This document shows positions 1 through 64,000 of a DNA stretch of 64,000 bases, one piece after another (the stretch's first letter is position 1; the number at the start of each line of letters is the position of its first letter). The notes under the pieces were generated by a model that was not told the DNA's origin, searched no databases, and saw nothing but the letters and a program-made list of their open reading frames with translations. Source of the DNA: Anaerotignum propionicum DSM 1682 (lineage in GTDB: Bacteria > Bacillota > Clostridia > Lachnospirales > Anaerotignaceae); NCBI RefSeq assembly GCF_001561955.1, contig NZ_CP014223.1, positions 434,001 through 498,000 on the forward strand, read 5' to 3'. The position numbers were made by a program, and so were the translations under genes.

Positions 1-72
1 TTATCAAAAGAAGTTAAACAAAAGAAGCTCTCAGGAGATTCTCTGATGGAAAATGGTTGTCGTCAGAGCTAG
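1..72 (+). CDS. possible 3' end of an upstream gene (partial)
   Basis: Frame 1 is open from the first base to a TAG at 70-72, giving 23 mostly polar and lysine-rich residues. A U-tailed hairpin at 213-242 would suit the end of a transcript entering from the left. So short a stretch can be open by chance and no family can be recognised. Bases 73-212 hold no gene that I can see, only short inverted repeats such as GCATG...CATGC near 120-140. Confidence 0.25.
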   Translation, partial: LSKEVKQKKLSGDSLMENGCRQS

Positions 73-212
73 CCATTTGGTTTAATACAAACCTCGGTGA
101 TACTTGCTCATTTGATAGGCATGTTTGGTAAGCATGCAAAGAAAAAGTTCTATGAAACAGATTTTATGGTGTTATTATGAATTCAGAAGGATTTCACTTT
201 ATTTAATAGCAA

Positions 213-242
213 AAGTGTCGACATAGTCGACACTTCTTTTCT
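213..242 (+). terminator. rho-independent terminator
   Basis: A perfect 10-bp stem (AAGTGTCGAC, loop ATA, GTCGACACTT) is followed by CTTTTCT. It would end transcription entering from the left edge, before the yfmF promoter. Confidence 0.75.
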
Positions 243-282
243 ATTAAGAGTGGTCTGATATTTGAGGTTGCTTCTGGACAGA

Positions 283-311
283 TTGCATGTTTAATTTTAA
301 AAAAATAAAAT
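283..311 (+). promoter_or_regulatory. candidate sigma-A promoter of yfmF-yfmH
   Basis: TTGCAT at 283-288 and TAAAAT at 306-311 are separated by 17 bases, after the upstream terminator and about 130 bases before the yfmF start. The surroundings are very AT-rich, so chance matches are possible. Confidence 0.45.
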
Positions 312-438
312 GTGAAAATCTTAGAATAATAAATTGGTAAAAATTCATATCTCACGAATAAGAAATCTGAACTTGCATAGAGTTTTTTTTACTTCTTTGG
401 GAAACAATAATCCAAAATGAAGTAAATGAGGTGATAAA

Positions 439-1698
439 ATGTATTCCTTGGAGAGAAATACGCCAAGATGCAGAATTTTTTGGTTGGATGGCAAAAAGTT
501 TAAAACGAATTTGTTTTTACTTTTTTTTGAGTTACCTTTAAGACGTGAAACTGCCACAAAAACTGCATTGTTGGCAGAGGTATTACGAGAGGGCAGCAAG
601 GCTTATCCTGATGCTCGCAGAATTGCTACTGCTGCAGAAGAAATGTATGGTGCTCTGTGGGATATTTCTATTGTGAAAAAAGGGGAAAAACAGCTTTTGG
701 TTTTTTCATTGGAAACGGCAAAGGCAGTTGATACAGAGGAGTCAATTGGATTTTTAAAGGCACTTTCATCAGAACCCCTAGTGGATCATCTTGGGTTCCC
801 CGAAGCCGTTGTAAATCGGCGGAAGGAAATAATGGCGAGAAAGTTGGCAGCACTAAAAGATGACAAACAAGACTACGCCCGCAGACGATGCCTACAAGAG
901 GCGGCAAAGGGAACACCTCTTGAAATCTCTGCTGATGGTTATGAAGAAGATTTGGATGAAATTGATGGGAAAACACTATATGATTATTATTGCAAAATCA
1001 TAGAGCATGCACCAGTCAAAATATTCTTTTGCGGTGATGAGGGAGAAAAAAGGAAGCTGACTGTTTTTCGTAAAATTTTTCAAGGTGGAGAGCCTTTGGA
1101 AAGCTTAAGAGAGGTAGAACAGTCCACTAGGCAGGAGCCTGTTTTTGTAAGAGAGAATACACCAATGGAGCAGGCAAGACTTTTATTGGCCTTCGATACC
1201 AAGGCAGAATGGGGCAAGCGAAGTTATGGCACAATGCTGGTACTGAATCAGCTATTTGGCGGGGATCCTGACTCATTGCTTTTTCAAAACCTAAGAGAGC
1301 GGGATGGCCTTTGTTATGACATTAAATCTTTTTCTTATCCTTTAACGGGGCTTTTGTTTGTGCAAACAGGAATTAATGTGCAGGATGCTAAAAAGTCTGC
1401 AAAGGGAATTCTCCACGAGTTGGAAAAACTTGGACAAGATGTTGTGGAAGAGAAAAAGTTAGAGCAGGCAAAGACTGCATTATTAAGGCAGTATCGTACT
1501 ATTGCGGATCAGCCTTGGGCAATGGCGGATTTTTCTGTGGAGCAGGTTTTGGGTGAAGGAGAGCGGGGACTTGAACCGTTTTTGCGCCGTATTCGAAATG
1601 TTACTGCGGAAGAGGTAAGTCGTATGGCAAACAAAGCCGTATTGAAAGCCATTTATTTGTTAAGCGGTCAGGAGGTGGCAAAAGATGAGGGAAAATGA
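439..1698 (+). CDS. yfmF: M16-like peptidase homologue YfmF (EF-P modification-associated)
   Basis: This 419-residue protein resembles the M16 family protein called YfmF/YmfF, linked in Bacillus to the aminopentanol modification of elongation factor P. The N-terminal half lacks the inverted zinc motif HxxEH, so it is probably the non-catalytic partner. The C-terminal half keeps the R...Y substrate-binding pair in RERDGLCYD (about residues 290-298), as expected for the inactive subunit of an M16B pair. The ATG follows a GAGGTG site with good spacing. The end overlaps yfmH by 14 bases, implying translational coupling and complex formation. No efp gene is in the window, so the EF-P role rests on family knowledge. 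Confidence 0.85.
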   Translation: MYSLERNTPRCRIFWLDGKKFKTNLFLLFFELPLRRETATKTALLAEVLREGSKAYPDARRIATAAEEMYGALWDISIVKKGEKQLLVFSLETAKAVDTEESIGFLKALSSEPLVDHLGFPEAVVNRRKEIMARKLAALKDDKQDYARRRCLQEAAKGTPLEISADGYEEDLDEIDGKTLYDYYCKIIEHAPVKIFFCGDEGEKRKLTVFRKIFQGGEPLESLREVEQSTRQEPVFVRENTPMEQARLLLAFDTKAEWGKRSYGTMLVLNQLFGGDPDSLLFQNLRERDGLCYDIKSFSYPLTGLLFVQTGINVQDAKKSAKGILHELEKLGQDVVEEKKLEQAKTALLRQYRTIADQPWAMADFSVEQVLGEGERGLEPFLRRIRNVTAEEVSRMANKAVLKAIYLLSGQEVAKDEGK

Positions 1699-2932
1699 TA
1701 AAGATAAAAACGGGACAGCTTGGGCAAAAACATCCTCTGGAATGGATTGCTATTTTTTTCCTATGCCGGATTATGAAGAGAAAATGGCGGCAATTGTGGT
1801 GAAAGCGGGTTCCAATTTTTTAGCCTGCAATGCAAAAAATCAAGAAAAGCCATTGCATTTTCCTGAAGGAACGGCACATTTTATTGAACATAGGTTGTTT
1901 CGCCAAAAATGGGGAGATGCTTTTTCAACCTTTAGTAAACAGGGTGCTTCTGCCAATGCTTTTACCGATGCTGAGAAAACAGTTTATTATTTTAGTTGCC
2001 AGGAGAACTTCTTCGAAAACTTAAGGTTGTTACTCAGCTTTGTACAAAACCCTTATTTTTTAGAAGAAGAAACAGAGCAGGAAAAAAGTATCATACAAAG
2101 TGAGATTACCATGTATGACGATAACCCTGATTGGCGGGTATATTATCAGCTATTGCAGGCTATGTATCACCATCATCCCATTCGCATTCCCATCGCCGGA
2201 GATGCAAAGGCAATGCAAAAAATTGACCATCGTGTGTTACAGCAGGCCTATGATTTTATGTATACGCCGGAACGTTTCAGTTTGATTTGCGCCGGTAATA
2301 TTCGGGTGCCGAAAATTGTTGAAGCTGCCGGTATGATGAAAAAGAAAAACCCGGGAGAGAAACCGCTCTTTGAGAGAGAACCGGAGAGTGTGAAAGAAAG
2401 TTATGTGGAAGGAAAGCTGGGCATTAGTCGACCAATTTTTCAGATTGGTTTTAAAATGACACCTGTAGAGAGGGAACCGATAAAACAGCGTATTTTAATG
2501 AGTATTTTGCTGGAGGTTTTAGCCGGTGAAAGCAGCGCTTTTTATCAGGAGGCATATTATAAAAAATACTTGGATGAGCCCCTAGGGAATGCATATTTCA
2601 ACGGTGAAGGTTATGCCTTTTGCGCTTTCTCCGGCGTGGGTGAAAGAGGAAAAGAAGTGAGTGAACTTCTTTTGAAGCATTTGGAGACCCTTTGCCAAGA
2701 AGGAATTTCGGAAGAGGATTTCCGTAGAATTTGCAAAAAGCAAATTGGTCGCTTTATTCGTCGAGGCCAGTCGGTATCTGGCATGGTGCTGGGGCAAATT
2801 GAGTGGGCTATGGCGGATTGTTCGGCTGGACAAGTGTTCCGTTATTTAAAAACGGTGCAAAAGAGTGAGGCTGAACAGCTTCTATGTAAGGCCTTTGCAA
2901 AAGACAAGTTGGTTCTTTCCGTAATACGGTAA
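1685..2932 (+). CDS. yfmH: M16 zinc peptidase YfmH (EF-P modification-associated)
   Basis: This is the catalytic-looking member of the pair, 415 residues. The inverted zinc motif HFIEH lies near residue 62 in GTAHFIEHRLF, and the downstream acidic ligand region (EQEKSIIQSEITM) is present near residue 135. M16B enzymes act as heterodimers of an HxxEH subunit and an R/Y subunit, which fits the 14-base overlap with yfmF. The start sits inside the end of yfmF behind GGAGGTGGC. A terminator at 3010-3040 closes the two-gene operon. The EF-P link is known for the Bacillus homologues and only inferred here. Confidence 0.87.
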   Translation: MRENDKDKNGTAWAKTSSGMDCYFFPMPDYEEKMAAIVVKAGSNFLACNAKNQEKPLHFPEGTAHFIEHRLFRQKWGDAFSTFSKQGASANAFTDAEKTVYYFSCQENFFENLRLLLSFVQNPYFLEEETEQEKSIIQSEITMYDDNPDWRVYYQLLQAMYHHHPIRIPIAGDAKAMQKIDHRVLQQAYDFMYTPERFSLICAGNIRVPKIVEAAGMMKKKNPGEKPLFEREPESVKESYVEGKLGISRPIFQIGFKMTPVEREPIKQRILMSILLEVLAGESSAFYQEAYYKKYLDEPLGNAYFNGEGYAFCAFSGVGERGKEVSELLLKHLETLCQEGISEEDFRRICKKQIGRFIRRGQSVSGMVLGQIEWAMADCSAGQVFRYLKTVQKSEAEQLLCKAFAKDKLVLSVIR

Positions 2933-3009
2933 GAAGGAAAAATACTTCAAATATGGGAGAAAGCTTAAAGAACTGCCCTTTTTTCAAAGGAAGTTATTAT
3001 CATCCGAAA

Positions 3010-3040
3010 CACAGAAGCCACTGAGACTTCTGTGTTTTTT
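3010..3040 (+). terminator. terminator of yfmF-yfmH
   Basis: CACAGAAG and CTTCTGTG form an 8-bp stem followed by seven T residues. The rest of the 2933-3349 gap is AT-rich; it contains a TATAAT at 3243-3248 that may be the -10 element of lgt, but no convincing -35. Confidence 0.8.
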
Positions 3041-3349
3041 ATGGTTATTATATATATAACTACATACAATCTATTGTACTTGTGTGGGATTGCATTTTAG
3101 GCAGGATATATGGTTTTATGAAAGAATTCTTGAGTTACGGGGCTCAATGTGGTATGATTTTTTCTAAACGGGTCAATAAGTAATACATATAGTAGAAAAT
3201 TCACCGTTATGTTTTCATTTCAGAAAACCTTGTATATCACTACTATAATAATGAGAAGAAATGGTTAAAATGATATAAAAGGCGTATTGTTTTTGTTGAC
3301 AAACAATGATATATATTTTATTGGTAGAAAGAGAAAGGTAGGTTGGCTT

Positions 3350-4255
3350 ATGCCTGAAATATGGTTCCCTCATTTGGGGATAGAAATAAATCACCTAAAC
3401 AGAGTTGCATTTACAATTTTCGGAAAAGAGGTTTACTGGTACGGAATATTTATTGGCACAGCAGTTTTATTAGGGCTGTTACTAGCCATGCATGAAGCAA
3501 AAAGAACGGGTCAGGACCCCGATACCTATTTGGATTTTGCCCTATATGCATTGGTTTTCGCTATTATTTGTGCAAGATTATATTACGTTGCTTTTTCTTG
3601 GGATAACTACAAGGATAACCTTATAAAGATTTTTGCCACACGGGAGGGCGGTCTTGCTATTTACGGTGGGGTTATCGGCGGCGTATTAACAGCGTTAGTG
3701 TATTCCAAAATTAAAAAAATTAATTTTTGGCAGTTAGCGGATACTGCTGCGCCAAGCTTGGTTTTAGGGCAGGTATTGGGGCGTTGGGGAAATTTTTTCA
3801 ACCGCGAGGCCTTCGGTGATTTTACTAACAATTTATTTGCAATGCGCTATCAGCTTTCTCAGGTACGCCTTGGAGATATTTCAGATAACACATTGAGCCA
3901 ATTACAAATGGTGAATGGTGTTGAATATATTCAGGTGCATCCAACTTTTTTGTATGAGTCTTTATGGAATTTAGGGGTGCTTGCCCTATTGATTTTTGTA
4001 AGCCGCAGGAAGAAATTTCACGGTGAAATAGCTGGGTTGTACTTCCTTGGCTATGGCCTGGGCAGAGTTTGGATTGAAGGGTTGCGTACGGATCAGTTGA
4101 GATGGGGTGGGTTTGCCGTTTCTCAGGTGCTATCCGCAATATTTATTGTGGCGGCGGCAGCTTTTTTGGTATGGAAGGGGCGGCAGGAAAAGCTTGTACT
4201 CAAATCTATGGAAGGCGAAAACTCTGTGGAGAATGAGGAAAAGCAAGAGGATTAA
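3350..4255 (+). CDS. lgt: prolipoprotein diacylglyceryl transferase
   Basis: Lgt moves diacylglycerol from phosphatidylglycerol to the lipobox cysteine of prelipoproteins at the membrane, the first step of lipoprotein maturation. The 301-residue protein has several hydrophobic segments and the family hallmarks: LAIYGGVIGG near residue 100, and GRWGNFFNREAFG near 145 matching the Lgt signature GRxGNFxNxE. HPTFLYESLWN follows near 200. I start at ATG 3350, behind AAAGGTAGG; an in-frame TTG at 3287 would add 21 atypical residues without a ribosome site. Several lipobox proteins in this window (13.5 kb, 30.8 kb, 10.3 kb) are predicted substrates. Confidence 0.95.
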   Translation: MPEIWFPHLGIEINHLNRVAFTIFGKEVYWYGIFIGTAVLLGLLLAMHEAKRTGQDPDTYLDFALYALVFAIICARLYYVAFSWDNYKDNLIKIFATREGGLAIYGGVIGGVLTALVYSKIKKINFWQLADTAAPSLVLGQVLGRWGNFFNREAFGDFTNNLFAMRYQLSQVRLGDISDNTLSQLQMVNGVEYIQVHPTFLYESLWNLGVLALLIFVSRRKKFHGEIAGLYFLGYGLGRVWIEGLRTDQLRWGGFAVSQVLSAIFIVAAAAFLVWKGRQEKLVLKSMEGENSVENEEKQED

Positions 4256-4301
4256 TCGTTTATTTTACTTTGAATTGATTGAATAACTTTTAGGAATGCT
4301 G

Positions 4302-4457
4302 GAAAACCTTGGTTTTCAAGTGGAACCACAAAGGAGGACAAAGTCCCTTTTTGGTGCAGAGCCATTACAATATGAATTTCAGAGAATATCTCTTGGAATT
4401 TTAGCATCCTAGATACGCTAGATGTTGGACTTTTGCCTCTGGAGTCTTAGACAGAGG
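4302..4457 (+). promoter_or_regulatory. structured leader upstream of the ABC-F gene
   Basis: Between lgt and the ABC-F gene lie four successive hairpins: GAAAACC/GGTTTTC (4302-4317), a terminator-like AAAGG(a)GGAC/GTCCCTTTTT (4330-4352), a CATC-TAG/CTA-GATG hairpin (4404-4423), and CCTCTG/CAGAGG with an inner TCT/AGA (4436-4457). The second may simply end lgt. Alternatively the set could form an attenuator for the ATPase. No known riboswitch class is recognised. Confidence 0.4.
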
Positions 4458-4479
4458 TTTACATATTGGAGGAAGCAAA

Positions 4480-6387
4480 ATGGTTTTATTGACTGCAGAG
4501 CACATTCGTAAAAGCTACGGAACAAGGGTTATTTTTGATGACATTTCATTTAGTATCCATGAAGGGGATAAGATTGGCGTTATTGGTGTCAATGGTGCGG
4601 GAAAATCCACATTGTTAAAAATTGTGGCAGGTGTTGGACACGCAGATAGTGGTGAAGTGATTACCATGAACGGAATGAGAATTGCATATCTTTCTCAAAA
4701 TCCTGAGTTTATGCAGGGAACTACTATTTTACAGCATGTTTTTGCGGGTGATAATCCAAAGCTTTCCTTGGTCAGGGAATACGAGGAGACCTTAGAGCAG
4801 TTGAATGCAAATCCCCAGGATAAAAACATGGCAACATTGTCTGCAAGGCTGACAGAGGAAATGGATAAGGCTGAGGCATGGTCTTTGGAAAGCGAAGCCA
4901 AGAATATTTTGACCCGTCTTGGAATTTTAGATTTTGGGCAAAAAGTGGATACCCTTTCGGGAGGACAGAAGAAAAGAGTGGCGTTGGCAGCGGCATTGAT
5001 TGCACCGGTAGAGCTATTGATATTGGACGAGCCAACCAATCATATTGACCATGACACAGTGGAGTGGCTGGAGAAGCATTTGGAGAAATACGCAAAAGCT
5101 TTGCTGATGGTAACCCATGATAGATATTTTTTAGATCGTGTTGCCAATCGGACGCTGGAGTTGGATAAAGGACAGCTTTATTCTTATCAAGGCAATTATA
5201 CCAAATTTTTAGAACTGAAAGCAGAGCGAGAAGAGCTTGAGTCTGCAGGGGAGCGAAAGCGTCAAAACTTTTTACGTAGTGAGCTGGAATGGGTATGCCG
5301 AGGTGCCCAAGCAAGGTCAACAAAGCAAAAGGCAAGGTTACAGCGTTTTGATGAAGTATCTGCAATAAAGGCGCCGGAGGAAAAGCAGAACGTTTCTCTA
5401 TCCTCTATTGGCAGTCGCTTAGGAAAAAAGACTATTGAACTGGAAAATATCTCTAAGGCATATGATGGGAAAGTTTATATTAAGGACTTCAGCTATATTG
5501 TCCTTCGGGATGACCGTATTGGTATTACGGGAGACAACGGTTGTGGTAAAACTACATTATTAAAGATAATGATAGGGAAGCTTAAACCAGACAGCGGCAT
5601 GGTTCAGAGAGGGGAGACTGTAAAAATCGGTATTTTCTCTCAAGAGAATGAAGGTATGGATGAGTCCGTGAAGGTTTTGGATTATATTCGTGAGGTGGCG
5701 GAGTATATCCCGACAGGGGACGGAAGAATCAGTGCGTCTCAAATGCTCGAAAAATTCTTATTTCCTGCGGATATGCAAAGAGGACCCATTTCCATGCTTT
5801 CCGGCGGGGAAAAAAGAAGGCTTTATCTTGCAAGGGTTTTAATGGGTGCACCCAACATTCTTTTTTTGGATGAGCCAACCAATGACTTGGATTTGGAAAC
5901 CCTAATGATTTTAGAGGAATATTTGCAAGATTTTCAGGGAGCAGTTATTGCTGTATCCCATGACAGATATTTTTTGGATAAAACGGTGAATCGTATTTTT
6001 GCTTTCCTTGGTGATGGCAGAATTAAGCAATATGAAGGGGGTTATTCCGACTTCAAGGCGGCGAAAGAAAAAGAAGCGCCCAGTACAGTGGAGTTGGCTA
6101 AACCTCAAAAAGTAGAAGCTGTGAAAGAAAAAAGTCCTGTCACAAAGATGAGCTATAAAGACCAACGTGAATATGATACCATAGGGGTTGAAATAGCAAA
6201 AATAGAAGAGAAAATTTGGTTAATGAATAAAGCAATGGAAGGCTGTACCACAGATTATACAGAGCTGCAAAGGCTATCTCAGGAAAAAGAAGAGTTAGAG
6301 CTTAAGTTGGAAAGCAGAATGGAGCGCTGGATGGAACTGACAGAATTGGCGGAGGAAATAGAGAAAAATCGCGGAGAACGAGGCTAA
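4480..6387 (+). CDS. ABC-F family ATPase, Uup/YfmR type
   Basis: This 635-residue protein carries two fused nucleotide-binding domains and no membrane segment, as in ABC-F translation factors that act at the ribosomal E site. Domain 1 has Walker A GVNGAGKST (about 36-44), signature LSGGQKKR (about 152) and Walker B LLILDEPTN. Domain 2 has GDNGCGKTT (about 350), LSGGEKRR (about 440) and ILFLDEPTND. A charged linker of about 80 residues joins them. The C-terminus (about 555-635) is a predicted coiled coil, the Uup-type domain that distinguishes it from EttA. An ATG follows GGAGGAAGCAAA. Antibiotic-resistance ABC-F proteins usually lack this tail, so a housekeeping role is likelier. Confidence 0.9.
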   Translation: MVLLTAEHIRKSYGTRVIFDDISFSIHEGDKIGVIGVNGAGKSTLLKIVAGVGHADSGEVITMNGMRIAYLSQNPEFMQGTTILQHVFAGDNPKLSLVREYEETLEQLNANPQDKNMATLSARLTEEMDKAEAWSLESEAKNILTRLGILDFGQKVDTLSGGQKKRVALAAALIAPVELLILDEPTNHIDHDTVEWLEKHLEKYAKALLMVTHDRYFLDRVANRTLELDKGQLYSYQGNYTKFLELKAEREELESAGERKRQNFLRSELEWVCRGAQARSTKQKARLQRFDEVSAIKAPEEKQNVSLSSIGSRLGKKTIELENISKAYDGKVYIKDFSYIVLRDDRIGITGDNGCGKTTLLKIMIGKLKPDSGMVQRGETVKIGIFSQENEGMDESVKVLDYIREVAEYIPTGDGRISASQMLEKFLFPADMQRGPISMLSGGEKRRLYLARVLMGAPNILFLDEPTNDLDLETLMILEEYLQDFQGAVIAVSHDRYFLDKTVNRIFAFLGDGRIKQYEGGYSDFKAAKEKEAPSTVELAKPQKVEAVKEKSPVTKMSYKDQREYDTIGVEIAKIEEKIWLMNKAMEGCTTDYTELQRLSQEKEELELKLESRMERWMELTELAEEIEKNRGERG

Positions 6388-6484
6388 ACTATATTTTCCT
6401 CTGGACGCCAGATGGGTTTTGTGGTATTTTGAGTTATAAAAATGTGATAATTCGTTTATTGTTTTGAAATGGAGTGTGATTTTA

Positions 6485-7753
6485 GTGGACGGTGCCAGTC
6501 CGTACCTGATAGGGCTTTTGATTTTTTTAGTTTGCTGTTCTGCATTTTTTTCTGCCTCTGAAACGGCGTTAACCTCTTTGAGCAGGATTCGTCTTCGTAA
6601 TATGGTGGAGGAAAAAATAAAGAACGCTGACAAAATCAGCAGACTTTTGGATGATCCCAATCGATTGCTTAGCTCTATCCTTGTAGGCAACAACTTGGTA
6701 AACAATGGTGCATCTGCCTTGACAACTGCTTTGGCAATTCAGGTGTTTCACGGAGATGCAGGCAGTGGTGCCACTGTTGCGACGGCATTTATTACGATTG
6801 TTATTTTGATTTTCGGAGAAATTACCCCTAAAACCATTGCGGCGCAGCAGGCCGAAAAGATAGCTTTGCTTGTGGTTAATGTGATTGCTGTGGTTGTTTT
6901 CGTTTTACGCCCTGTGGTTGTGGTGCTAACTGCGGTAACCAGTTCGTTGACCCGTTTGTTTGGGCATAATCCTGATGAAAAGCTTCCTACGATTACAGAG
7001 GCTGAACTGAAAACTATTGTGAATGTCAGCCACGAAGAGGGTGTTTTGGAGTCAGAGGAAAGAATCATGATTAACAACATATTTAACTTTGGGGATGCTA
7101 AGGCAAAAGACGTTATGACCCCAAGAACAGATATGGTAAGTGTTTCTTGTGATGTAAGCTATGAGGAATTTGTTGCATTGGTAAATGAAGAAGGCTTTTC
7201 CCGTTTCCCTGTTTATGACGAGGATATTGATGATATTGTGGGAATTCTTTATGTAAAGGATGTTTTTTTTGTAGACAAAAATGAGTTTTGTGCAGAAAAA
7301 TATTTGAGAGAGCCTTATTTCACATATGAAACGAAACCTGTTGCAGAGCTTTTTGCAGAGATGCGCCAAAATCATCTGGCAGTTGCCATTGTTTTGGATG
7401 AATACGGCGGGACCTCCGGCCTAGCAACCATGGAAGATATTATAGAAGAAATTATGGGCGAAATTGCTGATGAATATGATGACGAGCAGGATGAAATTGA
7501 GGTCATTAAAGAGGATGAATTTGTGGTGGACGGAGGTACTCGCTTAGAAGAATTCAACAAAATGGTGGGTAGCCGCCTAGAGTCCGATGAGGTGGATACC
7601 ATAGCCGGATATGTGTTGATGATACTAGGCAATTTCCCAGAAGGTGGAGAGATTTTGGAGTCCGATGGCTTAAAGTTTGTTGTGGAAGAAATGGATAAAA
7701 ACAGAATTTCCAAATTGCGTGTTTATATAAACCAAACCCCTGAATTAGAGTAA
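6485..7753 (+). CDS. CNNM/HlyC-type membrane protein with CBS domains
   Basis: The domain order is a DUF21/CNNM transmembrane domain (about residues 1-180, four hydrophobic segments), a CBS pair (MTPRTDMVSV near 208 onward) and a C-terminal CorC_HlyC domain. Such proteins (YrkA, CorC/TlyC, called hemolysin in older annotation) are implicated in magnesium or cobalt homeostasis; haemolysis is unlikely. The acidic stretch DEYDDEQDEIEVI joins the CBS and C-terminal domains. GTG at 6485 sits ten bases behind GGAG and is preferred to a TTG at 6464 seven codons upstream. It may share a transcript with the ABC-F gene, as no strong terminator separates them. Confidence 0.87.
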   Translation: MDGASPYLIGLLIFLVCCSAFFSASETALTSLSRIRLRNMVEEKIKNADKISRLLDDPNRLLSSILVGNNLVNNGASALTTALAIQVFHGDAGSGATVATAFITIVILIFGEITPKTIAAQQAEKIALLVVNVIAVVVFVLRPVVVVLTAVTSSLTRLFGHNPDEKLPTITEAELKTIVNVSHEEGVLESEERIMINNIFNFGDAKAKDVMTPRTDMVSVSCDVSYEEFVALVNEEGFSRFPVYDEDIDDIVGILYVKDVFFVDKNEFCAEKYLREPYFTYETKPVAELFAEMRQNHLAVAIVLDEYGGTSGLATMEDIIEEIMGEIADEYDDEQDEIEVIKEDEFVVDGGTRLEEFNKMVGSRLESDEVDTIAGYVLMILGNFPEGGEILESDGLKFVVEEMDKNRISKLRVYINQTPELE

Positions 7754-7786
7754 TTAACTTAAGAAGCAATGGTTTAACTTCAATCA

Positions 7787-7826
7787 TAAAAAAGCGGTAA
7801 CCCACTGGGTCATCGCTTTTCTTTTT
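7787..7826 (+). terminator. terminator of the CNNM gene
   Basis: AAAAGCG pairs with CGCTTTT around an inner ACCCA/TGGGT, followed by CTTTTT. The A-rich 5' side could also serve the convergent sleL gene. Confidence 0.75.
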
Positions 7827-7892
7827 AAAGAATTAGATGAATTTTGCTTAAAGAATTCAGGACAAGGGTGCTGTGGTATAAAACAAGCAGCT

Positions 7893-9179
7893 TTAGATTC
7901 CAAATTTGTTGATATCATATACGTTTGAGATTAGCATCCAATTTTGTATAAAGGGACGCATAAGATTCCAGTAACCTACTCCGCTAAAGCCATATTCTGT
8001 AACGGTACGCAATTTTGCATCAATGCTTCTTGCATCCTCGAACCATACAACGTGGGCACTACCGTCTTCACTGGTATAAAAGAAATAGGGACTTTGAGCA
8101 ATTTCATCAAAGAGAATCTCCGCGCGGATATCCATAGCCATTTGTACGGCCTCTTGATTTCCTACGGTTACTGCTCTGCCTTCGCCCATAGTAAAGGGCA
8201 GCGTCCAATCATAGCCGTAATTGGGTATACCCATGATGATTTTTTCCGGAGGAATTTCCTGAACGGCATAATCTAAGACCTCTTTCACCTTATTTAATGG
8301 AGCTACAGCCATAGGCGGACCGTAGGCATATCCCCACTCGTAGGTCATCAGCAATACATAATTTGCAATTTCTCCGATTCGTTTATAATCATGGGCTGCA
8401 TAAAGAAGCCCAGGCTGTGTTGAGGAAGTTTTTGGTGCAAGGGCAACAAAAACCCGAAATCCTACTTCATTCATAGCTGTTTGCAATTCAGAAAGAAAGG
8501 TAATAAAGGCCTCTTTATCTGTGGGCAGAACAAACTCGAAATCTACATCTATGCCAAAATAGGACTTTTGCCCCATTACAACCATAAGATTATAGATAAG
8601 ATTTGCCCTTGCTTCGGGGTTATTTACCATTTCTGATATGAGCTGATTGCTGAATTTTCCGTTTTCATCTAAGGGTGTTAAAACTAAAATGGGCGCTGCA
8701 CCAAAGGCTCTTGCGGCCAAAATTAAGTTCATATCATCTGGAGGTATCAGTTCCCCATCGGCATGAAAACCATAGGAGAAGACAGAGAGAAACGACAAAT
8801 AAGGCACGGTTTGGTTCAATAGAGTCTCATTTATGTAGGGATACGCATACCCATTCACCAGATATTCCTCTTGAGGGGGTTCCTTAAAAGAGATGATTAT
8901 GGTTTGGCCCGGATAAATCGTGTCTGTTATGGCAAGCTGTGGATTGTTTTGCAGCAACACGTTTGGTGAAACACCAAACCTTTCAGCAATGATAAATATG
9001 CTATCCCCGGGTACCACCTGATAGGTCACATCCGGTTCTAAAATCAGAAGAGCTTGCCCCAAAGTTAATAGGTTCGGATTGGCTATTCCGTTATTCTCCA
9101 TAATCAGCCTTACACTTACGTTATATTGCTCTGCGATAGAATAAATTGTGTCACCGGCACTTACAACATGGATTGTCAT
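7893..9179 (-). CDS. sleL: LysM-GH18 spore-type N-acetylglucosaminidase (SleL/YaaH-like)
   Basis: Two LysM peptidoglycan-binding domains (about residues 2-47 and 52-98) precede a GH18 glycosidase domain (about 105-425). The catalytic DxDxE motif is intact in FGIDVDFEF near residue 200, with the Glu as acid/base. No signal peptide is visible, which is typical of SleL/YaaH proteins deposited in spores by the mother cell. SleL cleaves muramic-delta-lactam cortex fragments during germination. The ATG follows GGAGGTGGGCTG. Its 5' neighbour terminates just upstream, so it has its own promoter, but I could not identify a sporulation-sigma site with confidence. The exact substrate is inferred. Confidence 0.88.
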   Translation of the reverse strand: MTIHVVSAGDTIYSIAEQYNVSVRLIMENNGIANPNLLTLGQALLILEPDVTYQVVPGDSIFIIAERFGVSPNVLLQNNPQLAITDTIYPGQTIIISFKEPPQEEYLVNGYAYPYINETLLNQTVPYLSFLSVFSYGFHADGELIPPDDMNLILAARAFGAAPILVLTPLDENGKFSNQLISEMVNNPEARANLIYNLMVVMGQKSYFGIDVDFEFVLPTDKEAFITFLSELQTAMNEVGFRVFVALAPKTSSTQPGLLYAAHDYKRIGEIANYVLLMTYEWGYAYGPPMAVAPLNKVKEVLDYAVQEIPPEKIIMGIPNYGYDWTLPFTMGEGRAVTVGNQEAVQMAMDIRAEILFDEIAQSPYFFYTSEDGSAHVVWFEDARSIDAKLRTVTEYGFSGVGYWNLMRPFIQNWMLISNVYDINKFGI

Positions 9180-9215
9180 CAGCCCACCTCCGCTAATAGT
9201 TTATGCAGTAAATTC

Positions 9216-9249
9216 AAAAAAAAGAACGCATTCATAAAATGCGTTCTTG
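9216..9249 (-). terminator. terminator of the TlpA-like lipoprotein gene
   Basis: Read on the minus strand, AAGAACGCATT and AATGCGTTCTT form a perfect 11-bp stem followed by a run of eight T residues. Confidence 0.9.
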
Positions 9250-9269
9250 ATAGGGAAAGGTACTGCCCT

Positions 9270-10313
9270 TTAATTTTCTGCTTTTGCTTTTTCCAACGCA
9301 GTTGCTGTGGTTTCCCAATAATAGTCTAAATCTTTTACACCTTCGATTTTTGTATCCAAAGGACGACCTTTGTTATCTACAAAGAAAGTAGTAGGTAATC
9401 CTTTTAGATTATCGATAATCCACGATGCCATAGCTTGGTCAGGAATGATTGTGGTAAAGGTTACGCCAGCCTCTTTATATGCCTGTTTGACCGTATTTTC
9501 TGCTTTTTCGCCAGGCAAGTCGATTACAACTTGAACGAAATTAATATTTGGATATTTTTCTTTAAGCTGCTTATAAAAAGACTCCAAGGTAGCTAACTCG
9601 TTGATATCTGGATAGCAATAGGATGCCCAGAAGTTTACAACAGTCAGATCATAATCATAAAAAACCGTGCTGGTAATAGGATCACCTGTTAGGGTGGTAG
9701 ACATAAAATTAAGGTATGCTTTACTATCCTCTATTTGGGTTTGTACGGAAGCTTCGTCCGGCACAAAGGTTTCAATGGTTTTTTGCAACATTGGCAATTC
9801 CGAATTTAGTGTTTCAAAAGTTTTGGTGGATTCTTTAGAGAATCTGGGAGTGCTGCCAACATACTCAGTAAGATAGTAGAAGTGAAACTTCTCTTGCTTT
9901 GGCAGTTCCTCACAGTTTTTAAAGTGTGCCAGTTCGTCTTTTACACCTTGAGATTCTATATTTTCTTCTTTCACAACCAAAAGGGTAAAAACGGGAATCA
10001 TCAACTCATCCACAGGGATTTTGGAATCCGGGTTATTTAATTCATCCATATTTTCATCGGGTGTAAAGTCATACTCAATTTTGGCGTAAATTTCTCCGTC
10101 TGGTTTTACAAAGGTAACAGGGATTAAATTTACGTTTTTGCGCTCAAGCCATTCCTTAGGAAGGCTGTATGCCAAGCCGCATTGTTCGAAGCGGTAGTCT
10201 GTTTTTTTCTCTTCGCTTCCATTTTCCGAGGGAGCAGAATCTTTTTTCCCGCATCCGCCTAGAATACCCATGGATAAAATAAGCGCGAGGAAAAGTGTCA
10301 GTTGTTTTCTCAT
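9270..10313 (-). CDS. lipoprotein with TlpA-like thioredoxin fold lacking the resolving cysteine
   Basis: A lipoprotein signal peptide ends in LGGC (Cys at about residue 21) and is followed by an acidic linker. Residues 40-190 form an unrecognised domain that includes an EFVP-like stretch. Residues 195-347 resemble TlpA/ResA redoxins (YDLTVVNFWASYCYPD, later GLPTTFFVDNKG with the cis-proline). Where the family has WCxxC, this protein has YCYPD: the first Cys is kept and the second is Asp. It should sit on the outer face of the membrane. A monothiol or peroxiredoxin-like role is possible. The ATG follows AGGAGG in AGGAGGAATCAAA. It appears monocistronic. Confidence 0.8.
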   Translation of the reverse strand: MRKQLTLFLALILSMGILGGCGKKDSAPSENGSEEKKTDYRFEQCGLAYSLPKEWLERKNVNLIPVTFVKPDGEIYAKIEYDFTPDENMDELNNPDSKIPVDELMIPVFTLLVVKEENIESQGVKDELAHFKNCEELPKQEKFHFYYLTEYVGSTPRFSKESTKTFETLNSELPMLQKTIETFVPDEASVQTQIEDSKAYLNFMSTTLTGDPITSTVFYDYDLTVVNFWASYCYPDINELATLESFYKQLKEKYPNINFVQVVIDLPGEKAENTVKQAYKEAGVTFTTIIPDQAMASWIIDNLKGLPTTFFVDNKGRPLDTKIEGVKDLDYYWETTATALEKAKAEN

Positions 10314-10940
10314 TTTGATTCCTCCTAAAAGTTATAAAATAAAACGAATTTCCTTTGTCTTATTTGTGTTTGCGTTTTTATTGAGCACAGCTAAAATGAA
10401 AAAGCCGATTTTATAATAAGTTCAGGCTTTTGAAACGAATGATCCTTTTCATAAGGTTGTCCGTTATCTATAAAATTTAAACGGTGACTGATTGGATTTC
10501 GTAGTAAAGCACCTGAGATGGACACGCCACACCATTATACAGAAAAACTGTTTCAGTCGCAATGGAAAAATCGACAGAAAAAAACAGTTGGTTTTATTTT
10601 TTAATTACTTTTTAATCATACGACAATATCCTTTTAACTGCATAAAGGTATACTTTTTATGTATGAAAACGGGAAAAGGGAAACAAAGCTTAGCAATTGC
10701 GGAAAGGGCTGATTTTAATTATATCAAATTCTACCCAAGAAGCTTTGATGACATCTTCAATTTTGTTATGAACCTATGATGTAAATAGGAAATGGAAAGG
10801 TTTCACCTTGAAATTGAATTAAAGGGGATAATTTATCTGTATAAAACAAAAAATAGATGGGATTGATTGGTTTTAGTAAAATTACAACGCTATAATGAAA
10901 AGAGGTTCTAAAAAGAAAACAACCTTCTACTGCCAATTTT
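10314..10940. other. intergenic region without a supported gene
   Basis: About 630 AT-rich bases separate the minus-strand lipoprotein gene from the two-component operon. An open frame at 10492-10779 exists, but it starts at TTG without a ribosome site and has no recognisable features, so I do not call it. No tRNA, riboswitch or clear terminator is visible. The promoter of the lipoprotein gene must lie in its left part. Confidence 0.5.
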
Positions 10941-10976
10941 TTACTAATTTCTTGTATTTTATGGTATAATATACCA
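10941..10976 (+). promoter_or_regulatory. promoter and palindromic operator of the two-component operon
   Basis: TTACTA (10941-10946) and TATAAT (10965-10970) are 18 bases apart. The -10 lies inside a perfect 7-bp inverted repeat around one A, TGGTATA-A-TATACCA (10962-10976). A regulator bound there would compete with RNA polymerase, so autoregulation is a reasonable guess. Confidence 0.5.
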
Positions 10977-11001
10977 AAATTATGTAAAGGAGAACGGAAT
11001 C

Positions 11002-11685
11002 ATGATGCAAAAAAAGATCCTATTAATTGAAGATGAGGTTAAGCTAGCACGTTTTGTTGAGCTAGAGTTAAGATATGAGGGTTACGAAGTAACAGTATGT
11101 CATGATGGCCGAGAGGGTATAGCTTTGATTAGCGAAGGGAATTTTGATATGATTCTTTTGGATCTTATGCTGCCCGGGCTGACAGGTATAGAAATTTGCC
11201 GCAGAGTTCGTAAGAATTCCAATGTGCCCATTATTATGCTTACAGCGAAGGATGAGGTGATTGATAAGGTTGCCGGGCTTGACAGCGGTGCGGACGATTA
11301 TTTGACAAAACCCTTTGCCATTGAAGAATTATTGGCAAGAATGCGTGTTGCATTTAAGCACTGCGAAGATAAAATGTCCAAAAAAATTCTTTTACAAGTG
11401 CAGGATCTGGAAATTGATACTGAGAAGCGCTTGGTGACCGTCGGCGGTGATGTGGTTGAACTGACCAAGAAGGAATATGAGCTTCTTTTGTATTTGGTGC
11501 AGAATAAAAATATTGTTTTAACCAGAGAACAAATTTTAAATGAGGTTTGGGGCTACAGCTATATTGGTGAAACAAATGTTGTTGATGTGTATGTACGCTA
11601 TCTAAGAGCAAAAATAGATGAAGCTTTTCAGAAAAAATTTATTCATACCATACGAGGGGTAGGGTATTATGTCAAGGAAGAATAA
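11002..11685 (+). CDS. OmpR/PhoB-family response regulator
   Basis: This 227-residue protein has a receiver domain (about residues 4-118) with phospho-acceptor Asp in MILLDLMLPG near 54, conserved Lys in YLTKPF near 104 and acidic residues EDE near 11. A winged-helix Trans_reg_C DNA-binding domain follows (about 130-225; LTKKEYELLLYL, then VDVYVRYLRAKID and TIRGVGYYV). The start lies behind GGAGAACGGAATC. The 3' end overlaps the histidine kinase by 17 bases, so the two form a coupled pair. The closest named relatives by layout are ArlR/YycF-type regulators, but the regulon cannot be read from sequence. Confidence 0.93.
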   Translation: MMQKKILLIEDEVKLARFVELELRYEGYEVTVCHDGREGIALISEGNFDMILLDLMLPGLTGIEICRRVRKNSNVPIIMLTAKDEVIDKVAGLDSGADDYLTKPFAIEELLARMRVAFKHCEDKMSKKILLQVQDLEIDTEKRLVTVGGDVVELTKKEYELLLYLVQNKNIVLTREQILNEVWGYSYIGETNVVDVYVRYLRAKIDEAFQKKFIHTIRGVGYYVKEE

Positions 11686-13213
11686 GCAATCCTTTTTTTG
11701 GGGTATACGCCATATGGCAATTGCCAGAAAAATTACATTGCTCTACAGTGGGATTTTCACCTTCTCTATTTTAGTCATCAGTTTTTTTATGACTATAAAC
11801 ATTACCGGAATACAGCAGCATATTATTAGACGGGAGCTTACCATCACCATATCTAATATTGATGCTTATCTTCAACAGGGGAAAAGTTTGAACAACGACG
11901 CCCTTCGGGATTTATTGGACAATAAATATGTGGAGGTCAATGTTTATTCCAAAAAAGAGAATGCCTATTATTTTAGTCATTTTGGTGAAGAACCTCTGCT
12001 GATGCAATTGAGAGAAACAAATTTCCCCCCTTCCGAGGGGATTTTTGCGAAAAAGGACGATTTCTATGACCAGGGTCAACAGACTTTAGCTCAGGATGAG
12101 TTTAAAATCAGCGTCCAAAAAGAAAAAGTGGAAAATTGCACGGAGTACATTTTGGAAAATAATAACCGGCAGCAAATCATGCTGATTTCAACGGTTATTC
12201 CCACACAAGGCGGGCAGTATCAAGTGGAGGCTTATAAGCTGATTGGAATTAATTCCAACTTTCTTCGAGGCTTTATTGCCAAGCTTGCCACGGTGAACGT
12301 GATAGGCATTCTATGTGCCTTTTTAATTGGTTGGTATATCAGCCAGCGGATGCTTCGTCCTGTAGAGGCAATACGCGCTGCTGCAGAGCGGATAACCATT
12401 GAAGATTTAAGTCAGCGTATTAATACAGATGGACCCGATGATGAGATGAAGGAATTGACGGTAACATTTAATTCTATGATTGATCGCTTGGAAAGCTCTT
12501 TTCAGCGGCAAAATCAGTTCATTTCTGATGCTTCCCATGAATTAAGAACACCAATTTCTGTTATTCAGGGCTATGCAAACTTAATCAATCGTTGGGGGAA
12601 AAGCGATCCTGATATTTTGCAGGAGGCTATAGATTCCATTTTAAGCGAAACGGAGCATATGAGTGCCTTGATACGCAAGCTTCTTTTTTTAGCAAAGGGT
12701 GATCAGAATCGAATGCTGGTTCAGAAAAAGCTGGTATCGTTGAACGAGATTGCAGGGGAGGTTGTGAAAGAGCTTGAAGTTCTTGAGGTGAACCGAAAAA
12801 TTGTATTTGAGGAAAAGGATAAGGCAGAAATTTGGGGCGATCCCGATTTAATAAAGCAACTACTGTGGATTCATGCTGAGAATGCACTGAAATATACAAA
12901 GGATGGAGACTTAATTACCCTTCGTGTTTGGAAGGATAAAAAAAATGCATTTGTTTCTGTTGGTGATAATGGAGCAGGTATCTCCAAAGTGCATTTGTCT
13001 AAAATATTTGACCGCTTTTATCGTGTGGATCAATCCAGAAACAAAGGGATTTCAGGCACAGGACTAGGGCTTTCCATCGCAAAATGGATCGCAGACAGTC
13101 ATTTTGGCCATATTTTGGTTGAAAGCACGGAGGGAGAAGGGACGACCTTTACCAATGTCTTTGCGTTGAGCGGTAAGATGAAGAAGGAGGGAGAAGAGAG
13201 CCGTAAGTTTTAA
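11669..13213 (+). CDS. sensor histidine kinase, HAMP type
   Basis: The 514-residue partner of the preceding regulator has one N-terminal membrane helix (about residues 18-40), an extracytoplasmic domain of about 150 residues, a second helix (about 205-228), a HAMP linker (MLRPVEAIRAAAERI) and a HisKA domain with the phosphorylated His in SDASHELRTP near 291. The HATPase domain has the N box (HAENALKYT), G1 DNGAGIS and G2 GTGLGLSIA. The architecture resembles ArlS. All catalytic motifs are intact. The ATG lies within the end of the regulator gene. The signal sensed is unknown. Confidence 0.92.
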   Translation: MSRKNKQSFFWGIRHMAIARKITLLYSGIFTFSILVISFFMTINITGIQQHIIRRELTITISNIDAYLQQGKSLNNDALRDLLDNKYVEVNVYSKKENAYYFSHFGEEPLLMQLRETNFPPSEGIFAKKDDFYDQGQQTLAQDEFKISVQKEKVENCTEYILENNNRQQIMLISTVIPTQGGQYQVEAYKLIGINSNFLRGFIAKLATVNVIGILCAFLIGWYISQRMLRPVEAIRAAAERITIEDLSQRINTDGPDDEMKELTVTFNSMIDRLESSFQRQNQFISDASHELRTPISVIQGYANLINRWGKSDPDILQEAIDSILSETEHMSALIRKLLFLAKGDQNRMLVQKKLVSLNEIAGEVVKELEVLEVNRKIVFEEKDKAEIWGDPDLIKQLLWIHAENALKYTKDGDLITLRVWKDKKNAFVSVGDNGAGISKVHLSKIFDRFYRVDQSRNKGISGTGLGLSIAKWIADSHFGHILVESTEGEGTTFTNVFALSGKMKKEGEESRKF

Positions 13214-13239
13214 GTTTTCCTTAAGGTTTCCCCTTTTAT

Positions 13240-13268
13240 TTGATTCAGGGAAAAAAAGGGAGTATACT
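13240..13268 (+). promoter_or_regulatory. promoter with a long leader before the lipoprotein gene
   Basis: TTGATT (13240-13245) and TATACT (13263-13268) are spaced 17 bases apart. Transcription from about 13275 would give a leader near 220 nt before the ATG at 13496. The leader contains GGGG/CCCC-type pairings around 13337-13357 but matches no riboswitch class that I can name. Confidence 0.6.
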
Positions 13269-13495
13269 ATTAGAGATACATGTGTGTTTTAGGCTGTATG
13301 CAAAGTGAATCCTACGGGAAGAAATTAGGAGAATAGGGGCTTTTGTATAATCCCGATTAAGGCTGCCAACCAGAAAAATGGACGGTCTCAGCTTTACACT
13401 CTAACTTATCTGAAATTACCTCTCTTTCTTTTTTTGTAACATCCAAAACCCATATGTGATAATTATTTCTATATTATTTTAAGGGGGAAATACGT

Positions 13496-15037
13496 ATGAG
13501 AAAAAAACTAGCGGCACTTTTGTGCGCGGTAATGTGCATTGCGTCTTTCACAGGCTGTTCCAGCGCAGAGCTGGGATATCTGCAAATGAGCGCAGACATG
13601 TTAACCAAAATGGATGTTTGTGAAGCATCTGGTAAAGTGAATGTGGAATTAGATGCAGATGCAATGAAGGAGTATGTTGCAGAGTTGGCGAAAGCTTCAG
13701 GCTCCGCAGATGAAGATTTGAAAGACGCTATTCAGGGCTTGGATGCATTAAAAGGCAAAAAGTCTGCTGTAATTGATTATGCTTTAAAAATGGATATGAA
13801 TACCTTAGCTTATTATGTAGATATGGATGTTACCTATGATGGAAAGAAATATGACATGGGTGATATGTACTACGCAATGACTGATGGTGTTTATGTTTCC
13901 GGCAAAACCGTTTGGGGCATGTATGAGTTGACAAAGGACTTAGCAGGTAAGGAAAAAGACAGCTACTTGCAGGATGAAAACTTTGCAAAAGAATTAAAAA
14001 CACTTTTAGATGGAAGCAAGTATATCAAAGTTATGTCTATGAAAGAATTGGGCATGACCGATGAGGAAATTAAAAAGATGGTTCCCGAAGGTGGCTACAG
14101 CAAATTGTATGCTTCTGTAATGGATTTCTACAAAAATGCATTCTCCGGCTTTACAACCAATATGGTAAGTGAAGTTAACGGTGGTTATAAAATCAAAGCA
14201 GACGGCAAAGCAGTTGCTGAATTATTTGTTAACTTGTTAGACTATGTTGGCAATAACCCTGACACTGTTTTGGGTGCAACATCAACATATATGATGGATG
14301 TTATGAAGGCTATGAATTCTTCCGAAGAGGAAATGGCTGCATTTAAAGCAGGCATGGAGGAAGCAAAGAAAGATACAGCATCTATTAAGGCAGCTACAGA
14401 TTCAATTAAGGTGATGGTTCAACAGGGTATTGCAAAACCTGAAGTTTCTAAAGCTTTGAATAGCTTTGCTTATGAAGCAACTGTTACAAAATCCGGTGCT
14501 GGCTTCCATTCAACAGAAGTATTTGGCATTACAAATGGCAGCAAGAACGTATTGAAGGTAACAAGCACTGGCGACGTAAAGGCAAGCAGCGGCAAGGTTG
14601 TTATGCCTACAGGCAGTGTTAGCAAGGATGATTTTGAAGCAAAAATGACAGCTTTGGTTGAAAAGTATAACCCTGTTACTGCTGTAACTGCTCTTTGGGG
14701 CGGTGAAGGTGATTCTCAGGCAATGCTGACCAAAGTGAGAAAAGATGAATCTTTCTTCTCCGCTGGCAACGATGTTGATTTGGCAGAGTATGTTGAGGCT
14801 GATGGCCGTGTGTATTTGCCTTTGCGCGTGATTTGTGAAGCGATGGGCGAAAAAGTTGAATGGAATAACGCTGAGAAAAAAGCTTATATCGTTCGTGCAG
14901 ACGGAAAGACAGCAATGGAAGGCCTTGTTCAGAATGGCAAATCTTTCATCAGCGTGCGTGATTTTGAGAAATTAGGCTACGGTGTTGAATTTAAAAAAGT
15001 TGATAGTTTGAAGCAAGTAACAGTTACTAAAAAGTAA
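13496..15037 (+). CDS. lipoprotein with C-terminal copper amine oxidase-like domain
   Basis: The 513-residue protein begins with a lipoprotein signal peptide ending in FTGC (Cys near 21). Residues 22-410 are a soluble, Met/Lys/Asp-rich domain that I do not recognise. Residues about 430-510 match the copper amine oxidase N-terminal-like fold common in clostridial envelope proteins (VYLPLRVICEAMGEKVEWN, then SFISVRDFEKLGYGVEF). Despite that name no copper chemistry is implied; these domains probably bind wall or protein ligands. AAGGGGG precedes the ATG. It is monocistronic with its own promoter and terminator. The codon pattern, rich in GCA, AAA and GTT, may reflect high expression. Confidence 0.78.
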   Translation: MRKKLAALLCAVMCIASFTGCSSAELGYLQMSADMLTKMDVCEASGKVNVELDADAMKEYVAELAKASGSADEDLKDAIQGLDALKGKKSAVIDYALKMDMNTLAYYVDMDVTYDGKKYDMGDMYYAMTDGVYVSGKTVWGMYELTKDLAGKEKDSYLQDENFAKELKTLLDGSKYIKVMSMKELGMTDEEIKKMVPEGGYSKLYASVMDFYKNAFSGFTTNMVSEVNGGYKIKADGKAVAELFVNLLDYVGNNPDTVLGATSTYMMDVMKAMNSSEEEMAAFKAGMEEAKKDTASIKAATDSIKVMVQQGIAKPEVSKALNSFAYEATVTKSGAGFHSTEVFGITNGSKNVLKVTSTGDVKASSGKVVMPTGSVSKDDFEAKMTALVEKYNPVTAVTALWGGEGDSQAMLTKVRKDESFFSAGNDVDLAEYVEADGRVYLPLRVICEAMGEKVEWNNAEKKAYIVRADGKTAMEGLVQNGKSFISVRDFEKLGYGVEFKKVDSLKQVTVTKK

Positions 15038-15043
15038 AAACAA

Positions 15044-15076
15044 AAAGGCGGTGTCAATAGACACTGCCTTTTTTTG
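15044..15076 (+). terminator. terminator of the lipoprotein gene
   Basis: AAAGGCGGTGTC and GACACTGCCTTT pair with a four-base loop and run into seven T residues. Confidence 0.92.
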
Positions 15077-15210
15077 GAAGATTAAAACATCTTAGCCAGT
15101 GGTTTAAATAATCTGACTAGTTAAAAAACGAAACATTTCGTGTTTATGCCTTAAAATAGTTTCTTTCATACAACAGACTTCTTAAACTACATATGATTGA
15201 TGAGACGAAA

Positions 15211-16095
15211 TCATAAAAAAGGATTTTCTTTCAAAGCTTTCATATGGGTCTGCATATTTTCCCAAAGGGAATAGGGGATGGCTAAGTTTCCCCTACCTGA
15301 ACCTAAACGAATGAGGGGTTTGTTTTTTCCGTGAAAGTCACTGCCTCCCGACGGGTACAGATGATGTTTTTTGGCTAATTTCATCATGTTCTTTCTTTGA
15401 GAAGGTGAGAAGGTTGAATAGAAACATTCTATCCCATCTAAACCCAGAGGCACCAATTCTTGACACAAAGCGTCCAATTGATCCTGAGCAAGATTATAAA
15501 GGGTAGGGTGAGCCAGAATACTGATTCCTCCGGCGGAGTGGATTGTTTGGATGCAAGATGTGGGGGTTGGCAGTACTTTTGCAACATAGCCAGGGCGACC
15601 TTGGGTAAGATATTTTGAAAATGCTTCGTCTCGTATACGAATATAACCTTTTTTTAAAAGGACATTGGCGAAATGAGCACGGGTTACGATTTCTCCTCCT
15701 GCATTTTCTGTTACTTCCTCTAGGGTAATGGGCAACCCGATTTGGGTTAACTGCTCTACCATTTTTATATTTCGGATGGTTCTATTTTGCACAAAAGATT
15801 CCATTTGCTCTGCCCAAATTGCTGCCTTGGGATCGAATCCAAGACCTACAATATGCAGCTCGGGTTGATGAAAGCGCCCCCACTGGGCGGCCAGCTCAAT
15901 CCCCGGTATCGTTTCTATACCATGTTTTTTCCCTGCTATAATAAACTCCTCCAACCCTTTTATGGTATCGTGGTCAGTGAGAGCCACAGCGCAAAGTCCT
16001 TGTTCTTTTGCCAAAAGAATGAGTTCCTCTGGCGAAAAGGTACCATCTGAGAAATAAGAATGGGTGTGTAGATCGATGATGCCGCTTTTTTTCAT
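15211..16095 (-). CDS. PHP-domain phosphoesterase (RNase AM/YciV type)
   Basis: The protein has 294 residues from the ATG at 16095, which sits behind AAAAGGAGG; an upstream in-frame start would add 19 residues without a ribosome site. Metal-binding PHP motifs are DLHTHSYFSDG near residue 7, DHDT near 41, the Glu in PGIELAAQW near 65, HP near 195 and GSDFHG near 255. Members of this branch hydrolyse 3',5'-nucleotides or remove 5' nucleotides from rRNA precursors (E. coli YciV/RNase AM). It is monocistronic and convergent with the lipoprotein gene. The exact substrate is inferred. Confidence 0.87.
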   Translation of the reverse strand: MKKSGIIDLHTHSYFSDGTFSPEELILLAKEQGLCAVALTDHDTIKGLEEFIIAGKKHGIETIPGIELAAQWGRFHQPELHIVGLGFDPKAAIWAEQMESFVQNRTIRNIKMVEQLTQIGLPITLEEVTENAGGEIVTRAHFANVLLKKGYIRIRDEAFSKYLTQGRPGYVAKVLPTPTSCIQTIHSAGGISILAHPTLYNLAQDQLDALCQELVPLGLDGIECFYSTFSPSQRKNMMKLAKKHHLYPSGGSDFHGKNKPLIRLGSGRGNLAIPYSLWENMQTHMKALKENPFL

Positions 16096-16283
16096 AAGCT
16101 CGCCTCCTTTTCTACAGTATACCATAAAATGGATGAATGAGATAAAAAACAATTTGATATATAGGAATTATATATTATAAGTGGAGGCTTTCTTTATTCC
16201 ATAAGTACGCCAATGAAAGATGGTATCATATTTTTTAGGCTTCTCCCATAGAATAAACCAAAGCAAAGTGGGAGAGGATATTT

Positions 16284-16718
16284 TTGAAAAAGAAAAAAAA
16301 GGAAAATATGAAAAAAATACAGAAAAAGAGAGATGTTATGGAAAAACAGGGAGACCAGAGCTGGACCTGTATGGCTAAAGGCATGGCCGTTGCATATGGA
16401 ATCACCTGTATTTTCTTTATCGCTTATGGGCTTATTTTAACTTACACGAGTGTTTCCGAACAAAGTTTGCCTATGGTTGCATTGGTTTGTACGGCTCTTT
16501 CCTCAGCAGTGGCAGGGTATGATTGGGCAAAATGCCGAAAGAAAAAAGGACTAATGATGGGACTGGGGGCAGGGCTTTTGTATGCAGCGATTCTTTTTCT
16601 TGTGACAGCTCTAGCCAGCGATACGTTTACCATGGGTATGTCGAAAATAATGACATTAATTGTCGCTTTGGCAGGCGGTGGAATTGGTGGAATTTTTGGG
16701 GTTAATGGGAAAAAATAA
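16284..16718 (+). CDS. TIGR04086 family membrane protein
   Basis: A 144-residue protein with a very basic N-terminus followed by four predicted membrane helices (about residues 35-58, 62-80, 90-112 and 118-140; small-residue-rich ends such as ALAGGGIGGIFGVNG). It fits the TIGR04086 family of unknown function, often found near preprotein translocase genes, as here next to secD. The start is uncertain: a TTG at 16284 follows GGGAGAGGA, while ATGs at 16308 and 16338 have weaker sites. No function is known. Confidence 0.72.
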   Translation: MKKKKKENMKKIQKKRDVMEKQGDQSWTCMAKGMAVAYGITCIFFIAYGLILTYTSVSEQSLPMVALVCTALSSAVAGYDWAKCRKKKGLMMGLGAGLLYAAILFLVTALASDTFTMGMSKIMTLIVALAGGGIGGIFGVNGKK

Positions 16719-16725
16719 AAAATAC

Positions 16726-16753
16726 TTGAAAAATTTGTACAGTGTGTTATACT
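16726..16753 (+). promoter_or_regulatory. promoter of secD-secF
   Basis: TTGAAA (16726-16731) and TATACT (16748-16753) are 16 bases apart, starting eight bases after the previous stop codon. The predicted leader is about 150 nt. Confidence 0.6.
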
Positions 16754-16819
16754 GACTGCTGAGAGCAAAAATCTCTTATTTACATATTCTTGAGAGATTA
16801 TCTCAAAAATTGCGAATTA

Positions 16820-16855
16820 GGCTGGTTCCTCCTTTTTGAAAACAAAAGGAGAGCC
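16820..16855 (+). promoter_or_regulatory. leader hairpin before secD
   Basis: CTCCTTTT (16829-16836) pairs perfectly with AAAAGGAG (16844-16851), extended by GGCT/AGCC. The CTCC arm is also complementary to the secD ribosome site AGGAGGG at 16899-16905, so alternative pairings could expose or hide that site. Confidence 0.4.
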
Positions 16856-16912
16856 GCCTTTCTTTTGTGCAAAATCACACTGGCACACAAAGATTTCAGG
16901 AGGGACTCAATA

Positions 16913-18151
16913 ATGAAAACAAAAGGAAGATTAATGCTACTGCTTATGCTTGTCGTAGCATTAGGGTTAAGTGCATTAACCTATTATGGAATTGGCAAGG
17001 ACAAGCAGTTTAGTGTAAATGATATTCAACAGGGCTTAGACTTAAGCGGCGGCGTTGACATTGTCTATGAGGCCGATAAAGAGAGTGTTTCAGACGAAGA
17101 AATGTCTGCGGCAATTTCCTTGTTGCAAGGCCGTCTGGATTGGAACGGCTGGGCAGAGGCGGAAGCCGCACAGGAAGGTACAAATCGTATTCGTGTGCAA
17201 ATTCCCGGTGTAGATGATGCAGAAAAAGCAATTCAAGAAATTGGACAGACAGCACAGCTCCTTTTTGTGGATGAGGCTGGAAATGTATTACTTACAGGTG
17301 ATATGATTAAAAATGCAACAAAGCAGGTTGGATCCACCACAAAGAATGGGCCTTCTTCTCCTTATGTTTCGTTGGAATTTAATGAAGAAGGGGCACAACG
17401 GTTTGCTCAGGCAACTGCAGAAAATATTGGAAAGAAAATTATGATTGTAATGGATAAAACTGTGGTTAGCGCACCAACGGTGCAGACAGCTATTACAGAT
17501 GGAAAAGCCATTATAACAGGTAATTTTACTGGCCAGGAAGCAGAAAATACGGCTGCCTTAATTCGTGCAGGTTCTTTACCATTTAACCTAAACGTAATTC
17601 AAATGAAAAATGTTGGTGCGAGATTGGGTGCGGATGCCCTTTCCTCGGGAGTCATGGCAGGTTTTGTAGGCATTGCACTGGTGTTATTGTACATGCTGTT
17701 TATGTACAGGCTTTTGGGCTTTGCGGCAGACTGGGCTTTGATTATTTATATTGCGCTGGATTTATTGGTTTTGAGTTTGTTCCGTATCACATTGACTTTG
17801 CCGGGTATTGCAGGTATTGTTCTTTCTATCGGTATGGCTGTAGATGCCAATGTCATTATATTTGAACGTATTAAAGAAGAACTGATTCTTGGAAAAACAT
17901 TGCGTTCTGCTGTGAAGATTGGTTTCTCAAGAGCATTGCCTGCCATTGTGGATGGCAATGTTACCACACTGATTGCGGCGGTGGTATTATTCTTCTTGGG
18001 TTCAGGCACAATAAAAGGCTTTGCTACAACGCTGATGATTGGTATTATACTTTCTATGTTTACTGCGTTGTTTGTGACAAGATTTATTGTAAACAGTATG
18101 ATAAAAGCAGGATTGCATAACCCCAAAAACTATGGGTTTCGCGTAAAGTGA
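16913..18151 (+). CDS. secD: protein translocase subunit SecD
   Basis: SecD works with SecF and SecYEG at the membrane, using the proton motive force to assist late export. From ATG 16913 behind CAGGAGGG the protein has 412 residues; an upstream frame start lacks a ribosome site. It has an N-terminal membrane helix, a short extracytoplasmic P1-like domain (QQGLDLSGGVDIVYE near 35, family motif D-LxGG), and five further helices from about residue 240. AGIVLSIGMAVDANVIIFER near 300 is the conserved RND-type segment. The short length is typical of Firmicutes SecD. It lies 13 bases before secF, clearly an operon. Confidence 0.95.
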   Translation: MKTKGRLMLLLMLVVALGLSALTYYGIGKDKQFSVNDIQQGLDLSGGVDIVYEADKESVSDEEMSAAISLLQGRLDWNGWAEAEAAQEGTNRIRVQIPGVDDAEKAIQEIGQTAQLLFVDEAGNVLLTGDMIKNATKQVGSTTKNGPSSPYVSLEFNEEGAQRFAQATAENIGKKIMIVMDKTVVSAPTVQTAITDGKAIITGNFTGQEAENTAALIRAGSLPFNLNVIQMKNVGARLGADALSSGVMAGFVGIALVLLYMLFMYRLLGFAADWALIIYIALDLLVLSLFRITLTLPGIAGIVLSIGMAVDANVIIFERIKEELILGKTLRSAVKIGFSRALPAIVDGNVTTLIAAVVLFFLGSGTIKGFATTLMIGIILSMFTALFVTRFIVNSMIKAGLHNPKNYGFRVK

Positions 18152-18164
18152 GGAGGCGGCAAAG

Positions 18165-19040
18165 ATGAAGATAGTTGAGAACAGAAAGAGATTTTTTGCC
18201 ATTTCCTTGGTACTGATTTTAGTGGGATTTGTGGCAATGTTTTATCAAGGCAGTAAGGGTAATGGTATTTTGAATTGGGACGTTGAATTTACAGGCGGTA
18301 CTTCCATGGAAATTGATATGGGTGAAGCCTATGATCATAATAAGCTGAATGAGGTTATTTTTACTGTAACCGGCCAAAAAAGTCCTCAGATTCAGGATAT
18401 TATTGGAACCAATGAGGTTGGGCTGAAAATGCAGTCCATTGACAGTAAAATGAGAACAGACTTAGAGAATGCCATCAAGGCTGCATTTCCATCTGCTGAT
18501 GTGAAATCAACCTCAGATGTTAGTGGTACAGTTAGCTCTGAGATGCAGCAAGCGGCAATAAAGGCAACATTAATTGCCTGTGTCGCAATGTTAATCTATA
18601 TTTCCATACGATTTAGAGATATCAGAGCGGGGGGCAGTGCTATCATTGCTTTGTTGCACGACATTTTAATCGTTATTGCCACCTATGCTATTTTCCGAAT
18701 TCCGGTAAATAACTCGTTTATTGCAGTAATCCTAACTATTTTAGGTTATTCCATTAATGCAACAATTGTAATTTTTGACAGAGTTCGAGAAAATCATGAT
18801 AGATTTTCTTCCCATCAAAATGCTGAGAAAATTAATAAAAGCATTAGTCAAACATTGGCCAGATCCATTAACACTTCGGTGACTACATTCTTTACCGTTG
18901 GAGCAATTTATGTAATCGGTGTACAGTCTATCAAAGAATTTGCCCTTCCTATGATGGTAGGTATCATTGTTGGAGCGTACTCTTCCATTTGTATTTCTGG
19001 TTCTGTTTGGTACACGCTATTACCGAAAAAAGAGAAGTAA
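18165..19040 (+). CDS. secF: protein translocase subunit SecF
   Basis: This 291-residue partner of SecD has an N-terminal helix (about 10-28), the SecF motif VEFTGGTSMEID near 42 and five C-terminal helices. ILGYSINATIVIFDRVRE near 190 is the conserved helix with the Asp/Arg pair of SecD/F proteins. The ATG sits behind AGGAGGCGGCAAAG. A terminator immediately follows. Unlike Bacillus, where SecDF is fused, the two proteins are separate here. Confidence 0.95.
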   Translation: MKIVENRKRFFAISLVLILVGFVAMFYQGSKGNGILNWDVEFTGGTSMEIDMGEAYDHNKLNEVIFTVTGQKSPQIQDIIGTNEVGLKMQSIDSKMRTDLENAIKAAFPSADVKSTSDVSGTVSSEMQQAAIKATLIACVAMLIYISIRFRDIRAGGSAIIALLHDILIVIATYAIFRIPVNNSFIAVILTILGYSINATIVIFDRVRENHDRFSSHQNAEKINKSISQTLARSINTSVTTFFTVGAIYVIGVQSIKEFALPMMVGIIVGAYSSICISGSVWYTLLPKKEK

Positions 19041-19044
19041 TTTA

Positions 19045-19079
19045 AAAGCAGTAGGGAGGAAATCCCTGCTGCTTTTTTA
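19045..19079 (+). terminator. terminator of secD-secF
   Basis: AAAAGCAG-AGGG pairs with CCCT-CTGCTTTT and runs into six T residues. Confidence 0.88.
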
Positions 19080-19083
19080 ATGT

Positions 19084-19294
19084 CTCTTTTGCTCCGCAAA
19101 AGGGGTGCCAAATAGAGAAAACCTTCTAAGTATCCCTTTTGAGTTTTCTGTGTTTATAGCCAAATTTTTTTAAAAGCGTAGAATCTCAAAGTCATAGACT
19201 TCTTGGTCTTTTGCTTCGCAAAAGGGCGCAAACAGAGAAGCCTCTAAGTCTTGTTAGAGTTTTCTCTGTTTATTGCCCATTTTCTACGCTTTTA
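19084..19294. repeat. tandem imperfect palindromic repeat pair
   Basis: Two diverged copies of about 85-90 bases lie 122 bases apart (about 19084-19170 and 19206-19291). Each starts with the hairpin CTTTTGC-TYC-GCAAAAG (19086-19102 and 19208-19224) and contains a second hairpin. In copy 2 this is AAACAGAGAA/TTCTCTGTTT around CTCTAA/TTAGAG. A perfect 12-bp inverted repeat, TAAAAGCGTAGA (19171-19182) and TCTACGCTTTTA (19283-19294), brackets copy 2. It contains no open frame and looks like a small non-coding repetitive element. Confidence 0.65.
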
Positions 19295-19303
19295 TGATAT
19301 AAT
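19273..19303 (+). promoter_or_regulatory. candidate promoter of ttcA
   Basis: TATAAT at 19298-19303 lies 38 bases before the ttcA start. The best -35 is TTGCCC at 19273-19278 with a long 19-base spacer, and it lies inside the palindromic repeat. Confidence 0.4.
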
Positions 19304-19340
19304 TACGAATAAGCAAAAATCAACAGAGGAGAATTTCTTT

Positions 19341-20063
19341 ATGAAACTGCAAAAATTACTTAGCTACGTGCGTCGTGCCGTAGATGATTACAATATGATT
19401 GATGAGGGTGACAAGATTGCCATTGGCGTTTCCGGCGGCAAAGACAGCATCTGCCTGCTGTTAGCTTTAAAGCACTTACAACGGTTTTATCCCAAGCATT
19501 TTGAGATAGAGGCAATTACCGTTTCCTTAGGGCTTCCCGGTGCTGTTTATGATGATATTCAGGCATTGTGTGACGAAATTGGTGTGCATTATACCGTTGT
19601 TCATACGGATATTGGTCAAATTGTTTTCCATGAAAGAAAAGAGCCCAATCCATGCTCTCTATGTGCCAAAATGCGCAAAGGCGCCTTAAATGATGCAGCG
19701 GAGAAATTGGGCTGTAATAAGGTGGCATTAGGGCATAATAAGGATGATGTGGTTGAGACTTTTTTTATGTCTTTATTTTATGAAGGCAGAGTGAACTGTT
19801 TTGCCCCTGTAAGCTATTTGGATAGAAAGAAGCTTTATTCCATCCGTCCTTTGATGTATGTTCCGGAAGGGGAGGCAAAGAGCTTTGTTGTGAAAAACCA
19901 GATAAATATAGTGAAAAATCCTTGTCTGGCAGATGGAAATACAAAGCGACAGGAAACAAAGGAACTTTTGGCGGAGCTTTCTAAAAACTATGATAATCTT
20001 CAGGAAAAGGTATTTGGTGCCATCAAGCGTTCCAATTTAAAGGGATGGAATGGGGAGATATAA
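19341..20063 (+). CDS. TtcA-family PP-loop tRNA thiolase/ATPase
   Basis: From ATG 19341 (behind AGAGGAG) the protein has 240 residues. The PP-loop ATP pyrophosphatase motif SGGKDS lies near residue 35. The paired cysteines of CSLC (about 108-111) and a later Cys in KNPC fit the Fe-S binding set of TtcA proteins, which make 2-thiocytidine at tRNA position 32. The motif LGHNKDDVVET near 135 is also conserved. An upstream in-frame start would run into the promoter. The next gene starts four bases after the stop, giving an operon with a tyrosine recombinase and a Nudix hydrolase. Closely related PP-loop families exist, so substrate assignment is moderate. Confidence 0.83.
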   Translation: MKLQKLLSYVRRAVDDYNMIDEGDKIAIGVSGGKDSICLLLALKHLQRFYPKHFEIEAITVSLGLPGAVYDDIQALCDEIGVHYTVVHTDIGQIVFHERKEPNPCSLCAKMRKGALNDAAEKLGCNKVALGHNKDDVVETFFMSLFYEGRVNCFAPVSYLDRKKLYSIRPLMYVPEGEAKSFVVKNQINIVKNPCLADGNTKRQETKELLAELSKNYDNLQEKVFGAIKRSNLKGWNGEI

Positions 20064-20066
20064 TCC

Positions 20067-21128
20067 ATGTCGACATATCATGAGAATTTAAAAAATATTG
20101 AAACCATTAGATTGCGGGAGATTCAAAAGGAGCTTCCTTCTTTTTTGGCGGAGTTTTTTCGAGGAATTGCCCAAACCACATCTACAAAAACAAGATTAGG
20201 ATATGCCTATGATTTACGCATTTTCTTTCGCTATCTTTTTGAGGAGCATCGCACCTTGGGAGGGATAGAACCAACAAGGCTTACGGTGGAAAGTTTGAAT
20301 GAAATTACCTCCGATGACATTGATTGCTTTATGGAGTATCTTTCTTATTATATCAGGCCCGATTATGAAAATCCTGAAAACGGCGCGGAGCTGCACAACG
20401 ATGAAAAGGGAAAGTCTCGGAAATTGGCGGCCATACGTTCCATGTTCAAATTTTTTTATAAAAAAAAGAAGGTCGCGGCAAATCCCGCTACCATCGTGGA
20501 AACCCCTAAAATTCACGACAAACAAATTGTGCGTCTGGATGTGAATGAAATGGCAGATTTTTTGGATGCTGTAGAATCGGGAGGAAAATTATCCGATCAT
20601 CAAAAGGTGTATCATGAGCGCACAAAAAAAAGAGATTTAGCCATTACAACCCTACTTTTAGGAACGGGGATGCGCGTTTCTGAATGTGTCGGCATAAATA
20701 TAAAAGATATAGATTTTAAGAACTATGCCATAAAAATTATTCGCAAAGGTGGAAATGAAGTTTTCCTCTATTTCGGAGATGAGGTACAAACGGCACTGCA
20801 GGAATATCTGGAAGAGAGAAAGAATGCAATAACAAAGGAAGAAAATGAAGATGCATTGTTTCTTTCTTCCCAAGGTAAGCGCATCACTGTGCGGGCGGTA
20901 CAAAATTTAGTTAAAAAATATGCTTTAGGTGTTACTATGAAAAAAATATCTCCACATAAACTGCGGAGTACCTTTGGTACCAATCTGTACCAGGAGACGG
21001 GAGATATTTATTTGGTGGCTGACACGTTGGGGCATGCTGATGTAAATACTACCAAAAAGCACTATGCGGAAATAGAGGATCAAAGGCGGCGTAAAGCTGC
21101 GTCATTTATTAAGCTAAGAAAGGATTGA
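20067..21128 (+). CDS. tyrosine recombinase (XerC/CodV-like)
   Basis: A 353-residue integrase with an N-terminal SAM-like core-binding domain (about 15-125) and a C-terminal catalytic domain (about 165-345). Catalytic residues are visible: Arg in GTGMRVSE near 198, HKLR near 295, His in LGHADVNTT near 320 and the nucleophile Tyr in KKHY near 332. It is packed between ttcA and the Nudix gene with spacings of three to four bases, so it looks like a resident chromosomal gene rather than a phage integrase. XerC-like chromosome-dimer resolution is possible, but it is longer than typical XerC (about 300). Confidence 0.85.
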   Translation: MSTYHENLKNIETIRLREIQKELPSFLAEFFRGIAQTTSTKTRLGYAYDLRIFFRYLFEEHRTLGGIEPTRLTVESLNEITSDDIDCFMEYLSYYIRPDYENPENGAELHNDEKGKSRKLAAIRSMFKFFYKKKKVAANPATIVETPKIHDKQIVRLDVNEMADFLDAVESGGKLSDHQKVYHERTKKRDLAITTLLLGTGMRVSECVGINIKDIDFKNYAIKIIRKGGNEVFLYFGDEVQTALQEYLEERKNAITKEENEDALFLSSQGKRITVRAVQNLVKKYALGVTMKKISPHKLRSTFGTNLYQETGDIYLVADTLGHADVNTTKKHYAEIEDQRRRKAASFIKLRKD

Positions 21129-21132
21129 CCCT

Positions 21133-21762
21133 ATGTCGGAACAAAAGTTGGATATTCAAAAAATTTCACATATTTTTAAAGAGCATAAGGCAGAACCCAT
21201 ATTTAAGCTTCAACGTTTTGCCATTTTAGCTTTGATTACCGAGAAAAATGGGGAACTATGCTTTGTGTTAAATAAACGTGCTCCTAGTGTACGCCAACCC
21301 GGAGATATATGCTTTCCCGGAGGGCACCATGAAGTGGATGAAAGATTGGAACAAACAGCCTTGAGAGAGACAGAGGAGGAGCTGGGCATCCCACAAAGGG
21401 AGATTTCCATACTGGGAAAAAGCGATTATATGCTTACCATGTATCGTGGCGTCATTCAGCCTTTTCTGGGCTATGTATGCTATGATGTGTTGCGAAACTC
21501 TCAACCAAATCCAGATGAAGTGGCTGAAATTTTTACTGTGCCTATTTCCTTTTTTATGGAGACTCCGCCGGAAATCCATGATATGGTTTGGGAATCGGTA
21601 AAGCTGGATAGCTTTCCTTATCACCGCATTCAAGGCGGGCAGGAGTATCCTTTTAGTAAATGCCGCATTCCTGAGCTTTTTTATGAATATAAGGGGCATA
21701 CCATTTGGGGTTTTACTGCTCAAGTGATTCAGAATATTGTTATTCTTTTGAGTGAAAAATAA
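21133..21762 (+). CDS. CoA-pyrophosphatase-type Nudix hydrolase
   Basis: The 209-residue protein has a complete Nudix box, G(x5)E(x7)REUxEExGU, beginning GGHHEVDE near residue 57 and reaching RETEEELGI. Ahead of it, KRAPSVRQPGDICFPGG matches the UPF0035 CoA signature of NudL/YeaB enzymes, which split coenzyme A into phosphopantetheine and 3',5'-ADP. It is the third gene of the ttcA operon. A bidirectional terminator follows. Confidence 0.88.
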   Translation: MSEQKLDIQKISHIFKEHKAEPIFKLQRFAILALITEKNGELCFVLNKRAPSVRQPGDICFPGGHHEVDERLEQTALRETEEELGIPQREISILGKSDYMLTMYRGVIQPFLGYVCYDVLRNSQPNPDEVAEIFTVPISFFMETPPEIHDMVWESVKLDSFPYHRIQGGQEYPFSKCRIPELFYEYKGHTIWGFTAQVIQNIVILLSEK

Positions 21763-21776
21763 GAGCTTCATAATTA

Positions 21777-21827
21777 AAAAAGCCCTATTGTTTGGCGAAA
21801 TAAGCCTAACAATAGGAGCTTTTTTAT
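21777..21827. terminator. bidirectional terminator between Nudix gene and rbgA
   Basis: AAAAAGC-CCTATTGTT pairs with AACAATAGG-AGCTTTTTT around a GGC/GCC loop stem. A and T tails on either side allow use by both convergent operons. The rbgA stop codon lies at its right edge. Confidence 0.85.
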
Positions 21828-22771
21828 TTTGTTTCTTTCCCCTTGAATTTTTGCTTACGTACTTTATCTTCTGTGGCTTTAGATGCTTCTCTTTCTGCTT
21901 TGGATTCCAACATTTCAGTGATGTCCTCTGGCAGTTCTAAGGTGATGCGTCCAAGCTTGCCACCTCTAAATTCATCCAATAAAATTTTTGCGGTGCGTGC
22001 CAAATCAGGCTCGCCACCCTTAAGTTTAAAGCTTCTTGCCTCTGCGATTTGCCTGAGTACCTCATGAGGTTCCGCAGCGGTATCAAAGGCAATTTGATAG
22101 CGTTTCCTGATGGCATCTGCATTGCGCAGAAGGAGATGGTCAATAAAGGATACCGCTAATGTCTCTGCATCTAAGATATCATCATTAATTGCGCCGGTAA
22201 AGGCAAGCTTTAAGCCTACTTCTTGATCCTCGAATTTTGGCCATAAAATACCAGGTGTATCCAGTAATTCAAAATCCTTTTTCAGCTTAATCCACTGCTT
22301 TCCTCTTGTTACGCCGGGCTTATCTCCCGTTTTCGTCATTGCTTTTCCAACATACTTATTAATGAATGTAGATTTTCCAACATTGGGAATGCCGGCAATC
22401 ATGCTGCGAATGGGTACATTAATACGGCCTCTTGCCTTCAGTTTTTCTATTTTTTCTTGCATCAGACTTCTTGCGGCATCGGTAACTTGATTCATTCCTG
22501 TTCCCTTTAGAGAGTTCATTTGAATCACACGAAAGCCTTGCTGTTCAAAATAATCAGTCCAAATTGCAGTGGCTCTATCGTCGGCTAAGTCACATTTATT
22601 CAGAAGAATAATACGATGCTTATTTTTTGCCAATGTGTCTAAGTCGGGGTTTTTGCTGCTATAGGGGATGCGGGCATCCACCAGCTCAATCACGATATCT
22701 ACCAGTGAAATGGTTTCTTCCATCATACGCCGTGTTTTGGTCATATGTCCAGGGTACCATTGAATATTCAT
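21824..22771 (-). CDS. rbgA: ribosome biogenesis GTPase RbgA (YlqF)
   Basis: A circularly permuted GTPase needed for late assembly of the 50S subunit. The 315-residue protein begins MNIQWYPGHM, the RbgA signature. G4 NKCD (about 58) precedes G1 GIPNVGKST (about 126) and G3 DTPGILWP (about 170), the permuted order that defines the family. The C-terminal helical domain follows from about 200. It is the last gene of rplS-lepB-rbgA, the usual Firmicutes order, 17 bases after lepB. The ribosome site is AAAGGAAGGAAC. Confidence 0.95.
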   Translation of the reverse strand: MNIQWYPGHMTKTRRMMEETISLVDIVIELVDARIPYSSKNPDLDTLAKNKHRIILLNKCDLADDRATAIWTDYFEQQGFRVIQMNSLKGTGMNQVTDAARSLMQEKIEKLKARGRINVPIRSMIAGIPNVGKSTFINKYVGKAMTKTGDKPGVTRGKQWIKLKKDFELLDTPGILWPKFEDQEVGLKLAFTGAINDDILDAETLAVSFIDHLLLRNADAIRKRYQIAFDTAAEPHEVLRQIAEARSFKLKGGEPDLARTAKILLDEFRGGKLGRITLELPEDITEMLESKAEREASKATEDKVRKQKFKGKETK

Positions 22772-22788
22772 AATTTTTGTTCCTTCCT

Positions 22789-23386
22789 TTAAGAAATCGG
22801 TCCGAATCCGTCAAAGGGATATAAACGAAATATAACCTTTCCGTATAAATTCTTTTTTGCAATGGGCCCGATGGATTCCCTTCGACTGTCCGAGCTGGCA
22901 TTTCGGTTATCACCCATTACAAAATAGCTTCCGTCGGGCACGGTGAAGGGATAATCAATATCGCCTTGTGTCATAATTGGTTCATTGATATAGGGTTCTT
23001 CAATCAGTTCATCATTGATATAAAGATAGTATTCTACATTTTCGCTATCTTCATTCCAAACAAGATCAATGACATCTCCGGGCAAACCAATCACACGCTT
23101 GATTATCTTTTCCTTTTGACCATCGGAATTCAACTGACATATTACAATATCTCCCTTTTTTGGGGATGCTATAGAAGTAGCTAATTTATTGACAAATACC
23201 AGATCTCCATGGTGAAAGTTCGGTTCCATAGAAGAACCCTTTACGTAAACCGTACCCAGTACAAAGGTGCGAAGCACAAAGACCAAAGCCAGTAAAAAAA
23301 GCAATTGTATCCAAAAGGGATACTCTTTTTTCTTTTTCTGTTATTTGTTCTTGCTCTTCTATGGTGCTTTGTTCCTCTTGTTCCAT
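22789..23386 (-). CDS. lepB: signal peptidase I, apparently frameshifted near its 5' end
   Basis: The catalytic part is intact: nucleophile Ser in GSSMEP, general-base Lys in IIKRVIGLPGD, and GDNRNASSDSR. The best start is ATG 23386, eight bases behind AGGAGGAG. It encodes a cytoplasmic Glu/Gln/Lys-rich tail, but that frame leaves the LepB frame before the first membrane helix. The catalytic frame is closed upstream by a TAA, and its only possible start is TTG 23304, without a ribosome site. Removing one base from A6 (23326-23331) or A7 (23294-23300) would join the halves. This could be a real mutation, slippage or a sequencing error. The TTG-initiated form would have 171 residues and retain one helix. 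Confidence 0.85.
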
Positions 23387-23464
23387 CTGTTGTCTCCTCC
23401 TGACATTGTGCATTTAACGCAAAAATCAAACCTTGAAACTGTGTTTGATCAGTATCCATCTGAG

Positions 23465-23508
23465 TTTTTTTCGTAGGCGAAAAAGATATTTGTCGCCTAC
23501 GAAAAAAA
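23465..23508. repeat. 16-bp perfect inverted repeat between rplS and lepB
   Basis: TTTTTTTCGTAGGCGA (23465-23480) and TCGCCTACGAAAAAAA (23493-23508) are perfectly complementary with a 12-base loop. On the minus strand its first seven T residues are the U-tract of the rplS terminator, so the two structures share bases. Confidence 0.8.
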
Positions 23509-23533
23509 CCTCGATGAAACAGTTCCACCGAGG
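23502..23533 (-). terminator. terminator of rplS
   Basis: On the minus strand CCTCGGTG pairs with CATCGAGG (one G-T pair) around an AAC/GTT inner stem, followed by seven T residues. It comes nine bases after the rplS stop, so lepB expression needs readthrough or its own promoter. Confidence 0.85.
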
Positions 23534-23541
23534 TAAATTTT

Positions 23542-23886
23542 TTATCTGAGTACTTCTTTTACTTTTGCTGCTTTGCCAACTTTGTCTCTCAAGTAGAAAA
23601 GTTTCGCACGTCTAACGATACCGCGTCTTACAACCTCGATATGGTCAATTCTAGGGGAGTGCAAAGGCCATGTTCTTTCTACGCCAATGCCGGAAGCAAT
23701 ACGTCTTACTGTAAAAGTTTCTCTGATGCCGCCGCCCTGTCTTTTAATAACAACGCCTTCAAACATCTGAAGTCTTTCTCTGGTGCCTTCTACAACCTTC
23801 GCAAAAACACGAATTGTATCACCAACATTAAAAGGAGTTACTTCGCTTTTCAGCTGTTCTTTTTCCAGTTCTCTAATAATATCCAT
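23542..23886 (-). CDS. rplS: 50S ribosomal protein L19
   Basis: The 114-residue protein starts [13 protein letters not shown] and contains the L19 features FNVGDTIRV near 20, [19 protein letters not shown]-type central strands and the basic C-terminus [12 protein letters not shown]19 lies at the 30S-50S interface. The ATG at 23886 is behind AAGGAGGAAATGAA, which rules out a longer in-frame start 13 codons upstream. It heads the rplS-lepB-rbgA group, with its own terminator directly after it. Confidence 0.97.
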
Positions 23887-24033
23887 TTCATTTCCTCCTT
23901 CCTTCAAAGATGTTCTTGATGCCATCCCTTTGATGCATCATTGGACCATCCGTAATCACAATTCAGAATTATAACATAGTCCCAAAGGGTGTGCAAGCAT
24001 TTTCAAGCTTTTTATCCCATATTTCAAAATTTT

Positions 24034-24981
24034 TCAAATATATTGTACCCAAATACGGCAGATGGCAATACAAGGAGGCAGTGTTGCCATGGAAAAGGCT
24101 GTTGTAAGCATAACCATTTTGGAGGAGGTCTCTACACCAACACCATAACGCCCCACAACCATAGGGACGATGGCGGCAGAAGGCAAAGCCAAGGAAAGGA
24201 AATACACAGCCTTCATCAACGGTTGAAGGGGAATGAAATAAATAAAAATAAAGGCCAAAATTGGCATGATAATCATTTTCGAAAGGCTGGCCTCCAGAGA
24301 TTTTTTATCCTTCAGTAATAATTTGAGCCCACTGTTTCCTGTTAATGCTCCTATGTAAATAAGGGAGAGGGGAGTGGAAATGACTCCCAAAGATTTGATG
24401 AATTCTTGAACAAAATCCGGGATATACACCATCAGTCCGATAACCGAGGCGAAAAGACCCAGCAAAATGGAAGATATATTTGGGTTGATTGCACCTTTGA
24501 GTAAGGTGCGAAGCATTGTTCCCAAGCCTTCTCCCTTGATTCCTTTTATAATATATAACCCAATACTCCAAACATAAAGATTCAGCCCTAAAACGCTGGC
24601 AGACATATATACAACAGCTTCTTCTCCGAAAAACATCAATGCAATGGGAAAGCCGATGAAGGCATTATTTACTGATGCGCCGGTAACCTCCAACATATTT
24701 AGGAGTTCCTCCTGAAATCCACGAAAGCGGTAGTACTGCCGAAGAATTCGACCAAACAGGAGCATACTGATAAATTGCAGCCCAACCATCAGTGCAAAAT
24801 TTGTCAGCATATCTTTTTCTACCTTGGTATTGGCTAAGGTGGTGAACAACATCGCGGGAATGGTAAAGAAGAGTACGATGTTTCCTATGCCGATGGTCAT
24901 CTCCTCATTTAAGAACTTTTTGCTGCTGCAAATATACCCCACAGCCATTAAACCAAATAACACAAAAAATTGACCAAACAT
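24034..24981 (-). CDS. AEC family permease (auxin efflux carrier type)
   Basis: A 315-residue membrane protein with about ten hydrophobic helices in two halves, typical of the AEC/PIN-like Mem_trans family. The N-terminal half includes GNIVLFFTIPAMLFTTLA near 30, and later there is GASVNNAFIGFPIAL near 100 with the conserved Asn-rich loop. Bacterial members carry malate, malonate or other organic acids; the substrate here cannot be told. It is monocistronic, with AGGAG in AAAGGAGAAAATT ahead of the ATG. It is separated by 350 AT-rich bases from the divergent TetR gene. Confidence 0.87.
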   Translation of the reverse strand: MFGQFFVLFGLMAVGYICSSKKFLNEEMTIGIGNIVLFFTIPAMLFTTLANTKVEKDMLTNFALMVGLQFISMLLFGRILRQYYRFRGFQEELLNMLEVTGASVNNAFIGFPIALMFFGEEAVVYMSASVLGLNLYVWSIGLYIIKGIKGEGLGTMLRTLLKGAINPNISSILLGLFASVIGLMVYIPDFVQEFIKSLGVISTPLSLIYIGALTGNSGLKLLLKDKKSLEASLSKMIIMPILAFIFIYFIPLQPLMKAVYFLSLALPSAAIVPMVVGRYGVGVETSSKMVMLTTAFSMATLPPCIAICRIWVQYI

Positions 24982-25331
24982 AATTTTCTCCTTTGTACTT
25001 GATAGGTGTGAATGTGATACCTATATGTTTTATGTAGCTTACAAGAATTTTAAATGCTTTATTGATTATTTTACATTCATTTTAATCATAACAAAGATCC
25101 TACTAAATATCAAGGAATACAAAATTAAGGCATTAATAAAAACATTTCTATCAAAACGAAAATGCATATAAAAAATAAATCTATAATTGTTAAAAAAAAT
25201 ACAAGTTTTTAAAAATACCTTTCAATTCATTCAAAATAATGGTATTTTATATGTATTAGAGTGGAGATGTTTTCGTATGCTTGTATGAGAAGGCGCATCG
25301 TTTGCGTAATAATGATATAGAGGTGATCACC
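24982..25331. other. AT-rich divergent intergenic region
   Basis: This 350-base gap between the divergent AEC and TetR-type genes is about 75-80% AT by eye and has no supported open frame. It should hold both promoters, but the base composition gives too many -10-like matches to choose one. No clear TetR-style operator palindrome was found. Confidence 0.4.
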
Positions 25332-25883
25332 TTGTCCCAGTTTACAAAAAAGGCAATTCGGGAGAATTTCTTAAATCTTCTTTTGAAAAAATCCTTTGAT
25401 AAAATTACGGTAAAAGATATTGTGGAGGCATGTGAAATTAACCGCAATACTTTTTACTATTACTATAAGGATATTTATGATTTAATGGGAGATATTTTTC
25501 AAACAGAAACGAATAGGGTTTTGGAGGAGCAGGAGAGAGGTGGCAGCTGCTATGAGGAGTTTCAACGCATTGCAGCCTTCATTACAAGGTATAGGGCTTC
25601 CATTATCCATATTTATCATTCAAAGAGCCGAGAGGTTTTTGTGGGGCATTTGGATACGGTTTCGGAAATTATTTTGCAAAATTATATTGAGCAGTTAAGG
25701 GTTGATTTGGAAATTACCCCAGAGAATAAAAAGTTTGTATGCGATTTTTACCGTTTTTCGGTGGTGGGCATGATTATCAATTGGATCAAAAGTGGTATGG
25801 AAGAGGATTCTCAAATCTTTATCAAAAAGATGTCTGATATTTTTGAAAATACCGTGGAGACAGCATTGAAAAGCACTACATAA
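25332..25883 (+). CDS. TetR/AcrR-family transcriptional regulator
   Basis: From TTG 25332, behind GAGGTGATCACC, the protein has 183 residues; a 17-codon upstream extension lacks a ribosome site. The N-terminal helix-turn-helix is clear (AIRENFLNLLLKKSFDKITV, then IVEACEINRNTFYYYYKDIYDL near 30-52). The rest is helical, resembling the C-terminal domain of DhaS-type TetR regulators. It is the first gene of a three-gene group with a DUF308 protein and a radical SAM enzyme, and it probably controls them. A hairpin follows it, so readthrough or a second promoter would serve the others. Confidence 0.85.
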   Translation: MSQFTKKAIRENFLNLLLKKSFDKITVKDIVEACEINRNTFYYYYKDIYDLMGDIFQTETNRVLEEQERGGSCYEEFQRIAAFITRYRASIIHIYHSKSREVFVGHLDTVSEIILQNYIEQLRVDLEITPENKKFVCDFYRFSVVGMIINWIKSGMEEDSQIFIKKMSDIFENTVETALKSTT

Positions 25884-25915
25884 CAAAAAAGGGGAATAAT
25901 GTATAGACAAAGTTG

Positions 25916-25950
25916 GAGAAGTGCCTAAAAACTGTGCACTTCTCTTTTTA
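25916..25950 (+). terminator. terminator-like hairpin after the TetR gene
   Basis: GAGAAGTGC pairs with GCACTTCTC with an 11-base loop and five T residues. It lies between the TetR gene and the DUF308 gene. Confidence 0.75.
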
Positions 25951-26013
25951 TATCCATACTAATCCCATTGATACAACGGTAAACTGAAATGAGCGGATAC
26001 TGGGGGTGTAGTC

Positions 26014-26577
26014 TTGAACACAATGAGCAAAATAAAAATTATATCTTGCATACCGGCTCTTTTATTCCTTTTGTTTGGGATCTGTTATTTCTTTTTTGGT
26101 CAAAGAATACCGTTGAATTTTGTATATACCTTTTTATGTGCTGTTTTTATTTTATATGGAGTTATCAAATTTTTTTGTTATTTTAGCAAAGATATGTATC
26201 AGCTGGCGTTTCAGTTTGATTTTGCCATGGGAATTTTTTATCTTGTAATAGGTTTCCTATTTTATTGTTTTCAACAAGAAGTGCAGAATAATTTCCTGAG
26301 TATTATAGGCTTTACTGTTTTCATAGATGCTGTTTTAAAAATTCAGACCTCTCTGGAAGCAAAAAGGTTTGGGATGGATAAGTGGTGGACGATTCTTATA
26401 CTGGCGGGATTAACCGCATTGGCGGCACTCCTTTTTGTTGTTCCTCCTATGGAAAGGCTGCAAAGATATGGGTTAATTTATATCTTTAATTTTATGTATG
26501 CTATGGGCTTAATCTTTCTTTTAGAGGGTTTCTTAAACCTCTGGGTTGTACTTTATACAGTGAAAGAGATACCTTAA
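26014..26577 (+). CDS. DUF308/HdeD-like membrane protein
   Basis: The 187-residue protein is nearly all membrane: six predicted helices in three hairpins, with short polar turns such as QRIPLNF and KRFGMDKWW. This layout and length fit the DUF308 (HdeD-like) family, whose E. coli member affects acid resistance; the molecular role is unknown. The TTG at 26014 follows GGGGGTG at 26002-26008; an ATG three codons on is an alternative. It lies 67 bases before the radical SAM gene, so the two are likely co-transcribed. Confidence 0.75.
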   Translation: MNTMSKIKIISCIPALLFLLFGICYFFFGQRIPLNFVYTFLCAVFILYGVIKFFCYFSKDMYQLAFQFDFAMGIFYLVIGFLFYCFQQEVQNNFLSIIGFTVFIDAVLKIQTSLEAKRFGMDKWWTILILAGLTALAALLFVVPPMERLQRYGLIYIFNFMYAMGLIFLLEGFLNLWVVLYTVKEIP

Positions 26578-26644
26578 GGGTATGGGCGTTTTTTCAAAAA
26601 TATCTGTCAGTTTGGCAATAAAATCATAAAGGGGAGGAATTACC

Positions 26645-28078
26645 ATGGGAACATTTTCACACACAGCGGGAAAGCTGGCGTTCAGTACATCCATACATAA
26701 GGTATTGAATTGTCCAGAGGAGGAACGGGAAAAAATGATTCTTAAACTCCTTAACCTTGCAGAAAATTATATGTCTGGGGAGAAATTTGACGTCAATTTT
26801 GATGATTTTAGAGAACTGGTTTGTGATAAAAGCACAGCACTGTATGGATACATAAATAAATTGTTTGATGAAGTTCATCCGAATGTGCTCAAAACAACGG
26901 CTTTGAATTTGGTATTTGAATCATTTTTTTACAGTACCAAGATTACACGGAAAATGAGGGAAAAACATCAGTGCAATGTGCCATGGGTGATTCTTATGGA
27001 TCCAACCAGTGCTTGTAATTTGCACTGCACCGGATGCTGGGCCGCAGAGTATGGAAATAAGCTGAATCTTTCCTTTGAGGAAATGGATGGTGTGATAGAG
27101 CAAGGAAAAGCTTTGGGAGTTTATTTTTATATGCTGACGGGGGGAGAACCTCTGGTAAGAAAGGCTGATATTATCCGTCTGTGCAAAAAGCATCACGACT
27201 GTGTTTTTTTAGCGTATACCAACGGAACATTGGTTGACGATACACTTTGTAAGGAAATGCAAAAGGTGGGAAATTTTTATCTCGCCCTCAGTCTGGAAGG
27301 CTTTGGAGAAGTAAATGACTTACGCAGGGGTGCGGGTGTTTATGAAAAAGTAATGAAGGCTATGGATTTGCTTAAGAAGCATGGCTTAATTTTTGGCACT
27401 TCCATCTGCTACACATCCAAGAACGTAGAGACTGTAGTCAGTGAGGAGTTTGTGGATTTATTGGTTAAAAAGGGAAATAGATATGCGTTTTATTTCCACT
27501 ATATGCCCGTGGGAAATGATGCAGCAGTAGACTTACTGCCTAGCCCGGAACAACGAGAGTTTATGTATCACCGTGTGCGGGAGATTAGAAATATGCGCCA
27601 TGGAAAGGGAATTTTTACCATGGATTTTCAAAACGACGGAGAGTATGTTGGCGGTTGTATTGCCGGGGGGAGAAATTATTTTCATATTAATGCCAATGGC
27701 GATGCGGAGCCATGCGTCTTTATCCATTATTCCAATGCCAACATTCGCACGCATACCTTGCTTGAAATTTTAAAACAACCACTATTTATGGCTTACAGAG
27801 AGAATCAGCCCTTTAATAAAAATCATTTAAAACCTTGTCCCATGCTTGAAAATCCAGAGTTTTTGGAAAAAATGATTCGGGAAACAGGTGCAAAGTCTAC
27901 GGATTTACAATCTCCTGAATCTCCCGAACATCTTTGTGCAAAATGCCACGAATATGCAAAAAACTGGGCGCCTTGTGCGGAGCAGCTTTGGGAGGAAAAT
28001 CCTCATGTTGCTCCAAGTTATGAAAACTATAAAACAGAGAAAACGGAACAATCAGAAAAGAATCAGTTTGTTTCTTAA
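26645..28078 (+). CDS. radical SAM protein with SPASM-like C-terminus
   Basis: The 477-residue protein has an N-terminal helical region (1-110) and a radical SAM core with the [4Fe-4S]-binding CxxxCxxC motif in SACNLHCTGCW near 123-130, plus GGEP near 165. A cysteine-rich C-terminal segment (about 335-455: CIAGG, EPCVF, CPML, CAKC, APCAEQ) resembles SPASM/Twitch domains that bind extra Fe-S clusters in peptide-modifying or anSME-type enzymes. GGGGAGGAATTACC precedes the ATG. No small substrate peptide gene is visible nearby. Its partners are a TetR regulator and a DUF308 membrane protein; the reaction is unknown. Confidence 0.83.
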   Translation: MGTFSHTAGKLAFSTSIHKVLNCPEEEREKMILKLLNLAENYMSGEKFDVNFDDFRELVCDKSTALYGYINKLFDEVHPNVLKTTALNLVFESFFYSTKITRKMREKHQCNVPWVILMDPTSACNLHCTGCWAAEYGNKLNLSFEEMDGVIEQGKALGVYFYMLTGGEPLVRKADIIRLCKKHHDCVFLAYTNGTLVDDTLCKEMQKVGNFYLALSLEGFGEVNDLRRGAGVYEKVMKAMDLLKKHGLIFGTSICYTSKNVETVVSEEFVDLLVKKGNRYAFYFHYMPVGNDAAVDLLPSPEQREFMYHRVREIRNMRHGKGIFTMDFQNDGEYVGGCIAGGRNYFHINANGDAEPCVFIHYSNANIRTHTLLEILKQPLFMAYRENQPFNKNHLKPCPMLENPEFLEKMIRETGAKSTDLQSPESPEHLCAKCHEYAKNWAPCAEQLWEENPHVAPSYENYKTEKTEQSEKNQFVS

Positions 28079-28165
28079 CCCCCTAGGAGTGCGGCTAAAA
28101 AATCTACTGCATAATCCCCCGATTATAAACGGTCGAAAAACTTTTACTGCATTTCATAGGTTTTT

Positions 28166-28207
28166 GGAAGTACCGTCTCTTAAAAAAATGGTACTTCCTT
28201 TTTTTAT
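28166..28207 (+). terminator. terminator of the radical SAM gene
   Basis: GGAAGTACC and GGTACTTCC form a perfect 9-bp stem followed by seven T residues. Confidence 0.88.
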
Positions 28208-28248
28208 TAAAAAAGAAAGGGCATCGACAGATCGACCCCCTTTTATTA

Positions 28249-28761
28249 TTAATAATGAATTACTGTTTCCACTTTGTAGCCTTCCAAAACATCACGACCT
28301 TTTAAAAAGCCCAATTCAATGAGGAAGTTCAAAGAAACCACTTCGGCGCCAACACTTTCAACCATATCCACTATTGCTTTGGCTGTGCCACCTGTAGCCA
28401 AAAGGTCATCCACAATGACTACCTTTTGTCCGGGTTTCACAGCATCCATATGCATTTCAATGGTAGCTGTTCCGTATTCCAGAGAGTACTCTTTGCTAAC
28501 AACCTCGGCGGGAAGTTTGCCTTTTTTTCGGATGGGAATAAACCCCTTTTTTAAATTATAAGCAATTGGCATACCGAAAATAAAGCCTCTGGATTCTGGC
28601 CCTAAAACCAAGTCGAATTCCAACCCTTCCAGCTTTTTCTGCATCTGATCTACTGCATCTACCAAGCCCTCTGCGTCTTTAAGCAGAGTGGTGATATCCC
28701 GAAACATTACACCTTTTTCAGGGTAATCGGGAATAGATCTGATTTTATCCTTCAATTCCAT
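28249..28761 (-). CDS. apt: adenine phosphoribosyltransferase
   Basis: Apt converts adenine and PRPP to AMP in purine salvage. The 170-residue protein has the family length, the N-terminal IRSIPDYPEKGVMFRDIT motif, GPESRGFIFG near 63 and the PRPP-binding loop VVIVDDLLATGGTA near 120-133. The ATG follows AGGAGGAG. It starts 13 bases after recJ, forming a recJ-apt operon. Confidence 0.97.
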   Translation of the reverse strand: MELKDKIRSIPDYPEKGVMFRDITTLLKDAEGLVDAVDQMQKKLEGLEFDLVLGPESRGFIFGMPIAYNLKKGFIPIRKKGKLPAEVVSKEYSLEYGTATIEMHMDAVKPGQKVVIVDDLLATGGTAKAIVDMVESVGAEVVSLNFLIELGFLKGRDVLEGYKVETVIHY

Positions 28762-28774
28762 TTGATGCTCCTCC

Positions 28775-30550
28775 TCATTTTGAAAGCCTAAAGTCTTTTA
28801 TCATTAACTGCACGGAATTTCTGCCGTTATATGTATTGATTTCTATGCTATAAGCAAAGTCAAGTGTATGGCCTATTTTCCCACAACTCAATATTTTATC
28901 ACAATTTTCGTCAGGATACAATTCTTTTAATAAACACAGCATTTGGGAATAACCATCAAAAGATAAGGCTTGAAGGCGCACACCACTTGCCTTTTCTGAT
29001 AATGTCATACGTAGGATATCCTTTTTCTTTCCAATAAGATCCACCTTGTCTACAGAAATATTTTTAGAGGCGAATAGGGGGGAGGGATTTTCCTTTCCAA
29101 AGGGTGCCAAAGCTCTAATTTCTTTTGCCAATTCCATGTCGATTTCAGAAAAATGCAATTGCTTGTCCAAACGCAAAGCGGGGGTCATTTGTTCCTCTGT
29201 TAATGCGCATGTTTCATTTAGTCTATCTCTAAGCAAAGGGATATTTTCTTTGGGTAAGGATAGCCCCGCAGCCATGGCATGGCCACCAAACCGGGTGAAC
29301 AGTTCTTTGCACTGATAGAGGGATTGAAATAAATGATACCCCTCAATACTTCTTCCGGAACCCTTTGCCCCATCTTCTGCTGCGGTGATTAAAACCACTG
29401 GACGATAATAGCATTCTTTAAGTCTGCCTGCCACAATTCCTGCTATGCTTTCGTGGGTTTCTTCGTCAAATAAAATAAGAACTTTTTCGTTGATTAGACT
29501 ATCTTGAACAATACGTTCCATGGCACGTTCTGTTGCTTGGGCAGTTAGGGATTTTCGTTCCTCATTTAAGGAGATTAAGGTTTTGGCTATTTCCTTTGCT
29601 TTATTGGCATCCTCTTCGCAAAATAATTCCACTGCCTTTCTACCGCTTTCCAGTCGTCCTGTGGCATTAATGCATGGCCCAATCATAAAACCAAGATGGT
29701 ATTCGTTGATTGTTTTGCCTGAGATACCTGTTTCCTCAATCAGAGCTTGCAAACCAACATTTGTTGTTTTTGATAGTTCAAAAAGACCACAGCGAACCAA
29801 AATTCTGTTTTCATCCAATAAATCAACAATATCGCAAACGGTGGCAATTGCAGCGAAGCAAAGGAACTCCTTTTCCAGCAGTTCATCCTTTATATCAAAA
29901 GCTTGCAATAAATGCAATGCAAATTTATAGGCAATTCCTCCGGCACAAAGCATGGGGAAGGGATAGTCGCAGTCTCTTTGCTTTGGATCGATGATGGCAT
30001 CCGCAATGGGGAGGATATCTTTTTCTAAGCCATCTTCATTTGTAAAGCCCGGCTCGTGATGATCCAAAATAACAATGGTCATCCCCAGCTCCTCTGCTCT
30101 TTTCACTTCCGCCAAGGCGGCAATGCCATTATCGCAAGTAAAAAGTACACTAACTCCTTCTTGCGCCAAGGTTTCTACGGCGTCCAAATTCAAGCCATAG
30201 CCTTCCTTCTGCCTGTGAGGAACATAATAAACGGCAGTACCGCCACATCTTAGAATTGCACGATAAAGAATTGTGGTGCTCATTACACCATCTACGTCAT
30301 AGTCTCCGTAAACAGCGATTTTTTTATTCTCCCGAATGCTCTTTGCGATTAATTCTATTCCCAAGCCGAAATCCTTCATAAGAAAAGGGTTCCGAAGTTC
30401 TTCTATGGTTCCATAAATAAAGTTTTTAGACTGCTGTCGTTCTGCTAGGCCTCTGTTTGCCAATACACAGGCAACAGCCTCTTTTATTCCCAATTCTTTA
30501 GACATGATTGTTGTGTCAATTTTTGATCTTTTGAGTAGCCAACGTTTCAT
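28775..30550 (-). CDS. recJ: single-stranded-DNA-specific exonuclease RecJ
   Basis: RecJ degrades single-stranded DNA 5' to 3' in recombination and repair. The protein has 591 residues from ATG 30550 (behind TTGGAGG); a longer in-frame start is not supported. DHH-family motifs are visible: VYGDYDVDGVMSTT near 85 (Mn-binding DYDxDG), TCDNGIAA near 140, LDHHEPG near 165 and the DHHA1 motif GGHAMAAGLSL near 420. The C-terminal OB-fold is present. It is transcribed together with apt on the minus strand. Confidence 0.96.
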   Translation of the reverse strand: MKRWLLKRSKIDTTIMSKELGIKEAVACVLANRGLAERQQSKNFIYGTIEELRNPFLMKDFGLGIELIAKSIRENKKIAVYGDYDVDGVMSTTILYRAILRCGGTAVYYVPHRQKEGYGLNLDAVETLAQEGVSVLFTCDNGIAALAEVKRAEELGMTIVILDHHEPGFTNEDGLEKDILPIADAIIDPKQRDCDYPFPMLCAGGIAYKFALHLLQAFDIKDELLEKEFLCFAAIATVCDIVDLLDENRILVRCGLFELSKTTNVGLQALIEETGISGKTINEYHLGFMIGPCINATGRLESGRKAVELFCEEDANKAKEIAKTLISLNEERKSLTAQATERAMERIVQDSLINEKVLILFDEETHESIAGIVAGRLKECYYRPVVLITAAEDGAKGSGRSIEGYHLFQSLYQCKELFTRFGGHAMAAGLSLPKENIPLLRDRLNETCALTEEQMTPALRLDKQLHFSEIDMELAKEIRALAPFGKENPSPLFASKNISVDKVDLIGKKKDILRMTLSEKASGVRLQALSFDGYSQMLCLLKELYPDENCDKILSCGKIGHTLDFAYSIEINTYNGRNSVQLMIKDFRLSK

Positions 30551-30782
30551 CCCAACATTCCTCCAATTTTGTAAGTATATCATAAAAGGGGAGAAAAGGT
30601 GAATAGCGACAGAAGAAAGTGTTTTTATAATAGATAAACCCAACAGTAAGATTGGAAACAAGATAGCATAACCACCAATTCATTTATTTTTTTATCGAAA
30701 TCAAAAGAAAAATGAAATGAATACTATTTTTTTTAAATAAAAAAGACTATAATGTTAGCATACAAAGAAAAGGGGAATGCAA

Positions 30783-31931
30783 ATGAAACGATGGATAGCA
30801 GGTATACTGATTGCAGTGATGTGTCTTGGAACAGGCTGTGGAAATAAAACAGAACAAGAGGCGCCACCGACAGAAGTCGTTAAAACTGCTGAGGAAATCA
30901 AACAAGAGGCAATTCAGGAAAAAATGGATACAATGACCTTAGAAGAAAAGATTGGTCAGCTATTCATGGTTGATTTTAGAAACAATGAAGACGGAAGCGG
31001 AATGACGGTTTTAAGCCAATCAGCCGCAGAAAAAATAAAACAATATCATGTGGGTGGCGTAATTTTATTTGCTGAGAATCTTGATACCCTAGAGCAGACA
31101 CAGAAACTGACCAAGGATATGCAAAATGCCGCAGAAACACCTTTATTCATTGGCGTTGATGAAGAGGGCGGTCTTGTTTCTCGACTGAATAAAAGCAATA
31201 TTCCACACGAAACAATTCCCTCCGCAGGAGAGATGACAGAACCGGCACAGGCGGAAGCGGCAGGAAAATCAATTGGGGAAACCTTAGCAAAAATAGGTGT
31301 GAATGTGGATTTTGCTCCTGTGGCAGATGTGAACACAAACCCTGATAATCCTGTCATTGGGATGCGGGCCTATTCAAATGAGCCCAATCAGGCAGGGGAA
31401 ATGGTTTGCGCATTTCTCATAGGCTTACAAGGTACAGGGGTCAGTGGTACGGTAAAGCATTTTCCTGGTCATGGGGATACCGCAGCAGATAGTCATAAAG
31501 GTGAGGTATTTGTTTCCCATGATTTGGAAAGACTGAAAGAAGTTGAGTTTGTTCCTTTTGCAAAGGCCATTGCATCGGGTGTTGATTTTGTCATGGTAGG
31601 GCATATTAAAACACCGAATGTAACTTCAGATAATCTTCCTGCAACCCTTTCATCCCAAGCTGTGGGATTTTTAAGGAAAGACTTGGGTTATAATGGTGTT
31701 GCCATAACCGATGCCATGAATATGCAGGCAATTTCTGATTACTATGGTGTTGGGGAATCGGCAGTAATGGCAATTTCTGCGGGCATAGATATTGTGTTAA
31801 TGCCAGCTGACTTAGGTGAAGCATATGAAGCCTTGCTGAATGGGGTTCAGGATGGGCGTATTCAGGAAGCACAAGTGGAGGAAAGTCTCAAGAGAATTTT
31901 AAGCTTGAAGTATGACAAGGGCTTACTGTGA
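30783..31931 (+). CDS. GH3 beta-N-acetylhexosaminidase lipoprotein (NagZ-type)
   Basis: A 382-residue lipoprotein with signal peptide and lipobox LGTGC (Cys near 19), then a GH3 N-terminal barrel. Family motifs are IGQLFMVDF near 60, VDEEGG near 125, VNVDFAPVADV near 175 and KHFPGHGDTAADSHKG near 220; the KHFPGHG...DSH loop carries the catalytic His-Asp dyad of NagZ-type enzymes. The last conserved nucleophile region is VAITDAMNM near 315. It should remove GlcNAc from muropeptides outside the membrane. I start at ATG 30783, seven bases behind AAAGGGG; an ATG two codons earlier is too close. Monocistronic. Confidence 0.9.
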   Translation: MKRWIAGILIAVMCLGTGCGNKTEQEAPPTEVVKTAEEIKQEAIQEKMDTMTLEEKIGQLFMVDFRNNEDGSGMTVLSQSAAEKIKQYHVGGVILFAENLDTLEQTQKLTKDMQNAAETPLFIGVDEEGGLVSRLNKSNIPHETIPSAGEMTEPAQAEAAGKSIGETLAKIGVNVDFAPVADVNTNPDNPVIGMRAYSNEPNQAGEMVCAFLIGLQGTGVSGTVKHFPGHGDTAADSHKGEVFVSHDLERLKEVEFVPFAKAIASGVDFVMVGHIKTPNVTSDNLPATLSSQAVGFLRKDLGYNGVAITDAMNMQAISDYYGVGESAVMAISAGIDIVLMPADLGEAYEALLNGVQDGRIQEAQVEESLKRILSLKYDKGLL

Positions 31932-32046
31932 ATTAAGAGAAATTCCTTGAAAATATAGGCTTGAGAAGTTATAATCAAATTTACAGGTTTTTTCGACAAT
32001 TATGTAAAAAAATGACATAGTCATAGAAAATAAGGAGGTGATGGAC

Positions 32047-34278
32047 ATGGCAACAGCAGACCAATTATTCCAAGAGCTACTGGAGCGGATTAAGCAGTAT
32101 CATCCGTCTAAGGATTTTAGTATGCTAGAAAGGGCGTATGCGCTGGCAGCAGATGCCCACAAGGAACAAAAAAGAAAATCAGGCGAGCCATATGTCATCC
32201 ATCCCTTAAAAGTGGCATATATCTTAGCAGAGCTGGAATTGGACATGGAATCTATCGTGGCGGGAATTCTCCACGATGTGATTGAGGATACCAATTACAG
32301 CCATGATGATATTGCCAAGTTATTTAGTGAAGAAGTTGCCTCCTTGGTTGACGGCGTTACCAAGCTGGGTAAGCTTTCTTATACAACCAAGGAAGAAATT
32401 CAGGCAGAAAATTACCGTAAAATGTTTCTTGCTATGGCCAAGGATATCCGTGTTATTTTGATTAAGCTGGCAGACAGACTCCATAATATGCGTACGCTGA
32501 ATTATATGACACCGGAGAAGCAGCATGAAAAAGCCCAAGAAACCTTGGACATTTATGCACCTTTGGCTCATAGACTGGGTATTTCCAAAATTCGTACGGA
32601 AATGGAAGACCTTTGCTTTAAGTATTTGAACCCGGAAGCTTATTTTGATTTGGCGGCAAAGATTGAGAAAAAAAGAGTAGAGAGAGAAGCCTTTGTGCAA
32701 AACATTGTAACTGAGGTGAAATCTAAAATGGACGAAGCCGGAATTTCCGGTAAGATTGAAGGCAGAAGCAAGCATTTTTTCAGTATCTACAAAAAAATGG
32801 TGAATCAGAATAAGACGCTGGATCAAATTTACGATTTGTTTGCCGTTCGTGCCATTGTGGATAGTATTAAGGATTGCTATGCGGTTTTGGGTATTGTGCA
32901 TACCATGTATACTCCTATGCTGGGGCGGTTTAAAGATTACATCGCCATGCCTAAGCCCAATATGTATCAGTCCTTGCATAATACCTTAATTGGACCAAAC
33001 GGACAGCCTTTTGAGATACAGATTCGTACATGGGACATGCATCGTACCAGTGAATATGGTATTGCCGCCCATTGGAAATACAAAGAGGGTAAAACAGGAG
33101 ACACCAGCGAGAAGACAGAGGAAGAAAAGCTTGTTTGGTTGCGCCAAATTTTGGAGTGGCAAAGAGATATGTCCGATAATAAGGAATATCTGGATACCAT
33201 TAAACTGGATCTAAATGTGTTTACAACCCAGGTTTATGCGTTTACACCCCAAGGCAGAGTGGTGCAATTACCCAAAGATTCCACACCCATTGACTTTGCT
33301 TATATGATTCATTCTGCTGTAGGGAACAAAATGGTAGGAGCTCGGGTGAATAACCGCATGGTTACAATCGATTATAATATACAAAATGGCGATATTGTAG
33401 AGATAATGACCTCCCAAAATTCAAGGGGGCCTAGTCGAGATTGGCTTTCCTTAGTGAAAAGCTCTCAAGCCAGATCAAAAATCAAGCAATGGTTTAAGAA
33501 GGAAGAAAAGGAAGATAACATTCTTCGTGGAAAAGAAATGCTTCTCAGCGATATGAAGAAGAAGGGTTATGCATCCAATGACCTTCTGCGTCCCGAGTGG
33601 ATGGAGCTGATTATGGATAAATACGACTTCAAAAACTGGGATTCCATTATGGCTGCTATTGGTTATGGTGGTATTAAGGAAGGGCAGGTAGTAAACCGCC
33701 TGATTGATGAGTATTTAAAAGAGAAGCGAAAAAAACAAACGGCAGAGGAAATCTTGCAGGATTTTGAAAAAACCGTTGACCAAAAGCCCATACCCAAGAA
33801 GAAAAAAAGCAAAAGCGGCATTGTGGTTGAGGGAGTTGGCGATGTTGCAGTGCGTTTTTCAAAATGTTGCAGCCCGGTGCCCGGGGATGAAATTATCGGT
33901 TTTGTTACTAGAGGCCGTGGTGTTACCATCCATCGGACAGACTGTGTCAATATTATGAATTTAAGTGATGACGAAAGAGGCCGTTTAATCAATGCGGAGT
34001 GGGACTCCCACTATACCCATGGAGATGTTTTAAGTGCATCTTATTTGGCAGAAATTCGTGTCATTGCCAATGATAGAACAGGGCTTTTATTTGAAATTAG
34101 CCGTTTGTTAGCGGATGAAGATATTTCTGTGAAAGGCTTTAATATTCGTACCACAAAAGATATGTTGGCAATCTTCAACATTACGCTGGAGATTAGAACA
34201 AAAGATCAGTTGGTACGAATTACAAAACGAATTAAGAGTGTAAAGGATGTTATAGATATAGAACGTGTGACAGGATAA
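32047..34278 (+). CDS. relA: bifunctional (p)ppGpp synthetase/hydrolase Rel
   Basis: A 743-residue stringent-response enzyme. The HD hydrolase domain has GILHDVIEDT near 73-82. The synthetase domain has the RFKD loop (GRFKDYIAMPKPNMYQSLH near 300), the RxKD form associated with bifunctional Rel enzymes. A TGS domain follows (VFTTQVYAFTPQGRVV near 390), then a zinc-finger-like segment (RFSKCCSPVPGD near 605) and an ACT domain (about 670-743). I choose ATG 32047, nine bases behind AAGGAGG, over GTG/ATG codons at 32038 and 32041. It leads the group rel-dtd-hemZ-hisS. Confidence 0.95.
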   Translation: MATADQLFQELLERIKQYHPSKDFSMLERAYALAADAHKEQKRKSGEPYVIHPLKVAYILAELELDMESIVAGILHDVIEDTNYSHDDIAKLFSEEVASLVDGVTKLGKLSYTTKEEIQAENYRKMFLAMAKDIRVILIKLADRLHNMRTLNYMTPEKQHEKAQETLDIYAPLAHRLGISKIRTEMEDLCFKYLNPEAYFDLAAKIEKKRVEREAFVQNIVTEVKSKMDEAGISGKIEGRSKHFFSIYKKMVNQNKTLDQIYDLFAVRAIVDSIKDCYAVLGIVHTMYTPMLGRFKDYIAMPKPNMYQSLHNTLIGPNGQPFEIQIRTWDMHRTSEYGIAAHWKYKEGKTGDTSEKTEEEKLVWLRQILEWQRDMSDNKEYLDTIKLDLNVFTTQVYAFTPQGRVVQLPKDSTPIDFAYMIHSAVGNKMVGARVNNRMVTIDYNIQNGDIVEIMTSQNSRGPSRDWLSLVKSSQARSKIKQWFKKEEKEDNILRGKEMLLSDMKKKGYASNDLLRPEWMELIMDKYDFKNWDSIMAAIGYGGIKEGQVVNRLIDEYLKEKRKKQTAEEILQDFEKTVDQKPIPKKKKSKSGIVVEGVGDVAVRFSKCCSPVPGDEIIGFVTRGRGVTIHRTDCVNIMNLSDDERGRLINAEWDSHYTHGDVLSASYLAEIRVIANDRTGLLFEISRLLADEDISVKGFNIRTTKDMLAIFNITLEIRTKDQLVRITKRIKSVKDVIDIERVTG

Positions 34279-34293
34279 AAATAGGAGGAGCTT

Positions 34294-34746
34294 ATGCGTG
34301 GTGTATTGCAAAGAGTGACAAGTGCCAGTGTTACGGTGGATGGCCAGGTAATCGGTGAAATTGGAAAAGGCATTATGGTACTTTTCGGTATGCTGGGAAC
34401 TGATGATGAAAAGACCATGGAATATATGCTGGATAAGGTGGTAAACCTTCGAATTTTTGAAGATGAGAACGGGAAAATGAACCTTTCTCTTTTGGATATT
34501 GGCGGTGAGCTATTAATTGTTCCTAATTTTACCCTTTACGGTGATTCAAGAAAGGGTAGAAGACCCGGTTATTCCAGCGGAGCGGCGCCGGATGTAGCGG
34601 CAGGTCTGTTTGAGAGATTATGCGAAAAAGCTAAGGAAATGCCTATAAAAAAGGTTGCAACAGGTCAGTTTCAGGCAGACATGAAAGTTGCCTTGGTAAA
34701 CGATGGTCCTGTTACATTGCTTTTGGACAGCGAAAAATTATTTTAA
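34294..34746 (+). CDS. dtd: D-aminoacyl-tRNA deacylase
   Basis: Dtd removes D-amino acids (and glycine from tRNA-Ala) wrongly attached to tRNA. The length of 150 residues and the start MRGVLQRVTSASVTVDG are typical. The C-terminal motif NDGPVT with the cis-proline is intact near 137-142. The other signature, normally SQFTL, reads PNFTL near residue 79, an unusual change in a conserved active-site strand. It sits 15 bases after rel behind AGGAGG, its usual Firmicutes position. Confidence 0.93.
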   Translation: MRGVLQRVTSASVTVDGQVIGEIGKGIMVLFGMLGTDDEKTMEYMLDKVVNLRIFEDENGKMNLSLLDIGGELLIVPNFTLYGDSRKGRRPGYSSGAAPDVAAGLFERLCEKAKEMPIKKVATGQFQADMKVALVNDGPVTLLLDSEKLF

Positions 34747-34763
34747 AGCAAAGGGAAATACGA

Positions 34764-36212
34764 ATGATACACTATATTCTTCAGGGACATGAACTGCAAA
34801 ATGATGTACAGACAATGATTCAGGTTTTTTATCCAAACCTTCATTATATCCGAACGGAGGAAGTTGCTTCTTCGGGATTATCCGTAATCAGCTGTATGGA
34901 AAATGGCATTGCTTCGGCAATGCTTTATCGTGATGGGGAAAAAGTGAATCAATGGTCTATAGCATATGGGAAGGATACATCAGAAAAGGAAGAAAAGCGT
35001 CTGGTAAAGCTTTCAATTTATGAACTGCTAAAGGAAGAAACAGGTTTGCGTCCCCAATGGGGCTTACTTACAGGGGTTCGCCCTGCAAAAATAATCAGCG
35101 GGCTTTTGGCAGAAGGGAAAAACGAAGAATTTGCCTTAGAGTATCTGACAAAGGACTATCTGGTGATGGAGCACAAAGCGAGACTTGCCCTTACTGTTGC
35201 AAAGGCAGAGCAAAAACTTTTGGAGAAAAACAAACCAAACCATATCAGTTTGTATATCGGCATTCCTTTTTGTCCCACCAGATGCTTATACTGCTCCTTT
35301 ACGGCATATCCCTTGGCACAGTATAAAGATAGGGTAGATGAATATCTGGATGCTATGTTTCGAGAATTGGAATTCTTGGCTGAGTATGCCAAGGACTTTG
35401 AGCTGAAGAATATTTACATCGGTGGGGGCACACCCACTTCCTTATCGGAACTGCAATTGGAGCGGCTTTTGAGAAAGGTGGCAGAGCTTTTCCATACAGA
35501 TGATATGGAATATACTGTGGAAGCAGGACGTCCTGATACCATCACCAAGGAAAAACTGCGGTTAATGAAGGAATATGGTGTAAACCGTATCTCCATTAAT
35601 CCCCAAACCATGAATGAGGAAACCTTAAAGCGAATCGGAAGAAAGCATTCTGTGGAAGATATTCGCCATGTTTTTCAGGAAGCCAGAGAATTGGGGCATG
35701 AGAATATTAATATGGATTTGATTTTAGGCTTACCGGGGGAAGAACCCCGAGATGTGGAACAAACCATGAAGGAAATTTTAGCCCTGGCTCCAGATAATAT
35801 TACGGTGCATACCTTAGCAGTAAAACGTGCCTCTCGTTTGAAGGAGGAGTTTGACCAGCATACCTTATCAACGGCGGAGTCTCTGGAGAGGATGCTTGCC
35901 ATTGCGGCGGAATATGCAGAAAAAATGGGCATGGAGCCTTATTATATGTATCGTCAGAAAAACATGGTGGGGAATTTTGAAAACGTTGGTTACTGTCATC
36001 CCGGAAAAGAGGGTGTATACAACGTCCAAATCATGGAGGAAAAACAGACCGTTTTGGCGGCGGGAGCAGGTGCAAGCACAAAAACGGTTGATCCAAATAC
36101 GGATAAAATTGAGCGTGTTTTTAACGTCAAGAGCGTTGAGGATTATATCGCAAGGATTGACGAAATGATTGCCCGCAAGGAACAGGGATTACCTAAAGGA
36201 GGATGGAAATGA
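34764..36212 (+). CDS. hemZ: HemZ-type radical SAM coproporphyrinogen dehydrogenase
   Basis: The 482-residue protein has an N-terminal domain of about 160 residues and a radical SAM core with CPTRCLYC near 170-177, followed by NIYIGGGTPT near 220 and LPGEEP near 318. The motif VTVHTLAVKRASRL near 345 marks the HemZ branch. HemZ proteins are annotated as oxygen-independent coproporphyrinogen III oxidases, although many clostridia carrying them lack full haem synthesis, so the true substrate is open. Its stop overlaps the hisS start (ATGA), and it starts 17 bases after dtd, an operon arrangement seen in many clostridia. Confidence 0.9.
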   Translation: MIHYILQGHELQNDVQTMIQVFYPNLHYIRTEEVASSGLSVISCMENGIASAMLYRDGEKVNQWSIAYGKDTSEKEEKRLVKLSIYELLKEETGLRPQWGLLTGVRPAKIISGLLAEGKNEEFALEYLTKDYLVMEHKARLALTVAKAEQKLLEKNKPNHISLYIGIPFCPTRCLYCSFTAYPLAQYKDRVDEYLDAMFRELEFLAEYAKDFELKNIYIGGGTPTSLSELQLERLLRKVAELFHTDDMEYTVEAGRPDTITKEKLRLMKEYGVNRISINPQTMNEETLKRIGRKHSVEDIRHVFQEARELGHENINMDLILGLPGEEPRDVEQTMKEILALAPDNITVHTLAVKRASRLKEEFDQHTLSTAESLERMLAIAAEYAEKMGMEPYYMYRQKNMVGNFENVGYCHPGKEGVYNVQIMEEKQTVLAAGAGASTKTVDPNTDKIERVFNVKSVEDYIARIDEMIARKEQGLPKGGWK

Positions 36213-37456
36213 TTCAGTTGGTGAAAGGCACTAAGGATATTTTTGCCGCAGAGGTATCTGCTTGGCAGGAAATCGAAAATAAAATGAGACGGCTTTGTCA
36301 TACCTTTGGTATTGGCGAAATCAGAACACCCATTATTGAATTTACAGAGCTTTTTGTGCGTGGTGTAGGTGAAACTACAGATATTGTGCAAAAGGAGATG
36401 TATACCTTTACAGATGACGGAGATCGTTCTTTAACGTTGCGTCCTGAGGGCACAGCGGGTGTTGCCCGTGCTTATATCGAGCATGGCATGCACAATCAAG
36501 CACAACCAACAAAACTGTATTATATTTCCCCTACCTTCCGTTGCGAAAATACGCAAGCGGGTCGTCAGCGTCAGTTTCACCAATTTGGTGTAGAAATGCT
36601 GGGTTCCTACAGTCCTGCTCAGGATGCAGAATCCATTTCGGTAGCTGCTGCTTTATTGGAGGAAATGGGTATTGAAGGTGTTGAGTTGCGGATGAACAGT
36701 TTGGGTTGCCCTGATTGCCGTAGCCGCTACAACAAAAAGTTACGGGATTTTATTGGGCAGAACTTGGATAAGCTTTGTCCTACTTGCAAGGAGCGTTTTG
36801 AAAAGAATCCTTTGCGGGTTTTGGATTGCAAAGAAGAAAGATGTAAAGAAATTATTGCAAACGCGCCCTCTGTTCTAGAATGTCTGGATGAGGAGTGCAC
36901 CGAACATTTCCAAAAGGTACAAGATATTTTGACAGAGATGGGCATTGCTTTTACCATTGACCCCAAAATAGTCCGTGGTTTAGACTACTACACCAGAACA
37001 GTGTTTGAATTTGTTTCTGATGGGCTTACCGTTTGCGGTGGTGGTCGTTATGATAATCTGATTGAAGAATGCGGCGGAAAACCTACGGGTGCCGTTGGGT
37101 TTGGTCTGGGGATTGAGCGGTTGGTTATGATTTTGGAAAAGCAGAAGGGTGAAATCACTGAAGTACCAAAGAGAGATGTATTTATCGGTTCCATGGGAGA
37201 AAAAGGTTTTTTAAAGGCACAGGGAATAGCCTTGGCTTTAAGAAAAAACGGAATTTCTGCGGATTGTGATACGGTAGAGAGAAGCGTCAAGGCACAGATG
37301 AAATATGCCAATAAGATTGGCGCTAGATATTCCCTGGTCATTGGTGACAGTGAGTTGGAAAATGGTGCAGTTGAATTGAAAGAGATGGAGACCGGTGAAA
37401 AAACTACAGTAACCCTTACAGAACTGTCTCATGTTTTGGCAGAGAAGTGCAAATAA
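36209..37456 (+). CDS. hisS: histidyl-tRNA synthetase
   Basis: A class II aminoacyl-tRNA synthetase of 415 residues. Motif 2 lies around YYISPTFRCENTQAGRQRQFHQFGVE near 110. The histidine-binding stretches are VRGLDYYTRTVFEF near 258 and CGGGRYDNLIEE near 280. Motif 3 is GFGLGIERL near 305. The anticodon-binding domain occupies the last 95 residues. The start at 36209 overlaps the hemZ stop and is six bases behind AAAGGAGG. It ends the rel operon, and a terminator follows at 37526. The common partner aspS is not next to it. Confidence 0.96.
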   Translation: MIQLVKGTKDIFAAEVSAWQEIENKMRRLCHTFGIGEIRTPIIEFTELFVRGVGETTDIVQKEMYTFTDDGDRSLTLRPEGTAGVARAYIEHGMHNQAQPTKLYYISPTFRCENTQAGRQRQFHQFGVEMLGSYSPAQDAESISVAAALLEEMGIEGVELRMNSLGCPDCRSRYNKKLRDFIGQNLDKLCPTCKERFEKNPLRVLDCKEERCKEIIANAPSVLECLDEECTEHFQKVQDILTEMGIAFTIDPKIVRGLDYYTRTVFEFVSDGLTVCGGGRYDNLIEECGGKPTGAVGFGLGIERLVMILEKQKGEITEVPKRDVFIGSMGEKGFLKAQGIALALRKNGISADCDTVERSVKAQMKYANKIGARYSLVIGDSELENGAVELKEMETGEKTTVTLTELSHVLAEKCK

Positions 37457-37525
37457 CATTGAAACAGGCTTTTATAAGAGGTTGTTTTATGGGTAAAAAA
37501 CAGTAGCAAAAACAGATATATAGAT

Positions 37526-37560
37526 AAAAAAGCGTCTCTTATTTCTTTGAGGCGCTTTTC
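37526..37560 (+). terminator. terminator after hisS
   Basis: AAAAGCGTCTC and GAGGCGCTTTT pair (one G-T) with a nine-base loop and a short T tail. Confidence 0.85.
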
Positions 37561-37652
37561 TATGTAATAATTATATGGTTGGTTATATTTGATTGAAATG
37601 CCTTGTATTTCTAATAGGAAAGTGTTAGCATAATATGATAAATGGCAGGACA

Positions 37653-37670
37653 TGTATCTGATTAGATACA
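37653..37670. promoter_or_regulatory. palindrome upstream of trkA
   Basis: TGTATCT-gatt-AGATACA is a perfect 7-bp inverted repeat 36 bases before the trkA start. It could be an operator; it is not U-tailed, so it is not a terminator. No c-di-AMP riboswitch is recognisable here. Confidence 0.4.
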
Positions 37671-37705
37671 AGAATTAGAATTGGTAATTTCAAGGAGGAA
37701 GTAAA

Positions 37706-39064
37706 TTGAAGATTGTAATTGTAGGGGATGGCAAGGTGGGTAGTACCATTGCCAATCAGCTTTCTCTAGAAGGACATGATGTGATTGTAATAGATAATAA
37801 TGCGGCGGTATTGACGAATTCGGGCAATACCATGGATATTTTTTGCATTGAAGGAAATGGTGCCACAGCGTCAGTTTTAAGGGAGGCTGGTATTCAGCAA
37901 ACAGATGTGTTGATTGCTGCTACCTCTGCGGACGAGGTGAACATGCTTTGTTGCCTTTTGGGCAAAAAGCTTGGGGCAAAAAATACCATTGCCCGTGTTC
38001 GTAATCCCGAGTATTTTCAGCAAATGAGTCTGATTAAAGAAGAATTGGGCTTAAGCATGGCAGTAAATCCTGAGTTGGCGGCAGCAACGGAAATTTCCAG
38101 ACTGCTTAGGTTTCCATCGGCAATTAAAATAGAACCTTTTGCTCGTGGCAAGGTTGAATTAGTAGAGTTAAAAATACCTGAGCATAGCCCATTAGATGGT
38201 ATGCCCCTTTGGGCAATTTATAAGGAATTTCAGGTTAAGATACTGATTTGCGCTGTTCAGCGTGAAGATCAGGTCATTATTCCCGGGGGAGAGTTTGTAT
38301 TAAAGGCAGGAGATAAAATTAATATTACCGCTTCTCATTTAGAAATAGCCAACTTTTTCCGTGCCATTGGTGTTTTCCGTACTGGCGTCAAATCCGTTAT
38401 GATCATTGGTGGCGGGAGAATAGCATACTATTTGGCTAAGGAATTAAGTTCAATCCATGTAAAGGTAAAGATTATCGAAAGAGATTTGAAACGCTGTGAA
38501 TATCTTTGTGAGGTTTTGCCGGAATCTGTTATCATTCACGGTGATGGTACAGAAAAGGAGTTATTGCATGAAGAGGGATTAGAAAAAACCGATGCATTTG
38601 TAACTTTAACGGGGATGGATGAAGAGAATATTATTGTTGCTTTATATGCAAAAGAAAAAAAGGTTTCCAAAGTTATTGCAAAGGTAAATAAAATTTCATT
38701 TTATGAAATCATGGACAGCTTAAATATAGATAGCTTTATTTCGCCTAAGACAATTGCTGCACAAAATATAGTGAGATATGTACGTGCTATGAAGAATTCA
38801 ATGAGGGACAATAACGTTGTAACCTTGCATACCATGATAAACGATCAAGTTGAAGCGGTTGAGTTTAAGGTACGAGAGGATTCTGCCATTGTCGGAATTC
38901 CTTTGAAAAATTTCAAAAGAAGAGATGGACTTATTGTTGCTGCAATCATTCGTGGTTCACAAATTATCATCCCCAACGGAAGTGATATGATTGAGAAAGG
39001 TGATAATGTTGTTGTTGTTACAACAAAAAGGCACCTCTCTGATTTAAATGAAATTAAAAAATAA
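37706..39064 (+). CDS. trkA: potassium uptake regulator TrkA
   Basis: TrkA is the peripheral NAD-binding gate of the Trk/Ktr potassium channel. The 452-residue protein has two RCK units. Unit 1 has a Rossmann motif VGDGKVGSTIANQL near residue 6 and a TrkA-C domain (about 135-220). Unit 2 has MIIGGGRIAYYLAKEL near 232 and a second TrkA-C (about 370-450). The start is TTG behind AAGGAGGAAG. The membrane partner trkH begins 14 bases downstream. Confidence 0.94.
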   Translation: MKIVIVGDGKVGSTIANQLSLEGHDVIVIDNNAAVLTNSGNTMDIFCIEGNGATASVLREAGIQQTDVLIAATSADEVNMLCCLLGKKLGAKNTIARVRNPEYFQQMSLIKEELGLSMAVNPELAAATEISRLLRFPSAIKIEPFARGKVELVELKIPEHSPLDGMPLWAIYKEFQVKILICAVQREDQVIIPGGEFVLKAGDKINITASHLEIANFFRAIGVFRTGVKSVMIIGGGRIAYYLAKELSSIHVKVKIIERDLKRCEYLCEVLPESVIIHGDGTEKELLHEEGLEKTDAFVTLTGMDEENIIVALYAKEKKVSKVIAKVNKISFYEIMDSLNIDSFISPKTIAAQNIVRYVRAMKNSMRDNNVVTLHTMINDQVEAVEFKVREDSAIVGIPLKNFKRRDGLIVAAIIRGSQIIIPNGSDMIEKGDNVVVVTTKRHLSDLNEIKK

Positions 39065-39078
39065 AACGGAGAATAGGT

Positions 39079-40530
39079 ATGAATTATCATATGATGGCCT
39101 ATATATTAGGCAATATCTTGAGGGTTGAGGGTTTATTTTTATGTGCTCCTGCATTGATTGCCATATTTTATGGTGAAAGAAAAGCTCTGATTGCTTTTCT
39201 TCTTACCATTGGCATTGCATTGTTCGTTGGTACAATTTTTGTTAAAGCAGAACCCAAGGACAAGAGAATTTATGGGCGGGAAGGTTTTGTGATTGTTGCC
39301 CTTGCATGGATTATAATGTCTATTTTCGGAGCGATGCCTTTTTATTTTAGCGGTGCTATTGATGGCGTTGTAAATTGTTTTTTTGAAACAGTATCAGGGT
39401 TTACAACAACCGGAGCATCCATATTAACTGATATTGAAAGCTTGCCCATGAGTATTTTATTCTGGAGAAGCTTTACCCACTGGATTGGGGGTATGGGAAT
39501 TCTGGTTTTTATGCTGGCTATTATGCCAGCGGTAGATGAGCGTTCCATGCATTTAATGCGTGCGGAAGCACCGGGGCCGGTGGTAAGTAAGCTGGTGCCT
39601 AAGGTGAAGGCTACGGCAAAGCTCTTATATGGTATTTATATTGTGTTGACACTAGTACAGATTACATTATTGTTTGCAGGGGGAATGCCACTGTTTGACA
39701 GCATTGTAAATTCATTTTCAACGGCGGGAACCGGTGGCTTTTCTATAAGAAATGCTAGCATTGCAGCATATAATAGGCCTTATTTTGAGTATATCATTAC
39801 GATATTTATGTTTTTGTTTAGCGTAAATTTCAACTTATATCACCTGCTTTTAATTAAAGACACACGAAATGTCTTTAAAAACGAGGAGCTAAAATATTAT
39901 CTATTCATTATTTTAGGTTCCATAGGAGTTATAACAGTAAATATTCTAAGCTTATATCCAACCGTAGAAAGTGCTTTTCGTCATGCAGCTTTCCAAGTTT
40001 TATCCATTATCAGCACAACAGGGTTTGCAACGGCGAATTATGATTTGTGGCCGGAGCTTTCCAAATCTCTGCTTATGATTTTAATTATTGTTGGCGCATG
40101 TGGTGGCTCCACCGGCGGTGGAATTAAAGTTTCCCGTTTAATTATTTTACTTAAGATGGCAGGGCGGGAAATACGCCATATTGTTCATCCAAGGTCAATT
40201 AATATCATCAAATTAGATGATCATAAGGTGGATGAGGAAATTGTGCGGGGAGTAACAGGATTTATTATTGTTTATTTGTTTATAACGCTTGGTTCATTTT
40301 TGTTGATTTCCTTAAATAATTATGACTTTACAACTTCCATTACTTCGGTGTTAACCTGTGTGGGCAACGTAGGTCCGGGTCTGGCTATGGTAGGCCCCAT
40401 TGAGAATTACAACTTCTTTTCGGATTTTTCCAAGCTTGTGCTTTGTCTTGATATGTTGTTGGGCAGATTGGAGATTTTTCCGATTATTATGCTATTTGCG
40501 CCATCGCTTTGGCGAAGAAGCTATATGTAA
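39079..40530 (+). CDS. trkH: potassium uptake membrane protein TrkH
   Basis: The 483-residue channel subunit has about ten membrane helices arranged in four pore repeats. Selectivity-filter-like segments are visible: TVSGFTTTGAS near 107, NSFSTAGTGGFS near 215, IISTTGFATANY near 312 and a final TCVGNVGPGL near 430. Together with TrkA it takes up potassium (or sodium-coupled potassium). ATG behind GGAGAATAGGT. The operon ends at the adjacent terminator. Confidence 0.94.
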   Translation: MNYHMMAYILGNILRVEGLFLCAPALIAIFYGERKALIAFLLTIGIALFVGTIFVKAEPKDKRIYGREGFVIVALAWIIMSIFGAMPFYFSGAIDGVVNCFFETVSGFTTTGASILTDIESLPMSILFWRSFTHWIGGMGILVFMLAIMPAVDERSMHLMRAEAPGPVVSKLVPKVKATAKLLYGIYIVLTLVQITLLFAGGMPLFDSIVNSFSTAGTGGFSIRNASIAAYNRPYFEYIITIFMFLFSVNFNLYHLLLIKDTRNVFKNEELKYYLFIILGSIGVITVNILSLYPTVESAFRHAAFQVLSIISTTGFATANYDLWPELSKSLLMILIIVGACGGSTGGGIKVSRLIILLKMAGREIRHIVHPRSINIIKLDDHKVDEEIVRGVTGFIIVYLFITLGSFLLISLNNYDFTTSITSVLTCVGNVGPGLAMVGPIENYNFFSDFSKLVLCLDMLLGRLEIFPIIMLFAPSLWRRSYM

Positions 40531-40540
40531 TGTGTGATGT

Positions 40541-40576
40541 AAAAAGAAAAGCAGCCATCAGGCTGCTTTTCTTTTT
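40541..40576 (+). terminator. terminator of trkA-trkH
   Basis: AAAAGCAGCC-atca-GGCTGCTTTT forms a 10-bp stem with A and T flanks. Confidence 0.92.
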
Positions 40577-40707
40577 AAGGGGTGTGTGTTATCTATATAA
40601 ACCGATTAAGGGTAGCTAGCCTTTTTAGAAGTCAGATTATTAGCTAAATAATTTTATGCTTATTCGCTCTAAAGGCAACTTATCAATTCTTTGGAAGGGG
40701 CCCTCGG

Positions 40708-40823
40708 CTGCTCGGGGAAGCAACCGTGGGCAGAAGTAAAAGGGGGCGTCCTTTTCACTTCTCCTAAAGTTTACAATATAAATGTGTATAATTTATGAAT
40801 GGAACCTTAAGCTACGCTTAAGG
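40708..40823. other. GC-rich structured intergenic segment
   Basis: The 470-base gap after trkH has no gene but unusual structure. One hairpin is CTGC-CGG/CCG-GCAG (40708-40733) and an adjoining one is AGAAGT-AAAGG/CCTTT-ACTTCT (40732-40762). A third is CCTTAAGC-tac-GCTTAAGG (40805-40823). The 40695-40760 stretch is far more GC-rich than its AT-rich surroundings. No U-tract follows any of these. It could be a non-coding RNA, a repeat-element remnant or chance. Confidence 0.4.
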
Positions 40824-41046
40824 AATTTTAAAAATATCTATAGAAAAACAATATTTTAATGAATAATAGAAGTTTAATATTTCAAAATGAGATATTTTAA
40901 TTGAATTGTTCAAAGGCAATGTTTGCAGAATATTATGTATTGTTGTTACACTAGTTTTTCAGAAAAATACGTTTATATAGTTGTTTTTCACAGTTTATGA
41001 TATACTGATGAGCAAGGGGCGAACTTCAGTAGAAAGGAAAGATGAC

Positions 41047-41265
41047 ATGAAAGATTCTGAAGAAAACAAAAAAACTACATTAAAAACAGAATTTATTTTC
41101 CAGATCGGCTTCATTGTATTTGTACTGCTAGGGGCATTTATGAAAGAGATATCTTGGGTTTTTTGGATATTTGCATGCATTTGCGCTTTGTGCTGGGTGG
41201 TTTTTGTACAAAAGGAAAAAGTCAAGGAGGAGAAAGAAAAAAAGGCAGAGAAAGAAGCGCCTTGA
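41047..41265 (+). CDS. small membrane protein, 72 residues
   Basis: From ATG 41047 behind GAAAGGAAAG the peptide has a polar N-terminus (about 14 residues), two predicted membrane helices (IGFIVFVLLGAFM about 18-33 and WVFWIFACICALCWVVFV about 36-54) and a charged tail rich in Lys and Glu. The family is unknown to me. The open frame continues further upstream but without a ribosome site. A promoter-like TATACT (41001-41006) precedes it, and it stands just before the lepA promoter. Confidence 0.6.
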   Translation: MKDSEENKKTTLKTEFIFQIGFIVFVLLGAFMKEISWVFWIFACICALCWVVFVQKEKVKEEKEKKAEKEAP

Positions 41266-41280
41266 ATTCCTCGAATTTCT

Positions 41281-41310
41281 TTGACTTAACAGTCTTTTAT
41301 ATGATATAAT
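41281..41310 (+). promoter_or_regulatory. promoter of lepA
   Basis: TTGACT (41281-41286) and TATAAT (41305-41310) are 18 bases apart, the best sigma-A match in this region. The predicted leader is about 165 nt. Confidence 0.75.
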
Positions 41311-41440
41311 CGGTAGGATTTTAACGGAAAAATAGAGGAGTTTTGTGTAATTTATTAATTTGTTGATGAGAAAATTTTTGGAACTCAGAACCTTTAGGTT
41401 CTTTACAAAAAAGTTTTAGGAAAATTTTCTACCGGCGATT
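41308..41440 (+). promoter_or_regulatory. nested palindrome in the lepA leader
   Basis: Three nested pairings exist. The inner one is AGAACCT-tt-AGGTTCT (41387-41402). The middle one is AGAAAATTTT (41369-41378) with AAAATTTTCT (41421-41430). The outer one is AATCG-GTAG (41308-41316) with CTACCGGCGATT (41429-41440), imperfect. The structure ends 27 bases before the lepA ribosome site. It is not followed by a U-tract and matches no named riboswitch. Confidence 0.5.
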
Positions 41441-41481
41441 ATTTTTTCTGTATGTAAATTTACAATTTAGGAGGGAAATTC

Positions 41482-43293
41482 ATGTCCGACAGACAAAAGA
41501 ATATCCGAAATTTTTGTATCGTGGCACATATTGACCATGGTAAATCAACTTTGGCGGACAGACTGATTCAGAAAACAGGCCTGCTTACTGACAGAGAAAT
41601 GCAGGAACAGGTTTTGGATAATATGGATTTGGAAAGAGAAAGAGGCATTACCATTAAATCTCAGGCGGTGCGTCTTGTTTATCGTGGAAGCGATGGAGAA
41701 GAATATGAATTTAACTTAATTGATACACCGGGACATGTTGACTTTAACTATGAGGTTTCCAGAAGCTTAGCGGCTTGCGAAGGTGCTATTTTAATTGTGG
41801 ATGCCGCACAGGGCATTGAAGCCCAAACATTGGCAAATGTATATTTGGCATTGGATAACAATTTGGAGATACTGCCTGTTATCAATAAGATAGATTTGCC
41901 CAGTGCAAACCCTGCTTGGGCAAAACAAGAAATTGAGGACATCATCGGTATCCCTGCTCTGGATGCCCCTGAAATTTCTGCAAAAAACGGAATAAATATT
42001 GAAACTGTTTTGGAACGTGTTATTACTGATATCCCTGCGCCAAGTGGAGACCCAGAAGCACCTTTAAAGGCGTTGATTTTTGACTCGGTTTACGATCAAT
42101 ACAGAGGTGTTATTGTTTTAATGCGTGTGTTTGACGGGTCTGTACGAAAGGGAAGCAAAGTTCGTATGATGGCGACAGGCAAGGAGTTTGATGTTATCGA
42201 GGTTGGTATTTTTGGTCCGGGACGATATATTCCAACAGAAGAGCTGAAAGCGGGTATGGTAGGTTATTTTACTGCCAGCATTAAAAACGTTGCGGATACT
42301 CGCGTGGGCGATACCGTTACAGATGCAAGGTGTCCTACGTCAGAGGCATTGCATGGCTATAAAAAAGTGAATCCCATGGTATATTGCGGTGTTTTCCCTG
42401 TGGATGGTGCAAAATACCCTGATTTAAGAGATGCCTTGGAAAAATTGCAACTAAACGATGCAGCGTTATTTTTTGAGCCTGAAACCTCTATTGCTTTAGG
42501 TTTTGGTTATCGTTGTGGCTTTTTGGGATTGCTGCATTTGGAAATTGTTCAGGAAAGATTGGAAAGAGAGTATAATCTGGACTTGGTAACAACAGCGCCC
42601 AGCGTTATTTATAAGGTGTACCTTACAGATGGGACAAGCTTTGACCTCTCCAACCCCAGCAATATGCCAGATCCAGCACGTATCGCGAAAATGGAGGAGC
42701 CCATTGTAAAGGCAGAAATTATGCTGCCAAAGGATTATATAGGGGCGATTATGGAGCTTTGTCAGCAAAGACGTGGCGAATATATCAGTATGGAATATTT
42801 GGACGACACCAGAGCCACACTGACCTATGAAATGCCTTTGAATGAGATTATTTATGATTTCTTTGATGTTTTAAAATCCAGAAGCCGTGGCTATGCTTCT
42901 TTTGATTATTCATTGATTGGATATCGAGAAAGTGAATTGGTAAAGTTGGATATTATGGTAAACAGAGAAGCGGTGGATGCCCTTTCTTTCATTGTGCATA
43001 AAGATTCTGCTGTGGATCGAGGCAGAAGAATGTGCGAAAAGCTGAAAAAGGAAATTCCCAGACATCAGTTTGAAATTCCCATTCAGGCGGCAATCGGCAG
43101 TAAGATTATTGCCAGAGAAACCATTAGTGCTTTACGTAAGGATGTTTTGGCAAAATGCTATGGTGGTGATATCAGTCGTAAGAAAAAGCTGCTGGAGAAG
43201 CAGAAAGAGGGAAAAAAGCGTATGCGTCAGATTGGCAGCGTAGAAGTACCTCAGCAGGCGTTTATGAGTGTATTAAAACTGGAAGAAGAATAA
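41482..43293 (+). CDS. lepA: elongation factor 4 (LepA)
   Basis: A ribosome-dependent GTPase of 603 residues that acts in translation under stress and in initiation or assembly. G1 AHIDHGKST is near residue 14, the switch I region has RGITIKSQ near 54, G3 DTPGHVDF near 82 and G4 NKIDLP near 136. The specific C-terminal domain, LepA_C, is complete, with [32 protein letters not shown]-type ending. ATG is behind AGGAGGGAAATTC. It is alone in its operon; the common neighbour hemW is not here. Confidence 0.97.
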
Positions 43294-43307
43294 TATTGCT
43301 AACACAT

Positions 43308-43347
43308 AGAGGTGTCATTGCAGATTGCAATGGTGCCTCTTTTTTTG
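43308..43347 (+). terminator. terminator of lepA
   Basis: AGAGG-G-CATTGCA pairs with TGCAATG-CCTCT and is followed by seven T residues. Bases 43348-43598 after it hold no gene or clear signal. Confidence 0.9.
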
Positions 43348-43598
43348 GTCACCTTGGCAAGCTATGATTATGAAAAATAATATGAAGGTTGCTTTTTTCT
43401 ATAAGAAAGAACTATTTGTTTTAGTCTAAGAAGGAAGTTTGGTATTAGGGATGGGCTGATGCAATGGGGGTTTCGTTTCTATAAAAGATAGTTTTTTTAT
43501 TTCAATTATAAACTTATGTTGTAGCAGTTCTTACTTAAAGCTAATGACACACTGCAAAATTCTGACCTTTTACAAATAAGACAAGGCTGATTTTTGGC

Positions 43599-43637
43599 AA
43601 ATTTATAGACCCGAATCAAATCCGGGTCTATAAATTT
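43599..43637. terminator. 15-bp perfect hairpin downstream of spo0A
   Basis: AAATTTATAGACCCG (43599-43613) and CGGGTCTATAAATTT (43623-43637) are perfectly complementary with a nine-base loop, 41 bases after the spo0A stop. It probably ends or stabilises the spo0A transcript, although no long U-run follows on the minus strand. Confidence 0.6.
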
Positions 43638-43678
43638 CAATATATTTGGGGATAAAATGATAAAAGGAGTTTTATGAT

Positions 43679-44470
43679 TTAACCGGCTTTTTGCTCTAGG
43701 CGCAATCTGTCGGCAATCAACGCAATGAATTCGCTGTTCGTAGGCTTGCCTTTATGGTTGTTTACGGTATAACCAAAAAGGGCATCAATGGCATCAACTT
43801 TACCTCGGTTCCAAGCCACTTCTATAGCATGGCGAATCGCACGCTCTACACGGGAAGGTGTAGTGTTGCACTTCTTTGCAATAGAAGGATACAGCTCTTT
43901 TGTAATGTAATTTAATACATCCATATCGTTTACGCTCATAATTATGGCTTCTCTCATATAATGATAGCCACGGATATGAGCAGGAACACCAATTTCGTGG
44001 AGAATGTTCGTTACCTTTGTTTCCAAATCATAGGCTAAAGTTGGTTGTGTTTGACTAAAGGAGGGGATTCCGCTTTTAATCATGGGTCTTTCTTGCAACA
44101 GCTGTCTGATGCGCTGTGTTAATGCATCCATATCAAAGGGTTTTACCATATAGTAAGAAACACCCAAATCCATAGCTTTTTGAACCACCTTGTCCTGAGA
44201 CAAAGCTGAAAGAATGATTGTAACAGGCTGATGTATATCGCTGTTTTTTTGCAGTCTTTCCAGAACGCCGATTCCATCCAGACGAGGCATGATACCGTCG
44301 ATAATTGCAACATCTGGTTCTGTATCTCTGATTTTGTTCATGGCGTCTATGCCATCCACGGCAACTGCGACAACAGTCATGTCATCCTGTTTACTCAGAT
44401 GATTTGCGATTAAATCACAAAAATCCTTATTATCATCGGCTAACAGCACTTTTATTTTATTTTGATTCAA
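43679..44470 (-). CDS. spo0A: sporulation master regulator Spo0A
   Basis: From TTG 44470 (behind GGAGGGATCATT) the protein has 263 residues, close to the usual 267. The receiver domain (about 4-125) has the phosphorylated Asp in [13 protein letters not shown] near 56 and Lys in MVKPFD near 108. The DNA-binding domain (about 150-263) has the Spo0A helix-turn-helix ([20 protein letters not shown]) and [18 protein letters not shown]. An upstream in-frame extension of 36 residues lacks a ribosome site. The usual neighbour spoIVB is absent. It indicates a spore former, as phosphorylated Spo0A starts sporulation. Confidence 0.96.
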
Positions 44471-44531
44471 AATGATCCCTCCGATTGTTGTTTGATGAAT
44501 GAATATGCAAATATTACTTGCTTTTGGAATG

Positions 44532-44560
44532 ATTATAGTACAGGAATATTCTGGTGACAA
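44532..44560 (-). promoter_or_regulatory. promoter of spo0A
   Basis: On the minus strand TTGTCA (44555-44560) and TATAAT (44532-44537) have a 17-base spacer, about 60 bases before the TTG start. One-mismatch 0A-box-like sequences (TGTCGAG near 44733, AGTCGAA near 44899) lie further upstream. Confidence 0.6.
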
Positions 44561-44578
44561 GGTGTTTTCGCCAGACAA

Positions 44579-45023
44579 ATTCAGACCGAAAATTTAACAA
44601 TATTGTAAAAAATCCCACTGTTTGCACTGGGGAATATTGCCCGTGTTGATTTCTGGGGATTCGTGGCATTGGGAAATAGAGGAAATGAAGAAAAAAGACA
44701 AGTTTTGTGGTTGAAAATGGTATATTTTTCTTGTCGAGTTTTTCATTTTCTTTAATAAAATATGCCCAATGATTAACTTTCTATAAAAAGTATGACATTA
44801 TGTTAAAAATATTATTGCTTCGTCAATATTCAAAATGATAAATAATTAACTGAATCGTAATATATCAAATCCTTTTTTTAAGAAAAAAAGATACAAAAAG
44901 TCGAAAAATTATGAAACTTGATGAATCCTGTGGAATGTTTATGCAAAAGCACATAAATTGAAAAATAAAGCATTTAAAGCTTCGAACTTGCGGGTTTGGG
45001 GTGAAAATAGCACCCGTTCAAAT
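44579..45023. other. AT-rich intergenic region between rsmA and spo0A
   Basis: No supported gene lies in these roughly 445 bases, which are strongly AT-rich from 44700 onward. Possible Spo0A-box variants are mentioned with the spo0A promoter. No small RNA or riboswitch is recognised. Confidence 0.4.
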
Positions 45024-45064
45024 AAAGAAAAGGACTAGAGAAAAGACAAAAGTCGTTTCCCTAG
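45024..45064 (-). terminator. terminator of rsmA
   Basis: On the minus strand CTAG-AAA-GAC pairs with GTC-TTT-CTAG around a TTTT loop, followed by TCCTTTTCTTT. Confidence 0.6.
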
Positions 45065-45078
45065 CCGCTTCAACGAAA

Positions 45079-45954
45079 TTAATGATGGAGTTTATCAAAG
45101 ATTGCATCTGTTAAAATTGCAAAGTCCTGAATACGCAGAGCTTCTCCACGAATACGCTCGTCCCAGCCCAAAGAAGTAATGATTGCGGTAAGTTCTTCTT
45201 TGGAAAGATTTAAATCCCCTTGATTGTTCAAACTATTTAGCAGTGTTTTCCTGCGCTGACCAAAGGCACATTTCACCAAGTGGAAAAACAGATTCTCATC
45301 TTTGGTGATCACCTTGCGCTGTGGAAGTACCTTAAGGGTAATTACCGCAGAGGCAACCTTTGGGCGGGGCATGAAGCAAGAAGGCTGAACAATCATATCT
45401 AAGTTTGCGTCGCAATAATATTGCACTGCAATGGACAAGGCGCCATATTCCTTTTCCTTGGGGCCTGCTTGCATGCGTTCTGCCACTTCTTTTTGCACCA
45501 TGACCGTAATGGAATCAATATGCCGCTTTTTTTCCAGCAAGTCCATTATAATTGGGGTGGTGATGTAATAGGGAAGGTTAGCAACCACCTTTATAGGCTT
45601 GCCGTTATTTTTTTCAGCGATAATTGCATCAATATCTGTTTTCAAAATATCCTGATTTAAAATTTCCACATTGTCATAGCCCGTTAGGGTTTGCTTTAAA
45701 ATGGGAATCAGCGTTCTGTCTATTTCCACCGCAACCACTTCTCTTGCATTTTCTGCCAGAACTTGAGTGAGAGAACCGATGCCCGGACCGATTTCTAACA
45801 CACAATCCTCTTTGGTGATGTCTGCACATTCGGAAATATTATCTAAAATATTTGAATCAATAAGAAAATTTTGCCCGAAATTCTTCTTGAAAGTAAAATG
45901 ATTCTCCTCAATAATCTGTTTTGTTTTTGAAGGGGTTGATATTCGTTCTGTCAT
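45079..45954 (-). CDS. rsmA: 16S rRNA dimethyladenosine transferase (RsmA/KsgA)
   Basis: RsmA dimethylates A1518 and A1519 of 16S rRNA during 30S assembly. The 291-residue protein has FGQNFLIDSNILDNI near 27, the SAM-binding VLEIGPGIGSLTQ near 53 and the catalytic NLPYYITTPI (NLPY motif) near 125. The C-terminal helical domain ends the protein. The ATG follows GGAGGCAAAC. It begins 11 bases after the COG2426 gene, so they share a transcript. Confidence 0.96.
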   Translation of the reverse strand: MTERISTPSKTKQIIEENHFTFKKNFGQNFLIDSNILDNISECADITKEDCVLEIGPGIGSLTQVLAENAREVVAVEIDRTLIPILKQTLTGYDNVEILNQDILKTDIDAIIAEKNNGKPIKVVANLPYYITTPIIMDLLEKKRHIDSITVMVQKEVAERMQAGPKEKEYGALSIAVQYYCDANLDMIVQPSCFMPRPKVASAVITLKVLPQRKVITKDENLFFHLVKCAFGQRRKTLLNSLNNQGDLNLSKEELTAIITSLGWDERIRGEALRIQDFAILTDAIFDKLHH

Positions 45955-45965
45955 GTTTGCCTCCT

Positions 45966-46472
45966 TTATGCGCCAAAGCCTAAGCGGCCCAATAAGCCGA
46001 AGGATAAAATAGATACGATAATTCCTGCAGTGATTACGCCTAATACAATGACAGGGAAGGACTTTTTGGGATCCAAGTTAAGAAGTGCGCTGATTAAAGC
46101 ACCCATCCATGCCCCTGTGCCGGGCAGAGGAACTGCAACAAAAAGAAATATGCCCCAGTACTCATATTTACGAATTTGATCGCTTTTTGCATTTGCTTTA
46201 TTTTCACACCATGTAACAAAGTTGCGCAGAGGTGTTTTTTCCAACACTTTGAAAATATAGCGAATAAAAAGCAAGATAAACGGAATTGGCAGTAGATTGC
46301 CAATCAACGCGATGATGAAAGTAGGCAGCCAATTCATTTGCATGGCAAAACCTGCAATAATACCACCTCTTAGTTCCAGAATAGGAAGCATAGATACGAT
46401 GAAAACAATGAATTCCCTTGCGATGGAACCTTGTAAATTTGTAACAAACCAGTTTGCGATTGTTTCAGCCAA
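45966..46472 (-). CDS. COG2426-type small multidrug-export-like membrane protein
   Basis: A 168-residue protein with four to five membrane helices; the motifs LPILELRGGIIAGFAM near 30 and VAVPLPGTGAWMGALIS near 112 are typical of the COG2426 family named small multidrug export protein. That name has little experimental backing; the fold is related to DedA/VTT-like or other uncharacterised transporters. The start is TTG behind GGAGGAATTCAA. It is the first gene of a pair with rsmA. Confidence 0.8.
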   Translation of the reverse strand: MAETIANWFVTNLQGSIAREFIVFIVSMLPILELRGGIIAGFAMQMNWLPTFIIALIGNLLPIPFILLFIRYIFKVLEKTPLRNFVTWCENKANAKSDQIRKYEYWGIFLFVAVPLPGTGAWMGALISALLNLDPKKSFPVIVLGVITAGIIVSILSFGLLGRLGFGA

Positions 46473-46626
46473 TTGAATTCCTCCTGAAAAAGAGCATGGG
46501 AATGTGACCCATGCTGATTTTTACCATACTTTGAATCTATATTATATACTAATATGATATTTGAAACAACAGGTAGTCATGAAAAAAATATTAATCTTTT
46601 CTTTCAAGTTCTTTTGCAGTTTTGTA

Positions 46627-46656
46627 TTGAAATTATGGTATTGGTAAGGTTATAAT
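46627..46656 (+). promoter_or_regulatory. promoter of the RpiR-type regulator
   Basis: TTGAAA (46627-46632) and TATAAT (46651-46656) are 18 bases apart, about 100 bases before the start codon. Confidence 0.6.
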
Positions 46657-46759
46657 GTAGCAATAGGAATATATTTACTTTCGATAGTATTTTATGCTAT
46701 TACATGGTGTTTTATTAAGATAGATATATCATTTTTTATATATTGAAGGGGTGAAGGGT

Positions 46760-47623
46760 TTGACAGAGGAATTAAGAGCACAACTGATGGGCGTTAAACT
46801 GACAAAAAAAGAAAAGCTTATTGCCGAATTTATTTTAGACAATTTTGCGGAGTCTTGTTTTATTACTTCTACTGATATTGCGAAAAGGCTTCATGTCAGC
46901 GATTCATCGGTTATTCGTTTTACACGGACGCTGGGCTATTCGGGATTTATGGATTTTCAAAAAAGTATCAGAAAAACTTATACTGAAAGAATCAATAGTG
47001 TATCAGATAATATTACGGTGCCTTCGGAAAGGTTAAAATTATCCATCAGCAAATTAGGACAAAGCGATATTGTGGAAAGCTATTTTTCCAATGTGCTGCA
47101 GAATTTAAAATATTCTATCAATCACAACGATACACTTGCATTTGAACGGGCCGCAGGGCTAATCGCGGGAAGTAAGCGAAAATTTATCGTTACTTCCAGA
47201 GCAAACACCTGCATTGGGGATATGATGTTGTTGTTGCTAAAGCATTTATTGACCGATGTCTATGAAACTTCCCATCCAGCCTTGAATGTCATTGACCATA
47301 TTTGCGATATTACAGAGAATGATTGCATTATTGCAGTCAGCTTTCCCAGATATTCTGAAATGGATTTGCTGGCGGCACAAATGGCATATGATGCAGGGGC
47401 TAAGATTATTTTGATTACGGATAAGGCAAGCTCTCCTTTGGCTCAGTATGCTACCCAGTTGTTGACGGTGAGTGTAGACAGCAATACATTCTTCAATTCC
47501 TATGTTGGGGTTTTATTCACTATGGAGCTTTTGTGTTCTTTTATCAGTAGAAAGATGGGCTATTCAACAGAAGCGAAATTACAGCTCATTGATAAATATA
47601 TTTCCAAAGTTGGTCTCTTTTAA
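46760..47623 (+). CDS. MurR/RpiR-family transcriptional regulator
   Basis: From TTG 46760, behind AAGGGGTGA, the protein has 287 residues; a GTG three codons upstream overlaps that ribosome site. The N-terminal RpiR helix-turn-helix is clear (LTKKEKLIAEFILDN, then TSTDIAKRLHVSDSSVIRF near 35-55). Residues about 130-260 form a SIS sugar-phosphate-binding domain (FIVTSRANTC, IIAVSFPRYS, AKIILITDKASSPLA). Such regulators respond to amino-sugar or sugar phosphates, but no sugar operon is adjacent, so the target is unknown. Monocistronic, with its own promoter and terminator. Confidence 0.88.
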   Translation: MTEELRAQLMGVKLTKKEKLIAEFILDNFAESCFITSTDIAKRLHVSDSSVIRFTRTLGYSGFMDFQKSIRKTYTERINSVSDNITVPSERLKLSISKLGQSDIVESYFSNVLQNLKYSINHNDTLAFERAAGLIAGSKRKFIVTSRANTCIGDMMLLLLKHLLTDVYETSHPALNVIDHICDITENDCIIAVSFPRYSEMDLLAAQMAYDAGAKIILITDKASSPLAQYATQLLTVSVDSNTFFNSYVGVLFTMELLCSFISRKMGYSTEAKLQLIDKYISKVGLF

Positions 47624-47686
47624 AGGAGAATTGGGATTGTTTTAACATTATTGTCTAGAGAAGAAAGTACATATTTGATTTAACAT

Positions 47687-47722
47687 AAAAAGGGGTCTAT
47701 GTATCATAGAGCCCTTTTTTTT
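47687..47722 (+). terminator. terminator of the RpiR-type gene
   Basis: AAAAGGG-TCTATG-tat-CATAGA-CCCTTTT, followed by further T residues. Confidence 0.88.
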
Positions 47723-47766
47723 GTGGTATAATCAACACGTTGGATTATAGAACTTCAATTGTTCCT

Positions 47767-48288
47767 CTAATACCTATGGTTCACATATTCATCAATTAAG
47801 GATTTCCGGCTGCCTTCGCTGAAAACACCTTCTTCTCGCAGGCATTTTAAAATGAAAGAACTGGTTGAATGAAGAATGATATTTTCTTCCTCGATTACAA
47901 TTTCAAAAAGCTTTCCCTTAAGATATTTGCTTTGGACCTTAACAAAATAAGCTTCAGTTCCTCTATAATCAAGCATCCGTAAGACTGCTAGAGTGGCTTT
48001 GTCCTTTTTGTGGTAATAATAGTTGCTTTGTTCCAATGAATCTTGTTTTAGCTCATACTCCATATCTTTGGTGGTGCTGATTGTTTTTTGTTCTTTTGCC
48101 AATGCATTGTAATATTGATAGTTAAATAATGCCTTTTCCACAGTATCCATATTTGTGAAAGGACCAATGTTTCCATAGACAACTGCCTCATAGTTTTTTT
48201 GGAGATATTCTTTTTTTGTCATATCCCCTTTAATGTATTGGTCAATCAGACTTTGCCGGTATTTAAAATATTTTTGGATTGCATTCAT
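47767..48288 (-). CDS. uncharacterised protein, Tyr-rich (possibly DUF6648)
   Basis: From ATG 48288 behind GCGAGG the protein has 173 residues; an ATG six codons upstream is less well placed. It is soluble and rich in Tyr, Lys and Glu, with an amphipathic N-terminal half (YFKYRQSLIDQYIKGDMTKKEY) and an alpha/beta-looking C-terminal half (LFEIVIEEENIILHSTSSF). There is no signal peptide or membrane helix. I recall similar clostridial proteins labelled DUF6648, but this is from memory and unverified. It diverges from the next gene across 88 bases, so the two may share regulation. Confidence 0.7.
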   Translation of the reverse strand: MNAIQKYFKYRQSLIDQYIKGDMTKKEYLQKNYEAVVYGNIGPFTNMDTVEKALFNYQYYNALAKEQKTISTTKDMEYELKQDSLEQSNYYYHKKDKATLAVLRMLDYRGTEAYFVKVQSKYLKGKLFEIVIEEENIILHSTSSFILKCLREEGVFSEGSRKSLIDEYVNHRY

Positions 48289-48376
48289 GCTTTGCCTCGC
48301 TTCCATCCATTCCCTGTGGCTTTCTCCTGATTCATCCTGTTACAATGATGAGAGAACAATTAGGGAGAGGATACAT

Positions 48377-48796
48377 ATGCAGACTTTTTTAGATTTTTAT
48401 CAAAGGGAAATTCAGCCCAAAATTGCAGCGATAGATATTTTTTTAAAAACAGAGACGCAACCTTATGCACAAGAGCAGGTTTCAGAGCTGTTATGTCTGT
48501 CCGCAACAGAGCTTTCAAATATAATGGAACAAGAAAAACTTGCAATTATAACAAAAGGCACTTTTTTACACTTAATGCAAACAGGGCCATCTCTCATCTG
48601 CAAAATGTTTGGCAGAGAGCTTTCCCGAGGAATGTCGGCTTCCTATACGCCACAAGAGATTTCTTACATATATGACTTAGAACTGAAGGATGTTGAAGCC
48701 GCCGCAGAAAAACTGGGTAAAAATTGTTTTTTACCAGCAGAGCTGCCACTTATTTTTGGAGAAATTGTTATATCTGATAAACAATATCGGCTGTAA
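48377..48796 (+). CDS. uncharacterised protein, predicted helical
   Basis: A 139-residue protein from ATG 48377 behind AGGGAGAGG. It looks alpha-helical. The segment AQEQVSELLCLSATELSNIMEQEKL (in part) around 40-60 resembles a helix-turn-helix, and SYTPQEISYIYDLELKDVEAAA near 95-115 resembles another. That would suit a small regulator or DNA-binding protein, but no family is recognised. Its last 29 bases overlap the convergent DJ-1 gene. It is divergent from the Tyr-rich gene. Confidence 0.65.
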   Translation: MQTFLDFYQREIQPKIAAIDIFLKTETQPYAQEQVSELLCLSATELSNIMEQEKLAIITKGTFLHLMQTGPSLICKMFGRELSRGMSASYTPQEISYIYDLELKDVEAAAEKLGKNCFLPAELPLIFGEIVISDKQYRL

Positions 48797-49319
48797 GCTT
48801 ATCGGCCGCTTTTTTGCCTGCAAAAATTTCAACAAGTTTCAGTGCAAAAGGAATTGCTGTACCTGGTCCGCGGGATGTAATGATATTTCCATCAACACAT
48901 ACTTGATTTTTGGATGGAACCGCACCAATCAGCTTATTTTCCATTCCTGGATATATGGTGGCAACTTTCCCTTTCAAAAGGTTTAATTCACCTAAAATTA
49001 GGGGTGCTGCACAAATAGCGCAAACAGGTTTTTGCTCCTCATAGTAGCTTTGAATTAAGCTGCACAGACCTTGATGAGCCAAAAGATTTAGAGTGCCTGG
49101 CATGCCACCGGGCAAAACGATGCCATGGGCTTTATTGGCTGCTGCCTCATCAAAAAAAATATCCGCAGTGTAACAAATATTGTGGGCACCATTAACTTGC
49201 AAGGATGAACCGATGGAAACAAATTTTGCATTTACACCAACACGGCGCAGTAAATCTAAGGGTGTTACTGCTTCCATTTCTTCAAACCCTTCTGCAAGAA
49301 AAATATAAACCGTTTTCAT
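48768..49319 (-). CDS. DJ-1/PfpI family protein (YajL-like)
   Basis: A 183-residue single-domain protein of the DJ-1 superfamily. The nucleophile-elbow cysteine is in VCAICAAPLIL near residue 102, and the conserved Glu lies near 15 in AEGFEEMEA, a pattern of the DJ-1/YajL branch. GIVLPGGMPGT near 66 is also typical. These proteins act as redox-sensitive glyoxalase- or chaperone-like enzymes; the specific activity is disputed in the literature. The ATG follows GGAGGTTAAGCCA. Its 3' end overlaps the convergent gene by 29 bases. Confidence 0.88.
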   Translation of the reverse strand: MKTVYIFLAEGFEEMEAVTPLDLLRRVGVNAKFVSIGSSLQVNGAHNICYTADIFFDEAAANKAHGIVLPGGMPGTLNLLAHQGLCSLIQSYYEEQKPVCAICAAPLILGELNLLKGKVATIYPGMENKLIGAVPSKNQVCVDGNIITSRGPGTAIPFALKLVEIFAGKKAADKLTADIVYQI

Positions 49320-49458
49320 TGGCTTAACCTCCTAATTCGTTTTTATTGAAATAAGCATATCAAACTTATTATATTCGAAAAGATAAAAATTATCAAGAAT
49401 GCCCTTGACACGTTAAAGTGTTGGAATTATGCTTGAAAAAACAATATGGGGTGATAAT

Positions 49459-49923
49459 TTGGAAATTGAAAGAAAATTTTTAACCAAGGAGATTCCCTTT
49501 TCCTTGGACAAATTTTTGTGCAAACAGATCATTCAGGCTTATGTGTCCTTTCAACCAACAATACGCATTCGTAAGAGCCAAGAGCAGTTTTTTTTGACGG
49601 TTAAAGGAAAGGGTCATGTGGCAAGGGAAGAATTTGAGATTGAGATAAATCAGCATGAATTTGAGGGCCTTCTAAAAAAAACCGATGGAAATTGTATTAG
49701 AAAAAAACGGTATTATATCCCCATTGAGAGTGGTTATACAGCAGAGCTAGACCTTTATGAGGGGGAATTAGAAGGGTTAATGACCACGGAGGTGGAGTTT
49801 CCAACACTGGAGGAAGCGGAGACTTTTGTTGCGCCATGGTGGTTTGGAAAGGACATTTCGCTGGAGATGGGTTACAAAAATACAGCACTTGCCCTTTATG
49901 GAAAGCCAAAGGAGGAAGTTTAG
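49459..49923 (+). CDS. CYTH-domain inorganic triphosphatase
   Basis: From TTG 49459 behind GGGGTGATAATT the protein has 154 residues. It begins with the ExExK signature EIERKF at the very N-terminus, then has RIRKS near 50, FFLTVKGKG near 58 and AELDLYEG near 108. These charged strands form the CYTH tunnel that binds triphosphate and metal. Short CYTH proteins usually hydrolyse inorganic triphosphate (compare ygiF and NeuTTM). Monocistronic; no adenylate cyclase context. An upstream ten-codon extension is not supported. Confidence 0.87.
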   Translation: MEIERKFLTKEIPFSLDKFLCKQIIQAYVSFQPTIRIRKSQEQFFLTVKGKGHVAREEFEIEINQHEFEGLLKKTDGNCIRKKRYYIPIESGYTAELDLYEGELEGLMTTEVEFPTLEEAETFVAPWWFGKDISLEMGYKNTALALYGKPKEEV

Positions 49924-50440
49924 ATAGAAAGAGTTAGAACGTATCTACTCATATTAGGAAAAGATTTGATTACCTTTACTTTAGAGTGAAGGTTTAAGTG
50001 CTCAATTTTAAGGAATTGATAAAATCAGTATACAAAAATAACTCGGATGATACTTAGATCAGATGGAGTAGAAGGTTAAAATATACTGTGCGTTGTTCTG
50101 TTTTTAAAGGTTTTGAAGATATCCAATAACATTAAACTTTCCTTGGTACAGAGCACATCTTTATGAGTGCATTTCGGCTACTTCAACTTCGTATACAAAT
50201 AAAGAGGTAAAGTGTTTTGGGGATGCTTTTATCAAAGAATATTTAAGATGGTATCTCTTTTGCTTCAAAAATTGGGTTTCTCCTTTTGCATTTTTTGGTC
50301 AGAAATAAACAAAGACGCTCATTTATGTTTGGTTTACAGCATCCTTTTGGGGTGCTTTTTTCATTTCATGGTCTTTTTTATTATTGCTATGCATAAATTA
50401 TAGCGATGGACAAGTGACAAACGAAGGGGAGAGGCCGAGT
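49924..50440. other. intergenic region with an orphan terminator
   Basis: No supported gene lies in these 517 bases. At 50337-50362 an AGCATCC/GGGGTGCT hairpin with a TTTTTT tail looks like a real terminator far from any preceding stop codon. It may end a small RNA or a long 3' untranslated region. An open frame at 50212-50403 overlaps it, lacks a good start and is not called. Confidence 0.45.
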
Positions 50441-52039
50441 ATGTATAATAGAAGATATGACAAGGTGTTTCTGATGCTCAGACAGGAAACGGCAGGCTAT
50501 GGCTTGGGTCAAAGAGCACCTTGGGGAAGCTGTGTAATGGAGATTAAAAATGGAACGGGAAGAATCAGCCTGACTGTACAAGGCTTACGCCCGATTCACA
50601 GAGGAAGATATGCTGTTTATGCCATAGCAGGTGAAAAAGAGAAGCAAACAAACCTTTTCTGCGGTGTTTTGGTGCCTGATACTGCGGGTCATGGTGAATT
50701 GAAGTGGGACTTCAATCCGGATCGTCTAGGGGAGAACAATGCCACCGTGGAGGATTTTAACACAGTTGCAGTTTTGGCAGAGACCGATGGAGGGTTTTCT
50801 GCACCATTGACTGCATATTTTGTCAGCAAAACCGATTGGCGTACATATTTCAAGGAACCTGCCAATCAAAAAAATGAAGCACAACAAGAGTCGAAAATTA
50901 GAAAAGAAGAGGCAAAATTTAAGGGAATTGATAAAATAAGAGAAGCAGAAAGAGTAAGAGAAGCAGAAAGAGTAAGAGAAGCAGAAAGAGTAAGAGAAGC
51001 AGAAAGAGTAAGAGAAGCAGAAAGAGTAAGAGAAGCAGAAAGAGTAAGAGAAGCAGAAAAAGCAAGAGAAGCAGAAAGAGTAAGAGAGGCAGAAAAAGCA
51101 AGAGAAGCAGAAAGAATAAAAGAGGCAGAAAGAATAAGAGAGGCAGAAAGAATTAGAGAGGCAGAAAGAATTAGAGAGGCAGAAAAAGTAAAAGATGCAG
51201 AAAAAGTAAGAGAAGAGGAAAAAATAAAAGAAGTACCTCAAGAACCAATCCTAGCCGCAGCGGAGGCAATAGCTATGAGTGGACCTTCCTTTGGGCTGCC
51301 GAAAGTGAATTGGAAAAGAGATGGGATTAAAAACGATGGTGCAAAAAACGAAACTGCAAACCAAAAAGAGGAGCCTGCGTTAGCCAAAGAAACGAAAAAA
51401 GAAAGTTATCATGGCAGTTTCAGGGGCCTTTTAGAGAAGTTCCGTAATGAGCTTGAAGAATTGCAGGAGGAGGGAATTTTTACCTCCAAAGAGATGGAGC
51501 GGATTGAGCGGGCAGGACGGAGAAACCTTCAAAGGACTGAAAATGTAGAGGTTGCACAAACTTTGGAAGGAGATTCTGCTGAAAAAGAAGTATCCAAGAG
51601 TGTAGTTGTCAGCACAACCCTGCAAGAACCTGAAAAGTTGGAGTTATCTGTGGAAGATTCGCCTCAGAATTCATTTGAAGAGGTGGTAGAGGATAGGAAT
51701 GCAACTGTCCAAGAGTTTTTGGAGAGGTATAAGCTGTTGCAAGAGAATACCAATATTTATCCCTTTGGGGAGGATGAGACGCCATGGAAATGTATTTCCA
51801 TTGAAGAGATGGTACTCTTGGAAGGGATTCCTCTATCATGGATGAAAGATTTTTTTGTGATCAAAGCAATGAAAAAATACCATCATCTTATTTGGAAGCC
51901 TCAAAATGATGGGTATTCTATTGGTGTACCAGGTACCGAGGAGATACCAGATCGCACAAAAGCTGCAAAGCTAGGTTTCGGTGAATTTAGAAAGATGGAT
52001 GATGGCGCTTTAGGCTATTGGATTTTTACAAAGAAATAG
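50441..52039 (+). CDS. large unknown protein with sixteen charged hexapeptide repeats
   Basis: A 532-residue protein with three parts. Residues 1-150 are a beta-rich domain (GRISLTVQGLRPIHRGRYAVY, LKWDFNPD). Residues 167-262 are sixteen tandem six-residue units of type REAERV, predicted as a long charged single helix. A disordered charged linker follows. Residues about 435-532 form a conserved-looking globular end (DETPWKCISIEEM, YSIGVPGTEE, GALGYWIF). I recall clostridial proteins with the same two end domains (labels like DUF7922 and DUF6128, unverified), perhaps envelope or spore related. No signal peptide. ATG 50441 is behind GGGGAGAGG. Confidence 0.8.
   Translation: MYNRRYDKVFLMLRQETAGYGLGQRAPWGSCVMEIKNGTGRISLTVQGLRPIHRGRYAVYAIAGEKEKQTNLFCGVLVPDTAGHGELKWDFNPDRLGENNATVEDFNTVAVLAETDGGFSAPLTAYFVSKTDWRTYFKEPANQKNEAQQESKIRKEEAKFKGIDKIREAERVREAERVREAERVREAERVREAERVREAERVREAEKAREAERVREAEKAREAERIKEAERIREAERIREAERIREAEKVKDAEKVREEEKIKEVPQEPILAAAEAIAMSGPSFGLPKVNWKRDGIKNDGAKNETANQKEEPALAKETKKESYHGSFRGLLEKFRNELEELQEEGIFTSKEMERIERAGRRNLQRTENVEVAQTLEGDSAEKEVSKSVVVSTTLQEPEKLELSVEDSPQNSFEEVVEDRNATVQEFLERYKLLQENTNIYPFGEDETPWKCISIEEMVLLEGIPLSWMKDFFVIKAMKKYHHLIWKPQNDGYSIGVPGTEEIPDRTKAAKLGFGEFRKMDDGALGYWIFTKK
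50939..51226 (+). repeat. 18-bp tandem repeat, 16 units, in coding sequence
   Basis: Units of 18 bp (AGAGAAGCAGAAAGAGTA) run in frame. The first six are essentially identical and later ones diverge (REAEKA, REAERI, KDAEKV). The gradient suggests recent expansion at the 5' side and possible copy-number variation. Confidence 0.92.
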
Positions 52040-52107
52040 ACTTGCCTTTCCAAGCGTTCAATAGTAAGATACCTTTATGAGATTTTATAGAATTAAAGGA
52101 GAGCGCT

Positions 52108-52743
52108 ATGAGAATCAGAAAGAAGCCTTGGGCAGAAGCAGAGCTTGAGAATAACAACAGAGTTATTCAGGATGCACCTACTAGAAAGGGAAAGTGGGCA
52201 GAGTTTTTTGGAAACGACAATCCGATTTATGTGGAAATAGGATGTGGAAAAGGAGGATTTATTACAAAGAACGCCCAAGCATATCCGGAAAATAATTATA
52301 TTGGTATTGAAAGACAACAATCAGTGGTTGCCCTTGCGGCAAGAAGGACAGATGCGGAGTTACCTAATTTAGCTTTGATTTGGGAAAATGCCGCAAACCT
52401 TTCAGATTTGTTTGAGGTGGGGGAATTTCAGAGATTGTATCTGAATTTTTCTGATCCATGGCCGAAAAAGAGAATGTATAAACGTCGGTTAACCTATCGG
52501 GGATTTTTACAGAGTTATCGTGAGATAATGGGGGAGCATGCTGAAGTATTCTTTAAAACGGATAATCGGAATCTGTTTGAGTTTTCATTAAACGAATTTT
52601 GTGCCGATAACTGGAAGCTTTCAAACATTTCTTTGGATTTGCACAATAGCGAATTTGAGGGAAACATCATGACGGAGTATGAGGAGAAATTTTCAGCTCA
52701 AGGGATGCCTATTTACCGTTTGGAAGCAAGGTATGATAAATAA
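52108..52743 (+). CDS. trmB: tRNA (guanine-N7-)-methyltransferase
   Basis: TrmB makes m7G46 in tRNA. The 211-residue protein has the SAM-binding VEIGCGKGGFITKNA near 45 and NYIGIERQ near 68. The TrmB signature LNFSDPWPKKRMYKRRL lies near 113-129, and FKTDNRNLFEFS follows near 150. The ATG is behind AAAGGAGAGCGCT. Monocistronic with a terminator. Confidence 0.96.
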   Translation: MRIRKKPWAEAELENNNRVIQDAPTRKGKWAEFFGNDNPIYVEIGCGKGGFITKNAQAYPENNYIGIERQQSVVALAARRTDAELPNLALIWENAANLSDLFEVGEFQRLYLNFSDPWPKKRMYKRRLTYRGFLQSYREIMGEHAEVFFKTDNRNLFEFSLNEFCADNWKLSNISLDLHNSEFEGNIMTEYEEKFSAQGMPIYRLEARYDK

Positions 52744-52764
52744 TAGATTACAAAATGCATCTTT

Positions 52765-52793
52765 AGGAGTCGTTGTTAGCGACTCCTTTTTCT
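52765..52793 (+). terminator. terminator of trmB
   Basis: AGGAGTCG and CGACTCCT form an 8-bp stem followed by TTTTTCT. Confidence 0.9.
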
Positions 52794-52973
52794 ATGCCAT
52801 GAAAATAGTTTAATTGGATGGAAGTTTTTGAGTTGCATTGGGAATTATTTTTGTGAAAGGATGAGCATTAATGTAAAACGAAAAGTTTTCGAGACAAAGC
52901 TTGTTACCACACCCTCAGGATTGATAAGTGCTTTAAACTTGAATGCAGATAAAACCAATGGTTTTGGCAAACA

Positions 52974-53009
52974 AAAAGCGGCTATATCTATTTAGAGAGA
53001 TAAGCCGCA
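52974..53009 (-). terminator. terminator of the DUF4364 gene
   Basis: On the minus strand GCGGCT-ATCTCT pairs with AGATAT-AGCCGC (imperfect centre), followed by TTTTTGTTTG. Confidence 0.82.
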
Positions 53010-53034
53010 AAGATTTCAACCATATGTAATTCAG

Positions 53035-53637
53035 TTAATTTTGTTCTTCAGGATTGGGTTCTGGAAAGTTTTCTAACCTTGCTTTAAACTCGGTAGGAAT
53101 CGGGTCATCACTCACAACTAAGGATGTTAGAAAGGAACCATAGAAATGACTTACGTTTTTACGCCAATTTCTGCAGATTTGCTGTGCTTGTTGCTTGGAA
53201 ACAACAGAAACACTGATTTCCATTAAAGGCGCTCCATCATCATCGCATAACCCGCATTTCACAAGAAAATCACCGTTAAACTCCGGAAAGTAGTTGGCGG
53301 TGACTGCATATTCAGCACGAATACGCTTGCTGTTTTCCTTTACATAAATGCTGATATCTTCCTTTACACTTTCGCTAACATGATTTTGAAAGTAGTTAAT
53401 AACATCTTCACCATCATCGGTAAGGGTATAACGAGTGTTGTTATGTTCTTTTGATTTTTCCAGCCAGCCTGCATCTACCAATTCAGCCAAATATTGCTGT
53501 ACGGAAAAATAATTCATATATTCTTTATTTAACAAAAACTGACAAATTTCGCTGTTTGAAAGGGAGATTCCCATCTTTTGCACCAGATGCAGTATAATCA
53601 ATTTATGTTCCGCTAATTGTCGAATGGGATCAGCCAC
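53035..53637 (-). CDS. DUF4364 family protein
   Basis: A 200-residue protein matching the clostridial DUF4364 family. Residues 1-80 look like a winged helix (AEHKLIILHLVQKMGI, YMNYFSVQQYLAELVDAGWLEK, TRYTLTDDGEDVI), as in PadR or similar regulators. The remainder has beta strands and acidic patches. The start is GTG behind AAAGGAGACC. Function is unknown; DNA binding is inferred from the fold. It is monocistronic with its own terminator. Confidence 0.85.
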   Translation of the reverse strand: MADPIRQLAEHKLIILHLVQKMGISLSNSEICQFLLNKEYMNYFSVQQYLAELVDAGWLEKSKEHNNTRYTLTDDGEDVINYFQNHVSESVKEDISIYVKENSKRIRAEYAVTANYFPEFNGDFLVKCGLCDDDGAPLMEISVSVVSKQQAQQICRNWRKNVSHFYGSFLTSLVVSDDPIPTEFKARLENFPEPNPEEQN

Positions 53638-53707
53638 TGTTCAGGTCTCCTTTCAAAATATTTTATATTTTAGCATACAATTTCAAAAAAGGATAGAGTA
53701 AATTTTA

Positions 53708-54622
53708 TCAATTATAGGCATCCCCCTGATGAATTTGCTTTTCCTTTAGGAATTGATGCAGTCGATTTAGAACATCACGCTTATGCAAGCTCCACAATGG
53801 TGCCAAAAGAATGCTTTTATCCCCATCGCCAGTCAATCGATACATGACGATATCCGGACGCAAATGGGCGATGCATTCACCCACTATTTCCAGATAGTTT
53901 TGTATTTCTAAGGGAGTATAGGCTCCTGTTTCATAAAGAACTGCCATGTCTGTGTTAGCAAGAACATGCATTAGTTGTAATTTAATGCCATGAATGGGTA
54001 GGCGGTTTAGAAAATGAATGGTTGATAACATATCCACCGTGGTTTCCCCAGGAAGGCCCAGAATAACATGGGTTACGACTGGAATTTGCAGTTGGTGCAG
54101 CCTTTTTACAGCTTCCACAAACACATCATTGGTATAACCACGACGAATGAATCTTGCACTATCCTCATTTGCCGTTTGCAGCCCCAATTCTATCCAAAGC
54201 CTTGTTTTGCTGGAAAGCTCTTGCAATAGCGCTAAGACATCATCATTCAGGCAGTCAGGGCGGGTTGCAATGGAAATGCCCGAAATGCCCGGCTGGGCCA
54301 AAGCTTGTTCATATTTTGCCCTCAAAACATCGACGGGAGCATAGGTATTGGTAAAGGCTTGAAAATAGGCAATATAACAGGCATCGGGCCACTTTTTCTG
54401 CGTTTGGGCTTTGCCTTTTTTAATTTGCAGTGGGATAGAAAGGGTGGCATCCTCCGCAAAATCCCCCGAGCCGCCTTCACTACAAAAAATACAGCCGCCT
54501 GTGGAAAGGGTGCCATCCCGATTGGGGCAAGTAAAGCCACCATCCAAAGAAATTTTTGCCGTTTTTTTGCCAAATAAGTTTCTGTAATATTCATTCAGGC
54601 TTCGATATGGGTATTGAGCCAT
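53708..54622 (-). CDS. TIGR01212 family radical SAM protein (YhcC-like)
   Basis: From ATG 54622 behind AGAGGAG the protein has 304 residues and no longer overlaps the gene before it. The radical SAM cluster motif is the long form: FTCPNRDG near 30, then GGCIFCSEGG near 41-50. The motifs YFQAFTNTYAP near 80, RPDCLNDDV near 125 and WIELGLQTAN near 143 match TIGR01212/YhcC. The exact reaction is unknown. A 3' region for SAM binding (HVILGLPGET) is intact. It follows the 131-residue unknown gene by 22 bases, so they are likely co-transcribed. Confidence 0.88.
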   Translation of the reverse strand: MAQYPYRSLNEYYRNLFGKKTAKISLDGGFTCPNRDGTLSTGGCIFCSEGGSGDFAEDATLSIPLQIKKGKAQTQKKWPDACYIAYFQAFTNTYAPVDVLRAKYEQALAQPGISGISIATRPDCLNDDVLALLQELSSKTRLWIELGLQTANEDSARFIRRGYTNDVFVEAVKRLHQLQIPVVTHVILGLPGETTVDMLSTIHFLNRLPIHGIKLQLMHVLANTDMAVLYETGAYTPLEIQNYLEIVGECIAHLRPDIVMYRLTGDGDKSILLAPLWSLHKRDVLNRLHQFLKEKQIHQGDAYN

Positions 54623-54644
54623 TGGGAGTACTCCTCTCATGGGT

Positions 54645-55040
54645 CTAACAAAGATTTTTTTGCCGTAAGCCGTCGCATAGGTTGATGACGGCATGCCATT
54701 TGCCTTCATCCTCCGCAGTGTGGCGAATCAAAAGAAGAAAATCTGCTTTACTGCTTTCTAAAAAGGAATGGGCAAAATAATTGGAATCCTTCTCCTTGTA
54801 GGCAGATAAAAAAAGCTGAAGACTTTCCTCGGTAATTGCCAAAGGAATACAACTTTCCATTTGCAAAAGGATTTCCTCAACCGTTTTATTTCCGCAGGGA
54901 CGCTTGGCAAAGTAGTAATAAAAGCTGCGGCTGTCAAAAAAAAGTACATGAGCCGGCGGGAAATTTCGCCCGTCTGTCATGGTGTCTCGCAGTAGATCTA
55001 AATAGCCATTGAGTTCTTTATGGCTGATTGATTGCTTCAA
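54645..55040 (-). CDS. uncharacterised 131-residue protein
   Basis: I start at TTG 55040 behind GAGGTGATTATT, the same start style as other genes here. The protein is soluble with mixed charge. HVLFFDSRSFYYYFAKRPCGN near 33-52 and DFLLLIRHTAEDEGKWHAVI near 100 are the most distinctive stretches. No domain, signal peptide or membrane helix is recognised. It lies between the aminotransferase and the TIGR01212 gene on the same strand, and is likely co-transcribed with the latter. Confidence 0.65.
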   Translation of the reverse strand: MKQSISHKELNGYLDLLRDTMTDGRNFPPAHVLFFDSRSFYYYFAKRPCGNKTVEEILLQMESCIPLAITEESLQLFLSAYKEKDSNYFAHSFLESSKADFLLLIRHTAEDEGKWHAVINLCDGLRQKNLC

Positions 55041-55111
55041 AATAATCACCTCAAAACCTTTGGTTTTAAAGTAATATGTGCTTGATTGAGAAAAATAATG
55101 ATGTCAGTTTT

Positions 55112-56206
55112 TTACTCTATCCAAAGCTTTAATTCCTGCAATAATGCAGCGTTGTTTTCGGGAGAGAGTATACAAAAGCGTAGATAAGTCTCGTCCAAAA
55201 AGGTGAATGTAGAAGCATCACGAATGAGCATTTTCTTTTGAATTAATTTTTCAAATAGCTCAGCTACAGTGATTTTATCTGTTAAGAGCTTCACTAAAAT
55301 AAAGTTTGCCGCAGAAGGGAATGCTTTCACATTTTTCCAAGTGGCAAGTTCTGCATATGCTTTTTTTCTTTCTTCTGAAATTAGTTTTTGTGTGGTTACA
55401 TGAAACAAGGTATCCTCGAAAATTTTTTCTCCTGCAAAAGCAGCCAGACTATTTACACTCCATGGATCTTGGTTTGTTTTTAGGCGATCCAGAAAGCTTT
55501 GGCTGGAAGAAACACCATAACCCAAGCGAATACCGGGAGCGGCAAAAAATTTTGATGTACCACGAACCACAAATAGATTATCAAATTTTTCTACCAAGGG
55601 AATGGCACAAATTTCTTCTAGATTATCGGAAAACTCTATATAGGTTTCGTCAATCATAACGGATGCACCAATTTGTTTACAGTGTTTTAGTACCTCTTCA
55701 AGCTGTTCAGTGGTGAAGGCAGAGCCGGTTGGATTATTTGGGTTACAAATAACCAGCATACCGATTTCTGGTGTCAATGTTTGAAGTAATGGGGGTAAAT
55801 CGATAAAAAAATTATTCTTTTCCTCCAAAGGAAAATAGGTGAAAGAGCCCCCGCAGAGGGTCACTTCTCTTTCATATTCGGAATAGGAGGGACCGATGAT
55901 GATGCTTTTTTTTGCATGAACAGTTTGAATAAAGGTAGAAATCAGCTCGGTGGAGCCATTTCCCACTACAATATGTTCTGTGCTTGCCCCTGTATATTTG
56001 GCAATGGCTTGTCTTAATGCCGTATATTTTTTGTCGGGATAAGTAGAAATAATACTTAAGTTTTCCGCCAAAGACTTTTCGGCAGTTTTAGGAAAGCCAA
56101 GAGGATTAATATTCCCGCTGAAGTCTATAATTTCACTTTTAGAAATACCATATTTTCTTTCAATGGCGTCCAAATCTCCGCCATGCTGATGAATCAGTTG
56201 CATCAT
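55112..56206 (-). CDS. PLP-dependent class I/II aminotransferase (HisC/CobD-like)
   Basis: A 364-residue aspartate-aminotransferase-fold enzyme. Motifs are IDFSGNINPLGFP near 28, NPNNPTGSAFT near 155, DETYIEFSDN near 188 and the PLP lysine in RGTSKFFAAPGIRLGYG near 215. The N-terminus HQHGGDLDAIERKYG resembles CobD-type threonine-phosphate decarboxylases, and the overall shape also fits histidinol-phosphate aminotransferase. No cobalamin or histidine genes are nearby, so the substrate is open. AAAGGAGCGAAGG precedes ATG. It begins 14 bases after the next unknown gene, suggesting one operon. Confidence 0.83.
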   Translation of the reverse strand: MMQLIHQHGGDLDAIERKYGISKSEIIDFSGNINPLGFPKTAEKSLAENLSIISTYPDKKYTALRQAIAKYTGASTEHIVVGNGSTELISTFIQTVHAKKSIIIGPSYSEYEREVTLCGGSFTYFPLEEKNNFFIDLPPLLQTLTPEIGMLVICNPNNPTGSAFTTEQLEEVLKHCKQIGASVMIDETYIEFSDNLEEICAIPLVEKFDNLFVVRGTSKFFAAPGIRLGYGVSSSQSFLDRLKTNQDPWSVNSLAAFAGEKIFEDTLFHVTTQKLISEERKKAYAELATWKNVKAFPSAANFILVKLLTDKITVAELFEKLIQKKMLIRDASTFTFLDETYLRFCILSPENNAALLQELKLWIE

Positions 56207-56220
56207 CCTTCGCTCCTTTG

Positions 56221-57780
56221 TTAAAAAATCTCATCTACTTTTTCTATTTCTGTGACTTTAGAACTCTGCATCTTAATGCGAGGATAGAGAATAAAAGGGT
56301 CTCCTGGGAAAATATCCGTTACTTCCAGTAAAATTTGGTTTGTTTTTTCAAAGGTTAAGGAAAAAACGGTTCCTTTATCCAAGTATAAATCCTCAAGGGT
56401 TTTTTCTGTAGTTTTATTTACGCTTCGTTTTGAACCCTGAGGGGTGTAATCTACAGGAAATTGGTTTTCATCAGGCACGGAAAGAAGATAATCCGTAACC
56501 TCATCCACGGCAAAAGCAGCCGCTAAGTCGCGGCAAAACTCATCCAATGGTGTTGTTGTGGCTATCTCAATGGTTTTCCAAAAATCAGGGTCCTCTTTCA
56601 TAGAAACCTGTATTGTGAGAATATCCTTTTCGGGGCCCATATAAAAGACCTGTTCAAAACGATTGATTTCCGTTTCCCGCTCCAAAGCTTCTAGAATTTC
56701 CTCATAAGGAAGCTTTTCAGGCATTTTATATTTCTCGTCTTCAATACCATTATCTCCCCAAAGTGCTTTTCCAAGAGGAGTCAGAGAATAATAACTGGGC
56801 GGTGTAAAAAGCTCTGCACCGATATTATGCTCCATAATCAGCAAAGCCGACAAATTATTAACCAAATTAAAATACTGAATGGGAGTAAAGGATATTGGGC
56901 GAATCATGCCAAAAAAGGCGCTCATAGGAAAAATAAACCACTTATCTATCATAATGCCCGTAAAAAGGAAAGAAGAAATGATTGCTTTATCATCCTCCGT
57001 CAAATCAGCAGGTTGGGTTTTCCAAATTTCTTCGATATCAATATCTACCTGTTTGTAAAATTGGATAAAAATTTGATCCGTTTCAATGGGTGAAGTCAGG
57101 CATTCTTTAAAAAAAGATGGTGTTGCAATGCCATGATCCAAGTCCATTGAAATGGAAAAACGTTCTGACGCCAGCTCGCAAGCCGCTTCCGCCGCCATTT
57201 TTAAAATTTCTTCATTGGTTTGGTCAAAAAAGGCATCACAATAGGGTGCACGTTGCACCTTTTTTGTATGAATTGCGGGCATATAAACAAAAAGCCCTAA
57301 TCTCCACGCAAGACGTGTCAGATATTCCAAATAAAACTCACTTTCATGGGCAAGCTTGTTTATAAGAATGGGCCTATCTTCTTCCCAAAAAAATAGATTT
57401 TCATCCATTTTACAATCAGGAATACAAAAATCTGTAATTCTACGCAAATCCTCCACGAAAGGATGTTCCGCTACGGAGTAGGTGAGAAGGGTAAAATCAG
57501 ATTTTTTTAGTTCTTGTCCCTCTGGGCTTAAACGAAGGGTATATAAATATTCCTTGCCCTCATCTTGGCTATTTAAATCCTGTCCCACAATGTTGGCGGG
57601 GGATAAAAGGGTATCCGCTGCAATGGCGGTATAATACCATTTGGTGAAAGCCAAAGGGGCTGCTTCCTTTAAACCTTTTTGGCAGTAGGCATCCATATGG
57701 GCAACCATATCGGTGTAGCCGTTTAAAAACAGGTTCAGCATTTGATTGTGCCGAGTCTGGGTGGTTTGTTCATATTTCAT
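56221..57780 (-). CDS. uncharacterised 519-residue protein
   Basis: A large, acidic, soluble protein without signal peptide. The N-terminal 380 residues look helical (DMVAHMDAYCQKGLKEAAPL, LLIMEHNIGAELFTPPSYYSLTPLGKALWG in parts) and end in a winged-helix-like LTPLGKALWG. Residues about 395-505 (DILTIQVSMKEDPDFWKTIEI, TPLDEFCRDLAAAF, PGDPFILYPRI) faintly resemble pRiA4b ORF-3 domains, where a short strand with a P..WR-like motif is followed by a helix; the similarity is weak. ATG is behind AAAAGGAGC. It leads the aminotransferase gene by 14 bases. Function unknown. Confidence 0.72.
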   Translation of the reverse strand: MKYEQTTQTRHNQMLNLFLNGYTDMVAHMDAYCQKGLKEAAPLAFTKWYYTAIAADTLLSPANIVGQDLNSQDEGKEYLYTLRLSPEGQELKKSDFTLLTYSVAEHPFVEDLRRITDFCIPDCKMDENLFFWEEDRPILINKLAHESEFYLEYLTRLAWRLGLFVYMPAIHTKKVQRAPYCDAFFDQTNEEILKMAAEAACELASERFSISMDLDHGIATPSFFKECLTSPIETDQIFIQFYKQVDIDIEEIWKTQPADLTEDDKAIISSFLFTGIMIDKWFIFPMSAFFGMIRPISFTPIQYFNLVNNLSALLIMEHNIGAELFTPPSYYSLTPLGKALWGDNGIEDEKYKMPEKLPYEEILEALERETEINRFEQVFYMGPEKDILTIQVSMKEDPDFWKTIEIATTTPLDEFCRDLAAAFAVDEVTDYLLSVPDENQFPVDYTPQGSKRSVNKTTEKTLEDLYLDKGTVFSLTFEKTNQILLEVTDIFPGDPFILYPRIKMQSSKVTEIEKVDEIF

Positions 57781-58372
57781 GAAAAAGCTCCTTTTGGGAA
57801 TATGTTTTAATGCAAAGACTACAGGTTTTGTTGTTACATCATTTTCATCATAAGTGATAAGTTTACAAGGGATAGCTGTAAGAATTTGAGAAGAGCTTGA
57901 GAATATCTTTTAACCCTCGTTACCCTCTACTTCGTTTCGGAAATATGAATATTTGGCCTTTACCTGAGGTTGCATTGACTGTTTGCAAAAATAAATTCCC
58001 TTATATTTTGGGAATCAACAACATTTACCTTAAAAATCTTTTCTTTTAGTATTGTTTTTCCGTTTCACTGTAAATATAATCAAGAAAGACATTTATAATG
58101 CTAATTCAATCAGTGTGCACATCTAAAGGATAGTTTTCCAGCCTTTTGTTGGGACATTTTTTAACAATGGAAAAAGGTTTCTTTTATATTTGCCCACAGT
58201 ATTTAAATTTAGCGATTCTTTAGATTTTCATTGTAACAGAAATAAGAGTAAATTGAAATACGAAAAAGGGTAAAATACTTAAGCAATTTGCACTGTATGG
58301 ATACAGAGAGGGTTTTGTTTTTGTGCAAAAGACAGATTTACAGAAAGTTATAAAGAAATTAATTTGAAGATG
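57781..58372. other. AT-rich intergenic region
   Basis: About 590 bases between two divergent genes contain no supported open frame. A weak ATTCCC/GGGAAT hairpin lies near 57995-58015. No riboswitch, tRNA or attachment site is recognised. The right end carries the promoter of the ACT-domain gene. Confidence 0.4.
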
Positions 58373-58401
58373 TTGAAACGGAATATAAAATATGGTATAT
58401 T
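58373..58401 (+). promoter_or_regulatory. promoter of the PheB-like gene
   Basis: TTGAAA (58373-58378) and TATATT (58396-58401) are 17 bases apart, with the GTG start 50 bases further on. Confidence 0.65.
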
Positions 58402-58450
58402 CCTTGTATTGAAAACAAATGTTTTCGGTAAAAAAACAGGAGGAGAAAAA

Positions 58451-58894
58451 GTGAAGGAAGATAAAAATTTTTTTATTGTGGATAAAAGTGTGCTGCCTGA
58501 AATATTTTTAAAGGTAATGGAAGTGAAGAATCTTTTAGAAAGCAAGAAGGAAAAAACAGTTCAGGATGCGGTAAGTAAGGTGGGTATTAGCCGCAGTGCT
58601 TTTTACAAGTATCGGGATGCAGTGCATCCTCTTTATGAGAACACAAGGGGAAAGACGGTTACTCTTTCTGCAAATTTAGATAATACCCCCGGTCTTTTAT
58701 CGGCAGTATTAAACGGTATTGCCACTGAGGGGGCAAATATTCTGACCATTAATCAAACAATTCCCATTAATGGAATTGCCAATGTTACGATAACCATTGA
58801 AACAAATGTGATGCAAGGAGATTTCAGCCGTCTGATTAACCGTATAGAAGGGCTGCAGGGGGTACAGTCTTTGCGGATTATCGGCAGAGAATAA
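58451..58894 (+). CDS. pheB: ACT-domain protein, PheB/UPF0735 family
   Basis: From GTG 58451 behind AGGAGGAG the protein has 147 residues. The N-terminal 65 residues carry VLPEIFLKVMEVKNLLES and VSKVGISRSAFYKYRDAV, a helix-turn-helix-like stretch typical of PheB/UPF0735. The C-terminal ACT domain (about 70-145; VTLSANLDNTPGLLSAVLNGIA) probably binds an amino acid. Bacillus PheB lies beside threonine genes, as here ahead of thrB, and is thought to be regulatory rather than a chorismate mutase. A terminator separates it from thrB. Confidence 0.88.
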   Translation: MKEDKNFFIVDKSVLPEIFLKVMEVKNLLESKKEKTVQDAVSKVGISRSAFYKYRDAVHPLYENTRGKTVTLSANLDNTPGLLSAVLNGIATEGANILTINQTIPINGIANVTITIETNVMQGDFSRLINRIEGLQGVQSLRIIGRE

Positions 58895-59061
58895 CTTTGA
58901 AAGCTTGGTTTTGGTACTTGTATTTTTGCAGGCTGAGAAGAATTTTTTGTGAGATGCTTAAGTCTCAATAGGAAACAACGGGAGAAAACAGTGTGTTTTC
59001 AAACAGGCTTTCAGGATTGGTGTTACAACTGTACTTTTGTGTCAACATTCATGATATGACT

Positions 59062-59088
59062 GGCTCCTCTTGTAGGAGCTTTGTTTTG
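59062..59088 (+). terminator. terminator of the PheB-like gene
   Basis: GGCTCCT and AGGAGCT(T) form a short GC-rich stem followed by TTTGTTTTG. The rest of the 58895-59166 gap has no gene, and no T-box or threonine-type leader is apparent. Confidence 0.8.
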
Positions 59089-59166
59089 TCCAAATTACTC
59101 TTGTGAATAAGTAATTTCTTGTAAAAAACATATATTTTCATGTTGTAAGAAGTGGAGGATAGTATT

Positions 59167-60069
59167 ATGATACATATTAAGATTCCTGCTACATCGGCAA
59201 ATATGGGCCCTGGGTTTGACTCGATCGGTGTCGCACTGGAATTGTATAACCACCTTTGGGTGGAGGCGATTCCCCAAGGGCTAAAAATCGAAGTAAAGCG
59301 AAAACAGGAAATTGAAATTCCTGTAGATGAAAGCAATTTAATTTACCAGACCATGAAGTATTTTTATGATCAAAAGGGTCTTGTTCTGCCTGGTATTCAC
59401 TTGATTCAGGAGGATTATATCCCTATGGTAAGGGGATTGGGCAGCAGTGCGGCTTGTATCGTTGGTGGCTTGATTGCGGCCAACGAATTAGCAGGAAGAC
59501 CTTGTGATAAAGAAGAGCTTGCCCAAATGGCTGCAAAGCTTGAGGGACACCCTGATAATTCAAACCCTGCAATTTTTGGCAGTATGGTTGTGGGTGCGTT
59601 GGATGAAGAAAAAATGATGCATGTACGCATTGCGTTACCGGAGGATTTGGTTTTTGCCACGATGGTACCTTCATTCCCTGTTTCTACCGCGAAAGCCAGA
59701 GGGGTTCTGCCTGATGGATACTCTCGGGGTGAGGTTGTTTTTAATGTATCACGAGGTGCTTTATTGGTAGCATCCATTATGAGCGGAAAGCTTGAAAATT
59801 TGTCTATGGCTATGGAGGATAAAATCCATCAGCCTTATAGAAGTCAGCTGATTCCAAACATGGGTGAAATTTTTCAAAGGGCCAAGACGTATGGCGCGCT
59901 GGCATCTTATTTGAGTGGTGCAGGCTCTACACTTATGGCTATGGTAAAGAAAGAGCAGTCAAATCAGTTCCAAAAAGACATGTCTGCTTATTTAAAAACC
60001 CTTCCCGACCATTGGCAATTGACGCTTTTAAAGGCCGACTTAGAGGGTGCAAAGGTTGAGACAGAATAA
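59167..60069 (+). CDS. thrB: homoserine kinase
   Basis: ThrB phosphorylates homoserine on the way to threonine. The 300-residue protein is a GHMP kinase: N-terminal IPATSANMGPGFDSIG near 6, ATP-binding PMVRGLGSSAACIVGG near 83-98 and the C-terminal GAGSTLMAM near 255. I start at ATG 59167 behind GTGGAGGATAG, not at the GTG five codons earlier. It is followed after 15 bases by lysC. Homoserine dehydrogenase, the enzyme between them in the pathway, is not in the window. Confidence 0.95.
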   Translation: MIHIKIPATSANMGPGFDSIGVALELYNHLWVEAIPQGLKIEVKRKQEIEIPVDESNLIYQTMKYFYDQKGLVLPGIHLIQEDYIPMVRGLGSSAACIVGGLIAANELAGRPCDKEELAQMAAKLEGHPDNSNPAIFGSMVVGALDEEKMMHVRIALPEDLVFATMVPSFPVSTAKARGVLPDGYSRGEVVFNVSRGALLVASIMSGKLENLSMAMEDKIHQPYRSQLIPNMGEIFQRAKTYGALASYLSGAGSTLMAMVKKEQSNQFQKDMSAYLKTLPDHWQLTLLKADLEGAKVETE

Positions 60070-60084
60070 CAGGAGGAAAGAACG

Positions 60085-61311
60085 ATGTTAATTGTGCAAA
60101 AGTATGGCGGCAGTTCTGTTGCCAATGCAGAGAGAGTCTTTAATGTTGCCAAAAGAATTTTGAAGGCGAAAGAAGCGGGAAATGACGTAGTTGTTGTTTT
60201 GTCTGCACAGGGAAAAACAACAGATGGGTTGATTGCTAAAGCAAAGGAAATCAATCCCAAAGCAAGCAGAAGAGAAATGGATATGCTTCTGGTTACCGGT
60301 GAGCAACAATCTGTTGCTTTAATGGCAATGGCAATCAGCGCATTGGGTGGAAGAGCAGTATCTTTAAATGGCGTTCAGGTTGGGATTGAAACAACCAATA
60401 CATACAGTAACGCAAGAATTCGTAAGATTCAAACAGAGCGTATTGAAAACGAGCTGGAGAGAGGAAATATTGTTCTTGTAACGGGATTTCAGGGAGTAAG
60501 TACCCATGGAGATATGACAACTTTAGGTAGAGGCGGCTCTGATACCTCTGCTGTTGCCTTAGCAGCGGCGTTACATGCGGATGTTTGCGAAATTTATACA
60601 GATGTCGATGGGGTATATACTGCGGATCCCAGAGTGGTAAAGGATGCGCAGAAACTTGATGAAATTAGCTATGACGAGATGTTGGAATTGGCATCTTTGG
60701 GGGCAAAAGTTCTGCATTGCCGTTCGGTTGAAGTGGCAAAGAAATACAATGTAAAGTTATCGGTGCTTTCAAGTATGACTGATGCAGAAGGTACAGAAGT
60801 GAAGGAGGAATGTAAGATGGAAAGAATGCTGGTTAGTGGTGTGGCGGCAGATAAAAATGTATCCAGAATTTCAATTATGGGAATCAAAGATGAACCTGGC
60901 AAGGCTTTTGAAATTTTTGCTTTGATGGCGAGAGAAAAGGTGAGTGTCGATATTATTTTACAATCAACGGGTCATGACGGTAAACAAGATATTTCTTTTA
61001 CAATTGGCAAGGATGATTTAGATATTGCTTTAAAAGCATTAGAAGATAATAAAGATAGATTAACTGCTGAAACCATTCTTCACGATGATAGTGTTGCCAA
61101 GTTATCCATTGTTGGTGCAGGTATGGCGACTAACCCTGGTGTAGCAGCAATGTTCTTTGAGGCGATGTATGATGCAGGAGTGAACATTCACATGATTTCT
61201 ACATCAGAAATTAAAATAACTGTATTGATTTCTGAAACAGATATTGATACTGCAATGGTGGCAGTGCACGATAAGTTTAAGAATGCTTCAGTTAATATGA
61301 GAAAGAACTGA
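60085..61311 (+). CDS. lysC: aspartate kinase
   Basis: Aspartokinase catalyses the first step of lysine, methionine and threonine synthesis. The 408-residue protein has VQKYGGSSVANAER at the start, VTGEQQSVALM near 70, TTLGRGGSDTSAVAL near 145-160 and a C-terminal pair of ACT domains (about 265-405; ISIMGIKDEPGKAFEIF, LSIVGAGMATNPGVAAMFF) for feedback control. It matches the class made of alpha and beta parts from one gene; an internal start near the ACT part is conceivable but not shown. ATG is behind AGGAGGAAAGAACG. A terminator follows. Confidence 0.95.
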   Translation: MLIVQKYGGSSVANAERVFNVAKRILKAKEAGNDVVVVLSAQGKTTDGLIAKAKEINPKASRREMDMLLVTGEQQSVALMAMAISALGGRAVSLNGVQVGIETTNTYSNARIRKIQTERIENELERGNIVLVTGFQGVSTHGDMTTLGRGGSDTSAVALAAALHADVCEIYTDVDGVYTADPRVVKDAQKLDEISYDEMLELASLGAKVLHCRSVEVAKKYNVKLSVLSSMTDAEGTEVKEECKMERMLVSGVAADKNVSRISIMGIKDEPGKAFEIFALMAREKVSVDIILQSTGHDGKQDISFTIGKDDLDIALKALEDNKDRLTAETILHDDSVAKLSIVGAGMATNPGVAAMFFEAMYDAGVNIHMISTSEIKITVLISETDIDTAMVAVHDKFKNASVNMRKN

Positions 61312-61320
61312 TTCCATTAT

Positions 61321-61359
61321 AAAAAGGTATCCTTAAGTATTGTTAAGGGTACCTTTTTA
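61321..61359 (+). terminator. terminator of thrB-lysC
   Basis: AAAAAGGTA-CCTTAA pairs with TTAAGG-TACCTTTTT around a short loop; T-rich tail. Confidence 0.9.
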
Positions 61360-61440
61360 TCTGACTTTTTAAATATGAGGTTATTTTCAGGTATACTACT
61401 ATTTTATTTTTGATTTCATCCTAAATTAATTAAAGGAAGA

Positions 61441-61983
61441 TTAATCGTCACAGCCATATTTATTCATAAAGAAATAGTGTTGCTGATTCAAATAATCACG
61501 GGCAATATCCAAAGCTTCGCCAAAACGCTGGAAGTGAACAACTTCACGTTCACGCAAGAAGCGAAGGGGTGCCAGTACGTCAGGGTCATCGGTTAAATCA
61601 ATAAGATATTCATAGGTGCTGCGGGCTTTTTGTTCTGCTGCCATGTCTTCATATAAATCTGTGATGGGATCTCCTTTTGATTGCAATACACATGCACTAA
61701 AGGGGACACCAGCTGCGGATGCAGGATAAATGCCCAAACCATGATTTACATAATATGCATCGAGACCGGAGTCGATAATTTGTTCCTTAGTTAGACCTTG
61801 GGTTAATTGATGGAAGATGGTTGCCATCATTTCTGCATGAGCAAATTCTTCCGTAGCAATGTCATTCAAGGTAGCTTTTGCCTCGGGAGTGACCATGGTG
61901 AATTTCTGGCTGAGATAACGTAAACTTGCAGCTAGTTCGCCATCAGGTCCACCATACTCCAATAGGGTATCATTCTTCATCAA
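61441..61983 (-). CDS. cotJC: CotJC-like manganese-catalase-fold spore coat protein, lacking the N-terminus
   Basis: The 180 residues match CotJC, a dimanganese-catalase-like coat protein. All expected metal ligands are visible: Glu in GPDGELAAS, Glu and His in ATEEFAHAEM, Glu in YEDMAAEQKA and His in REREVVHFQRF. CotJC proteins usually begin about 20 residues earlier with a MWxYEKxLQ-type segment, missing here. No ribosome site precedes the ATG at 61980 or TTG at 61983. The frame is open upstream to a TAG inside the recombinase gene, whose end overlaps this start by 14 bases. That suggests a 3' half separated from its 5' half by an element. A naturally short, coupled gene is the alternative. 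Confidence 0.85.
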   Translation of the reverse strand: MMKNDTLLEYGGPDGELAASLRYLSQKFTMVTPEAKATLNDIATEEFAHAEMMATIFHQLTQGLTKEQIIDSGLDAYYVNHGLGIYPASAAGVPFSACVLQSKGDPITDLYEDMAAEQKARSTYEYLIDLTDDPDVLAPLRFLREREVVHFQRFGEALDIARDYLNQQHYFFMNKYGCDD

Positions 61984-63436
61984 TGAGAAATAGTGATAAG
62001 CTGTCGTTGGGTTTATTATAGACTACTTTTTCAACGACTGCTTTAAATGCCGCTCTTTTGCCCTCTGTACTCACCTCTTCGTCCTGTAGCAAGGAGACTA
62101 TATCTAAGGGCTTATCGTAGGTAGAAGTATTGCCTAAGGTTTGGTGTTGCCGCTGACTTAATGTAGTTCTCTTTTTATTCAGCCGTTCCAATGCGGTATC
62201 GGTTTCCATTTTGACTTTTCTGTATTCTTCTAAGGAATCGATACCTGCCAAGTATGCTTCTTTTGCTTTTGCCAATCTTCCTTTTGTTTTACGAACCATT
62301 TGATCAATGAATTCTGTCTCATCAATTTCTAGTTTATGCCTAGTTGCATGATATTTCTCTCTTCCTTCGTTTCTAATGGTCACTTCTTGCAGTGATTCAA
62401 AGAGTGCCGGAAAAAGACGATTTGAAGATAGGGAATGGGAAATATGGCACTGACCATGGTTATACCTTCCACATTGCAAGTGGAAAGCATCCTTTTTTTT
62501 ATAATTTCCCGAGATAGATAGGCTGCAGCCACAGGCAGAGCATTTAATCATACTGCTAATCCAATGCTTTCCTTCTGTTTCCGGACGCTTATGAGAATAG
62601 TGGGTTCTTTTTTCTTTTGCTGTACGCATTGCGGCAGCTTCCCAAAGTTCTTCCGAAACCAATGGCTGCCAAGTACCTTTTGCTATCACGCTATCAGGAT
62701 TATGAAAATCTCTACGAGTTCGCCCTGTTGGTGTCCAGCGGGAATAACCCTTATAAACAGGATTATTTAAAATGTATTGCACTGTTCTATTTTCGAAAAG
62801 GCCACCACGGTGGGTACGAAAGCCCATTTGGTTCAGATGCCGACTGAGGGAATACATACTTTCTTTTCCCAAAGCGTAAGCTTCAAAGAGAAAACGGATC
62901 ATAGCTGCTTCTTCGGGAATGGGGGTTAAAACCTTGTTTTCCATGGTATATCCGAAGGGTGGGGGTGCTTGGTATTCTCCCTGATGGGCCTTTTTTACCA
63001 TGGTTTTTTTTACCTCTTCCGATAAATTCAATGAATAATATTCAGCCATTGCTTCTAGCATAGACTCATAAATAACTGCAAATTTATCATCTTGCGGGAT
63101 GGGTTCTCTCACAGAGATTACCTTTACGCCGTCTTTTTTTAACAGGGCTTTATATAGGACTGCATCCTCTTTATTTCTGGCAAAGCGGTCATACTTATGT
63201 ACAATAATGTACTTGATTTTGTTTTGTTTTTTTCGTGTTTGACGAATCATTTCTTGAAATCCGGGTCGTTTTTCTGCACTTCTTCCTGATATTCCTTCAT
63301 CTTTAAAAATAAACGCATTTGGTATTTGAAATCCATTTTTTTCAGCATAAGAAAGAATCTCTTCCAGCTGTACAGCGGGTGAGTAATCCATTTGTTCATC
63401 TGTGGAAACACGTATGTAAGCAGCAGCAAGAATCAT
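61970..63436 (-). CDS. large serine recombinase
   Basis: A 488-residue site-specific recombinase. The resolvase catalytic domain (1-145) has the nucleophile Ser in YIRVSTDEQ near residue 11 and the YDRFARN arginine motif near 85. A recombinase domain (about 155-280; PPPFGYTM, NPVYKGYSRW) follows, then a zinc ribbon with Cys pairs (CSACGC near 298 and CGRYNHGQC near 320) and a helical/coiled-coil tail. The layout matches SpoIVCA and phage large serine integrases. Its end lies inside the 5' end of a cotJC-like gene, a typical position of such integrases next to an attachment site. The start ATG is directly after a perfect 15-bp hairpin. Confidence 0.93.
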   Translation of the reverse strand: MILAAAYIRVSTDEQMDYSPAVQLEEILSYAEKNGFQIPNAFIFKDEGISGRSAEKRPGFQEMIRQTRKKQNKIKYIIVHKYDRFARNKEDAVLYKALLKKDGVKVISVREPIPQDDKFAVIYESMLEAMAEYYSLNLSEEVKKTMVKKAHQGEYQAPPPFGYTMENKVLTPIPEEAAMIRFLFEAYALGKESMYSLSRHLNQMGFRTHRGGLFENRTVQYILNNPVYKGYSRWTPTGRTRRDFHNPDSVIAKGTWQPLVSEELWEAAAMRTAKEKRTHYSHKRPETEGKHWISSMIKCSACGCSLSISGNYKKKDAFHLQCGRYNHGQCHISHSLSSNRLFPALFESLQEVTIRNEGREKYHATRHKLEIDETEFIDQMVRKTKGRLAKAKEAYLAGIDSLEEYRKVKMETDTALERLNKKRTTLSQRQHQTLGNTSTYDKPLDIVSLLQDEEVSTEGKRAAFKAVVEKVVYNKPNDSLSLFLIDEE

Positions 63437-63439
63437 AAA

Positions 63440-63481
63440 AAGACCCCCTTTCTTTTTTTGTATGGTAAGAAAGGGGGTCTT
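63440..63481 (-). promoter_or_regulatory. 15-bp hairpin holding the recombinase ribosome site
   Basis: AAGACCCCCTTTCTT (63440-63454 on the plus strand) pairs perfectly with AAGAAAGGGGGTCTT (63467-63481). Read on the minus strand, the 3' arm is the purine-rich AAGAAAGGGGG, the only candidate ribosome site, and the following TTTTT reaches to three bases from the ATG. It therefore looks like both a terminator for the upstream gene and a block on recombinase translation. Confidence 0.75.
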
Positions 63482-63580
63482 ATGCTTAATTTGATTTACC
63501 TAAACACATGAAAATGCTATGTATGTTGAATGCCACACTTTGTGGATGACAAAAATACGATGTTTCATTGATTCTACTAA

Positions 63581-64000
63581 TTAGTTTGCTTTCTCTTCTT
63601 CGGGCGTCCCGCCAAAAGAGCTGTTCAGATTATCAGCATAGGAGAGAAGTCCACCGGTAATGCCATCTGCAAGATCCTCAGTAGGAATGATTATCCATCC
63701 TGTTTCCTTTTTCTCTAATTGGATATTCACCTCTGTTTCTTTTATTGTTTCTTTATTTGTTTCAAGGGCTTTTGCAAAAGCTTCATTTTGTTTTGCCTCA
63801 AGTGCTTCTGCATCCAAACCGGAGAATGCTAAAGAAAGCAGTTCGCTGAATACTTCTCCCATTACGGTTTTCATATCAATATTTTTAATGGAAGTTTTGA
63901 CAGTAGCCGTTGTATCTTTTGCATCTGTAGAGACTACTTCATAGGTAAGGTTTTTTAAAATAGATTTAATTAGAGTATTGGCTGACTCATCCTCTGTTTC
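63581..64000 (-). CDS. lipoprotein-like protein, C-terminal part (runs off window)
   Basis: The frame is open from 64000 to the stop at 63581, giving the last 139 residues. The sequence TANTLIKSILKNLTYEVV-like start, followed by TVKTSIKNIDMKTVMGEVF and a closing amphipathic region with WIIIPTEDLADGITGG, resembles the NTF2-like domain of clostridial lipoproteins (DUF4878/DUF5105 style). The 5' end with any signal peptide lies outside the window. It may be resident chromosome or cargo of the putative element; its composition does not differ obviously. Confidence 0.65.
   Translation of the reverse strand, partial: ETEDESANTLIKSILKNLTYEVVSTDAKDTTATVKTSIKNIDMKTVMGEVFSELLSLAFSGLDAEALEAKQNEAFAKALETNKETIKETEVNIQLEKKETGWIIIPTEDLADGITGGLLSYADNLNSSFGGTPEEEKAN

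Follow-up and report, generated by a model that had tools for sequence, protein, structure and literature searches.

The lepB frame break in the Anaerotignum propionicum DSM 1682 assembly: a probable residual sequence error or recent mutation

The lepB locus and its two reading frames

The window analyzed here is a 64,000-nucleotide stretch of the Anaerotignum propionicum DSM 1682 genome (contig NZ_CP014223.1, positions 434,001 to 498,000), in which the type I signal peptidase gene lepB lies on the minus strand between its two neighbors in the order rplS-lepB-ylqF (Table 1). On this strand, TCAGGAGGAGACAACAG precedes ATG 23386-23384 and forms the strong anti-Shine-Dalgarno duplex listed in Table 1; a site of equal quality was found at 0.25% of 2000 random minus-strand sites in the window. 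The frame opened by this ATG translates as MEQEEQSTIEEQEQITEKEKRVSLLDTIAFF and runs to a stop at 23186, with no Pfam match at E 0.001, and it is contained in a 75-codon ORF that begins further upstream at the in-frame ATG 23413. The LepB catalytic frame is shifted by +1 relative to the ATG frame and opens past TAA 23343-23341, where it starts with QKKKKEYPFWIQLLFLLALVF (fuller reading, QKKKKEYPFWIQLLFLLALVFVLRTFVLGTVYVKGSSMEP). The ribosome site, the ATG, the one-base offset, and the closing TAA are all present as the original prediction described them.

The identity of the catalytic frame is supported by profile scores of 145.1 bits against TIGR02227 (cut-off 47) and 138.1 bits against PF10502 (cut-off 22.9), and its serine (in GSSMEP) and lysine (in KRVIGLPGD) align to the positions of these residues in solved signal peptidases, including 4me8. 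Ser25 and Lys69, numbered from the TTG of this frame, are invariant across the three paralogues of the genome and are presumably the catalytic pair of the signal peptidase. The gene is an ordinary clostridial lepB whose frame is interrupted by a single base within the cytoplasmic tail, an unconserved and lysine-rich part of the protein. The tail and the membrane helix share one frame with the catalytic domain in all seven same-genus relatives, but not in this assembly.

In the gap between rplS and lepB, two successive terminator-like inverted repeats were recognized by eye at 23464-23534, both within sequence that can be aligned across seven genomes. A separate promoter may serve lepB.

Table 1. 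Features of the lepB locus in the 64,000-nucleotide window (positions are those of the window).
Feature	Position	Strand	Evidence
rplS (ribosomal protein L19), intact, upstream neighbor	23542..23925	-	TIGR01024
Shine-Dalgarno GGAGGAGA ahead of ATG 23386	23393..23400	-	Duplex -10.3 kcal/mol; GGAGG in six aligned relatives
Frame from ATG 23386: first tail part, then out of frame across the membrane-helix region to the stop	23186..23386	-	
TAA closing the LepB frame upstream	23341..23343	-	
Probable break stretch in the lysine-rich tail; best fit 23333-23342; holds the A5 and A6 runs	23315..23342	-	Frame-switch scan, six relatives
TTG, first start codon in the LepB frame, without ribosome site	23302..23304	-	Duplex -3.1 kcal/mol; 20.65% of 2000 random sites equal
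A7 run (T7 on the coding strand), proposed earlier, implausible as break site	23294..23300	+	T7 in the same alignment columns of G001 and G003
Catalytic LepB frame, 171 codons from TTG 23304; signal peptidase I, Peptidase_S26	22789..23304	-	TIGR02227, PF10502, PDB alignment to 4me8
ylqF/rbgA GTPase, intact, downstream neighbor	21824..22771	-	TIGR03596

Position and age of the break

The break was located by a frame-switch scan, in which the switch was placed after codons 1 to 41, joins containing a stop were dropped, and the joined products were scored against six relatives; the scores given here are those of the best 18 positions plus chosen positions. The maximum lies at 23333-23342 (1131–1147, with 1147 near 23339), and the score at the A6 run (23327-23330) is 1107–1119. 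The lower bound of the break stretch in Table 1 is soft, the score dropping from 1147 to 1048–1077 at 23315. The tail of the relatives is poorly conserved, but a lysine cluster followed by a PFLLQM- or PVWLQL-like motif is common to them. In this genome, KKKKEYPFWIQL is already in the catalytic frame, and so is PFWIQL, which lies upstream of the A7 run and is similar to the sequence of the relatives.

The original prediction had named two homopolymer runs, A6 (23326-23331) and A7 (23294-23300), as places where one base fewer would restore the gene. Both runs exist at these positions, but they lie on opposite strands, A6 on the coding strand and A7 on the plus strand, and only A6 falls within the break stretch. 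The A7 run is not a plausible site because PFWIQL is already in the LepB frame and the frame-switch scores are low there (908–936, compared with 1147 near 23339). The coding strand also carries an A5 run (23333-23337) that the earlier account had not included. As judged by the scan, the break may lie in either the A5 or the A6 run or in the adjoining bases, with score gaps in the top group too small to pick one.

Homopolymer runs by themselves are evidence of a weak kind, since the window holds 243 single-base runs of at least six, or about 0.38 expected per 101 bases, and the chance of two or more such runs per 101 bases is about 0.06 if they are randomly spread. An A-run of at least six also occurs in the first 120 bases of lepB in six of the seven same-genus relatives, with the frame unbroken, the exception being G004 (A5).

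Apart from the break, the catalytic frame carries no second lesion, and its dN to six relatives is 0.080–0.128. The corresponding dN/dS is 0.028–0.099, compared with 0.053–0.189 among the relatives, although these ratios are rough because most dS values are saturated (mostly above 1). Five of the 28 pairs gave no dS (G000, the present genome, G001, and G003, each with G006, and G001 with G002 and G004). In a weakly supported protein tree, with four of the five inner branches unsupported, the end branch is 0.16, equal to that of G004 and shorter than that of G001. An old decaying pseudogene is ruled out by the dN/dS ratios and the branch length. The lack of decay in the catalytic frame suggests that the break is either recent or not real.

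Frame conservation and redundancy in the genus

Of 60 related genomes, 53 hold DNA resembling rplS-lepB, mostly covering rplS only. In all seven same-genus genomes (G001–G007), lepB is in frame from a start codon to the end of the catalytic domain, and a GGAGG site lies before the lepB ATG in the six aligned relatives. Scanning GTDB genomes turned up 24 loci, and the examination covered the 18 closest of them (L034–L051); the tail is in frame in all 18, five of which (L034 to L037 and L043) are the loci of G001, G003, G005, G004, and G006. A motif script applied to the 22 same-family loci (L011, L013–L033) recognized lepB in 10, in all of which the frame is already open well upstream of the motif; the remaining 12 gave no lepB match because either the flank or the motif was not recognized. 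The genome scan, which may omit near records, yielded no second strain of the species. The frame offset appears in none of the seven same-genus genomes and none of the 18 loci, and the break is seen in this assembly alone among those examined. A conserved recoding event was rejected on account of the in-frame relatives examined.

Three PF10502 genes are present in the genome, all above the TIGR02227 cut-off and all keeping the serine and the lysine. The count of signal peptidase I genes that the original prediction proposed is therefore three, and its argument that LepB is usually essential does not apply here because two further type I signal peptidases are encoded. The small effect of single sip deletions in Bacillus subtilis is ascribed to redundancy among five paralogues in the available part of one report (PMC7048088). 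On the basis of the three signal peptidase genes and this redundancy in B. subtilis, it is plausible that the cell would survive without LepB from this locus. Matches to type I signal peptidases number three in each of the eight genomes of the genus, with a fourth, weak match in G001. As three or more are kept in all eight, each of the three genes is probably under selection in nature.

Origin of the break

The A. propionicum X2 DSM 1682 genome was sequenced with 454 GS-FLX (24x) and Illumina (93x) and assembled with Newbler and MIRA, and was reported as one 3.1-Mb chromosome with seven rRNA operons, nine pseudogenes, a G+C content of 44.08%, and three acrABC clusters that were called identical (PMC4832176). 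The contig of 3,120,417 bases holds seven SSU rRNA genes, and its G+C content is 39.4% over the 464 kb read. Three PF02771 genes differ from one another, and each adjoins an ORF read by eye as electron-transfer flavoprotein beta.

For the background of frame breaks, two 200-kb samples (C1:100001-300000 and C1:2870001-3070000) were surveyed against G004 with overlap-filtered ORFs. G004 is Anaerotignum sp. MB30-C6, assembled from Nanopore and DNBSEQ reads according to the available part of its report (PMC11008126). The survey matched 264 of 391 G004 ORFs (151 of 185 and 113 of 206) and is blind to breaks in short divergent tails, that of lepB among them. It gave six candidates in the present genome, four in the first sample and two in the second. 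Four were discarded on visual inspection (antisense ORFs, intergenic ORFs, or extended starts), as was one extra first-sample candidate from an unfiltered pass. The two that were kept, both in the first sample, are a DctP-type extracellular solute-binding gene (G004 counterpart matching PF03480; C1:139691-140825, L113-L114), which is one base out of frame relative to the intact G004 copy, the break not being at a long homopolymer, and an EamA-type transporter gene (G004 counterpart matching PF00892; C1:232542-233428, L118), whose frame departs from that of G004 at a T6 run. Neither break can be called private because G004 was the sole comparison. With these two more genes out of frame relative to G004 in the 400-kb sample, frame breaks occur in this assembly at a low background level. 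In the opposite direction, 10 unsorted candidates were obtained in G004 (seven and three). Within the window, no further frameshift candidate was found against four relatives, nor against G004 at a smaller ORF limit, and one doubtful candidate (16218-16537, viewed as DNA) was obtained against a fifth relative. A separate observation concerns a TauE/SafE-type half gene at C1:226889-227431 (L118:6889-7431, minus strand), which seems to run into a separate-looking downstream gene of G004; either the two genes are fused or one of the genomes, G000 or G004, differs in frame here.

The options listed by the original prediction, namely, sequence error, slippage, reliance on other signal peptidases, and a TTG start, were a sound choice. 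We somewhat favor the reading that the break is a residual consensus error and that the full-length signal peptidase is made in the cell. A residual error in the A-rich stretch of the 454/Illumina hybrid assembly would break the lepB frame on paper, and the cell would make a normal full-length signal peptidase from lepB; the base is most likely wrong rather than mutated. The best-fit position of the break adjoins the A5 and A6 runs, and 454 tends toward indels in homopolymers, as stated in the available part of a paper using this platform (PMC3139650). The in-frame relatives, the catalytic frame without a second lesion, and the two further genes out of frame relative to G004, one of them at a T6 run, also favor an error. 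Against an error, runs of five to six are short. In addition, the Illumina reads would be expected to repair most homopolymer errors of the 454 data. The window shows no convincing further frameshift, and of the two other breaks, both judged by G004 alone, one is not at a long homopolymer. The main rival is a real and recent frameshift that became fixed in the wild or during culture; it would leave little or no functional product from this gene while the other two signal peptidases suffice. We regard it as possible, if doubtful: the three genes above the TIGR02227 cut-off with invariant serine and lysine, the redundancy of the five sip paralogues in the available part of the B. subtilis report (PMC7048088), and the DctP-type and EamA-type genes that are also out of frame relative to G004 are in line with a real mutation, whereas the retention of three or more such genes in all eight genomes of the genus and the catalytic frame free of decay speak against it.

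The other readings find little or nothing in their favor and are unlikely. Translation from TTG 23304 would give a LepB without a cytoplasmic tail, and we consider this improbable. The 171 open codons do cover the entire catalytic domain as well as the greater part of the membrane helix, and the paralogue L003 also begins with TTG under the same ORF rule, but no ribosome site precedes TTG 23304 while the strong site remains at the old ATG. Only 22 residues would stand before the GSSM-type motif, compared with 41 to 77 in the 18 loci, whose starts were chosen by an upstream purine-rich site, and the whole lysine-rich tail would be lost. By the positive-inside rule, lysines of the tail orient the membrane helix. 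The original prediction had held that an offset conserved in relatives would argue for TTG initiation; the offset is not conserved, with all seven same-genus genomes in frame, which argues against it. More doubtful still is a role of the A-rich tail in phase variation or transcriptional slippage, by which full-length LepB would be switched on and off or produced at a leaky level. Tracts for this would be provided by the A5 and A6 runs inside the break interval, but an A-run of at least six stands at the gene start in six of the seven relatives and all seven are in frame. A-runs of five to six are short for phase variation or slippage. The test of phase variation covered tracts of five to six, seven other species of the genus in frame, and one strain of this species. 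The related proposal, that through slippage on RNA or DNA a minor fraction of the transcripts would encode full-length LepB, tuned against the two paralogues, is equally hard to credit. A programmed +1 (or -2) shift of the ribosome within the overlap of the two frames could bridge the offset but is scarcely conceivable, given that the offset is absent from the 7 same-genus genomes and the 18 loci examined and that the ATG frame has no stop codon at the break site. On reading the sequence, no known +1 slippery site was noticed at the break.

If the preferred reading of a consensus error is correct, the protein set predicted from this assembly would not contain LepB in its correct form, which calls for a flag on the record; a real mutation would be a natural loss of one of the three signal peptidases kept in the genus. 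A literature search returned no paper joining A. propionicum with signal peptidase, and searches on signal peptidase, lepB, frameshift, and transcriptional slippage held nothing on this case among the matches listed; the available part of PMC10053330 does not mention "frameshift" or "signal peptid".

The gene shares the catalytic domain, the serine and lysine positions, the N-terminal hydrophobic stretch, and the rplS-lepB-ylqF locus with LepB/SipS of Firmicutes, but differs in having the cytoplasmic tail and the remainder in two frames in this assembly. It resembles the residual homopolymer frameshifts of 454-based bacterial assemblies in that the gene is otherwise intact and the one-base offset adjoins short A-runs. 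It differs in that Illumina reads were also used for this assembly. The case is ordinary whether it is an error or a mutation, and a new mechanism is unlikely.
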